Origin: an uncultured Prevotellaceae bacterium
Lineage (GTDB): Bacteria; Bacteroidota; Bacteroidia; Bacteroidales; Bacteroidaceae
Direction: 5' to 3'
Assembly (NCBI GenBank): GCA_900318115.1
Contig: ONJJ01000051.1
Location: forward strand, 1-36,815
Length of the DNA stretch: 36,815 nucleotides
Of this stretch, positions 1 to 36,815 are shown in pieces. A model generated the notes under the pieces. That model saw only the letters and a program-made list of their open reading frames with translations, was not told the DNA's origin and searched no databases. The position numbers and the translations under genes are program-made. Every line of letters begins with the position of its first letter. Within the stretch, counting starts at the first letter, position 1.

Positions 1-96
1 AAGACTTATTCCAATGATGTCAAAGAGCAATCTGGTCCCCTTATTCCGGGGTTGTTTGATTAATATTTAACTCGTCCCAATTTTAACGGGACACTA

Positions 97-708
97 ATGA
101 TGGAGAATCAAGAACAACTCAATGTTGCGGCTGTCACGGCAGACGCAAAGGAGATCAGATTTCGTGTGGACTATGTGGAGAGCGGACTGCCTCGAAGGCT
201 CATCGAGGCGGCCTTCGTGTGCTTCCTTCTGGAGTCTGCCAGCAACTGGACACCATTGATGCACTGGATGGAAGCTCATGTGCCCTTGGCCTTGGCGGCT
301 GTTCAGACCTTCGGGCCGCTCGTGATGTACGTTGGATTGATGCGGGGAATGAAGCCGCTCTACCGTCCTATGACCGCGGCATGGTGGGTTGTCATTGCGC
401 TCAACATTGCGGGCATCCTGCCTTATCTTGCGCCAGGACTTCTATACACTATAGGCCTTCCGTTGGCCGTTTCGCTGATGCTCATCTACCTGCCGCTGGG
501 CATGGCCATTGCTATCTGCTATCGTGGTCGGCTGCGCTGGGTAGGCGTTTGTATGGCACTCTACATTCTCATCTCCAGTATCGTGCCCGTACTGTCGCTG
601 CTGCTTTTCGGCCCTGAGTCTGGCCTGGCTAACCTGCCGTTGGAAATCCCTACCGTCGGCATCATCGCTATCTATGGCTGGACCATGCGGCGAGTTCTGG
701 TGAAGTGA
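97..708 (+). CDS. multi-pass inner-membrane protein, unknown function
   Basis: 203 residues. After a charged N-terminal stretch of about 45 residues the protein is mostly hydrophobic, with about five probable membrane segments (roughly residues 50-65, 70-85, 93-115, 118-145 and 150-170) and a last segment near residues 183-197. No enzymatic or transport motif is visible and I do not recognise the family. The start could be either of two adjacent ATG codons at 97 and 100; the choice changes one residue. It converges on the AraC-type gene, with only 12 bases between the stop codons. No clear promoter is visible in the 96 bases upstream, so it may be the end of an operon that begins left of the window. 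Confidence 0.7.
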   Translation: MMENQEQLNVAAVTADAKEIRFRVDYVESGLPRRLIEAAFVCFLLESASNWTPLMHWMEAHVPLALAAVQTFGPLVMYVGLMRGMKPLYRPMTAAWWVVIALNIAGILPYLAPGLLYTIGLPLAVSLMLIYLPLGMAIAICYRGRLRWVGVCMALYILISSIVPVLSLLLFGPESGLANLPLEIPTVGIIAIYGWTMRRVLVK

Positions 709-720
709 GGCATTCGCGGT

Positions 721-1425
721 TCAGTTGCTGTTCAGGGTCTGCCTGAACTGTGTGGGCGTAAGGCCGAAGTGTGACTTCACTACCTCTTGAAAGGTGCGGC
801 GCGTCAGGAATCCCGCGTCCTTCGCCACGGCCTCGATCGTCCACCCTGGATTGTCGCGCATCAGTTCGCAGGCCAGCAAGAGCCGCTTCTCCGTCAGATA
901 ATTTCCCAGACCGGCATACTTCTCGTGGTTCTTGAACAATAGTCTGAGCCGTGTCTGTGTCAGTCCGAAAGCCTTCGCTATGTCCCTCAGCGAAAGTGTT
1001 GGTGTGGTGTAGAGCCGCGTGTCATCCATACGCTCGTCCAGCCAAGCCATCAATTCCTCGTCGGTCATGTCCTGTGTGGTCTTGATTTTCTGGCGATGTT
1101 CGTGCGCCTGCAGAAACAGTTCAGTCACTTTGTCCTGTTGGCCTGATAATCGTTTGCAGAGCTCGTCCAGCTCCTGCCGCTGACTGACATTCTGCTCATC
1201 CAGTTTCTCCAGCAGGTCGGACTGGGTCTTATTTTGAGATAGCAATGTGCGCTGGCTCTCAGCCAACTTCATATTGACATCGATGAGCTTGCTGGTCTGG
1301 GCATTCGCAAACAGCATCGTTACAACAAATGCTATCACGAATACAATAAAAATTGCTACTATAAGAATCTGCGGTCCAATCATAAGGGGTTGACAAAGAT
1401 TTCTGAAAAGCATATGTAGATTCAA
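721..1425 (-). CDS. membrane-anchored AraC-type transcriptional regulator
   Basis: 234 residues. A single strong membrane segment lies at about residues 18-43. A long hydrophilic, probably coiled-coil stretch follows (about 48-110, rich in Leu, Gln, Glu and Lys in heptad-like order). The C-terminal 100 residues form an AraC/XylS-type double helix-turn-helix (LSLRDIAKAFGLTQTRLRLLF and the second helix pair ending HFGLTPTQFR). Family knowledge: such domains bind DNA and activate or repress nearby genes. Unusually there is no sensor, TPR or two-component domain, so any signal would have to act through the membrane segment or coiled coil. Alternative starts exist at residues 5 and 15. A promoter-like TACCTTTG on the minus strand sits about 135 bases upstream. 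Target unknown. Confidence 0.8.
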   Translation of the reverse strand: MNLHMLFRNLCQPLMIGPQILIVAIFIVFVIAFVVTMLFANAQTSKLIDVNMKLAESQRTLLSQNKTQSDLLEKLDEQNVSQRQELDELCKRLSGQQDKVTELFLQAHEHRQKIKTTQDMTDEELMAWLDERMDDTRLYTTPTLSLRDIAKAFGLTQTRLRLLFKNHEKYAGLGNYLTEKRLLLACELMRDNPGWTIEAVAKDAGFLTRRTFQEVVKSHFGLTPTQFRQTLNSN

Positions 1426-1558
1426 AGATCAGCGGGGACGGTTCTTCGCAAGCGAAGCGACCAAGGTCGAGCGCTCCTGATCACATCTATGAACGGAGGG
1501 GCAGTGCAAAGCGGCCAGCATCCATAAAAGATTCTACTTCAATGCCTACTTTCGCCTG

Positions 1559-1591
1559 CAAAGGTACAACTTTCTCGCGACATAATTACAA
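1559..1591 (-). promoter_or_regulatory. promoter of the AraC-type gene
   Basis: Reading the minus strand, TACCTTTG at 1566-1559 matches the Bacteroidetes -7 consensus TAnnTTTG, and TTG at 1591-1589 lies 22 bases upstream as a possible -33 element. Transcription would start near 1552 and give a leader of about 125 bases. Confidence 0.5.
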
Positions 1592-1721
1592 GGAACGCGC
1601 GAAAACATTTCCCTCTTGGTGGAAAAAACGATTTTTTTGGTAAAAATGGCGATTCCCGAGCCGCAGAACACCAATCTTAGCTGTTGGGATTTAGCAAGAA
1701 GTCTAATAGTCCGATAGATGC

Positions 1722-1923
1722 ACGGATGAGGCACGGTGTGTGGACGGATGAGGCACGGTGTGTGGACGAGTACCACCAGTGGTACACGCCCACACATCCG
1801 TAAGTATCGAGGATAAGTTCAGGTCGCGGGGGGGGAACTGGATTTCGGGCTCGGGCGGAAGAGGCACGGCGTATGGGCGGTTGAGACACGATGTGCGGGG
1901 GGCGGTTGAGGCACGGCGTGTGG
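1722..1923. repeat. 22-25 bp degenerate repeats and a hairpin downstream of the helicase gene
   Basis: This is part of a gene-poor interval (1426-1954). Two perfect tandem 22-bp units occupy 1722-1743 and 1744-1765 (ACGGATGAGGCACGGTGTGTGG is 22 bases; its core is GAGGCACGGTGTGTGG). Three degenerate units with the core GAGGCACGGCGTRTGG follow at about 1861, 1883 and 1908. Between the two groups, 1759-1796 folds into a hairpin: GTACCAC and GTGGTAC separated by two bases, extended by TGTGTGG pairing with CCACACA. No credible gene is seen in 1426-1954; short open frames there are GC-rich shadows. The hairpin could end helicase transcription, but no T-run follows. Confidence 0.6.
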
Positions 1924-1954
1924 CAGGGCGGTCCTCAGAGCAGGCACAGGGTTA

Positions 1955-4012
1955 CTACTTGCCGAAGAACTGGCGCCAGTCGTCCTTGCGGTGGCCTTTG
2001 TCCTTGCGGCTGCCGGTCTTCTCCTGTCCGCGGGCCTTGCGGCTGTTCTTCTTCGGCTCGGACTGCTGCGCTTTCTCGAAGCGGCGCTGGGCCCTGGACT
2101 TGGCGGCGGGCTTGCCTCCGCGGGGTGAGGAGGACGCACTGCCGCGCGAGGAGGGGGCGGCATCGGAGGGGGAGGGCTCCGCCAAGTCCACGCCTACGCG
2201 ACGTCCCTTGTGCTGGAGGCCCTGCATGGCCTGGAGCACGCGGCGGGCCTCGGACTCCGGCACCTCGAAGAAGGAGAAGCGGGGACGGAGGTCTATGCGG
2301 CCGATCTCCACCTTCTCGCCCTGGACGTGGCGGTTGATGAACCCGATGAGCTCGCGGGCGTAGAAGCCGTCGGCCTTGCCCAGGGTGATGAAGAGGCGGC
2401 TGTAGCCGTCCTCGGCCTCGTGGTCGCCAGCGCGCCGGTGCACCTTCCCTTTCTCTTTGGTGTTTTTCTCCTTGGCTGCTTTTTCCTTCTTCTCCGTGGT
2501 GACCTCCTCAATCTCGGGGGCGTTGGCGTAGTAGGCGAGGAATCGCCCGAACTCGCGGCTGACGAGTCGCTTCAGGAGGTCTTCCTTGTCCAGCCACTCG
2601 AGCTTGCGGCGTACCTCGGGCAGGAATTCTTCTATTTCCTCGTCATCGACTTCCACGCGCTCGATGTCGTCGATGACCTTCCACAGTTGCTTGGAGCAGA
2701 TCTCCTTGGGGGATGGCAGCGTGCCGCGCTGGAACTCTTTCTGGATGAGTCGCTCGACCTCGCGTATGCGTCCTCGCTCGCGGCTGTGCACGATGCAGAT
2801 GCTTGTGCCGCGCTTGCCGGCGCGTCCGGTGCGCCCGCTGCGGTGGGCATAGACCTCGCTGTCGTCGGGCATCCCGTAGTTGATGACGTGTGTGAGGTCA
2901 TCGACGTCGAGTCCGCGTGCGGCGACGTCTGTGGCCACGAGCAGCTGTATGCGGTGCTGGCGGAAGCGCTGCATGGTGAGGTCTCGCTGCTGCTGGGAGA
3001 GGTCGCCGTGGAGGGCGTCGGCGTTGTATCCGTCGCGGATGAGGTGGTCGGCAATCTCCTGGGTCTCCAGTCGTGTGCGGCAGAAGACGATGGCGTAGAT
3101 TTTGGGGAAGTAGTCCACGACGCGCTTCAGGGCGAGGTACTTGTCGCTCGCGCGCACCATGTAATAGATGTGATTGACGTTCTCGGCCCCTTCGTTGCGG
3201 CTGCCGACGACGACCTCCCGTGCGTCGTGGAGGTAGTTCTGGGCTATGCGCTCTATCTCGCGGCTCATGGTTGCGGAGAAGAGGAGGGTTCGATGCTTCT
3301 CGGGCACTCCCTCGAGGATGGCATCGATGCTTTCTGAGAATCCCATGGAGAGCATCTCGTCGGCCTCGTCGAGGATGACGGTGTGTACGCTCTCGAGGAC
3401 GGCTGCGCCTCGGTTCATGAGGTCGATGAGGCGACCGGGGGTGGCGACGATGACGTGCACGCCCTGGCGCAGGGCGCGCAGCTGGGGCATGATGTCCGTG
3501 CCGCCATAGACGGGCAGGATGCGCACGTCGGGGAGGTATCTGGAGAAGGACTCGAGGTCATCGGCAATCTGGAGGCAGAGCTCGCGCGTGGGAGAGAGGA
3601 TGACGGCGAGGGGGACGGGCTGCGACGACGTCGCAGCAGAGCGGACCTGCGGCCCTGGCTGGAAGGAGGAAGCGGGGAGGCTGGCCTCGGAGGGGGCGGG
3701 GGTGCTGGCCTCGGAGGGAGCGGGGGTGCTGGCCTCGGAGGGAGCGGGGGTGCTGGCCTCGGAGGGGGCGGGGGCCTCGGAGGTGGAGACGGGATCGGAG
3801 GGGGCGGAGGTGAGGCCACTGAGTCGCTGCAGGAGGGGAAGGCCGTAGGCAGCGGTCTTGCCGGTGCCGGTCTGGGCGAGGGCCACGAGGTCCTGTGTGG
3901 TCTGGAGTTGATGGGGGATGACGGCTTCCTGCACGGGCATAGGGGTTTCGAAGCCGAGTTCGGCGATGGCCTGGAGAAGGGGGGCGCAGAGTCCGAGGTC
4001 TTGGAATGTCAT
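1955..4012 (-). CDS. DEAD-box ATP-dependent RNA helicase with DbpA-type RNA-binding domain
   Basis: 685 residues. Core motifs in order: Q-motif region (FQDLGLCAPLL), AQTGTGKT (motif I), PTREL (Ia), TPGR (Ib), DEAD (II), SAT (III), a RecA-2 domain with ATDVAARGLDV (V) and HRSGRTGRAG (VI). The C-terminal part has a DbpA-like RNA-binding domain (about residues 535-610, YSRLFITLGKADGF onward) and a basic Lys/Arg/Ser tail. Family knowledge: unwinds RNA, often in ribosome assembly or cold adaptation. Odd feature: between motifs I and Ia there is a Pro/Ala/Ser/Glu-rich insert of about 65 residues (about 67-132) with tandem APSEASTP units. It makes the protein longer than the usual 400-650 residues. 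The start is the ATG just upstream of the conserved N-terminus; the tRNA-Asn genes lie just upstream on the same strand. Confidence 0.93.
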   Translation of the reverse strand: MTFQDLGLCAPLLQAIAELGFETPMPVQEAVIPHQLQTTQDLVALAQTGTGKTAAYGLPLLQRLSGLTSAPSDPVSTSEAPAPSEASTPAPSEASTPAPSEASTPAPSEASLPASSFQPGPQVRSAATSSQPVPLAVILSPTRELCLQIADDLESFSRYLPDVRILPVYGGTDIMPQLRALRQGVHVIVATPGRLIDLMNRGAAVLESVHTVILDEADEMLSMGFSESIDAILEGVPEKHRTLLFSATMSREIERIAQNYLHDAREVVVGSRNEGAENVNHIYYMVRASDKYLALKRVVDYFPKIYAIVFCRTRLETQEIADHLIRDGYNADALHGDLSQQQRDLTMQRFRQHRIQLLVATDVAARGLDVDDLTHVINYGMPDDSEVYAHRSGRTGRAGKRGTSICIVHSRERGRIREVERLIQKEFQRGTLPSPKEICSKQLWKVIDDIERVEVDDEEIEEFLPEVRRKLEWLDKEDLLKRLVSREFGRFLAYYANAPEIEEVTTEKKEKAAKEKNTKEKGKVHRRAGDHEAEDGYSRLFITLGKADGFYARELIGFINRHVQGEKVEIGRIDLRPRFSFFEVPESEARRVLQAMQGLQHKGRRVGVDLAEPSPSDAAPSSRGSASSSPRGGKPAAKSRAQRRFEKAQQSEPKKNSRKARGQEKTGSRKDKGHRKDDWRQFFGK
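3619..3780. repeat. 24-bp coding tandem repeat plus palindrome inside the helicase gene
   Basis: Within the helicase gene, a 24-bp unit (encoding APSEASTP) is repeated about four times between roughly 3690 and 3775. Beside it, 3619-3637 is a perfect palindrome with 9-base arms, GCTGCGACG and CGTCGCAGC, around a single base. All of it stays in frame. Because the unit length is a multiple of three, gain or loss of units would lengthen or shorten the loop without breaking the protein. Confidence 0.7.
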
Positions 4013-4033
4013 TGACGGTGATGTTTATAAATG

Positions 4034-4062
4034 AAAAGAGAGGGCCACGGTGGCTCTCTCTT
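4034..4062 (-). terminator. Rho-independent terminator downstream of tRNA-Asn
   Basis: On the minus strand, just after the second tRNA-Asn, a roughly 10-bp stem with one mismatch (AGAGAGAGCC with GGCCCTCTCT) and a 5-base loop is followed by TTTT. It lies between the tRNA genes and the helicase start, so it probably separates the two transcripts. Confidence 0.6.
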
Positions 4063-4064
4063 GG

Positions 4065-4138
4065 CGCTTCAGGATGGGCTTGAACCAACGACCCCCTGAT
4101 TAACAGTCAGGTGCTCTAACCAACTGAGCTACTGAAGC
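4065..4138 (-). tRNA. tRNA-Asn (anticodon GTT)
   Basis: The 74-base minus-strand sequence folds as a cloverleaf: acceptor stem GCTTCAG/CTGAAGC, D-arm with GCTCAGTTGGTTAGAGC, anticodon stem CCTGA/TCAGG around loop CTGTTAA (anticodon GTT, reading AAC/AAU), T-arm GGTTCAAGCC. The discriminator is G and no CCA is encoded. It is identical to the neighbouring copy, 21 bases away. Confidence 0.96.
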
Positions 4139-4159
4139 AGTGCTTTTCCGGGAACTTTG

Positions 4160-4233
4160 CGCTTCAGGATGGGCTTGAACCAACGACCCCCTGATTAACA
4201 GTCAGGTGCTCTAACCAACTGAGCTACTGAAGC
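4160..4233 (-). tRNA. tRNA-Asn (anticodon GTT), second copy
   Basis: This copy is identical over all 74 bases to the one at 4065-4138, with the same GTT anticodon loop and no encoded CCA. It is the promoter-proximal copy. The two were probably generated by tandem duplication and are transcribed together from the promoter at 4321-4351. Confidence 0.96.
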
Positions 4234-4320
4234 AGTGTTTTCTGACTCCTTTTTGAGGAGAAAAGCGCTAAAAGGAGGGTTAAATTCACTTTTTGACGCC
4301 TTTTTCTCGGAATTGCGGGG

Positions 4321-4351
4321 CAAAAGTAGTGCTTTTCTCGAAATAAAACAA
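4321..4351 (-). promoter_or_regulatory. promoter of the tRNA-Asn pair
   Basis: On the minus strand TACTTTTG at 4328-4321 matches TAnnTTTG, with TTG at 4351-4349, 20 bases upstream. The -33 element abuts the -7 element of the divergent kinase promoter. Confidence 0.55.
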
Positions 4352-4359
4352 TACTTTTG
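4352..4359 (+). promoter_or_regulatory. -7 element of the kinase promoter
   Basis: TACTTTTG matches the Bacteroidetes -7 consensus TAnnTTTG. Transcription would start near 4366, giving a leader of about 12 bases before the ATG at 4378. A good -33 element is not visible at the expected place. Confidence 0.5.
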
Positions 4360-4377
4360 CAGAAAAATTTGCAAAAG

Positions 4378-5340
4378 ATGACGAAAATAATTGGAATTGG
4401 CAATGCTTTAGTGGATGTTTTGGTCCATCTGGAGGACGAAACACACCTAAATAGGCTTCAGCTTCCCAAGGGAGGCATGACTCATGTGGACCGTCCGCGA
4501 TACGAGGAACTGGCAGCTGCCGTGAGCACCCTTCCGCACAAGGTTGCCACGGGCGGAAGTGCCGCCAACGCCATCCACGCCATGGCCCTGCTGGGCGACT
4601 CGGTGGGGTTCGTGGGCACGGTGGGAGCCGACACGATGGGCACGCTCTTCGCCACGTGCTCCCGCGAGCGAGGCATCGACGCCCGGCTGAGGGTGTGCGA
4701 CGAGGGCGACACGGGCGTGGCCACGACCTTCATCACGGAGGACGGCGAGCGCACCTTCGCCACGTACCTGGGCGTGGCGCCCCAGATTGAGTTCCAGCCC
4801 GACCCGGACTTCATCGGCGACGACGCCATCCTGCACGTGGAAGGTTATCTGGTGCAGGACCACGACTTCATCGAGCACGTGATGCGCACGGCTAAGGAAG
4901 CGGGGATGAGGGTGAGCTACGACCTGGCATCGTGGAACATCGTCCGGGCGGACCACGACTTCGTGCAGCATCTGGTGCAGGACTACGTGGACATCGTCTT
5001 TGCCAACGAGGAGGAGGCAGCCGCCTTCAGCGGGCAGGACGACCCCGAGGTGGCGCTGCGGCAGTTCGCCGCGATGACTGAGGTGGCCGTCGTGAAGGTG
5101 GGCCGGCGAGGCGCCATGGGCCAGCGAGGCCAGCAGCGCGCCGACGTGGCCGGGCTGGCGGTGCACGCCGTGGACACCACAGCGGCGGGCGACTTCTTCG
5201 CCGCCGGATTCCTCCACGGACTGATTCACGAATGGACGCTGCAGAGGTGCCTGGATCTGGGCAACCGCACGGCAGCGGAGGTGGTGCAGGTCATCGGCAC
5301 TCAAGTCTCGCGCGAGCGCTTGCGCGCAAACCTTTTATAA
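4378..5340 (+). CDS. PfkB-family sugar or nucleoside kinase
   Basis: 320 residues from the ATG at 4378; a TTG seven codons upstream also lies in frame but overlaps the predicted promoter. The N-terminal fold starts with KIIGIGNALVDVLVHL. The GGSAANAIHAMALLG stretch matches the first PfkB signature, and DTTAAGDFFAAGFLHGL matches the second, including the AAGD anion hole with the catalytic Asp. Family knowledge: ATP-dependent phosphorylation of a sugar or nucleoside (ribokinase or adenosine-kinase subgroup). The exact substrate cannot be told from sequence alone; Bacteroidales homologues are often annotated as adenosine or inosine-guanosine kinases. The protein is cytoplasmic. The downstream protease gene is 48 bases away across an AT-rich spacer that repeats TTATAAGATTA. 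Confidence 0.9.
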   Translation: MTKIIGIGNALVDVLVHLEDETHLNRLQLPKGGMTHVDRPRYEELAAAVSTLPHKVATGGSAANAIHAMALLGDSVGFVGTVGADTMGTLFATCSRERGIDARLRVCDEGDTGVATTFITEDGERTFATYLGVAPQIEFQPDPDFIGDDAILHVEGYLVQDHDFIEHVMRTAKEAGMRVSYDLASWNIVRADHDFVQHLVQDYVDIVFANEEEAAAFSGQDDPEVALRQFAAMTEVAVVKVGRRGAMGQRGQQRADVAGLAVHAVDTTAAGDFFAAGFLHGLIHEWTLQRCLDLGNRTAAEVVQVIGTQVSRERLRANLL

Positions 5341-5388
5341 GATTATACAATTATAAGATTAGGAAATTATAAGATTAGAATAATATAA

Positions 5389-7038
5389 ATGAGAAAAATA
5401 CTATCCGGAATACTGCTGGCGGCCTTCATGAGCGCGCCGGCAGCAGCACAGGAGCCTCAACAACAGAAACCGGGGAAGACGGGGTTCGACGTCTCGCGCA
5501 ACCTCGAAGTATTCGCTGACATCTACCGCCAACTGGATATGTTCTACGTTGACACGCTCTCTGCCGACACCGCCATCCAGTGGGCCATCAACGGTATGCT
5601 GGCGGAGATTGACCCCTACACGGTCTACTACCCCGACGACGAGCAGGATGACTTGCGCCGCATGGCCACTGGCCGCTACGCGGGCATCGGCGCCCTCATC
5701 CGCGCCTACAAGAAGCTGGACCGCTGCGTCATCGAGGAGCCTTATGAGAACTGCCCTGCACAGGAGGCTGGAGTGAAGGCGGGCGACATCATCATCAGCA
5801 TCGACGGCAAGGACATCAAGGGATGGCCAACGGCGCGCGTGAGCGAGAACCTGCGCGGCGAGCCTGGCACGACGTTCGAACTCATCGTGCAGCGCCCGGG
5901 CGAGAAGCAGCGACGCACGTTCAAGATCACGCGCCGCCAGATCCAGCTGCCCTGCCTGCCGTGGTATGGTATGGTCGATGATGCCTCGAAGACGGGCTAC
6001 CTGCTGCTGACGGAGTTCACCGACCGCAGCGCGCGCGAGGTGCGCCACGCCATCCTGGACATGAAGCAACAAGGGATGCAACGGCTGGTGCTGGACCTGC
6101 GCGACAACGGCGGCGGGGCGGTCAGCGAGGCCGTGGAGATCGTGGGCTTCTTTGTCCCGCGCGGCAGCCTGGTGGTTTCCACGAAGGGCAAGGTGCCGGC
6201 CACCTGCCACGACTACAGGACGCCGGCCGAACCCCTTGATACGGTGATGCCCGTGGCCGTGCTCGTGAACTCCAACACCGCCTCGGCAGCAGAAATCGTC
6301 AGCGGAGCCCTGCAGGATATGGACCGCGCCGTGATCCTCGGTCAGCGGACCTACGGCAAGGGACTCGTGCAGGGTGTGCGCGAAGTATCGTATCGCGGAC
6401 AACTGAAGATTACCACCGCACGCTACTATATCCCCTCGGGACGGTGCATACAGGCCTATGACTACCGCCACCGCACGGCCGACGGCGCTGCCACCACCCT
6501 ACCCGACAGCTTGACGCACGAATTCCGCACCCGCCTGGGACGTCCCGTGCGCGACGGAGGCGGCATCCTGCCCGACTCAATCCTGGCCGTGGACTCCGTG
6601 CCGACGATGGTCTATGACCTCTACAACTCCGACGCCTTCTTCGACTACGTCACGCACTACGCGGCCACCCACGAGGCTCCCGAACCGGGTGCCTTCAGCA
6701 TCAGCGACGAGGACTACGCCGCCTTCTCCGACAGCATCGCTGCCAGCGGATTCACCTACAACGGACGCACGGCAGCAGCCCTGAGCCAACTACGCCAGCT
6801 CGCGCGCTTCGAAGGACGGCTGGAACAGGCCGCGGCGGAGTTCGAGGCCCTGGAACAGAAACTGAAAGAGAACGACCTCGCCACTGACCTCCAGCGCTTC
6901 CGCCATCACATCCAGCCTTACCTGGAGACGGAAATCATCAGCCGACACCTCTACCAGCAAGGTGCATTGAAGCATCAAATGCTGAGCGACAAGGGAGTGA
7001 AGAAGGCGGTGGAGTGCTTGAGGAAATTAAATAATTAA
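5389..7038 (+). CDS. S41-family C-terminal processing protease with PDZ domain
   Basis: 549 residues. It has a signal peptide (MRKILSGILLAAFMSAPAAA, cleavage after AAA-Q) and a PDZ domain at about residues 90-185 (YAGIGALI to RRTFKI), followed by a tail-specific protease domain. The catalytic pair is visible: Ser299 in NSNTASAAE and Lys324 in GQRTYGKGLVQ, 25 residues apart as in Tsp/CtpA enzymes. Family knowledge: cleaves periplasmic proteins near the C-terminus using a Ser-Lys dyad. The C-terminal 170 residues form a helical extension common in Bacteroidetes versions of the family. It is on the same strand as the upstream kinase and may be co-transcribed with it. The start is the ATG directly before the signal peptide. 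Confidence 0.93.
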   Translation: MRKILSGILLAAFMSAPAAAQEPQQQKPGKTGFDVSRNLEVFADIYRQLDMFYVDTLSADTAIQWAINGMLAEIDPYTVYYPDDEQDDLRRMATGRYAGIGALIRAYKKLDRCVIEEPYENCPAQEAGVKAGDIIISIDGKDIKGWPTARVSENLRGEPGTTFELIVQRPGEKQRRTFKITRRQIQLPCLPWYGMVDDASKTGYLLLTEFTDRSAREVRHAILDMKQQGMQRLVLDLRDNGGGAVSEAVEIVGFFVPRGSLVVSTKGKVPATCHDYRTPAEPLDTVMPVAVLVNSNTASAAEIVSGALQDMDRAVILGQRTYGKGLVQGVREVSYRGQLKITTARYYIPSGRCIQAYDYRHRTADGAATTLPDSLTHEFRTRLGRPVRDGGGILPDSILAVDSVPTMVYDLYNSDAFFDYVTHYAATHEAPEPGAFSISDEDYAAFSDSIAASGFTYNGRTAAALSQLRQLARFEGRLEQAAAEFEALEQKLKENDLATDLQRFRHHIQPYLETEIISRHLYQQGALKHQMLSDKGVKKAVECLRKLNN

Positions 7039-7076
7039 AAAATGAGAAAATTAAAAAATTAAAGAGAAGAAAGGGA

Positions 7077-7196
7077 TGTCGAGATGTCGAAGTATCGAAG
7101 TGTCGAGGTGTCGAAGTGTCGAGATGTCGAAGTGTCGAGGTGTCGAAGTGTCGAGATGTCGAAATAACGAAATAACGAAATAACGAAATAACGAAA
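7077..7196. repeat. 8-bp tandem repeat array (15 units)
   Basis: Fifteen consecutive octamers without gaps: eleven units of TGTCGARR type (one reads TATCGAAG), then four perfect TAACGAAA units. The array ends ten bases before the ATG of the next gene, so it lies in that gene's untranslated leader or promoter. A stretch of AT-rich sequence (7039-7076) precedes it. Confidence 0.9.
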
Positions 7197-7205
7197 AAAA
7201 GAGAT

Positions 7206-8417
7206 ATGAGAAAAAGAAGAGCTCAAAACACCAATCAAGCTATCATGAAAGGCGTCATTGCGATGGCACTCATCGTTCTGCTCGTCTGCTACCTGTTCCT
7301 GACCATGGTAGGCTGTTCGCCTGCCGGCCAGCGTTTCCACGTGAGCGGCAGCATCACCGAGGCGGAGGACTCCACCTTGCTGCTGGAAGCCATGACCCTG
7401 ACGGGCGTCAGAGCCGTGGACTCCGTGCGCCTGAACTCCACGGGCGCGTTCGATTTCAGCATCTTGCCCGACACGAGTTCCGCGCCGGAGTTCTACCGCC
7501 TGCGCATCGGCTCGCAAGTCATCAACTTCGTCATCGACTCGCTGGAGGACATCAGCGTGCAAGCTCCCTACCAGCGCATGGCCACGGCCTACGAAATCGA
7601 CGGCAACGAGGCTTCGCGCACGATGAAGACTATCTCGCTGCTGAATATCCAGCTGCAGCAGCAGTTTGCGCAGCTGGAGAAGGACGCCACGCTCTCGGCC
7701 CTGGAGAAGACGGAACGCGCGCGCGGACTCGTCGAGGCCTACAAGCAAACCCTCAAGCGCGACTACATCCTCGCCGACCCGGGCTCCTCCGCTGCCTACT
7801 TCGCCCTGTTCCAGACCGTGGGCGGACAGTTGCTCTTCAACCCCGAGAGCGACAAGAGCGACGTCCAGTACTTCGCCGCCGTGGCCACGCAGTGGGAGCT
7901 GCGCTACCCCGGTGCCCTGCGGACGCAGAACCTGCGCAACATCGCCATCCGAGGACTGCGCAACACGCGGCAGACACGCCCCGTGGAGCTGCAGATTGAC
8001 GGCGAGAAGGTAAAGGAAATAGGCATCATCGACTTCGGATTCAAGGATATACGCGGACAGGAGCGTCGCCTCAGCGACTTCCCGGAGAATGTCGTACTGC
8101 TGGACTTCACCGCCTACAGCCTGCCCACCAGCCAGCAGCGCAACATCCAGCTGCGGGAGATCTACAGCAAATACCACAGCCGCGGGCTGGAGATCTATCA
8201 GGTTTCACTGGACACCGACGAACACTATTGGAAGACGATGTGCGACCAGCTGCCGTGGGTGTGTGTCCACTGCCCCGAAGGCTTCGGGAATGATATGGTA
8301 CAGCTGTACGGCGTGTCTGCCATCCCCTCCTACTTCCTTATCGGTCGCGGAAGCAACATGAAGGCACGTGGAGAGGACATTCCGGATATTGAAAAGGCCA
8401 TTGAAGCCGAACTTTAG
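7206..8417 (+). CDS. DUF4369/thioredoxin-fold lipoprotein lacking the CxxC motif
   Basis: 403 residues. The N-terminus has a hydrophobic segment ending in a lipobox-like TMVGC (Cys at about residue 37). The first half resembles the DUF4369 domain found in front of many Bacteroidetes thioredoxin-like proteins. The C-terminal 135 residues have a TlpA/AhpC-type fold (VVLLDFTAYS... and a cis-Pro region VSAIPSYFLIG). The position where the redox CxxC normally follows LLDFWA holds SLPT, so neither active-site cysteine is present. Family knowledge would predict periplasmic thiol-disulphide exchange; the missing cysteines argue for a binding or structural role instead. An internal ATG at 7245 (MKGVIAMAL) is an alternative start. 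The gene begins immediately after the octamer array. Confidence 0.8.
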   Translation: MRKRRAQNTNQAIMKGVIAMALIVLLVCYLFLTMVGCSPAGQRFHVSGSITEAEDSTLLLEAMTLTGVRAVDSVRLNSTGAFDFSILPDTSSAPEFYRLRIGSQVINFVIDSLEDISVQAPYQRMATAYEIDGNEASRTMKTISLLNIQLQQQFAQLEKDATLSALEKTERARGLVEAYKQTLKRDYILADPGSSAAYFALFQTVGGQLLFNPESDKSDVQYFAAVATQWELRYPGALRTQNLRNIAIRGLRNTRQTRPVELQIDGEKVKEIGIIDFGFKDIRGQERRLSDFPENVVLLDFTAYSLPTSQQRNIQLREIYSKYHSRGLEIYQVSLDTDEHYWKTMCDQLPWVCVHCPEGFGNDMVQLYGVSAIPSYFLIGRGSNMKARGEDIPDIEKAIEAEL

Positions 8418-8435
8418 CACTTTTTTCCAAAAAAA

Positions 8436-8467
8436 TTTGGTTAGTCCGAAAATAAGTCCTATCTTTG
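8436..8467 (+). promoter_or_regulatory. promoter of greA
   Basis: TTTG at 8436-8439, a 20-base spacer, and TATCTTTG at 8460-8467 match the Bacteroidetes -33/-7 consensus. Transcription would start near 8474 and give a leader of about 108 bases. Confidence 0.7.
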
Positions 8468-8582
8468 CACTCGCAAAGGCGAAGAAAGACACCATAGCAC
8501 GAAGGGTTCCGCGCACCAGCGGAGTCCTTTTGCTTTTGTCTGTCGCAATACTTTGAAACCGGAACTATTTAAAAACTCAATA

Positions 8583-9053
8583 ATGGCTTACATGACACAG
8601 AAGGGCTACGACAAACTCGTGGCCGAGCTCCAGCAGTTGGAAGCTGTGGAGCGTCCCAAGGCTTCTGCAGCCATCGCCGAAGCCCGCGACAAGGGCGACC
8701 TGAGCGAAAACGCAGAATACGATGCAGCCAAGGAAGCACAAAGCCTGCTCGAAATGAAGATTACGCAACTGAAGGCCACCATTGCCGATGCCAAGATCAT
8801 CGACACCAGCAAGCTCAACGCCGACACGGTGCAGATCCTCTGCCACGTGGAGTTGAAGAACGTGAAGAACGGCGCCAAAATGGCCTACACCATCGTCAGC
8901 GAGACGGAAGCCAACCTGCGCGAAGGCAAGATCAGCGTGAAGACACCCATTGCCCAAGGACTCCTGGGCAAGAAGGTAGGCGAAATAGCTGAGATCAAAG
9001 TCCCACAGGGCATCATCCAGCTCGAAGTCCTCGGCATCAGCTACGAGGAGTGA
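8583..9053 (+). CDS. greA: transcription elongation factor GreA
   Basis: 156 residues from the ATG at 8583; the ten-codon upstream extension of the open frame is not conserved-looking and lacks a role. The N-terminal coiled coil (TQKGYDKLVAELQQLEAVERPK, with ARDKGDLSENAEYDAAKE at its tip) is the GreA signature, and the C-terminal FKBP-like domain ends with GLLGKKVGEIAEIKVPQG. Family knowledge: binds RNA polymerase in the secondary channel and stimulates cleavage of backtracked transcripts through the acidic tip (here D and E in the LSENAEYD loop). The HIT gene follows 46 bases downstream on the same strand, so the two probably share a transcript. Confidence 0.96.
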   Translation: MAYMTQKGYDKLVAELQQLEAVERPKASAAIAEARDKGDLSENAEYDAAKEAQSLLEMKITQLKATIADAKIIDTSKLNADTVQILCHVELKNVKNGAKMAYTIVSETEANLREGKISVKTPIAQGLLGKKVGEIAEIKVPQGIIQLEVLGISYEE

Positions 9054-9099
9054 GAGGGGGAATCGGCAAATTCGTAAATAAGTAAATCCGTAAATCCCA

Positions 9100-9501
9100 A
9101 TGGCTTCTATTTTCAGTAAGATTGCAGCAGGCGAGATCCCCAGCTACTGCTGCGCCCAGAACGATGAGTTCTATGCTTTCCTGGACATCAATCCGCTGGT
9201 GAAGGGCCACACCCTCGTGATTCCCCGCCGCGAAGTGGATTACATCTTCGACCTCACGGACGAGGAAATCGGCCGGATGCACATCTTCGCCGCCAAGGTG
9301 GCACGCGCCATCAAGAAGGTGCTGCCTTGCGTGAAGGTCGGCGTGGCAGTGCTCGGACTGGAAGTGCCGCACGCCCACATCCACCTGGTCCCTATGCAGA
9401 GTGAGAAGGACATGCTCTTCTCGAACCCCAAGCTGCAACTGCCGGCCGAGGAAATGCAGGCCACCGCAGATGCTATCCGCAAGGAGTTCGAGCAGCAGTA
9501 A
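9100..9501 (+). CDS. HIT-family nucleotide hydrolase
   Basis: 133 residues. The histidine triad HAHIHLVP is at about residues 91-98, and the N-terminus SIFSKIAAGEIPSYCCAQND is typical of Hint/HinT-like proteins. Family knowledge: hydrolyses nucleoside phosphoramidates or related AMP conjugates through a covalent nucleotidyl-histidine. It is cytoplasmic. It lies downstream of greA, a common arrangement in Bacteroidales to my recollection. It converges on the SufS gene, with a 31-base gap in which I see no clear terminator. Confidence 0.94.
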   Translation: MASIFSKIAAGEIPSYCCAQNDEFYAFLDINPLVKGHTLVIPRREVDYIFDLTDEEIGRMHIFAAKVARAIKKVLPCVKVGVAVLGLEVPHAHIHLVPMQSEKDMLFSNPKLQLPAEEMQATADAIRKEFEQQ

Positions 9502-9532
9502 GGTTCAAGCTTCAGTAAGGTTCAGAGGGAGC

Positions 9533-10741
9533 TCAGAACATCTGGCGCACGCGATCGATAGCGCTCACCAAGGCGTCCACTTCTTCCCGGGTGTTGTAGA
9601 GCGCAAAGCTGGCGCGCACCGTACCTTCAATCCCCAGACGGTGCATCAGCGGTTCGGCACAATGGTGCCCCGTGCGCACGGCAATGCCCAAGCGGTCCAG
9701 CAAGGTGCCCAGGTCCAGATGATGGATCTCCCCAACGAGGAAACTGACGACGCTGTCGTCCGACGGACCGAAGAACCTCATCCCAGGAATCTCCGACAGG
9801 CGTTCGCGAGCATAGCTCGTGAGCGCCTTTTCGTGTTCCATGACAGCAGTGAATCCTATGGCGCTGACGTAGTCCAGAGCACGCGCCAGCCCCGTTGTGG
9901 CCACATAGTCGGGCGTGCCGGCCTCGAACTTGTAGGGGAGGCTGTTGAAAGTGGTGTGCTCGAAGCTGACCTTGCCGATCATTTCGCCGCCGCCCATATA
10001 TGGAGGCATCTGCTCCAGCAACGTTTCCTTGCCGTAGAGCACGCCAACGCCCGTGGGGCCATAGACCTTGTGGCCGCTGAAGGCCAGGAAGTCGCAATCC
10101 AGGGCCTGCACATCGATGGGCAGATGGGGTGCCGCCTGAGCGGCATCGAGGAGCACGGGCACCTCGTGGGCGTGGGCCACGCGGATGATGTCAGCCACAG
10201 GGTTGACGGTGCCGAGGACATTGCTGACGAAGGTGCAGGAGAGCAAGCGGGTGCGGGGCGAGAACAGCGCCTCAAGGGCATCGAGGTCCAGGCGCCCTTC
10301 GTCCGTGATGGGGCACACCTTGATAATAATACGCGTACGCGCCTGCAGGAGCTGCCATGGAACGATGTTCGAATGATGCTCCATCTGCGTCAGGATGACT
10401 TCATCGCCATCGTGCAAGAAAGCCTGGCCGAAGGAGGATGCCACGAGATTGATGCTCTCTGTGGTGCCTCTGGTGAAGATGATTTCAGCCGTGGATCGGG
10501 CGTTGACAAAGCGGCGCACGGTCTCGCGCGCAGCCTCATGAAGTTCCGTGGCCTGCTGGCTGAGGTAGTGCACGCCGCGGTGGACGTTGGCGTTCACGTT
10601 CAGGTACTCATCCGTCATGGCATCGATGACGCAGCGCGGTTTCTGCGTCGTGGCGCCGTTGTCGAGGTAAACCAGCGGACGACCGTACACCTCGCGGGAG
10701 AGGATGGGGAAATCCTTTCTTATCTCTTGTATATCTATCAT
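9533..10741 (-). CDS. sufS: cysteine desulfurase, SufS/CsdA group
   Basis: 402 residues from the ATG at 10741 (MIDIQEIRKDFPIL); an upstream in-frame ATG at 10759 would add six residues. It is a class V aminotransferase fold with YLDNGATTQKP near the start, the PLP-binding Lys at about residue 225 in SGHKVYGPTG, and the persulphide Cys at about residue 361 in RTGHHCAEP, the SufS-type context. Family knowledge: removes sulphur from L-cysteine for Fe-S cluster assembly, normally with SufBCD. No other suf genes are in the window. It starts about 20 bases after the ruvB stop, on the same strand, so the two are probably co-transcribed. Confidence 0.93.
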   Translation of the reverse strand: MIDIQEIRKDFPILSREVYGRPLVYLDNGATTQKPRCVIDAMTDEYLNVNANVHRGVHYLSQQATELHEAARETVRRFVNARSTAEIIFTRGTTESINLVASSFGQAFLHDGDEVILTQMEHHSNIVPWQLLQARTRIIIKVCPITDEGRLDLDALEALFSPRTRLLSCTFVSNVLGTVNPVADIIRVAHAHEVPVLLDAAQAAPHLPIDVQALDCDFLAFSGHKVYGPTGVGVLYGKETLLEQMPPYMGGGEMIGKVSFEHTTFNSLPYKFEAGTPDYVATTGLARALDYVSAIGFTAVMEHEKALTSYARERLSEIPGMRFFGPSDDSVVSFLVGEIHHLDLGTLLDRLGIAVRTGHHCAEPLMHRLGIEGTVRASFALYNTREEVDALVSAIDRVRQMF

Positions 10742-10761
10742 TTCTTTAATAGAACGCACCT

Positions 10762-11829
10762 TTAATCAAACAAACTGGGTTGTTCCCCCGGCTGGGCGTA
10801 GCGGCTTCGGCCCAAGTGCTGATAGGCGAGGTCCGTGGCCTCGCGTCCGCGCGGGGTGCGTTTGATGAATCCTTCTTTGATGAGGAAGGGTTCATAGACC
10901 TCCTCCACGGTGCCCGGGTCTTCGCCGATGGCCGTGGCAATGGTTCCCACGCCCACAGGTCCTCCCTTGAACTTATCGATGATGGCCAGCAGGATCTTGC
11001 GGTCGATGAGGTCCAGGCCGTGGCGGTCGATGTTCAGTGCCTCGAGGGCATACTGAGCGATGGGCAGGTCTATACGTCCGTTGCCCTTCACCTGGGCGAA
11101 GTCACGCACACGTCGCAGCAGAGCGTTGGCGATACGAGGCGTGCCGCGCGAGCGGCGGGCGATCTCCACGGCGGCCTCATAGTCGATGGGCTGGTCCAGG
11201 ATGCCTGCGGAGCGGAGGACGATGCCGCAGAGCGTGTCGGCATCGTAGTATTCCAGATGGAGGTTGATACCGAAGCGGGCGCGCAAGGGAGCTGTCAGCA
11301 GGCCGGAGCGCGTGGTGGCGCCTACGAGGGTGAAGGGATTCAGGTCGATCTGAATCGAACGGGCGCTGGGGCCACGGTCGATCATGATATCGATGCGGTA
11401 GTCCTCCATGGCCGAGTAGAGGTATTCCTCCACGACGGGCGAGAGGCGATGGATCTCATCGATGAAGAGCACGTCCTGCGGCTCCAGCGAGGTGAGGATG
11501 CCTGCGAGGTCGCCGGGCTTGTCGAGCACGGGACCGCTGGTGACCTTGAAACCCACGCCCAGCTCGTTGGCGATGATGTTCGAGAGGGTGGTTTTGCCCA
11601 GTCCCGGGGGGCCGTGAAGCAGCGTGTGGTCCAGCGGCTCGCCGCGGTACTTGGCGGCCTCGACGAAGACACTGAGGTTTTGCACCACCTTGTCCTGTCC
11701 GGCGAAGTCCTCGAAGCGCAATGGACGCAGCGCCTGTTCGAAGTCGCGGTCTGAAGGAGAGACTCTCCCCTCGCCCTCCCGCAGGGGAACGGGCTGGTCG
11801 CTATTGTTGATCATAGGATTTTCCGTCAT
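10762..11829 (-). CDS. ruvB: Holliday junction branch-migration ATPase RuvB
   Basis: 355 residues. The order of motifs is RuvB-like: [19 protein letters not shown], Walker [10 protein letters not shown], Walker [18 protein letters not shown] (sensor/arginine-finger region), and a C-terminal winged helix ([27 protein letters not shown]). Family knowledge: hexameric motor that works with RuvA and RuvC in recombination repair. Odd feature: residues about 8-25 ([14 protein letters not shown]) are encoded by a GC-rich palindrome related to two other elements in this window, so the N-terminus may have been extended by an inserted repeat. The LuxR-type gene ends 11 bases upstream on the same strand. 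Confidence 0.95.
11755..11800. repeat. GC-rich palindromic element within the ruvB 5' coding end
   Basis: On the minus strand this segment reads GGGAGGGCGAGGGGAGAGTC, which matches the core of the repeat arms in the M16 peptidase gene (GGGAGGGCGGGGGGAGAGTC) at 19 of 20 positions. A partner arm CCCGTTCCCC lies upstream. It is in frame and codes for part of the variable RuvB N-terminus. Confidence 0.6.
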
Positions 11830-11840
11830 AAATAGGGAAT

Positions 11841-12824
11841 CTACAGTTTCACTTCCTCCAGATTAATGAGCCCGTTGACAATCGCATAGATGGTCAGTCC
11901 CGCCGGCGAGTGGATTTGTGTCTTGCGTGCGATGTTGCGCCGGTGGGTCATGACGGTGTTGGCGGAGATAAACATCTTCTCTGCGATCTCCTTGTTGGAG
12001 AGTCCCCGGACAACCATCCTGACGACTTCCTTCTCGCGTTCCGATAGTTCATCGGAATTGGGCGCATCGACAGCCTTGCCCTTCGGGCGCTCATCCATGG
12101 GCTGCGAGCCGTCCTCGGCGCGCGCACTCACCTCCAGCTCCAGCAGATGCACCGCCTCGGCAAAGAGGGTGTCCTCGAGATGACAATGGCTGAAGAGGTC
12201 TTCCTCCATGATGTATATATCCATCAGGGTGTCTGCCAGCCGCTGGGTGTCAGAATCGCTGGGATAGTATTTGATGATGATGGACTTCAGCTCGTGGCTG
12301 CTGTCGCTGATGCTGCTGTGGTTGTCGTGGTGCTTGGCTGCCAGGACCCGGTAAGTGGATCCGCGCTGGGGCAGGTGGCCGTCGAGTAGTTGCTGGACGT
12401 AGCTGTGGATATGCTCGTTCTCATAGTCCATGTGACGCTGCACGGCTGCAGCGTACTCATCGTAGAACTTGAGGATGAGGAATGCCAATTGGTTCTTGGC
12501 CGAACAGTTGATGGCCTCGATGAGCTTCCTGCGGATGGCTGGCAGACGGAAGTCCACGAAGTACGTGTGGGAACGGCGCAGATAGCGCATCAGCTCTTCC
12601 ACACTGACTTGTTTTGCCAGTTCGCTGACAGAGAGGCGACCCTCGCTCTGGATGAAATTGACCACGGTCAGGAAGGTCATCGTATCGACGCCGCTGGCCT
12701 TGCAGGCGGCATCGACGCTCAGGTCGCCGAAACCCAGCGAGACGCCGAAGCGCGAGATGACTTGCAGCAGCCGGTAGTCATCGTGAATGAGGTCGCTCAT
12801 GTGAGCCGATTCCGTAAAATGCAT
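11841..12824 (-). CDS. hemerythrin-like domain fused to LuxR-type helix-turn-helix regulator
   Basis: 327 residues. The N-terminal 70 residues ([19 protein letters not shown], then ACKASGVD) resemble the short helical domain found in front of ScdA/YtfE-like iron-cluster repair proteins. Residues about 85-230 are helical with spaced His and acidic residues ([30 protein letters not shown]), as expected of a hemerythrin-type di-iron bundle. The last 65 residues are a LuxR/GerE helix-turn-helix ([26 protein letters not shown], then [13 protein letters not shown]). Inference: a one-component regulator that senses oxygen, nitric oxide or iron through a di-iron site. A second ATG at 12800 is an alternative start. 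The gene lies upstream of ruvB and faces away from the lipoprotein/porin pair and iron cluster to its right. Confidence 0.82.
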
Positions 12825-12926
12825 AGCCTTTTACTTTAATTGAAGAATGAAGCCCGCCCGCTGTGTGACGTACAGGGGCGGGCGAGGGGGAAGGATAGGG
12901 AGAGCCCCGGGCGGGGCTGCCTATTA

Positions 12927-13343
12927 TTAATTGATGGCGGTGGAATAGAACACCTTGTCGTCGCGCTTCACCACGAGCTTGGCCTTGGCCTTCAGTTTCT
13001 TGCAGGACTCGCTGGCATTGACCTTGGTGAGTGTGATGGCTGCGCCAATCTCAGACTTCATGTCCTCGTCACTCTTGCCGCGTTCGCGCGTGAAGCTCTT
13101 CGTGGAAGCCGTGGCCTTGTAGCCCAGCTGGTTCAGCTGGGTGGCGAAAGCCTGGTCGATAGCCTGGGTGGCTGTCTGATAGACGTTGAGGTCTTGAGCG
13201 CTGGATTCGATGTAGTCTTCGTAGGCCCAGGTGAAAGTGTAAGGGCCTGTGGGTTCGGGTTCGTCATCACTGCCGCAAGAGGCTACTGCGAAAGGCAAGG
13301 CAATGACCATCATTGCTGCCAGAATTTTCCATAGATTTTTCAT
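12927..13343 (-). CDS. small lipoprotein, unknown function
   Basis: 138 residues from the ATG at 13343; the longer open frame upstream runs through the promoter and is not likely to be translated. It has a lipoprotein signal peptide with lipobox VASC and the mature end CGSDDEPEP, acidic as in Bacteroidetes surface-export signals. The rest is a small alpha/beta-looking domain without recognisable motifs (YTFTWAYEDYIESS to KVFYSTAIN). I do not recognise the family. It is divergent from the porin gene at 13622, with which it shares a 278-base regulatory interval, and it has its own clear promoter. Confidence 0.8.
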   Translation of the reverse strand: MKNLWKILAAMMVIALPFAVASCGSDDEPEPTGPYTFTWAYEDYIESSAQDLNVYQTATQAIDQAFATQLNQLGYKATASTKSFTRERGKSDEDMKSEIGAAITLTKVNASESCKKLKAKAKLVVKRDDKVFYSTAIN

Positions 13344-13388
13344 TGTCGTTTTGCTTTTTGAATTAATGAGGTTGTTATTATTTTGCTG

Positions 13389-13420
13389 CAAAGGTAGCGA
13401 TAAATTCAATGTGAACCAAA
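13389..13420 (-). promoter_or_regulatory. promoter of the small lipoprotein gene
   Basis: On the minus strand TTTG at 13420-13417, a 20-base spacer and TACCTTTG at 13396-13389 are an excellent match to the Bacteroidetes -33/-7 consensus. The predicted transcript starts about 40 bases before the ATG. Confidence 0.75.
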
Positions 13421-13567
13421 GAAAAGGCGGACAAAATCTGCAAAAAGGATTGAAAATACACAGAAAAAGGCCTCCTCTACCTAAAAATAATGACTTACCC
13501 GATGGTCCTTGCCCGTATTGACCTGCTTCAGGCGGTCATTATTTGTGAGTATTTTGCAGGCTGCCTC

Positions 13568-13598
13568 TTGCACGCCTCGTTCATTTATCCTACTTTTG
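13568..13598 (+). promoter_or_regulatory. promoter of the first porin gene
   Basis: TTG at 13568-13570, a 20-base spacer and TACTTTTG at 13591-13598 match the Bacteroidetes consensus. The leader would be about 17 bases, which supports the ATG at 13622 over the upstream in-frame codons. Confidence 0.7.
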
Positions 13599-13621
13599 CA
13601 GCCGCAAAACAAAAACTGCGT

Positions 13622-14935
13622 ATGAAAACGACATTGAACATACTGGCATTTGCCACATTCATGACTTTTGGAACTGCCACCTTCGCCCAGGCTCAGGATG
13701 GCAGCGAGAGCTTTGAGAAATTCCGCGTCGGCGGCTACGGCGAGATGGTGGCTTCCTTCATGGGCTACGGCACCAGCCGCTTCAACGGCACCACGACGGG
13801 CAACACCTACGAGCGCCGCAACGCCATCGCCATCCCCCGCTTTGTGCTGGCCGGTGACTATAAGTTCAACAAGCACTGGCAGATAGGTGCCGAGATCGAG
13901 TTCGAGGCCGGCGGCGTAGGTGTCGAGACCGAGATGGAGCAATCCGAGAACGGCGAGTACGAGACCGAAATGGAGAAGGGCGGCGAGGTCGCCCTGGAGC
14001 AGTTCCACGTCACCTACACACTGAACCGCTACTTTCACGTACGGGCAGGTCACATGGTGCTGCCGGTGGGTCTGACCAACGCACACCACGAGCCCATCCT
14101 CTTCTTCGGCACCGTGCGTCCGGAGGGCGAGACGGTGGTGATTCCTTCGACCTGGCACGAGACGGGTCTGTCCGTCTTCGGCAAGTTCGGGCAGGGCTAT
14201 GGCCGCATGAGCTACGAAGCCTACGTCACCGCCGGACTGAACGCCGATGGCTTCGGTCGCGACCACTGGGTGGCCGATGGCAAGCAGGGGCTGTTCGAGA
14301 CGGATAACTTCACCAGCCCCGCCTACACCGCCCGTCTGGACTACGAAGGCGTGAAGGGGCTGCGCGTAGGGGCCTCGGTCTACTACTGCAACGATGCCGC
14401 CGCCAACGCCGACAAGGCCTATAAATATTCCAAGGTGGGCCGCGTGCCCGTGACCATCCTCTCCGCCGATGCACAGTACGTGAATCGCTACGTCACCGCC
14501 CGTGCCAACGTTCTCTGGGGACAGGTGGGCAACTCCAAGAAGCTGAGCAGCGTCTCGCTGTCCAACCTCTCGAACTACCACCACGGCGCCATGCGACGCA
14601 CCGCCAAGAACGCCCTCGCCTACGGCGCTGAGGTGGGTCTGAACCTGCGAAACGTCATCGGCAACAACCGCGTGCCCGTCTTCTACCCCTTTGTCCGCTA
14701 TGAATACTACAACCCGCAGCAACGCGGCGAAGACGACCAGGCCATCGAAGCACGCTGCCAGGTGAGCAAGTGGGTGGGCGGACTGAACTGGTTTGCACTC
14801 CCCAACCTCGTAGTCAAGGCGGACTGGAGCACACGCAAGATTGGTACCGCCAAGGTCTTCGGCAGCAGCCGCTACCACCGCGAGAACGAATTCTCCATCG
14901 GAGTGGCCTACGCCGGCTGGTTCTGGAAGAAATGA
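13622..14935 (+). CDS. outer-membrane porin-like beta-barrel protein
   Basis: 437 residues from the ATG at 13622; codons upstream in the same frame overlap the promoter. It has a signal peptide (MKTTLNILAFATFMTFGTATFAQAQ). The body has alternating aromatic/polar strands with a repeated pattern of glycine and tyrosine, e.g. FRVGGYGEMVASF at the mature start and FSIGVAYAGWFWKK at the end, as in OprO/OprP-like or general Bacteroidetes porins. There is an acidic loop (TEMEQSENGEYETEMEKGGE, about residues 101-121). Family knowledge: trimeric channel for anions or other small solutes; the substrate is not apparent. It precedes the iron/haem module by 380 bases, across a MITE-like element, so it is probably a separate unit. 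Confidence 0.8.
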   Translation: MKTTLNILAFATFMTFGTATFAQAQDGSESFEKFRVGGYGEMVASFMGYGTSRFNGTTTGNTYERRNAIAIPRFVLAGDYKFNKHWQIGAEIEFEAGGVGVETEMEQSENGEYETEMEKGGEVALEQFHVTYTLNRYFHVRAGHMVLPVGLTNAHHEPILFFGTVRPEGETVVIPSTWHETGLSVFGKFGQGYGRMSYEAYVTAGLNADGFGRDHWVADGKQGLFETDNFTSPAYTARLDYEGVKGLRVGASVYYCNDAAANADKAYKYSKVGRVPVTILSADAQYVNRYVTARANVLWGQVGNSKKLSSVSLSNLSNYHHGAMRRTAKNALAYGAEVGLNLRNVIGNNRVPVFYPFVRYEYYNPQQRGEDDQAIEARCQVSKWVGGLNWFALPNLVVKADWSTRKIGTAKVFGSSRYHRENEFSIGVAYAGWFWKK

Positions 14936-14960
14936 CTTCCTGAAAGAATAAGAGAAAAGA

Positions 14961-15232
14961 GTATAACTCAACTTTCGGAAGTTTATTAGAACAACGAATT
15001 AGACTAATTAAACGAATTATTCATGGCCTATGGATTTACGATTTATACCGAATTTCACGAATTATCGAGCGAAACCGCTGCGCGATGTTTCGAATGGAAT
15101 CCAAAACAAGATGACACTCGACACCTGCGTAGCGTGTCGCGAATTTATAAATTGAGAGTTGTCAGGAGGAAAGACATCCGTTTAATTAGTCTAATTAGTT
15201 GTTTTTAAGAACATCCGAAACTTGAAGTATAA
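14961..15232. mobile_element. MITE-like element with long terminal inverted repeats
   Basis: A 25-bp inverted repeat (14990-15014 and 15179-15203) matches at 24 of 25 positions. The pairing continues outward with more mismatches to about 14961 and 15232, so each terminal repeat is about 54 bp. The 160-base core has no credible gene; the 61-codon open frame at 15023 spans one repeat and looks accidental. No transposase is encoded. These are features of a non-autonomous miniature element, but a target-site duplication was not identified. It occupies most of the gene-free stretch 14936-15315. Confidence 0.6.
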
Positions 15233-15237
15233 TAGAA

Positions 15238-15288
15238 TTAAAGAGTAAATAGAGTTAAAGAGTAAATAGAGTTAAAGAGTTAAGTAAG
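15238..15288. repeat. 17-bp tandem repeat upstream of the imelysin gene
   Basis: Two perfect 17-bp units TTAAAGAGTAAATAGAG (15238-15254 and 15255-15271) are followed by a partial third unit. This AT-rich array ends about 30 bases before the imelysin start, in what should be its leader. No TAnnTTTG promoter was found nearby. Confidence 0.75.
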
Positions 15289-15315
15289 AGTAAGTCTAAC
15301 AAAAAAATCAATCGA

Positions 15316-16500
15316 ATGAAAAAGTATTTTTTCTTGGCAGCAATGCTGCTTGTCGGCGCCATGGGCTTCGTAGCCTGCAGCGACGACGACAATGAGAAAG
15401 AAGGTGAAGAGGATGAGGTTCAGTCCGCACTCGTCTGTGTGGAACAGATCATCGACGGCTGCATGGACATCGCCAACGAGGTCGGCAACGCCAAAATCGG
15501 CGACCCCTACGACCTCTATCACCATGGTCAGGTGGAGCAAGCCCTCTACGCTGTGGAGTCCTGGTACAGCTGGCACAGCATCGACGACTACACCAACAAC
15601 ATCCGCAGTATCCGCAATGCTTACTACGGTACCCGCGACGGCAAGGTAGCCTCGAGCTCTCTGGCCACCCTGATTTCCGGCGCCAACGCCACCTTGGATC
15701 AGGACGTGCGCAATTCCATTCAGCGCGCCATCGATGCCATCCAGGCCATCCCCGCTCCCTTCCGCAACAATATCGGGGCTCCCGAGGTATCCACCGCCAT
15801 GGATGTCTGCAACGAGCTGGAAGAGGTGCTCGGAAACCTGAAGGGATACATCCAGCGCAACGAGGCCGTCAACGCCGACGCCGTGCTGCAGCCCATCCTC
15901 AACAACTATGTGAATAACGTAGTCCTGCCCACATACTCCGACCTGCTGAAAGCCAACACCTCCCTCTATCAGACAGCCCAGGCTTTCCAGAAGGACCCCA
16001 GCAACGCGGCCTTCGAAGCTTGCTGCGAGGCGTGGTTCAGCGCCCGTGCGCCCTGGGAGACCAGCGAGGCTTTCCTCTTCGGACCCGTGGATGCACTGGG
16101 ACTGGACCCCAATATGGACAGCTGGCCTCTGGACCAGGAAGCCATTGCAAATATCCTCAACTCCGGCAAGTTCGACCAGCTCACCTGGAGCGACGGCGAC
16201 AGCGACGATGACATCGAAGCCGTGCAGAGCGTACGCGGATTCCACACCATGGAGTTCCTCATCTTCAAGGATGGCAAGGCCCGCACCCTCAACGACGGCA
16301 ACAGCACCGATTTCGCAGACCTCGACTACACCAGTTCCAACGCCACCAGCTGGGGGAACTATATGGTGCAGGTGGGCTACCTCCTACAGAAGGATGCACA
16401 GGAACTCTACGACTCCTGGACCAAGAGCTATGAGGGCGGCAAGGCCTACAAAGACCTCTTCCTCAGCCACGAAATCGAAACGGGCGACGACGAAGAATAA
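15316..16500 (+). CDS. imelysin-family (M75) iron-regulated lipoprotein
   Basis: 394 residues. It has a lipoprotein signal with lipobox FVAC, and the mature end CSDDDNEKEGEE fits the S-(D/E)3 surface-export signal known from Bacteroides. The helical body contains the imelysin GxHxxE motif as GFHTMEF at about residue 310, plus a conserved SEAFLFGPVDALGLDP stretch and GNYMVQVGYLL. Family knowledge: imelysin/M75 proteins (IrpA, EfeO, Algp7) bind metal and are linked to iron uptake; peptidase activity is doubtful. It is the first gene of a same-strand run with the DUF1111 di-haem protein, a porin and a haem lipoprotein. No ferrous permease (EfeU/FTR1) is present in the window. Confidence 0.9.
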   Translation: MKKYFFLAAMLLVGAMGFVACSDDDNEKEGEEDEVQSALVCVEQIIDGCMDIANEVGNAKIGDPYDLYHHGQVEQALYAVESWYSWHSIDDYTNNIRSIRNAYYGTRDGKVASSSLATLISGANATLDQDVRNSIQRAIDAIQAIPAPFRNNIGAPEVSTAMDVCNELEEVLGNLKGYIQRNEAVNADAVLQPILNNYVNNVVLPTYSDLLKANTSLYQTAQAFQKDPSNAAFEACCEAWFSARAPWETSEAFLFGPVDALGLDPNMDSWPLDQEAIANILNSGKFDQLTWSDGDSDDDIEAVQSVRGFHTMEFLIFKDGKARTLNDGNSTDFADLDYTSSNATSWGNYMVQVGYLLQKDAQELYDSWTKSYEGGKAYKDLFLSHEIETGDDEE

Positions 16501-16512
16501 GAACTGAAAGCT

Positions 16513-16550
16513 GGAGGAGCAGGCAGTACACTCTTGCCTGCTGCTCCTCC
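16513..16550 (+). terminator. strong hairpin between imelysin and DUF1111 genes
   Basis: GGAGGAGC-AGGCA pairs with TGCCTG-CTGCTCCTCC across a 9-base loop with a 3-base bulge. No T-run follows directly, so it may attenuate transcription or protect the upstream message rather than terminate it. A smaller AAGGCC/GGCCTT hairpin follows at about 16578-16598. Confidence 0.45.
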
Positions 16551-16651
16551 TTACCACTGCTCACGCTGCAAGAAGTGAAGGCCCCCAAAATGGCCTTTGC
16601 TTCTTTGGCGTCTAAAAAAAAAACGGATTGATATCCAATTCCTAAAAAACG

Positions 16652-18094
16652 ATGAATAACTCCTTACAGAAGCTCCTGTTGATGGCTGCCATAACCCTCT
16701 CATTGGCAGCCTGCAGCGATGATGAAGACGGCCTGACCGAGGCCGACCTGACGCCGCCGAAAGGCTATGCCCTCTCGGCCGGCACGTCAACGATTTTCTC
16801 CACCTCCTCTTTCGCCTACGACAGCGAGGCGGAATGGGTGACGGGTGCGCTGAAGAAACGATTCACCCGCGGCGACAAACTCTACGACGACGCCCGCACC
16901 AGCTCCAACGGCTACGGCGGTGGACTGGGTCCCGTCTATGCCGGCTACAGCTGCGGCGGCTGCCATCGCAATGCCGGGCGCACGAAGCCTGCCCTCTGGG
17001 AGGACGCCGAGGGCAGCGGAGCCTATGGTTTCTCGGCCATGCTCTGCTACGTCACCCGCAAGAATGGCGTCTTCTTCCAAGACTATGGCCGCGTGATCCA
17101 CGACCAGGCCATCTATGGCGTTCAACCCGAAGGCAAAGTCCACGTAAAGAAACACTACGAGACCTTCCAGTTCCCCGACGGCGAGACCTACGAACTTTGC
17201 TATCCCGAATACAGCATCACCGACTGGTATGCAGACAGCATACGACCCGAGGACCTCTTCTGCTCCGTGCGGATTCCCCTGAGACACGTGGGTATGGGAC
17301 AGATCATGGCCCTGGACCAAAATGAAATCGAGGCCCTCGGACGCAAGAGCAACTACCCCGAGTGGGGCATCAGCGGACGCTGCAACTACATCACCGAGCG
17401 AGGTCAGCGCCGCCTGGGCGTCGGTGGCAACAAGGCGCAGCACGCCGACCTGACCGTAGAACTGGGCTTCAGCAGCGATATGGGAGTCACCAACAGCCGC
17501 TACCCCGAGGAAATCTGCGAAGGACAGCTCCAGATGCAGGAAGGCTCGATGATGGGACTACTCTACGACCAGCTGGAAATCAGCACCGAGGATATGGAGG
17601 ATGTGGACCTTTACCTCCACGCTCTCGGCGTTCCAGCCCGCCGCAACGTCAACAACTCCACCGTCAAGCGGGGCGAGCAGCTCTTCTACGAAGCCGGATG
17701 CCACCTCTGCCACGTCACCACACTGCACACCCGCACCCGCGGCGCCAACCTACTCAACGGCACGCAGCTACCCTGGCTGGGCGGCCAGACCATACACCCC
17801 TACTCCGACTTCCTGCTCCACGATATGGGGTCGGAAATCATGGGCGTGGGCCTCAACGACAACTACGTCAGCGGCCTGGCTCGAGGCAACGAGTGGCGCA
17901 CGACTCCCCTCTGGGGCATCGGCCTGCAGGAGAAGGTGAACGGACACACCTATTTCCTTCACGACGGACGCGCACGCAACTTCACCGAGGCCATCATGTG
18001 GCACGGCGGTGAGGGCGAAGCCTCGCGACAGAAGTTCGCCCACATGAGCAGCGACGACCGCAAGGCACTCATCCGGTTCCTCCAGTCGCTGTAG
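16652..18094 (+). CDS. DUF1111 di-haem c-type cytochrome (thiol oxidoreductase-like) lipoprotein
   Basis: 480 residues. Lipoprotein signal with lipobox LAAC and the mature end CSDDEDG, again S-(D/E) rich. Two haem-binding CxxCH motifs are seen: CGGCH at about residues 107-111 and CHLCH at about 351-355, spaced as in DUF1111 proteins, which are distant relatives of MauG/CcpA di-haem peroxidases. Conserved-looking loops include YGFSAMLCYVTRK and FLHDGRARNFTEAIMWHGGEGE near the C-terminus. Family knowledge: DUF1111 genes commonly neighbour imelysin genes; a role in redox handling of iron or haem has been proposed but the reaction is not established. Maturation needs a cytochrome c haem lyase; a fragment resembling one (CcsBA) lies further downstream. 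Confidence 0.9.
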   Translation: MNNSLQKLLLMAAITLSLAACSDDEDGLTEADLTPPKGYALSAGTSTIFSTSSFAYDSEAEWVTGALKKRFTRGDKLYDDARTSSNGYGGGLGPVYAGYSCGGCHRNAGRTKPALWEDAEGSGAYGFSAMLCYVTRKNGVFFQDYGRVIHDQAIYGVQPEGKVHVKKHYETFQFPDGETYELCYPEYSITDWYADSIRPEDLFCSVRIPLRHVGMGQIMALDQNEIEALGRKSNYPEWGISGRCNYITERGQRRLGVGGNKAQHADLTVELGFSSDMGVTNSRYPEEICEGQLQMQEGSMMGLLYDQLEISTEDMEDVDLYLHALGVPARRNVNNSTVKRGEQLFYEAGCHLCHVTTLHTRTRGANLLNGTQLPWLGGQTIHPYSDFLLHDMGSEIMGVGLNDNYVSGLARGNEWRTTPLWGIGLQEKVNGHTYFLHDGRARNFTEAIMWHGGEGEASRQKFAHMSSDDRKALIRFLQSL

Positions 18095-18156
18095 TCCTAT
18101 CTGCGGTCATATTTCCATTCCTCCCGACAAAAAAATCAAAAACATCATAAAGCATC

Positions 18157-19410
18157 ATGAAGAAACTTTTTTTTGCTGCCGCCCTCGTGGCCTTTGCCCT
18201 CCCGCTTGCGGCAGAAGAAATCGAGAAACCCGTCGAGGCCGCTGACGAACAGCACCTTGATATGCAGAACGGCGTGGTCCCCATCGCCGACAACCGCGGA
18301 TTCACCCTCCAGAGCAAGGACGGCCGCTTCGTCTTCAAGCCCTACCTCATGCTCCAGACCAGCGGCAACTTCAACTGGTACGACAGCGAGGGACTGGACA
18401 AAGCCTACAACCAGGACAACGTGGCCAACAGCGGTTTCGCCATCCCCAATGCCATCCTGGGCTTCACGGGACGTGCCTTCGGCAAGATTGACTACAACCT
18501 CTGCATCAACGCTGCAGCCAGCGGGGCTGCCATCCTCCAGCAAGCCTGGATAGACTATGGCATCAACCAGTACGCCCACTTCCGCGTAGGTAAGTTCAAG
18601 ACGCCTTTCTCCCACGCCTACCTGACCACCCTGGGCGAGACGCTGATGCCCTCGCTGCCCAATTCCCTGACGCAGCAGGTACTGCTCCCCTACTCGCTGA
18701 ACGCCGTCACCCCCGCCTTCGCCACGGGCTTCGACCTCGGCGTGGAATTCCATGGCATCACGAAATCCAACATCGGATACGAGGTGGGGATATTCAACGG
18801 TACGGGCATCAATGTCAACCTGGCCAACAAGACCCTCTCCGACGACCTGCACATCCCCTCGCTCCTCTACGCCGGACGCCTCACCTACCAGCCCTTCGGG
18901 GCCATGCCCTCTTCGCAAGGCAACCCCAAGCTGCTGAAGGAGAAGAAGATGCTCTTCGGCCTCTCGGCCAACTACAACGTAGAGAGCGAGAACGAGTCCA
19001 CCAATGACTTCCGCCTCGGAGCCGAATTCGCTATGCTCTGGAAACGGCTCTACGTCGCCGGCGAATTCTATTTCATGAACGTCGATTTCACCAAGCGACA
19101 GAAAATCAGTGACAACTACCACTACCTCGGCGCTTACATCCAAGCTGGCTACTTCGTCACCCGCAACCTCCAGCCCACCATCCGCTACGACCTCTTCGAC
19201 CGCAACGGCGTGGGCGGCACCGGCACCGACGGCCTGCTCAACGCTCCCGCCATCGGACTGAACTACTTCATCCCCAGCTGCAACCTGAAACTTTCGGGTA
19301 TGTATGAATTCGTAGGTCGCTGGGGCCACGCCCGCCAGCTCGATCGCGACATCGACGACCTCGGAATCGCCACGCACAAGGCTGTCGTCATGCTGCAGTA
19401 CTCTTTTTAA
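18157..19410 (+). CDS. outer-membrane porin-like protein of the imelysin cluster
   Basis: 417 residues, with a signal peptide (MKKLFFAAALVAFALPLAAEE) and a beta-barrel pattern (FVFKPYLMLQTSGNFNWY, FRVGKFKTPFSHAY, then strands ending VVMLQYSF with the terminal Phe typical of barrel proteins). The FRVGKFKTPF segment is characteristic of OprP/phosphate-selective porin-like sequences. Family knowledge: passive channel. It lies 62 bases after the DUF1111 gene and 48 bases before the haem lipoprotein, on the same strand. The context suggests that it passes the substrate handled by the redox lipoproteins, which is inference. Confidence 0.85.
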   Translation: MKKLFFAAALVAFALPLAAEEIEKPVEAADEQHLDMQNGVVPIADNRGFTLQSKDGRFVFKPYLMLQTSGNFNWYDSEGLDKAYNQDNVANSGFAIPNAILGFTGRAFGKIDYNLCINAAASGAAILQQAWIDYGINQYAHFRVGKFKTPFSHAYLTTLGETLMPSLPNSLTQQVLLPYSLNAVTPAFATGFDLGVEFHGITKSNIGYEVGIFNGTGINVNLANKTLSDDLHIPSLLYAGRLTYQPFGAMPSSQGNPKLLKEKKMLFGLSANYNVESENESTNDFRLGAEFAMLWKRLYVAGEFYFMNVDFTKRQKISDNYHYLGAYIQAGYFVTRNLQPTIRYDLFDRNGVGGTGTDGLLNAPAIGLNYFIPSCNLKLSGMYEFVGRWGHARQLDRDIDDLGIATHKAVVMLQYSF

Positions 19411-19458
19411 CCGCCTGAGGGCTTGACTTTCTGTTAATAAATCAAAAAAGAGTACGAA

Positions 19459-20172
19459 ATGAAGAATAGAAGCCTTATCTTTGCAGCGATTTTCGGGGCA
19501 TTAGGCCTTGCGGCGTGCGACGAAGGCGACATCCAGGAGCAGGTCACGGACGTGCAGACTTCTGGCAAGGTAGCCCAACTCACCGCCCACATCAGCGGCC
19601 TCAGCACCTGGAGCTCGCAGTACAGCGTGGTACTCGCTGCCTTTGCCGAAGGCAATGATTATGCCGTATCGCAGAAGCTGCTGCCCGAAGGAGCCGACGG
19701 CGATGTGACGGCCACCCTGAATCTCACCAGCGACGACGTCTCCACCGTGGAACTCTGTGTGACCAATCGTCTGCGACAGCGCGTGGTCAGCTTCGCCAGC
19801 GCCACCATCAGCCAGCTGCAGGGCGACACCCTCCTGCTGGCAGCCGGCGACCTGAACCTCAGTATGTTCCAGTCCATTCAGGACCTGGTGTTCACGGGCA
19901 CCTGCGCCCGCTGCCACGGACTCGGCAACTCGCCCGCCGGAGGGCTCACCCTGGCTGCCGGAGAGAGCTATGCCGCATTGGTCGGACAGGAGTCATCCCA
20001 CCCCGAGCGCGGGGTGCGCGTGGTGCCGGGCAACGCCCCCGTCAGCCTCCTCCACAAGGTCATCCACGGCAACCCCGACGCCGGCGTCAGCTTCGACCAT
20101 TCCAATATGATTAAGGAATCTCGCTCCATCACCCTCATCGACAACTGGATCAACGCAGGAGCAAATCAGTAA
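19459..20172 (+). CDS. c-type cytochrome lipoprotein with one CxxCH site
   Basis: 237 residues. Lipobox LAAC with the mature end CDEGDIQEQ. Residues about 25-135 form an Ig-like or beta-rich domain (VAQLTAHISGLSTWSSQYSVVLAAF, then VELCVTNRLRQRVVSFA). The C-terminal 85 residues are a small cytochrome c-like domain with CARCH (about residues 152-156) and a later region (NMIKESRSITLIDNWINAGA) that resembles planctomycete-type cytochrome c ends, where a Met such as that in SNMIKE may be the second axial ligand. Inference: an electron-transfer partner of the di-haem DUF1111 protein encoded two genes upstream. It is the last exported redox gene of the run; the next gene is cytoplasmic. Confidence 0.82.
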   Translation: MKNRSLIFAAIFGALGLAACDEGDIQEQVTDVQTSGKVAQLTAHISGLSTWSSQYSVVLAAFAEGNDYAVSQKLLPEGADGDVTATLNLTSDDVSTVELCVTNRLRQRVVSFASATISQLQGDTLLLAAGDLNLSMFQSIQDLVFTGTCARCHGLGNSPAGGLTLAAGESYAALVGQESSHPERGVRVVPGNAPVSLLHKVIHGNPDAGVSFDHSNMIKESRSITLIDNWINAGANQ

Positions 20173-20196
20173 ATTCGCAAATCAGTAAATATAAAA

Positions 20197-21336
20197 GTGA
20201 CTTACGAAAAAATAACATACCAAGACCTCGGCGTCACCGTGGAGCTCGCGACCTTCGCCCCCAAAGGCAAGGTCAAGGAACAGCACGCCATCCTCCACGT
20301 GGCACCGCAGGGCGAACTCTTCGCCCAGCAGTTCGAGCGCATCTACGAAGCCGAAAAAGTGCTGCTGCAGATGCCGCAGTGCATTGGTTCGCAGACCATT
20401 TTCAAGCGTTATTTCCTCAGCGACGCCACCAACCAGCAGCCCCTCGTGCACGCCGACGGCGACTGCTCAGTCAGCTGTATTGAGCAAGCACCCCTGGACG
20501 GTTCCAAGGTGGCTGCCTGGCTCTACCTCGTCCACGATATGGCGGTAGAGAACCACGACGGACTCGTCATCGCACGCCACAACGGCTACCAGCACATCTG
20601 GAAGATGGGGATGCACGAGCACAGCGGCGACAGCGCCTGCCAGACGGAGAACCTCCTGACCGCCTACGAGGAGCTGCTCCAGCGATTCGGAGCCACACTC
20701 GCCGACAACTGCATCCGCACCTGGTTCTATGTCCGCGACGTCGATACACAGTACGCCGGAATGGTGAGAGCACGACGCGAGAACTTCGTCGCACAGGGGC
20801 TCACACCCGAAACCCACTACATCAGCTCCACTGGCATCGGAGGACTGCCCGCAGACACCCGGGCACTGGTGCAGCTCGGCACCTACGCCCTCGTGGGCTT
20901 CGAACCCACGCAGCAGCGCTACCTCTACGCCAAGACCCACCTGAACCCCACCTACGAGTACGGAGTCACCTTCGAACGCGGAACGGCCGTGGACTTCGGC
21001 GATCGGCGGCACGTCTATATCAGCGGAACTGCCAGCATCAACAACAAGGGCGAGGTCATGTACGTGGGCGACATCGTACGCCAGACCCACCGCATGTGGG
21101 AGAACGTAGAAGCCCTGCTGGCTGAGGCCGGAACCACCTTCGACGACGTGGCACAGATCATTGTCTATCTCCGCGACATCAGTGACTACGCCATCGTCAG
21201 CGAGCTCTTCAGCCAGCGCTTCCCCGACACACCCTACGTCATCACCCACGCTCCCGTCTGCCGACCCACCTGGCTCATCGAGATGGAGTGCGTGGCCATC
21301 AAGGAACAGAAGAACGAGGAATTCAGGGACTTCTGA
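20197..21336 (+). CDS. Rid/YjgF-family protein, two-domain form
   Basis: 379 residues from a GTG at 20197; no in-frame ATG occurs near the conserved start. The second half has a RidA-like domain: ISGTASINNKGEVMYVGDIVRQTHRMWENV, then VYLRDISDYAIV with the conserved Arg, and PVCRPTWLIEMECVAI at the end. The first half resembles the N-terminal region of chorismatase-like (FkbO/Hyg5) Rid relatives. Family knowledge: RidA enzymes hydrolyse reactive imines/enamines from PLP enzymes; the two-domain group is less well characterised. No signal peptide, so it is cytoplasmic. It follows the haem lipoprotein by 24 bases, so co-transcription is likely, though a functional tie to the iron cluster is not obvious. 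Confidence 0.85.
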   Translation: MTYEKITYQDLGVTVELATFAPKGKVKEQHAILHVAPQGELFAQQFERIYEAEKVLLQMPQCIGSQTIFKRYFLSDATNQQPLVHADGDCSVSCIEQAPLDGSKVAAWLYLVHDMAVENHDGLVIARHNGYQHIWKMGMHEHSGDSACQTENLLTAYEELLQRFGATLADNCIRTWFYVRDVDTQYAGMVRARRENFVAQGLTPETHYISSTGIGGLPADTRALVQLGTYALVGFEPTQQRYLYAKTHLNPTYEYGVTFERGTAVDFGDRRHVYISGTASINNKGEVMYVGDIVRQTHRMWENVEALLAEAGTTFDDVAQIIVYLRDISDYAIVSELFSQRFPDTPYVITHAPVCRPTWLIEMECVAIKEQKNEEFRDF

Positions 21337-21342
21337 TTTCGC

Positions 21343-21978
21343 ATGAAAAAAAGATTTGTGATTCTTTTTGCCAGTCTAATGGTATTCGCTTCCTCCCTGA
21401 CAGGGAGGGCGGGGGATGAGTCCATTCCATCCGTCTCCCGCGCCCACGCTGACATCCTCGCCACACGCCTCGTCCTGTGGAACGGCCGCATCTGCCCACT
21501 CAACACTCTGGCCACCGACTTCACACTGAAAGTCTGTGGCCAGCGACGTCCCTACGGCTACACCCCCGAGCAAGTCGTGGCCAGCTGGGCACTCTACCCC
21601 GAGACCTGGAACCGCGCACCCCTCATCCTCGTGGACAACGACGAGCTGCGCCGCCGGCTCGCACTCTCCGGCAAGCGAGCCTCCGTCGTGCAACTCTACG
21701 ACGGTCCCGCCTACCGTCTGCAGGCGCTCCTCGAGGCCGCTGCGCCCGACGACACCCGCCTGCAGCGCTCCATCACCGACGTCGATGAGCGCGTGCGCCT
21801 CGTGGCGGAACTCATAGCGGGAACACTCATCAAGCCTGCACCCGCCGATACGCCCCCCATCCCCGCCTGGCGCATGCAGCTGGAGCTATGGAACAACCGC
21901 TTCCCACTCTTCAACACCCTCTACGCCCTGCTGCTACTCGCAGCCATCGCAGGATTCATATACTACATCCGAAAATGA
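21343..21978 (+). CDS. exported protein resembling the periplasmic domain of a CcsBA cytochrome c synthase
   Basis: 211 residues: a signal peptide-like N-terminus (MKKRFVILFASLMVFASS), a soluble domain (DILATRLVLWNGRICPLNTLATDFTLKVCG onward), and a final membrane segment (LFNTLYALLLLAAIAGFIYYI). The WNGRICPLNTLATDF stretch and the segment that precedes the first CcsA helix look to me like the middle of the long fused ResB-CcsA haem lyase of Bacteroidales; this is from recollection, not a search. The ResB helices and the WWD-containing CcsA part are absent, so it is either a degenerate remnant or an independent accessory subunit. The region after the signal peptide is encoded by a GC-rich palindromic element (21388-21427). 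It overlaps the M16 peptidase start by four bases (ATGA). Confidence 0.6.
   Translation: MKKRFVILFASLMVFASSLTGRAGDESIPSVSRAHADILATRLVLWNGRICPLNTLATDFTLKVCGQRRPYGYTPEQVVASWALYPETWNRAPLILVDNDELRRRLALSGKRASVVQLYDGPAYRLQALLEAAAPDDTRLQRSITDVDERVRLVAELIAGTLIKPAPADTPPIPAWRMQLELWNNRFPLFNTLYALLLLAAIAGFIYYIRK
21388..21427. repeat. GC-rich palindromic element in the CcsBA-like gene
   Basis: CTCCCTGACAGGGAG is a small hairpin followed by GGCGGGGGATGAGTCC, matching the arms in the M16 peptidase gene apart from two or three bases. It encodes LTGRAGDES, which parallels LPLGRAGGES in the M16 protein, so both copies are read in the same frame. Confidence 0.65.
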
Positions 21979-23234
21979 TCCACACTTTCTCCCTCCCCAG
22001 CGGCCTGCGCGTCGTGCTCGCACCCTCCGCCACCGACGTCGTCTATGCAGGCATCGCCGTCGCCACAGGCACACGCCACGAGCTCGACAGCGAGAGCGGC
22101 ATGGCACACCTCGTGGAGCACATGACCTTCAAGGGCACTCCCGACCTCTCCTCCGTGCAGATCCTCAACCGTATGGAGAGCGTGGGCGGCGACCTCAATG
22201 CCTACACCGGAAAGGAAGAGACTATCTACTACGCCACCTTCCTTCGCCAGCACCTCCGTCGCGCGCTGCCGCTGCTCATGGACATCGTCTTCCACAGCAC
22301 CTTCCCCCAAGAGGAACTCGAGAAGGAGCGCGAGGTCGTCATCGACGAGATAGAGAGCTACAACGACTCCCCGGCAGAACTCATCTACGATGACTTCGAA
22401 GCCCTGCTCTTCCCCGGACATCCCCTCGGACGCAACATCCTCGGCGACGCCGGGCGCCTGCGCCAGTACACCTCCGCCGACCTGCTGGACTTCGTACGCC
22501 GCACCTACGGCCCCGACCGCGCCGTGCTGTTTGTGAAGGGAAAGGTCACCGTTGAGGAAATCATTAGAATAGCGGACTCTCCCCCCGCCCTCCCTAAAGG
22601 GAGGGAGCAATTACTTTCGTCTATAGAAAAGGCAGCATCCGTCAAGGGTGACTGCTCCCTCCCTTTAGGGAGGGCGGGGGGAGAGTCCGTCCCTCATATC
22701 ATCCATCGCAACACCCACCAGGCTCACGTCATGCTGGGCACACGAGCCTACGCCCTCACCGATCCCCGCTACATCGGGCTCTTCCTCCTCTCCAACCTCC
22801 TCGGCGGACCCGCCATGAACTCCCGCCTCAGCCTCGCCCTGCGCGAGCGCACGGGGTTAGTCTATACCGTGGAGTCCAACCTCACCGCCTACACCGACAC
22901 GGGCGTCTGGAGTGTCTATTTCGGCTGCGACCACGACGACGTCCGCCGCTGCCTACGCCTGGTCCGTCGCGAGCTCCAGCGTCTCGCAGACGCCCCGCTT
23001 TCGCCACGCACCCTCGCCGCGGCCAAGCGCCAGCTCAAGGGACAGCTCGGCATCGGTGCCGACAACTTCGAGAACGCAGCACTCGGTATGGCCAAATATT
23101 TCCTACACACGGGAAACGTCGTCACACTCGAACAGCGCTTCGCACAAATCGACGCGCTCACACCCGCACAACTCCACGACATCGCACGCGATGTCATGAA
23201 CCCCGAACGCCTCACGACACTCATCTACCAATAA
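21975..23234 (+). CDS. M16-family zinc metallopeptidase with in-frame palindromic insertion
   Basis: 419 residues from the ATG at 21975 (MIHTFSLPSGLRVVL), which overlaps the preceding stop codon. The inverted zinc motif HLVEH is at about residues 51-55, with the more distant ligand Glu in EREVVIDEIESYND near residues 125-132. The second half has the M16C-like domain, with RERTGLVYTVESNLTAY as its conserved stretch. Family knowledge: processing-peptidase/PqqL-like enzymes that cut small unfolded peptides. No signal peptide is visible. Residues about 200-239 come from a 117-bp insertion (22573-22689) with 37-bp perfect inverted arms; it falls between the KGKVTVEEIIRI strand and the HIIHRNTHQAHVMLG strand, i.e. 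in the linker between the two M16 domains, so activity is probably kept. Confidence 0.92.
   Translation: MIHTFSLPSGLRVVLAPSATDVVYAGIAVATGTRHELDSESGMAHLVEHMTFKGTPDLSSVQILNRMESVGGDLNAYTGKEETIYYATFLRQHLRRALPLLMDIVFHSTFPQEELEKEREVVIDEIESYNDSPAELIYDDFEALLFPGHPLGRNILGDAGRLRQYTSADLLDFVRRTYGPDRAVLFVKGKVTVEEIIRIADSPPALPKGREQLLSSIEKAASVKGDCSLPLGRAGGESVPHIIHRNTHQAHVMLGTRAYALTDPRYIGLFLLSNLLGGPAMNSRLSLALRERTGLVYTVESNLTAYTDTGVWSVYFGCDHDDVRRCLRLVRRELQRLADAPLSPRTLAAAKRQLKGQLGIGADNFENAALGMAKYFLHTGNVVTLEQRFAQIDALTPAQLHDIARDVMNPERLTTLIYQ
22573..22689. repeat. 117-bp palindromic insertion with 37-bp perfect inverted arms
   Basis: Positions 22573-22609 and 22653-22689 are perfect reverse complements over 37 bases, separated by a 43-base spacer. 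Each arm itself contains a smaller hairpin (CTCCCT...AGGGAG). The total is 117 bases, a multiple of three, and neither arm nor spacer has a stop in the reading frame of the peptidase. It is an in-frame mobile or duplicated palindrome. Confidence 0.85.
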
Positions 23235-23302
23235 ATCAACAAATCCGTAATCCTTATAATCTTTAATCTTTAATTTTTAATCTTTAATTTTTTAATTCAA
23301 GT

Positions 23303-23524
23303 TTCGCAAGTATGTCAACAGTCAGTAAGAGAGCGCCCCGAAGGGGCAATAAGGTGTCAGCCCAGGGCATCGCCCTGGGTAGCGGATTACAGCCATATAC
23401 GCGCCCTGTAAGGGCAAAAGAATGGTCATCAGATATAAATCTTTTGCCCTTACGGCGATGCCCTGGGCTATGAGCTTTTTGGCCTTTCAGGCCACTGCTA
23501 CGTTGTGGTTTCATAACTTGCGAA
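23303..23524. repeat. 222-bp hairpin-rich intergenic element
   Basis: It is bounded by TTCGCAAG (23303-23310) and its reverse complement CTTGCGAA (23517-23524). Inside are successive small hairpins: GCCCC-GAA-GGGGC, CCCAGGGC-ATC-GCCCTGGG, GCCCT-GTA-AGGGC and GGCCT-TTC-AGGCC. From recollection, elements like this recur between genes in many Bacteroidales genomes and give rise to spurious small proteins. AT-rich repeats of TTTAATTTTTAA type flank it on both sides (23235-23302 and 23525-23582). No gene is credible in this stretch. Confidence 0.7.
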
Positions 23525-23582
23525 TCTTTAATTTTTAATCTTTAATCTCTAATTTTTAATTTTTAATTTTTAATTTTTAATT

Positions 23583-24452
23583 TTGAAGACCTCCTTCCTT
23601 TCCTTCCTCCTCCTCGCCCTGACCACCCTCACCGCCCTGGCCCAGGAGCTCACCGTAGGGACTTATAACATCCGCAATCGCAACGACAGCGACAGCCTTC
23701 GCGGCGACGTATGGACACGTCGCTGCCGTGTCATGTGCGACCAACTGAACTGGGAAAGCCCTGACGTCTTCGGCACCCAGGAAGTACTCCACCGCCAACT
23801 CCTCGACATGTTACAGAACCTCGACGGATATGACTACATCGGCGTCGGACGCGACGATGGCAAGCAGGACGGCGAGTACGCCGCCATCTTCTACAAGAAA
23901 GACCGCGTGCGACTGCTCGACAGCGGCAACTTCTGGCTCAACGAGACACCCGACCGACCCGCACTCGGATGGGACGCCGCATGCATTCGCATCTGCACCT
24001 GGGGACGATTCCTCGACCTGCGCAGCGGCAAGGAATTTCTGTTCCTAAACCTCCATATGGACCACGTAGGAAAGGTCGCACGACGCGAAGCTGCCAAACT
24101 CGTCAGCCAACGCATAGAACAAATGGCCGAGGGCAAGCGACTCACCATCCTCACCGGAGACTTCAACGTCGATCAGCGCAACGAAATATATTCCATATTC
24201 ACCCAGTCAGGACTACTCAAGGACTGCTACGAAGCCACACGACTGCGCTTCGCCGAGAACGGCACCTTCAACAGCTTCGACGCCGCGTCCCACACCACCT
24301 CCCGCATCGACCACATCTTCGTCACTGCCGCTGCCAACGTAGATGCCTATGCCGTCCGCACAGACTCCTACTGGACGCAGAACGCCGACGGCACCACCAC
24401 ACGCCGCACCCCCTCCGACCACTACCCCGTCTTCGCCCGCATCCGCTTTTGA
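23583..24452 (+). CDS. secreted endonuclease/exonuclease/phosphatase-fold hydrolase
   Basis: 289 residues from a TTG at 23583, placed directly before a signal peptide (KTSFLSFLLLALTTLTALAQE). Motifs of the EEP superfamily follow: TVGTYNIRN, FGTQEVL with the metal Glu, LNLHMDHVG, the LTGDFNVDQ pair, RIDHIFV and the final SDHYPVFARI with the catalytic Asp-His. Family knowledge: metal-dependent phosphodiester hydrolysis; Bacteroidales secreted members may act on nucleic acids, phospholipids or sugar phosphates, so the substrate is open. It converges on the Nudix gene with a five-base gap. The leader is the AT-rich end of the intergenic element. Confidence 0.88.
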   Translation: MKTSFLSFLLLALTTLTALAQELTVGTYNIRNRNDSDSLRGDVWTRRCRVMCDQLNWESPDVFGTQEVLHRQLLDMLQNLDGYDYIGVGRDDGKQDGEYAAIFYKKDRVRLLDSGNFWLNETPDRPALGWDAACIRICTWGRFLDLRSGKEFLFLNLHMDHVGKVARREAAKLVSQRIEQMAEGKRLTILTGDFNVDQRNEIYSIFTQSGLLKDCYEATRLRFAENGTFNSFDAASHTTSRIDHIFVTAAANVDAYAVRTDSYWTQNADGTTTRRTPSDHYPVFARIRF

Positions 24453-24457
24453 CTTCG

Positions 24458-24853
24458 CTATAACCTCACGCCTATCTTCAATTTCCTTACTAAATCCCTG
24501 TCTGCAGGCAGCCAGTTGACACTCTCCAAGTCACCCTTGTTGAGCCACTTCGCTGCCTCATGTTCCTTCAACTGCAAGTGCCCGCTCTCAACGTGGCACA
24601 AATAGCAATGCATGGTCAAGTGAAATTGAGGATAATCCCATTCCACCGTCTCCAAAAACCGCTCTATCACGATGCGGGTCTCCAGTTCTTCCCATATCTC
24701 CCGTTGCAAAGCCTCCTCTGGCGTCTCCCCCACTTCCATCTTTCCGCCGGGAAATTCCCACCAATCCTTCCACTCGCCATACCCCCGCTGCGTAGCGAAG
24801 ATACGCCCTCGCTCATCATGGATAATAGCTGCTACTACTTCTATCTGTTTCAT
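24458..24853 (-). CDS. MutT-type Nudix hydrolase
   Basis: 131 residues. The Nudix box is complete: GGKMEVGETPEEALQREIW followed by EELE (about residues 36-58, pattern GX5EX7REUXEEXGU with a Glu in place of the final Gly position). The N-terminus MKQIEVVAAIIHDERGRIFATQR and the C-terminus WLPADRDLVRKL resemble (8-oxo)-dGTP pyrophosphohydrolases. Family knowledge: removes oxidised or surplus nucleoside triphosphates, releasing pyrophosphate. Cytoplasmic. It has its own minus-strand promoter about 55 bases upstream (24910-24917) and runs toward the EEP hydrolase. Confidence 0.93.
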   Translation of the reverse strand: MKQIEVVAAIIHDERGRIFATQRGYGEWKDWWEFPGGKMEVGETPEEALQREIWEELETRIVIERFLETVEWDYPQFHLTMHCYLCHVESGHLQLKEHEAAKWLNKGDLESVNWLPADRDLVRKLKIGVRL

Positions 24854-24909
24854 AACTTATGCAATTTCTCTTCGGTTAACATCTTCCATTTATTTGAAAT
24901 TTAATGGTA

Positions 24910-24917
24910 CAAAGGTA
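24910..24917 (-). promoter_or_regulatory. -7 element of the mutT-like gene promoter
   Basis: The minus strand reads TACCTTTG, a full match to TAnnTTTG, with a predicted start of transcription about 50 bases before the ATG. A well-spaced -33 element was not seen. Confidence 0.5.
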
Positions 24918-25063
24918 GTGATTTATTCTCAATTTCTTTCATCCATCGTTAATTAATCCTTGTTTCTGTCTTGCATTTATGCTTTTTTGTGACAATTCAT
25001 AGTAAATCACACCAAAAATCGCATTTTATTGAGAATTTGTATTTCTGTTTGAAAAGAATAGCT

Positions 25064-25071
25064 TATCTTTG
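25064..25071 (+). promoter_or_regulatory. -7 element of the hipBST operon promoter
   Basis: TATCTTTG matches TAnnTTTG. TTTG elements occur at 25036 and 25048 but neither is at ideal spacing. The leader of about 85 bases to the ATG at 25165 contains the first copy of the 68-bp repeat. HipB-type proteins usually repress their own promoter; an operator was not identified. Confidence 0.5.
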
Positions 25072-25090
25072 CACCGAAATCGCAATATAT

Positions 25091-25158
25091 TGGATAAATT
25101 GCTTGCGCTCGGCATAACTCAAACAGGCTTGGCTCTGCGCTCGCTTACTCGCAATTTT
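25091..25158 (+). repeat. 68-bp repeat, copy upstream of hipB
   Basis: It starts TGGATAAATTGCT and ends CGCAATTTT. It aligns without gaps to the copy at 26739-26806, with 54 of 68 positions identical by hand count. It sits in the 5' leader of hipB. Confidence 0.8.
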
Positions 25159-25164
25159 AAGATT

Positions 25165-25386
25165 ATGACACAGCAGGAAATAGGGAATGCCATCAAGGAA
25201 AGGCGGAAAAAATTGGGTGTCAACCAACAAACATTGGCAGACTTGGCAAGTGTGGCCGTAAACACTGTCGTTGCCATTGAACGCGGAGAGGGTAACCCTC
25301 AGCTCGCCACCTTGCTTACGATACTGGATACATTGGGTCTTCAAATAGACATTAACATCAAGCAACTTGACTATGAGACAATGTAA
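25165..25386 (+). CDS. hipB: HipB-like antitoxin, Xre-type DNA-binding protein
   Basis: 73 residues from the ATG at 25165 (MTQQEIGNAIKERRK). The open frame extends 32 codons upstream, but those codons are the 68-bp repeat and lack coding character. The helix-turn-helix is clear: LGVNQQTLADLASVAVNTVVAIERGE, then NPQLATLLTILDTLGL, an Xre/Cro fold. Family knowledge: HipB binds the operator of its own operon and holds the HipA/HipT kinase inactive. It overlaps the hipS start by 14 bases, which shows tight translational coupling. The order B-S-T is that of HipBST modules. Confidence 0.88.
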   Translation: MTQQEIGNAIKERRKKLGVNQQTLADLASVAVNTVVAIERGEGNPQLATLLTILDTLGLQIDINIKQLDYETM

Positions 25387-25681
25387 GGTTTATGTTCACG
25401 ACATGGAGGCTGGCATCTTGCAAGAAACCGATGCCAGAGAATATGTGTTCACCTATAACGAGAATTATCAAGGTGAACCAGTATGTCTGGCAATGCCTGT
25501 CAGAAAAGAGTCTTACCGTTCCAACCATCTCTTTCCTTATTTTTATAACATGTTGTCTGAAGGCTCCAATCGTCAGGTGCAATCCATGTTGCATCATATC
25601 GATGAAAACGATGATTTTGGCATCATGCTTGCAACAGCCGGGCACGATACCATCGGAGCCGTAACCATTAAACCGATGTGA
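25373..25681 (+). CDS. hipS: HipS-like small subunit (HipA N-terminal domain)
   Basis: 102 residues from the ATG at 25373. It matches the stand-alone N-terminal subdomain of HipA kinases: GILQETDAREYVFTYNENYQGEPVCLAMPVRKESY, then the LFPYFYNMLSEG stretch typical of HipA N-domains. Family knowledge: in the tripartite E. coli HipBST system, this fragment is a separate protein and serves as the antitoxin that counteracts HipT. Here it lies between hipB and the kinase, overlapping hipB by 14 bases and ending 2 bases before the hipT ATG. It cannot act as a kinase alone. An earlier TTG at 25367 is unlikely to be the start. Confidence 0.85.
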   Translation: MRQCKVYVHDMEAGILQETDAREYVFTYNENYQGEPVCLAMPVRKESYRSNHLFPYFYNMLSEGSNRQVQSMLHHIDENDDFGIMLATAGHDTIGAVTIKPM

Positions 25682-25683
25682 AG

Positions 25684-26691
25684 ATGATTGAGGTCAATGT
25701 TTGCCCTTCCACCTTGCAGGAAGGCTTTACCACCTATTCCCCTGTAGCCCGAAAACTATTGTTTGACGGGAAGGAGGTTTTTCATGTGTTGGATTTTGAC
25801 AGTCCCAACAACGAAAGTGCCGACAATGAAGCCTATCTGAAGAATGTAGGACGAATCTCGCTTTCTGGTGTTCAACCCAAGGCGAGTTTGGTGCTGGATA
25901 GTGAGGGACATTTGGTAAAGCCGGCCGAAGGTGAACGTGGAACATACATCTTGAAACCGGCTCCTTCATCCTATGCTTTGCTTGACCGCAAGCATTGTCC
26001 AGCCAACGAACATTTGACCATGCAGTTGGCCTCACAAGTCTATCACATTGAGACTGCCGCCAATGGCATTTGTTTCTTCCAAGATGGTGAAGCCGCCTAT
26101 CTTTGCCGTCGCTTTGATGTCGGTCCCAGCGGCCAGAAGTATAGCCAGGAAGATTTTGCTTCTCTTGCTGGACTGACAAACGCCAACGGAGGCAGTGATT
26201 TCAAATATAGCAATCTGAGTTATGAGGAATGTGCAGACATCATTCGCAAGTATGTTAAGGCTGCTCCTGTTGAAATCCTGAAATTCTTCCGTATCATCGT
26301 ATTCAATTATCTTACCCTCAATGACGATGCTCACCTAAAGAACTTCTCACTAATCAACCGAGGTGACGGAGAATACCACCTCACCCCTGCCTACGACCTC
26401 ATCAATACCAGTCTGCATTTGAGGATGCCTCGCATCTTCGCACTCAACAAAGGGTTATTCAAAGAAGGCATGCAACTATCCGATACAAGAACGGTAAGCA
26501 GAAAAGACTTCGAGGAGTTTGGAAGACGCATTGGTATGACTGCAAGATTAGTGAAACGAGAAATAGATTTCTTTGCTATGGAACATCCGTTGGCAAAGGA
26601 ACTCATCGACCGCTCCTTCTTGTCGGATTCCTTGAAACGCAGCTACTGGCTTTCGTACAACTATCGACGTGCAACGTTGGGATTTAAATGA
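25684..26691 (+). CDS. hipT: HipT-like Ser/Thr kinase toxin
   Basis: 335 residues from the ATG at 25684; a GTG at 25678 overlapping the hipS stop is an alternative start. It is the HipA kinase core without the N-terminal subdomain. Residues 56-64 contain a Gly-rich loop with Ser59-Leu-Ser61 (GRISLSGVQPK), the S-x-S arrangement in which HipT autophosphorylates. The catalytic loop is LNDDAHLKNFSLI (Asp at about 214-215) and the metal-binding Asp is in LTPAYDLINTS. Family knowledge: E. coli HipA phosphorylates glutamyl-tRNA synthetase and HipT phosphorylates tryptophanyl-tRNA synthetase; the target here is unknown. All active-site residues appear intact. The gene is AT-richer than the housekeeping genes to the left. 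Confidence 0.9.
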   Translation: MIEVNVCPSTLQEGFTTYSPVARKLLFDGKEVFHVLDFDSPNNESADNEAYLKNVGRISLSGVQPKASLVLDSEGHLVKPAEGERGTYILKPAPSSYALLDRKHCPANEHLTMQLASQVYHIETAANGICFFQDGEAAYLCRRFDVGPSGQKYSQEDFASLAGLTNANGGSDFKYSNLSYEECADIIRKYVKAAPVEILKFFRIIVFNYLTLNDDAHLKNFSLINRGDGEYHLTPAYDLINTSLHLRMPRIFALNKGLFKEGMQLSDTRTVSRKDFEEFGRRIGMTARLVKREIDFFAMEHPLAKELIDRSFLSDSLKRSYWLSYNYRRATLGFK

Positions 26692-26738
26692 TGCGATTAC
26701 ACTTTTCCAAGGTGCTTTTGCCTCTTTTTGTACACTTT

Positions 26739-26806
26739 TGGATAAATTGCTCACGCTCAGCATTGCTTAAGCAAGCTTAGCACTGCATTCGCTAAATCGC
26801 AATTTT
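26739..26806 (+). repeat. 68-bp repeat, copy downstream of hipT
   Basis: This is the same length and orientation as the copy at 25091-25158, with 54 of 68 identical bases. It contains the palindrome TTGCTTAAGCAA. Together the two copies bracket the three-gene HipBST unit, about 1.7 kb. Confidence 0.8.
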
Positions 26807-26813
26807 CTTCGGA

Positions 26814-26893
26814 GGGCAGCGCGCTGCATACCACCATGCAGCACGTTACATCGCCTCATCCAGCACGCTGCATCCCGTCCTGCAGCGTGCTGG
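26814..26893. repeat. pair of GC-rich hairpins after hipBST
   Basis: The second hairpin is perfect over 13 bp: CCAGCACGCTGCA (26860-26872) and TGCAGCGTGCTGG (26881-26893) around an 8-base loop, followed by ATTTTCT. A weaker related hairpin (GCGCTGCAT with ATGCAGCAC) precedes it at about 26821-26845. GCTGCA words recur across both, so the hairpins may derive from each other. It could terminate hipBST transcription. The rest of the 26692-27067 gap holds the 68-bp repeat and the promoter of the next gene. Confidence 0.6.
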
Positions 26894-26970
26894 ATTTTCT
26901 GCTGCCACATGATGGCGGAAACATCGCTAATTCACTATTTTTATACGCCAAACTGAATATTTCCTCTCTT

Positions 26971-27005
26971 TTTGTGCCATATTATTGAAACTTTCGTTAT
27001 CTTTG
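26971..27005 (+). promoter_or_regulatory. promoter of the GIY-YIG gene
   Basis: TATCTTTG at 26998-27005 matches the -7 consensus, with TTTG at 26971-26974 (23-base spacing, slightly long). The leader would be about 55 bases. Confidence 0.5.
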
Positions 27006-27067
27006 CGGCGGAAATAGGCAGGGGAGCGAGACCCCGCACGGCTTCAAGAAATGATTATATATAGCTT

Positions 27068-27943
27068 ATGGCAATACTGACAGTCTACACAAAACTATTA
27101 GACAAGACACTGGAAGGAGCACGCATTATCGAAATGGGCTCAACCAAGTCTTGCGAGTGTTTCGTCCTGCCGCGTGAGCAGGTGGCTGAGGTCGGTAAGA
27201 AACAGCCACACCTACAGCGGTATGGTTTCTACCTTCTTTTGGGCAAGGACAAACAGAATAGAAAGAAAGCTTATGTAGGTCAGACGAATGACTTTACTAC
27301 TCGCGTCACCGACCACAAGCAGAAGAAAGACTGGTGGGATACGGCTCTCGTCTTTGTGTCAAAGTCCAACGAAATCTACCCCAGTGAAGCACTCTATCTG
27401 GAATACCTCGGCTGGAAGGCAGCGACAGAAGCTGGCAACTATATCATTGATAATACGAAGGACATCAACGAGCCTCCTTTGTCAGAGGACAAGCAGAACG
27501 AGATGGAACTGTTCTTTGAGGACATTCAGTTCCTGACGCGCTTCTACGGCTGCCGCGTCTTCGACCGCCCCGAACGCCAGGCCACAGCTGAGAACTACAT
27601 CGAATTCACGATGTCGCTACCTAAATCTGGCCTCAAAGCAACCTTATACTTCTACAAGGAGAGTCAACGTTATGTGATAGCTGCAGGCAGTACCATAATG
27701 AGTCAGACCTGGGACAGTTGTTCTAAAGGTATGCAAGAATTTCGCAAGCAGGTGATCAGCGACAAGAAGCTGTGTCAGAATAATGGCGAACTATGCCAAC
27801 TGCTGCAAGACATAGAGATTCCCGAAACCAACTGTTCCCCCTCAGGTGCCGCCTCCTTCTGCGTGGGCACTTCGCGACAGGGAACCAAGGACTGGGAAGA
27901 TAAAGAAGGAAAGAAATATGCCACGGAGTGGTGGAAAGAATAA
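27068..27943 (+). CDS. GIY-YIG nuclease-family protein with DUF4357-like C-terminus
   Basis: 291 residues. Residues about 50-130 match a GIY-YIG domain: YGFYLLLGKDKQNRKKAYVG with the QTNDFTTRVTDHK helix carrying the conserved Arg, and later EALYLEYLGWKAA with the catalytic Glu. Residues about 185-285 resemble DUF4357 (TLYFYKESQRYVIAAGSTIM, then EFRKQVI). Family knowledge: proteins of this architecture are common in accessory and defence regions; the GIY-YIG domain is a metal-dependent nuclease, and the activity of this subgroup is not established. The GIY and YIG triplets are written GFY and AYV here. It lies between the HipBST module and the type I restriction locus. Confidence 0.82.
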   Translation: MAILTVYTKLLDKTLEGARIIEMGSTKSCECFVLPREQVAEVGKKQPHLQRYGFYLLLGKDKQNRKKAYVGQTNDFTTRVTDHKQKKDWWDTALVFVSKSNEIYPSEALYLEYLGWKAATEAGNYIIDNTKDINEPPLSEDKQNEMELFFEDIQFLTRFYGCRVFDRPERQATAENYIEFTMSLPKSGLKATLYFYKESQRYVIAAGSTIMSQTWDSCSKGMQEFRKQVISDKKLCQNNGELCQLLQDIEIPETNCSPSGAASFCVGTSRQGTKDWEDKEGKKYATEWWKE

Positions 27944-27973
27944 TGTTTTTTTGAATAATTCAATAACTGACTA

Positions 27974-28384
27974 ATGAAAAAGTTCATTGCTGTATTAGCT
28001 TTTGTTTCCCTTTCCCTTTCCAGTTTTGCTGATGTAAATGCAAGAGCTGTCAAATCTAGCGTAGAGGGTGGGCGATATGAAATCGTACAATCTGAAATAA
28101 CGCGAAAGCATACTTTCCTAATAGACAAGAAAAGTGGCTGGACTGCTCAATTGCAGGTAGACTCAAAGGGAAACAAAACTTGGGTTGGTATGAGATGTTT
28201 AGAGGCATATGACCCTGGGGATAGCGAAAGAAATGAGAACCATGATATCAATTACCAAATCTTCATGAGTGGCACTGCCGCAGAGGATTGCTTCCTCCTG
28301 AATATACATACTGGAAAGATTTGGCAGCTGTTTAGAGATCCTGAATGGAAAAATCTATATTGGGCCCCGATATATAAAAACTGA
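27974..28384 (+). CDS. small exported protein, unknown function
   Basis: 136 residues with a signal peptide (MKKFIAVLAFVSLSLSSFADV). The mature part is about 115 residues, probably beta-rich (YEIVQSEITRKHTFLIDKKSGWTAQLQ; INYQIFMSGTAAEDCFLLNIHTGKIWQLF; NLYWAPIYKN). A Lys-Ser-Gly-Trp strand and a final 'thing-measured-by-tag' pattern such as HTGKIWQLFRD resemble small periplasmic beta-propeller-like or sensor fragments, but I cannot name a family. It follows the GIY-YIG gene by 30 bases on the same strand and may share its transcript. AT-rich codon use suggests acquisition with the surrounding accessory genes. Confidence 0.65.
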   Translation: MKKFIAVLAFVSLSLSSFADVNARAVKSSVEGGRYEIVQSEITRKHTFLIDKKSGWTAQLQVDSKGNKTWVGMRCLEAYDPGDSERNENHDINYQIFMSGTAAEDCFLLNIHTGKIWQLFRDPEWKNLYWAPIYKN

Positions 28385-28483
28385 TTTTGAGACTACAGAG
28401 CCCTGAATCTCTCACATTGGGATTATGTGCAACTAAAGAGTTATATTGAAGACAATATCTAATAACAATCCTTTATAATAAAC

Positions 28484-29125
28484 ATGCAATTCAAGATATT
28501 AAATAAAATAATATGGCAGTGCCGCTTAACCAGCGTGACTCTTCATCCGATGAAGGATGGACACCAATTCGTATTGGCTAAATTTGGCAAATTAGATACG
28601 TTGGAATTCCTATTCAGTTATATATATAACGAACGTAATTATGAAGCTCTTTTCAATGATATGCAAACAAAACGAGTCCACACCATTGAGAGATTGTTGA
28701 TTGAGCTTCAGGAACGGTCTTATCATAAATTGACGTGGGATGACGTGGATAGAGGTATTTGCCAAAGAGATAAAATTGGCGAGATACAAAGGAATTCAGA
28801 GGGACGGCCCCTTATCTATTCCCAAATTGTTGTTTTTGCTCATCTGGATAATCGTTCGTTACCAGATGTCTACCAGATTTTAGAAAAAGAATACATTGAT
28901 ATTTCGTCCCCATGCGCCTCAAAGGCTTTAGAGTTCAACAATATTGATAGTTACCATGCAAAATTAGAAGCAAAGAGAAGGAAAGAAGAAATGGAACAAG
29001 ATGATTGGGAAGCCGGGGCTTATGAGGAGTATGAGGAACACAAATATGACGACATGGATTTATCGTCAGAAGAGCAAATAATGCGCGCGCTCGAGAATGG
29101 TGACGGAGAGTATCATGGATTTTAA
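28484..29125 (+). CDS. unrecognised cytoplasmic protein with acidic tail
   Basis: 213 residues. The N-terminal 140 residues look globular (FKILNKIIWQCRLTSVTLHPM; FLFSYIYNERNYEALFNDM; RPLIYSQIVVFAHLD). The last 60 residues are highly charged and acidic (EMEQDDWEAGAYEEYEEHKYDDMDLSSEEQ), probably an extended or coiled segment. No signal peptide, membrane segment or known motif is visible. AT-rich like its neighbours, it has 100 bases of leader after the previous gene with no clear promoter. I do not recognise it. The steady codon structure and length make it a credible gene. Confidence 0.6.
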   Translation: MQFKILNKIIWQCRLTSVTLHPMKDGHQFVLAKFGKLDTLEFLFSYIYNERNYEALFNDMQTKRVHTIERLLIELQERSYHKLTWDDVDRGICQRDKIGEIQRNSEGRPLIYSQIVVFAHLDNRSLPDVYQILEKEYIDISSPCASKALEFNNIDSYHAKLEAKRRKEEMEQDDWEAGAYEEYEEHKYDDMDLSSEEQIMRALENGDGEYHGF

Positions 29126-29174
29126 AACGAACTATGGCAACGACATATAAACATCCCGCAATGTTCCATCAGAC

Positions 29175-29240
29175 CTTCCGCAAGCGGAAGTGTCGCCTTT
29201 TAGTATGTATTTGGGAGCGGCCACCGCGAGGCTCCCGCTC
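29175..29240. repeat. hairpins in the 29126-29286 intergenic stretch
   Basis: CTTCCGC-AA-GCGGAAG is a perfect 7-bp palindromic hairpin at 29175-29190. A second, GC-rich hairpin uses GGGAGC (29213-29218) with GCTCCC (29231-29236), in competition with GAGCGG/CCGCTC. The GC-rich sequence is set within AT-rich surroundings. It may be a small dispersed repeat or a terminator without a T-run. Confidence 0.45.
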
Positions 29241-29286
29241 CAGTATTTGAGAATCGAAACATCATTAACATCAAAATATTAAAAAA

Positions 29287-29535
29287 ATGAAAACTACAAT
29301 TATTACTCCAGCAATCAAGGTTATTGCTGTTATATCTTTAATTTTGGGCATAGCCCAATTCATCCAAGGAATAGATGATTCCTCTTATTCTGGAACTAGG
29401 AGTCAGGGTGATATGGAAATCACCTATGGCATCTTTATGATTATCTGGTCCTTTGTAATATATGGCTTCAGCTATATCGTTAAAGCAGCTTACATCTATA
29501 TCCAAAAGAACGAAGAGTCTGAGAGCAAATCATAA
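29287..29535 (+). CDS. small two-helix membrane protein
   Basis: 82 residues with two hydrophobic segments: about residues 9-27 (IKVIAVISLILGIAQFIQG) and about 43-70 (ITYGIFMIIWSFVIYGFSYIVKAAYI), linked by a polar loop with GTRSQGD. The C-terminus is charged (QKNEESESKS). It probably sits in the inner membrane. No family was recognised. It stands alone between intergenic hairpins and the hsdM relic, with AT-rich codon use. Confidence 0.6.
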   Translation: MKTTIITPAIKVIAVISLILGIAQFIQGIDDSSYSGTRSQGDMEITYGIFMIIWSFVIYGFSYIVKAAYIYIQKNEESESKS

Positions 29536-29585
29536 TTGTTTCAAATAATTTAAATTTAGTTTAAGAGGCCGGAATATAACGAGAT

Positions 29586-29666
29586 ATGGCAACAATGCAA
29601 GAACGTGCAGAACTGCACAAGACGATATGGAAGATTGCGAATGACCTGCGCAAAGCGACGTCGTGA
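29586..29666 (+). pseudogene. 26-codon relic of an hsdM N-terminus
   Basis: The short frame encodes ERAELHKTIWKIANDLR and then leaves the pattern (KATS, stop). HsdM proteins of a different subgroup begin with almost exactly this ELHKTIWKIANDLRG segment, continuing with a DGWDFKQYVLG stretch that is absent here. The functional hsdM that starts 42 bases downstream has an unrelated N-terminus (MAYESTFNAIDNILRNEAG). So this appears to be the leftover 5' end of another type I methylase gene at the same site, or a mini-gene maintained as a leader peptide. The match to the other subgroup is from recollection. Confidence 0.6.
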
Positions 29667-29707
29667 TTTGAGAGTAATAATAGATAGTTTCAAAAAGATG
29701 AGTAGAT

Positions 29708-31153
29708 ATGGCATACGAATCCACATTTAATGCAATAGATAATATCCTGCGGAACGAGGCGGGATGCTCGACGGAGCTGGATTATATTGAGCAGACGTCG
29801 TGGCTGCTGTTCCTGAAATACCTCGACGACCTGGAGGCCGAGCGCGAGATGGAGGCGCTGATGGCCGGCAAGGAGTATAAGCGCATCATCACGGGCTTCC
29901 TGCGCTGGACGCAGTGGGCCGCTCCGAAGAAGGCCGACGGCACGCCCGATGACATCAACTGCATGACGGGCCCCGACCTGCAGACGTTCGTCGATACGAA
30001 GCTCTTCCCCGCTTTGCGTAAGTTCCAGGAGACGGCCTCGTCGGCCTCGACGCTGGAGTATAAGATTGGCGAGATCTTCGCCGAGCTGCGCAACAAGATT
30101 ACTTCGGGCTACAACCTGCGCGAGATCATCAACCTCATCGACTCGCTCCACTTCCAGAGTGCCGAGGACAAGCATGAGATGACCGTGCTCTACGAGTCGA
30201 AGATTGCGCGCATGGGCAATGCCGGGCGCAACGGCGGCGAGTACTACACACCCCGTCCGCTGATTCGCACCATCGTAAAGGTAGTGAATCCACGCATCGG
30301 CGAGACGGTCTATGACCCTGCCTGCGGCTCGGCTGGCTTCCTATGCGAGGCCTTTGCTTATATGCAGCAGCAGGTGAAGAGCACGAAGGACGCGAGCGTG
30401 CTGCAGGAGAATACTTTCTTCGGCAAGGAGAAGAAGCCACTGCCCTATATCATCGCCACGATGAACATGATCTTCCACGGGGTGGCAGCGCCCAACATCA
30501 TCCGCGGCAACACGCTGGCGGAGAACCTCAGTCAGGTGCAGGAGAAGGACCGGAAAGACGTCATCCTCGCCAATCCCCCCTTCGGCGGTTCGGAGCGAGG
30601 CGAGGTGCTGCAGAACTTCGACCTGCGCACGAGCGAGACGGCCTATATGTTCATGCAGCATTTCATCAAGATGCTGCGCACGGGCGGCCGCGCAGGCATC
30701 GTCATCAAGAACACGTTCCTCTCCAACGGCGACGCGGCTGCGTTGCGCAAGATGCTGATGGAGCAGTGCAACCTGCATACCATCCTCGACCTGCCCAGCG
30801 GCGTGTTCCAAGGTGCAGGCGTGAAAACCGTGGTGCTCTTCTTCGACAAGGGAACGCCGACAAAGAAAATCTGGTACTACCAGCTGAACCCCGGGCGCAA
30901 CCTGGGCAAGACGAATGCGCTGAACGATGACGACCTCGCGGAGTTCATCGAGCTGCAGCGCACGAAGGCCGACAGCGAGAATTCGTGGACCATTGACCGC
31001 GCGTCATTGGGTGAGGACTGCGACCTGAGCGTGAAGAACCCGAATCGCGTAGAAGAGAAGGACGAGCGTAGCTCGAAGGAGATTGCCGAATCTCTCCTCT
31101 CGCTCCATAACGAGGCACAGGAATTGCTGAACAAGATAAAGGAGATGATATGA
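29708..31153 (+). CDS. hsdM: type I restriction-modification DNA methyltransferase HsdM
   Basis: 481 residues. The N-terminal helical domain (STELDYIEQTSWLLFLKYLDDLE) is followed by the adenine methyltransferase fold: GGEYYTPRPLIRTIV, the SAM-binding DPACGSAGF (about residues 202-210), and the catalytic ANPPFGG (about 288-294). LPSGVFQGAGVKTVVLFF is the conserved C-terminal strand. Family knowledge: N6-adenine methylation in an HsdM2-HsdS complex, protecting the host from HsdR cleavage. The stop overlaps the hsdS start by three bases, showing co-translation. It is GC-rich like the chromosome and unlike the AT-rich genes directly before it. Confidence 0.95.
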   Translation: MAYESTFNAIDNILRNEAGCSTELDYIEQTSWLLFLKYLDDLEAEREMEALMAGKEYKRIITGFLRWTQWAAPKKADGTPDDINCMTGPDLQTFVDTKLFPALRKFQETASSASTLEYKIGEIFAELRNKITSGYNLREIINLIDSLHFQSAEDKHEMTVLYESKIARMGNAGRNGGEYYTPRPLIRTIVKVVNPRIGETVYDPACGSAGFLCEAFAYMQQQVKSTKDASVLQENTFFGKEKKPLPYIIATMNMIFHGVAAPNIIRGNTLAENLSQVQEKDRKDVILANPPFGGSERGEVLQNFDLRTSETAYMFMQHFIKMLRTGGRAGIVIKNTFLSNGDAAALRKMLMEQCNLHTILDLPSGVFQGAGVKTVVLFFDKGTPTKKIWYYQLNPGRNLGKTNALNDDDLAEFIELQRTKADSENSWTIDRASLGEDCDLSVKNPNRVEEKDERSSKEIAESLLSLHNEAQELLNKIKEMI

Positions 31154-32283
31154 AAGAGGGATGGACATACAAGAAGTTGGGAGAGGTCTGCGAGAAAATC
31201 AAGACTATCAGATGGGAGGAGATAAATGAAGAGGACTCATTCTCTTACATTGATTTGTCCTCTGTCGACAGGCTATCTTTATCAATTAAAGACCCACAAA
31301 CAATAACCAAGACTAATGCTCCTTCAAGAGCGAAACAAATAGTAAAAAAGGGTGATATCCTTTTTGCTACTACTCGACCAACATTAAGAAGAGTTTGCTT
31401 AATACCATCTTCTTTTGATAACCAAATATGCAGTACTGGTTTTTGTGTTATTAGACCAAAAGAGAATATATTATCTAAATGGATATATTACTTATTACAA
31501 TCAGATAACTTTTACTATTACATAGAACCACTACAAACAGGAGCTAGTTATCCTGCAGTTACTGATAATGTCGTTAAAGGATATCAAATTTCATCTCCAT
31601 CTATGGACGAGCAGCGCGCCATCGTCGCCCGTCTTGATTCAGCCTTTGCCCAGATTGATTCCCTGAAAGCGAATGCGGAGAAGCAGCTCAGCGAAGCCCG
31701 CCAACTCTTCCAAAAAGCACTCGAAGAAGCGATGACACCGAAAGAGGGATGGGTGGAGAAGAGGCTACCAGATATTTCTGAGAATCTTGATAGCATTCGT
31801 GTTCCCGTAACAAAGAAAAATAGGACAGAAGGGAAATATCCTTATTATGGAGCTTCTGGTATTGTAGATTACGTTGACGATTACCTATTTGATGAAGATT
31901 TGTTATGTATTTCGGAAGATGGAGCTAATTTGCTTATGAGAACATATCCTATAGCATTTCCAATATCAGGGAAAGTATGGGTAAATAATCATGCTCACGT
32001 TCTGAGATTTAAAAGCATGACAACGCAGAATTATGTGAACTACTATCTTGAGGGCATAAAACTTGACGAGTACATAACTGGAGCCGCTCAGCCGAAGTTA
32101 ACCCAAAAAGCATTAAATAGCATTCCTATTAATATTCCAGCAACAATTGAAGTCCAGCACACCATCGTCGCCCATCTTGACTCCCTCTCCTCCCACGTCC
32201 GCACTTTGGAAGAGAAGTTGAAGAAGATGAAGGATGAGTGCGATGCGCTGAAACAAGCAATATTACGCGAAGTTTTTGAATAA
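31150..32283 (+). CDS. hsdS: type I restriction-modification specificity subunit HsdS
   Basis: 377 residues with the expected two halves: TRD1 (about 1-150), a central helical spacer (DEQRAIVARLDSAFAQIDSL, then a Glu/Ala/Leu coiled coil), TRD2 (about 200-330) and a second helical spacer (IVAHLDSLSSHVRTLEEKLKK). Family knowledge: each target-recognition domain reads one half of a bipartite site and the coiled coils set the spacing. The two TRDs are markedly AT-rich whereas the helical spacers are GC-rich, which suggests exchange of TRDs from other sources. A 22-base direct repeat (31619-31640 and 32162-32183, 20 of 22 identical) covers the start of both spacers. No neighbouring recombinase or second hsdS is visible in the window. 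Confidence 0.93.
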   Translation: MKEGWTYKKLGEVCEKIKTIRWEEINEEDSFSYIDLSSVDRLSLSIKDPQTITKTNAPSRAKQIVKKGDILFATTRPTLRRVCLIPSSFDNQICSTGFCVIRPKENILSKWIYYLLQSDNFYYYIEPLQTGASYPAVTDNVVKGYQISSPSMDEQRAIVARLDSAFAQIDSLKANAEKQLSEARQLFQKALEEAMTPKEGWVEKRLPDISENLDSIRVPVTKKNRTEGKYPYYGASGIVDYVDDYLFDEDLLCISEDGANLLMRTYPIAFPISGKVWVNNHAHVLRFKSMTTQNYVNYYLEGIKLDEYITGAAQPKLTQKALNSIPINIPATIEVQHTIVAHLDSLSSHVRTLEEKLKKMKDECDALKQAILREVFE

Positions 32284-32293
32284 GATGGAACTA

Positions 32294-32542
32294 TCACTTG
32301 CGCACAATACGTTTGAAGCGGTCATCTGTAGGAGAAATCTTCCAGTAGCGTTTCCCATCACCACCCAAACTCCAAGGGCTTGTAATGTCCCGAGGACGAA
32401 AGGGAAGACATCCTATGTCCATTGTGTGCAACAACACACTTTCACAGCGACGAAAGCGTCGGCTGGAAAGCTGTTTTCCGCGTTTCTGAGATTTACAGCA
32501 GCACCATGTGGTGACAGGCGTTCTCTTTCTACTTCTACTCAT
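32294..32542 (-). CDS. small basic protein of unknown function between hsdS and hsdR
   Basis: 82 residues, strongly basic and rich in Arg, Lys and Cys (MSRSRKRTPVTTWCCCKSQK, then RRFRR). It ends with WSLGGDGKRYWKISPTDDRFKRIV. From recollection, small proteins starting MSRSRKKTP, with a basic middle and a W-x-x-D/G-DGK-x-Y-W/F end, occur in many bacteria without known function. Support for expression comes from an excellent minus-strand promoter at 32656-32687 that points at it. It lies in antiparallel orientation in the 417-base gap of the hsd locus. An overlapping open frame on the plus strand (from 32276) lacks such support. Confidence 0.65.
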   Translation of the reverse strand: MSRSRKRTPVTTWCCCKSQKRGKQLSSRRFRRCESVLLHTMDIGCLPFRPRDITSPWSLGGDGKRYWKISPTDDRFKRIVRK

Positions 32543-32655
32543 AAGGCCAATAATGTTGTGAGCGGTAGCGTGTTAGCGCAAAACCACTCGGTTAAACATT
32601 ATGAGGCCGTAGATATTAGTGATTTCATTGCGTCAATTTCTTTAGTTTCTGGGCG

Positions 32656-32687
32656 CAAAAGTAGGTATATTATTCGAAATTACCAAA
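32656..32687 (-). promoter_or_regulatory. minus-strand promoter inside the hsd locus
   Basis: TTTG at 32687-32684, exactly 20 bases, then TACTTTTG at 32663-32656 on the minus strand, a perfect match to the Bacteroidetes consensus. Transcription would start near 32649 and run away from hsdR into the small basic gene, with a leader of about 107 bases. Confidence 0.75.
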
Positions 32688-32701
32688 AAATAGCATAAAA
32701 A

Positions 32702-35284
32702 ATGGACGAAACAGCGACACGCCGCAAGAAGATCGACCCCAAGCTGTATGAGGTGGGCTGGGAGCAGGTGCCGGAGAGCGAAATACTCACTGAGCAGCGC
32801 GCCTACGAGATTGCGCCCGGTAAGGTCTCGCGTCTTCAGGTGAACCGCCACCCGAAGAAGGCCGACTATATCCTTGTGTACAAGAAGCAGAAGCTGGCGG
32901 TCATCGAGGCGAAGAGCGACGAGAAGGACGTCAGCGAAGGCGTGGCACAGGCTAAGCTGTATGCCGAGTTGCTGAAGATACGCTTCGCCTACGCCTCCAA
33001 CGGCGACGAGATATGGGCTATCGACATGGGCGTGAAGGACGCTCAGGGCAACTACATCATACCCTCGAAGGAAGGCCCCGCCGACCGCTTCCCCTCGCCG
33101 CAGGAGCTGTGGCAGATGACCTTCCCCGACGTGAATCCGTGGCGCGACAAGTTCAACCTGCAACCGCTGAACCGAGGTGGCGGTCGCGAGCCGCGCTACT
33201 ATCAGGAAATCGCCATCAATCGCGTGCTGGAAGCCATCGCCAAAGGCAAAGACCGCATCCTGCTGACGATGGCCACGGGTACGGGCAAGACCTACACGGC
33301 ATTTCAGATATGCTGGAAGCTGTATGAGACGAACTGGAACCGACGGAACAGCAAGAGCCATCAGAGCTTGCTCAATGATGGCCGAGTCGTGACGGAGGAA
33401 GACGAAGTCAACCGTCGCGGTGCCGACCAGAAACCGCGCATCCTCTTTATCTCAGACCGCAACATTTTGGCGAATCAGGCGAAGAACGACTTCGAGCAGT
33501 TCCCCGAGGATGCCATGGAGCGCATCACACCTGAACTGCTGCACGACAAGCGCCACCGCGACCGCGTTCCCAAGGCTCGCCACCTGTACTTCACCATCTT
33601 CCAGACGTTCATGGCAAACGACCCAAGCGGTTCGCCATATTATAAGCAGTACCCGCCCGATTTTTTCGACTTCATCATCATCGACGAGTGTCACCGCGGC
33701 GGCGCCAACGACGAGAGCGAATGGCGGCAACTGATGGAGTACTTCAATCCCGCCGTGCAACTGGGCATGACGGCCACGCCGAGACGAAAGGTGAACGCCA
33801 ACACGTACAAGTACTTCGGCGACCCCGTGTATAGCTACTCGCTGAAGCAGGGCATCGAGGACGGCTTCCTCACGCCCTTCCGCGTGAAGATTGCCAAGAG
33901 CAATATCGACGACTACAAATTCCAGCCCGACGACGATGTGGAGCAGGGCGAGATAGACCGCGACAAGACCTACACGGAACAGGACTTCTACGCCGGCAAT
34001 ATAGAGATTCGCCAGCGCGACGAGCACCGCGTGCGGGAAATGTTGGGGCAGATAGGGCGCGACGAGAAGACGCTGGTGTTCTGCTGCACGCAGCGCCACG
34101 CGATGATTATCCGCGACATGATCAACCAGCAGAAGCTGGTGCCGGACTCGAACTACTGCGAACGGGTGACCGCGGACGACGGCGCAGAGGGCGAGAAGAA
34201 GCTGAAGCTGTTTCAGAACAACGATATGCTGCGGCCCACCATCCTCACCACGTCGCAGAAGCTGTCGACGGGCGTCGATGCAAGAAACGTGAGGAATATA
34301 GTCCTGATGCGCCCCGTGAATAATATCGTGGAGTTCAAGCAGATTCTCGGCCGCGGCACGCGATTGTTCGACGGCAAATACTACTTCACACTCATTGACT
34401 TCGTGGGTGCCTCGCAGAACTTCCAAGACGAGGAGTGGGACGGCGACCCGTTCTGCCCCGTCTGCGGCAACTACCCCTGCTCCTGCAGGCGAGGCATCCG
34501 ATATCCCGATGAACTGGACGGCGACACGTCAAATGTCGGTGAAGACATAGACGGCGAACGGCCGCAGCCACAGCCGTGTCCCGTCTGCGGACATCTGCCT
34601 TGCACCTGCGAGGGCACGGGCGGAGTGGCTAAGAAGACGGTGAAGGTGAAGCTGTCGGCCTTCCGCGAACTGACGCTCTATACGCGCTGGGACGAGCGCA
34701 TTCAGTTCGGCGACGAGCTGCTGAGCGTGGAAGAGTACATACAGAGACTCTTCGGCACACTACCGCGCTTCTTTGCCGGACCAGACGACCTGCGGCGCAA
34801 ATGGTCACGACCCGACACACGCGAACAGCTGCTGCAACTACTGGAGCAGAGCGGATTCCCAGAGGACAAACTGGAGATGACCAAACGATTCCTGCAACTG
34901 GAGAAATGCGACATGCTGGACGTGCTGGCCTATCTGGCCTACAATACCACGCCCATCGACCGGCAGCGACGCGCAGAACTGCTGATGGCCGAAACCAAGA
35001 AGCAGTACAACCAGATGCAGAAGGACTTCGTGAACTACATCATGGGCCTCTACGTGCGCAACGGTTTTAAGGAGCTTGGTTCAGACAAGTTGCCAACGCT
35101 CATCAACATGAAGTACCACTCACCAATGGATGCGGTGAAGATGCTGAATATGGGGCCTGAGCAAATCCGCGAATTCTTCCTGAACATGCAGCAGCTCCTG
35201 TACGACAATCCCAGCGTGGTGAACGTCACCATCAACAACAATTTCAGTGGAACAATAGACAATATGACAATAAATAGCGCTTAG
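32702..35284 (+). CDS. hsdR: type I restriction enzyme HsdR subunit (helicase/nuclease)
   Basis: 860 residues. The N-terminal PD-(D/E)xK nuclease region has ADYILVYKKQKLAVIEAKSDE (about 57-77). The SF2 motor follows: Walker A ATGTGKT (about 191-197), DECHRGG (about 328), GMTATPRR (about 355), and the second RecA domain with a GRGTRLF motif near 550. C-terminal to it, two similar Cys clusters, CPVCGNYPCSC and CPVCGHLPCTC (about 585 and 626), could bind zinc. The C-terminal helical part resembles EcoEI-type R subunits. Family knowledge: translocates DNA and cuts far from unmethylated sites. The last 20 residues (NVTINNNFSGTIDNMTINSA) form an Asn/Ile-rich tail related to the start of the next gene. 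GC-rich, like hsdM. Confidence 0.95.
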   Translation: MDETATRRKKIDPKLYEVGWEQVPESEILTEQRAYEIAPGKVSRLQVNRHPKKADYILVYKKQKLAVIEAKSDEKDVSEGVAQAKLYAELLKIRFAYASNGDEIWAIDMGVKDAQGNYIIPSKEGPADRFPSPQELWQMTFPDVNPWRDKFNLQPLNRGGGREPRYYQEIAINRVLEAIAKGKDRILLTMATGTGKTYTAFQICWKLYETNWNRRNSKSHQSLLNDGRVVTEEDEVNRRGADQKPRILFISDRNILANQAKNDFEQFPEDAMERITPELLHDKRHRDRVPKARHLYFTIFQTFMANDPSGSPYYKQYPPDFFDFIIIDECHRGGANDESEWRQLMEYFNPAVQLGMTATPRRKVNANTYKYFGDPVYSYSLKQGIEDGFLTPFRVKIAKSNIDDYKFQPDDDVEQGEIDRDKTYTEQDFYAGNIEIRQRDEHRVREMLGQIGRDEKTLVFCCTQRHAMIIRDMINQQKLVPDSNYCERVTADDGAEGEKKLKLFQNNDMLRPTILTTSQKLSTGVDARNVRNIVLMRPVNNIVEFKQILGRGTRLFDGKYYFTLIDFVGASQNFQDEEWDGDPFCPVCGNYPCSCRRGIRYPDELDGDTSNVGEDIDGERPQPQPCPVCGHLPCTCEGTGGVAKKTVKVKLSAFRELTLYTRWDERIQFGDELLSVEEYIQRLFGTLPRFFAGPDDLRRKWSRPDTREQLLQLLEQSGFPEDKLEMTKRFLQLEKCDMLDVLAYLAYNTTPIDRQRRAELLMAETKKQYNQMQKDFVNYIMGLYVRNGFKELGSDKLPTLINMKYHSPMDAVKMLNMGPEQIREFFLNMQQLLYDNPSVVNVTINNNFSGTIDNMTINSA

Positions 35285-35335
35285 TAGCGTTATATAGATA
35301 AATAGACATATAGGAGCTTAGACAGCTTTCTCGTA

Positions 35336-35454
35336 GACTTTAGACCGCTAATCAAAGTACTATCACGAGGAGAATGTCTGCCTGCTCACGTCCCCCCCGG
35401 AGACGTGGGCATTGGCGGTTTCAGCACGTGATAAGTACTTAGCGGTCTAAAGTC
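35336..35454. repeat. 119-bp element with imperfect terminal inverted repeats
   Basis: The left arm 35336-35367 and the right arm 35427-35454 are reverse complements apart from one 4-base insertion and one single-base gap; GACTTTAGACCGCTAA is a perfect 16-base part. The 59-base centre contains a further inverted pair CACGT...ACGTG around a C-run. The element occupies most of the hsdR to 35527 gap. It could act as a bidirectional terminator, a structured RNA, or a tiny non-autonomous element. Confidence 0.7.
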
Positions 35455-35526
35455 ATGCTGTTTCTGAGGGTGCCCGCTCTCCTTTTTCCCGGACAAATCA
35501 CTTAACCTAAATAACTATACTACTCT

Positions 35527-36006
35527 ATGGAACAAGACGAAACACCGCAAGCGCGGATGGGTGGCATCGTGAACTATTTTCAGGGTGCCACCATCAACAA
35601 TCTGATTATTAACGGGAACATGAACAAGTACGGCACGGAGCACTACCAGTCGGGCGGGAAAGCTGAGCAGGCGACGTCGTACTCAGACGAGCAGGTCATC
35701 GAGGCGGCGAAACGTTGTCAGGCACTCTTTTGGGCTTCCAGTGCCTGGGCGGTCGTCTATCGGATTCTACAAAGCGATTTTGGGGAACTACGCAATGTCA
35801 GTCAGTTCGAGACGGATATGGAGCAACTGACACAACAGATGGACTGGCGCTGCTCTGCCGGCACGATAACGATGGGGCTGAGGAATAACCCGGTGTTGAG
35901 GGACAAGCCCGAGGAATGGAAAAAGAACGGGGCGATGTCACGGATTTTAATACTGCAAGATGATTTTGGGAAAGCTATGAAAGAGGTGTTGAGGGAAAAC
36001 CTTTAG
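35527..36006 (+). CDS. conserved-looking Bacteroidales protein of unknown function downstream of hsdR
   Basis: 159 residues in two parts. Residues about 11-35 are Asn/Gly/Ile-rich (GGIVNYFQGATINNLIINGN) and look like beta-forming repeats. Residues about 55-158 are helical with aromatic spots (QALFWASSAWAVVYRILQSDF; MDWRCSAGTITMGLRNNPVL; WKKNGAMSRILILQDDFGKA). From recollection, proteins sharing the FWxxSxxAVVxxV and CxxGTIxxxxxxNP patterns are frequent in Bacteroidales accessory regions and have no known function. No signal peptide or membrane segment. A clear terminator follows. The N-terminal motif parallels the HsdR C-terminal tail; see findings. Confidence 0.75.
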   Translation: MEQDETPQARMGGIVNYFQGATINNLIINGNMNKYGTEHYQSGGKAEQATSYSDEQVIEAAKRCQALFWASSAWAVVYRILQSDFGELRNVSQFETDMEQLTQQMDWRCSAGTITMGLRNNPVLRDKPEEWKKNGAMSRILILQDDFGKAMKEVLRENL

Positions 36007-36036
36007 AAAAACCTTTAGAACCTTTAGAATTTCTTA

Positions 36037-36067
36037 CTCCTGCGACATAAGTCGTAGGAGTTTTTTT
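36037..36067 (+). terminator. Rho-independent terminator
   Basis: CTCCTGCGAC, loop ATAA, GTCGTAGGAG (10 bp including one G-T pair), followed by TTTTTTT. It ends the transcript of the gene at 35527. Confidence 0.9.
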
Positions 36068-36144
36068 GTTTTATACCGACCTTTGCGCCAAGAATCAACG
36101 AGGATTCGACACCTATTTATTAACTTCTAAACAAAGGAACGATT

Positions 36145-36240
36145 ATGACAGACCAAGAATTTTATCGTCGACTGGGGCAGCTGGTGCTGACCTTGATGAC
36201 TGGAGGCATGCTGGTGTATCTCGCGGCGGCGATTAGCTAA
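36145..36240 (+). CDS. 31-residue small membrane protein
   Basis: The frame encodes MTDQEFYRRLGQLVLTLMTG and continues with a hydrophobic GMLVYLAAAIS end. The N-terminal third is polar and charged, and residues 11-30 could form one membrane helix. An AAAGGAAC purine run lies at normal ribosome-binding distance before the ATG, which is uncommon in this window and supports translation. A CCTTTGC box about 65 bases upstream is a weak -7 candidate. No family was recognised. Confidence 0.5.
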   Translation: MTDQEFYRRLGQLVLTLMTGGMLVYLAAAIS

Positions 36241-36325
36241 TGCAAGCAGAGGTTGAAAATTAAAAAATTAAAAGAGAAAAGAGAAAAATGAATTGAAAAA
36301 GTAAAAATGAAAACAAGCGGAAACG

Positions 36326-36361
36326 CAGTCCTCCCCCCTTGGGGGGAGTTAGAGAGGGGCT
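36326..36361. repeat. C/G-run palindrome similar to dispersed elements
   Basis: CTCCCCCCTTGGGGGGAG is an uninterrupted palindrome, followed by TTAGAGAGGGGC. It resembles the GC-rich palindrome family in ruvB and the M16 gene in base usage but does not share their exact core, so it may be a second family. The surrounding 36241-36523 stretch holds only AT-rich sequence and a small AGCT-centred palindrome (ACCTC-AGCT-GAGGT, 36413-36430) before a T-run, possibly a weak terminator. Confidence 0.5.
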
Positions 36362-36523
36362 AAACGGACACGGACAGCAACGCAGAGAAGCGGACGACGC
36401 AGTCGGACGATGCAGACCTCAGCTGAGGTGTTTTTAATGTTTTTGTCAAATCCTAAGTACAAAGTAAAATTAAAGAATTAAAAAATTAATGATTTACAAT
36501 TTAACTATTAAAACTTAAAAACA

Positions 36524-36815
36524 ATGAAAAAGAAAAGAACTCATGAATGCCCACTGAGCGAGAGCCAGCTGCTGGAGATGGCCGGAGAGATCATGGCAGA
36601 ACAGATCTCCGACCAGAACCAGCAGACGGAGGGTTGCCTGACAACCTCCGAAGTGGCCCGCGGACTGAACAAAGAAATGCGCGCCGGCGAACTGCTGTCC
36701 GCACTGAGAGACTTCGGCGTGCTCCACAAGCACCACGGCCACCACGAACTCACCCCGGAGTACGCCAGCCGCGACCTGGCGCGCACACGCCACTTCAACT
36801 ACTACACTCGCAATG
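36524..36815 (+). CDS. partial gene, possible KilAC/antirepressor-like protein
   Basis: The frame starts at the ATG at 36524 and runs past the right edge (97 codons seen). It encodes MKKKRTHECPLSESQLLEMA, then a helical segment, then TTSEVARGLNKEMRAGELLSA and ALRDFGVLHKHHGHHELTPE. The pattern 'T-x-x-VA-x-x-LN-x-E-M-x-A-x-x-LL-x-x-L-x-x-FGV-L-x-K-x-x-G-x-x-x-L-x-x-x-YA' resembles the C-terminal KilAC domain of phage antirepressors. If right, this marks a prophage- or plasmid-derived segment to the right. A small DNA-binding protein unrelated to phage is an alternative. Family call from pattern memory only. Confidence 0.6.
   Translation, partial: MKKKRTHECPLSESQLLEMAGEIMAEQISDQNQQTEGCLTTSEVARGLNKEMRAGELLSALRDFGVLHKHHGHHELTPEYASRDLARTRHFNYYTRN

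Follow-up and report, generated by a model that had tools for sequence, protein, structure and literature searches.

In Bacteroides thetaiotaomicron, the genes BT2473-BT2482 are upregulated 62.7-323.7-fold without iron (PMC10434189; papers given by PMC number are cited from the portions of their text that were accessible). This locus includes genes for an M75 peptidase, a thiol oxidoreductase, a porin and CcsA, and the iron-stimulon literature covered assigns it no function (PMC10434189, accessible portions). At the protein level, the closest described relative of the imelysin studied here is PIBO from Bacteroides ovatus (BACOVA_03801; PDB 3n8u/3oyv), a lipoprotein with two four-helix bundles and a GxHxxE motif that is 59% identical to it over 290 columns (PMC3143127). 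PIBO is a circular permutant in which helix 4 of domain D1 comes first, followed by D2 and the rest of D1, whereas BDI_2603 from Parabacteroides distasonis (PDB 4ecg) has the canonical order D1-D2. Among the papers covered by the search, PMC3143127 alone describes circular permutation in imelysins, and the string “permut” does not occur in the main text of PMC9174327. Here we compare these systems with a gene cluster in a 36,815-nucleotide stretch of DNA from an uncultured Prevotellaceae bacterium (hereafter, the window).

The forward strand of the window carries, in this order, a barrel gene (P1), an imelysin, a di-haem DHOR/DUF1111 gene, a porin (P2), a one-haem lipoprotein (CYT), a RidA/chorismatase-like gene (LPSP) and a CcsBA remnant (D5) (Table 1). 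The initial annotation had described a same-strand run of imelysin, di-haem DUF1111 protein, porin and one-haem lipoprotein in 13389..20172. This run is real, as all four genes are on the forward strand, but its content was incomplete: the barrel P1 lies inside the same stretch and had gone unnamed, and two downstream genes had been omitted, with the cluster extending beyond 20172 to 21978. With 380 bases between them, P1 and the imelysin gene may belong to separate transcripts; neither is preceded by a match to the strict Bacteroides promoter pattern (TTTG, 17-23 bases, TAnnTTTG).

Table 1. Features of the imelysin cluster and its divergent neighbor in the window, by position.
Feature	Positions	Strand	Support
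Regulator, hemerythrin-like domain + LuxR-type HTH	11841..12824	-	GerE 67 bits; Hemerythrin 27.1 bits (cut-off 25.3)
P1, outer-membrane barrel, Porin_O_P-like, first cluster gene	13622..14935	+	PF07396 28.1 bits (cut-off 20.9)
Imelysin (M75/IrpA) lipoprotein, circularly permuted	15316..16500	+	PF09375 194.5 bits (cut-off 23.5); mature start CSDDDN
Imelysin domain D2 (second half in canonical imelysins), first here	15418..15876	+	
Imelysin D1 helices 1-3 + GxHxxE motif (GFHTME 16237-16254)	15880..16293	+	inside stretch matched by PF09375 1-162
Imelysin D1 fourth helix, C-terminal	16294..16479	+	query 327-386 matches 3n8u chain 5-64
DHOR/DUF1111 di-haem lipoprotein	16652..18094	+	PF06537 205.5 bits (cut-off 22); mature start CSDDED
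P2, Porin_O_P barrel, without lipobox	18157..19410	+	PF07396 153.9 bits (cut-off 20.9)
CYT, one-haem lipoprotein (CARCH 19903-19917)	19459..20172	+	mature start CDEGDIQ
LPSP, RidA/chorismatase-like protein	20197..21336	+	Ribonuc_L-PSP 65.8 bits
D5, remnant or cut-down CcsBA cytochrome c synthase	21343..21978	+	41% identity to L045 ResB+CcsA residues 216-321

Conservation was counted over 86 loci; for a given gene, a locus counted as testable if it extended far enough in the direction where that gene would lie. DHOR is the neighbor of imelysin in 79 of 80 testable loci and P1 is present in as many (79/80), while P2 and CYT each occur in 66 of 77; LPSP belongs to the conserved, larger form of the cluster (61/72). 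Imelysin and DHOR co-occur in the same 103 of 139 genomes of the genus. Almost every relative examined shows this gene order, so the run is more than chance, and the cluster suspected from one sequence is a conserved one in gut and rumen bacteria. Gene identity, conservation and co-occurrence are established computationally, as are the haem motifs and the imelysin permutation described below.

The haem sites of DHOR are CGGCH (16952-16966) and CHLCH (17699-17713), and two CxxCH motifs are found in 100 of 101 DHOR ORFs examined. For CYT, the corresponding count is one CxxCH in 68 of 69 ORFs. The predicted model of CYT (pLDDT 93.3, pTM 0.86) has N-terminal beta strands and a helical C-terminal part with the CARCH motif. 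CYT alone has no Pfam match above cut-off and its fold search returned no match at E<=0.001; among 54 aligned CYT members, 20 match Cytochrome_CBB3 at E<=0.01. LPSP matches the profiles of 5ag3 (E 2.3e-13, positions 148-369 of 382) and FkbO 4bps (E 1.5e-9, positions 123-369), such that its homology to chorismatase (Hyg5/FkbO) reaches past the RidA-like C-terminal part and leaves the first ~120 positions unmatched. In relatives, LPSP is followed by a CcsBA synthase, with intact ResB+CcsA fusions at loci L045 and L094. The hemerythrin-LuxR gene is divergent and within 6 kb in 38 of 67 testable loci. It also has a match in 60 of 61 genomes of the genus sampled, with or without imelysin and in some cases in the LuxR domain only, and it is not upheld as a specific partner of the cluster.

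By published product names and gene order, the M75 peptidase, thiol oxidoreductase, porin, hypothetical and CcsA genes of the iron-repressed B. thetaiotaomicron locus correspond to imelysin, DHOR, P2, CYT and the synthase, with the difference that the window keeps only a remnant where B. thetaiotaomicron has CcsA genes (PMC10434189, accessible portions). The window cluster is most likely a Bacteroidales iron-starvation cluster, the counterpart of BT2473-BT2482, and it is probably switched on by iron hunger. The iron connection guessed initially is well supported by this induction on iron depletion, which the literature covered reports for B. thetaiotaomicron only. Because of the match in names and gene order, the locus is not unknown, and the initial statement that a version with porin and haem lipoprotein is uncharacterized was too strong. 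The initial reading without EfeU is also supported: EfeU/FTR1 (PF03239) has no match in the genome that the window comes from (87% complete), compared to a match in 4 of 14 controls, although an assembly gap could account for this. FeoB was found.

As the initial annotation had it, three of the four proteins first named carry lipoboxes (mature starts CSDDDNE, CSDDEDG and CDEGDIQ). A serine and an acidic run directly follow the lipidated cysteine in imelysin (CSDDDN) and DHOR (CSDDED), and this export motif is absent from CYT (CDEGDI). Described counterparts of the motif are the SDDDD consensus of Bacteroides fragilis (PMC5080379) and CS(D/E)2 in SusG (PMC6222051). Judged from these N-termini, surface display of imelysin and DHOR is plausible. 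Of the surface-exposed haem chain proposed earlier, the imelysin and DHOR part may hold; because CYT starts CDEGDI without the motif, an electron chain wholly outside the cell is unsupported.

We propose that the cluster most likely captures iron at the outer membrane and handles its redox chemistry there, with FeoB replacing EfeU. Imelysin, lipid-held on the outer membrane and probably outward-facing, would bind iron or an iron complex; electrons passed by DHOR (di-haem) and CYT (one-haem) would serve to reduce or release ferric iron; the P1 and P2 barrels would admit iron or a small ligand to the periplasm; and FeoB would move ferrous iron inward. A system II synthase, in the cluster in relatives and a remnant here, would attach the haem. 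We infer the surface position, the direction of electron flow, the ligand and the role of the barrels, and for an iron-starvation cluster working by all of these steps jointly we see an even chance. The initial description of imelysin as metal-binding finds no backing in the B. ovatus relative, for which binding of zinc, ferric ion and haem was sought and not seen (PMC3143127, accessible portions).

A possible, though distinctly less probable, arrangement has the lipoproteins on the periplasmic side of the outer membrane, with porins admitting iron and DHOR, CYT and imelysin reducing it and handing it to FeoB in the periplasm. Haem attachment takes place in the periplasm, and the lack of an export motif on CYT agrees with such a location, but the CSDDDN and CSDDED starts fit export. 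A periplasmic location is expected for imelysins of the EfeO type (PMC3143127), yet the signal peptide of BT_2479 has served as a vesicle-targeting secretion signal, with active cargo in the supernatant (PMC13192842), and BT_2479 itself was detected in culture supernatant (PMC13192842, PMC6282197). Iron control could also be secondary to peroxide or oxygen defence, with DHOR acting as a di-haem peroxidase and imelysin keeping iron from Fenton chemistry. Pfam text does term DHOR a putative peroxidase and a hemerythrin-domain regulator sits beside the cluster in the 38 loci noted above, but we consider this improbable given that the strong induction in B. thetaiotaomicron is by iron depletion (PMC10434189). 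Finally, a metallopeptidase role, suggested by the M75 family name and the GxHxxE motif, is very improbable and was rejected on the B. ovatus structure, which speaks against a peptidase (PMC3143127), and on the BT_2479 mutant, which kept the tested protease activity on EspB (PMC6282197).

The imelysin of the outer-membrane iron system proposed here differs from described imelysins in its chain order. The initial annotation had overlooked that its Pfam halves stand in swapped order. The predicted model and structure matches give two four-helix-bundle domains, and the motif GxHxxE is present as GFHTME; a narrower form of this pattern is found in 113 of 119 imelysin ORFs examined. Instead of the canonical D1-D2, the layout is signal peptide, D2, D1 and the fourth helix of D1. 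The window imelysin is thus a D2-D1 circular permutant unlike the known B. ovatus permutant, and we rejected its assignment to that type since D1 helix 4 is at the opposite end. Chain ends of the PIBO type separate the GxHxxE helix from D1 helix 4, whereas those in the window separate D1 helix 4 from D2, and both bundles therefore follow one another whole. Fold and active-site motif are kept in the permuted protein, as modelled. Every named carrier of the window order has a record title marking it as uncultured or metagenome-assembled, which an assembly or gene-call artefact might predict, but such an artefact is extremely unlikely given that the gene is one open frame in the window, that the order recurs in 20 other sequences from different records (66-86% identity to the window protein) and that, of the 103 genomes of the genus with an imelysin, 22 show a window-type Pfam split.

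Within the genus we find the canonical type, the B. ovatus type (66 genomes, a remainder after the other types for which not every match was listed and none for G059 and G356), the window type and, in 9 genomes, a type that ends with D1 helix 1; another 3 genomes carry a likely fifth type (type E), in which the last D2 helix would come first. The signal for type E is weak: the last-D2-helix profile yields N-terminal scores of only 3.5, 4.8 and 8.2 bits, values reached by 2, 1 and 0 of 300 shuffles, and found nothing N-terminally at a looser first pass. At the C-terminus it scores 7.1, 4.1 and 4.8 bits, covering the first 8 profile positions only, compared to 36-66 bits over the whole helix in five canonical controls. 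Within the genus, the chain termini have been relocated at least three and probably four times. We somewhat favor the view that a single operon position holds five circular arrangements, in which five of the eight helix-to-helix joints serve as chain ends (canonical, B. ovatus, window, helix-1-last and likely last-D2-helix-first) through at least four moves by one helix or domain, once possibly back to canonical (L094), with neighbor order unchanged: a natural permutation series in a constant operon context.

The trees bear on this history. Canonical L094 falls among B. ovatus-type rows in the imelysin tree, but an alternative with L094 outside them is not rejected (p-AU 0.669), and a true return to canonical order, resting on one genome, is not upheld. 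In the same tree, one side of a branch (support 85, not starred) consists of the window-type imelysins. A single clade of window-type operons is rejected for P1, P2 and LPSP (p-AU 0.0025, 3e-13 and 0.01) but not for DHOR (p-AU 0.22), although in the DHOR tree too L049 groups with 13 window-type rows in a starred set. Because the partner trees conflict, exchange of imelysin genes between operons, or a return in L049, should be considered. We assume that the canonical order is ancestral, based on its spread (30 of 38 imelysin genomes) and not on a rooted tree. The imelysin tree was built without L048, L133 and L134, whose reordered sequences were short, without L095, which has half a gene, and without loci numbered below L033, which are short copies; 109 of 115 tree rows were different. 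One further tree contained only three B. ovatus- or window-type rows.

Imelysins are a family of uncertain job, and in gut and rumen anaerobes this cluster ties them to barrels and c-type cytochromes, joined in relatives by a dedicated cytochrome synthase. B. thetaiotaomicron, where iron very strongly represses the likely counterpart, is a tractable organism for finding imelysin ligands. With four or five different chain ends among related proteins whose partners stay the same, the series could be used to test how permutations originate (duplication and trimming versus cut and paste) and which loops of a two-bundle protein tolerate cutting.

Two further systems are comparable. In EfeUOB, an imelysin domain (EfeO) occurs with a haem peroxidase, as imelysin does here with the putative peroxidase DHOR; EfeB has been described as a DyP-type protein (PMC3577903) and as a DUF1111 member (PMC3143127). 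Unlike EfeUOB, no EfeU was found and the window imelysin has no cupredoxin domain (no Pfam match at E<=1). The Fur-regulated Pseudomonas aeruginosa genes PA4370-PA4373 (ICMP, a DUF1111 protein and a second imelysin) likewise place imelysin beside a DUF1111-type protein without EfeU; barrels, a one-haem lipoprotein, LPSP and a synthase go unmentioned for them in the accessible portions of the source (PMC3143127). Relative to these systems, the iron-responsive type of locus is already in the literature, and what is new here is the position of the imelysin chain ends, distinct from that of the known B. ovatus permutant.

The gene cluster in the window probably belongs to a known cluster type under iron control, and its imelysin is a new variant in the arrangement of the two imelysin halves. 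All of the genes, haem motifs and lipoboxes named in the initial annotation were confirmed on the forward strand. The cluster is more complete than was described there, with an additional barrel gene and two further genes.

Features of the imelysin cluster and its divergent neighbours
Feature	Coordinates	Strand	Description
Regulator	11841-12824	divergent	fusion of a hemerythrin domain and a LuxR-type DNA-binding domain
Small lipoprotein	12927-13343	opposite	starts CGSDDEPE; lies between the regulator and P1
P1, second barrel recognised	13622-14935	+	first in order; additional gene within the initially annotated stretch
Imelysin	15316-16500	+	
DHOR	16652-18094	+	di-haem DUF1111 lipoprotein
P2	18157-19410	+	Porin_O_P barrel
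CYT	19459-20172	+	one-haem lipoprotein
LPSP	20197-21336	+	RidA/chorismatase-like
211-residue protein	21343-21978	+	aligns at 41% identity with residues 216-321, the central part, of the ResB+CcsA cytochrome c synthase at locus L045
Cluster end	21978	+	two further genes past the initially annotated stretch

Using the window's imelysin, we fetched 69 named loci, almost all of them from Bacteroidales that are uncultured or metagenome-assembled, and many with source titles naming rumen, omasum or reticulum samples; two appear to be isolates (Parabacteroides massiliensis, L088, and Prevotella sp., L093). Further genomes supplied additional loci. Neighbours were counted across 86 loci, for each gene only where the locus was long enough on the needed side. 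Conserved clustering in relatives, which the initial annotation had named as a check, was found: P1 lies upstream of the imelysin in 79/80 testable loci and DHOR downstream in 79/80, with P2 and CYT each in 66/77, LPSP in 61/72, a synthase or synthase remnant in 42/58 and the divergent hemerythrin-LuxR gene in 38/67. A single locus of the 86 (L141) has none of the tested genes around its imelysin. Within the window's genus, imelysin and DHOR co-occur in the identical 103 of 139 genomes and are both absent from the other 36. The small lipoprotein is 24-88% identical in relatives retaining it at the same place. In P. massiliensis, the hemerythrin and LuxR-type parts are encoded by neighbouring but distinct genes; such a pair occurs two times, next to tandem LPSP genes.

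Canonical imelysins have their halves in the order D1-D2. The B. ovatus type runs D1 helix 4, D2, D1, and the window type is D2-D1 with D1 helix 4 last; two other circular permutants have D1 helix 1 at the C-terminus (helix-1-last) or, likely, the last D2 helix first (E type). Of the 115 reordered imelysin rows (109 different), 52 belong to the B. ovatus type and 21 to the window type; 38 are canonical and 4 helix-1-last. By Pfam coordinates, the 103 imelysin genomes of the genus include 22 of window type, 9 helix-1-last, 3 canonical and 3 in which the last D2 helix is missing from the C-terminus (L133, L134 and L154); the B. ovatus type (66/103) is the remainder after these assignments. The helix-1-last order was seen directly at 9/9 loci, and at L133, L134 and L154 a helix of similar pattern precedes D1, with weak scores. 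In an order-wide sample, 38 of 295 genomes have an imelysin; their Pfam coordinates give 30 canonical and 7 of B. ovatus type, and the 162/166 split only in the window's own. This range of arrangements in one genus is the part likely to surprise specialists.

The cluster itself occurs in two forms. The large form (P1-imelysin-DHOR-P2-CYT-LPSP, often with the synthase) is found with almost every B. ovatus-type or window-type imelysin and with two of ten testable canonical ones (L094 and L148). The small form (P1-imelysin-DHOR-synthase), whose DHOR is about 26-36% identical to the window's, accompanies the remaining canonical, helix-1-last and E-type imelysins; at the E-type locus L154 an LPSP gene is present farther along. 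At L135 and L138 (genomes G018 and G055), the small form occupies the chromosomal site of the window's large form, with ruvB, the hemerythrin-LuxR gene and the small lipoprotein as common flanks. That so distant an operon form (DHOR 33% identical) lies there suggests that entire operon alleles have been replaced.

In the imelysin tree, the window type is nested in the B. ovatus type with locus L049 nearest (the 22-row set has starred support of 100, the window type itself 85), and an alternative topology that keeps the window type out of the B. ovatus-type rows is rejected (p-AU 0.0006). Helix-1-last and E type each form one group (starred, 99 and 100) among canonical rows, apart from the other permutants. 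The spread of the canonical order suggests that it is ancestral; on that assumption, these tree positions require the chain ends to have moved at least three times, and a fourth time should the E type prove genuine. In the P1, DHOR, P2 and LPSP trees, L049 falls in starred sets with window-type operons, and monophyly of the window-type operons is rejected for P1, P2 and LPSP but not for DHOR. Therefore, gene exchange or a return of imelysin order probably also occurred. L049 combines a B. ovatus-type imelysin with other operon genes that group with the window type, possibly by a swap of the imelysin gene alone or a return. L094, with a canonical imelysin, has DHOR and P2 that group with B. ovatus-type operons at starred support of 99 or more; a return to canonical order is possible in this one genome, and the imelysin tree does not force it.

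Two CxxCH motifs are found in 100/101 DHOR ORFs and a single one in 68/69 CYT ORFs. The CYT model (54 aligned sequences, pLDDT 93.3, pTM 0.86) predicts seven N-terminal strands followed by a C-terminal helical part bearing CxxCH, and has no Foldseek match at E<=0.001. LPSP has a RidA fold and is similar to the chorismatases Hyg5 and FkbO over about its last two thirds; a phenolic derived from chorismate might therefore act as iron ligand or electron shuttle here. The last gene is a CcsBA cytochrome c synthase remnant reduced to the segment lying between the ResB and CcsA regions; visual inspection suggests a signal peptide of its own and a single membrane helix. The closest relative (L033) has a similar stretch, split over two reading frames. 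Shortened CcsBA frames of 385-411 residues occur in G014, G017, G028 and G051, their middle (about 220 to 455-478) without a match, and a separate CcsA-like gene lies elsewhere in the window's own genome (C62:22074-22727).

The surface location proposed initially is consistent with the starts of imelysin (CSDDDN) and DHOR (CSDDED), which fit the export signals described for Bacteroides, given as SDDDD for B. fragilis (PMC5080379) and CS(D/E)2 for SusG (PMC6222051); CYT, starting CDEGDI, does not match the motif. Positions +2 to +6 hold two or more acidic residues in 72/88 distinct imelysins, 59/70 DHOR and 45/48 CYT with a lipobox versus 6/24 other lipobox ORFs, a small control, and at least three in 41, 30 and 16 of the same sets versus 2/24. 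The BT_2479 signal peptide belongs to a set used to target cargo fusions to vesicles and to the supernatant (PMC13192842), culture supernatant contained BT_2479, and a BT_2479 mutant kept the protease activity tested (PMC6282197).

The initial annotation described the run as lacking the EfeU permease; no FTR1 match was found in the window's own genome (87% complete), in which FeoB is present. The link to iron comes from B. thetaiotaomicron, where a transcriptome report (PMC10434189) gives BT2473-BT2482 as 62.7-323.7-fold up under iron depletion (table; 69.4-323.7 in the text) and also up in a colitis data set, and describes hemerythrin-domain regulators (CdhR type) as responding to iron. The content listed there is fimbrillin, CcsA, hypothetical, porin, thiol oxidoreductase, M75 peptidase, hypothetical and HTH regulator. 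In gene names and order, BT2473-BT2482 agrees with the window type's synthase, CYT, P2, DHOR, imelysin and P1.
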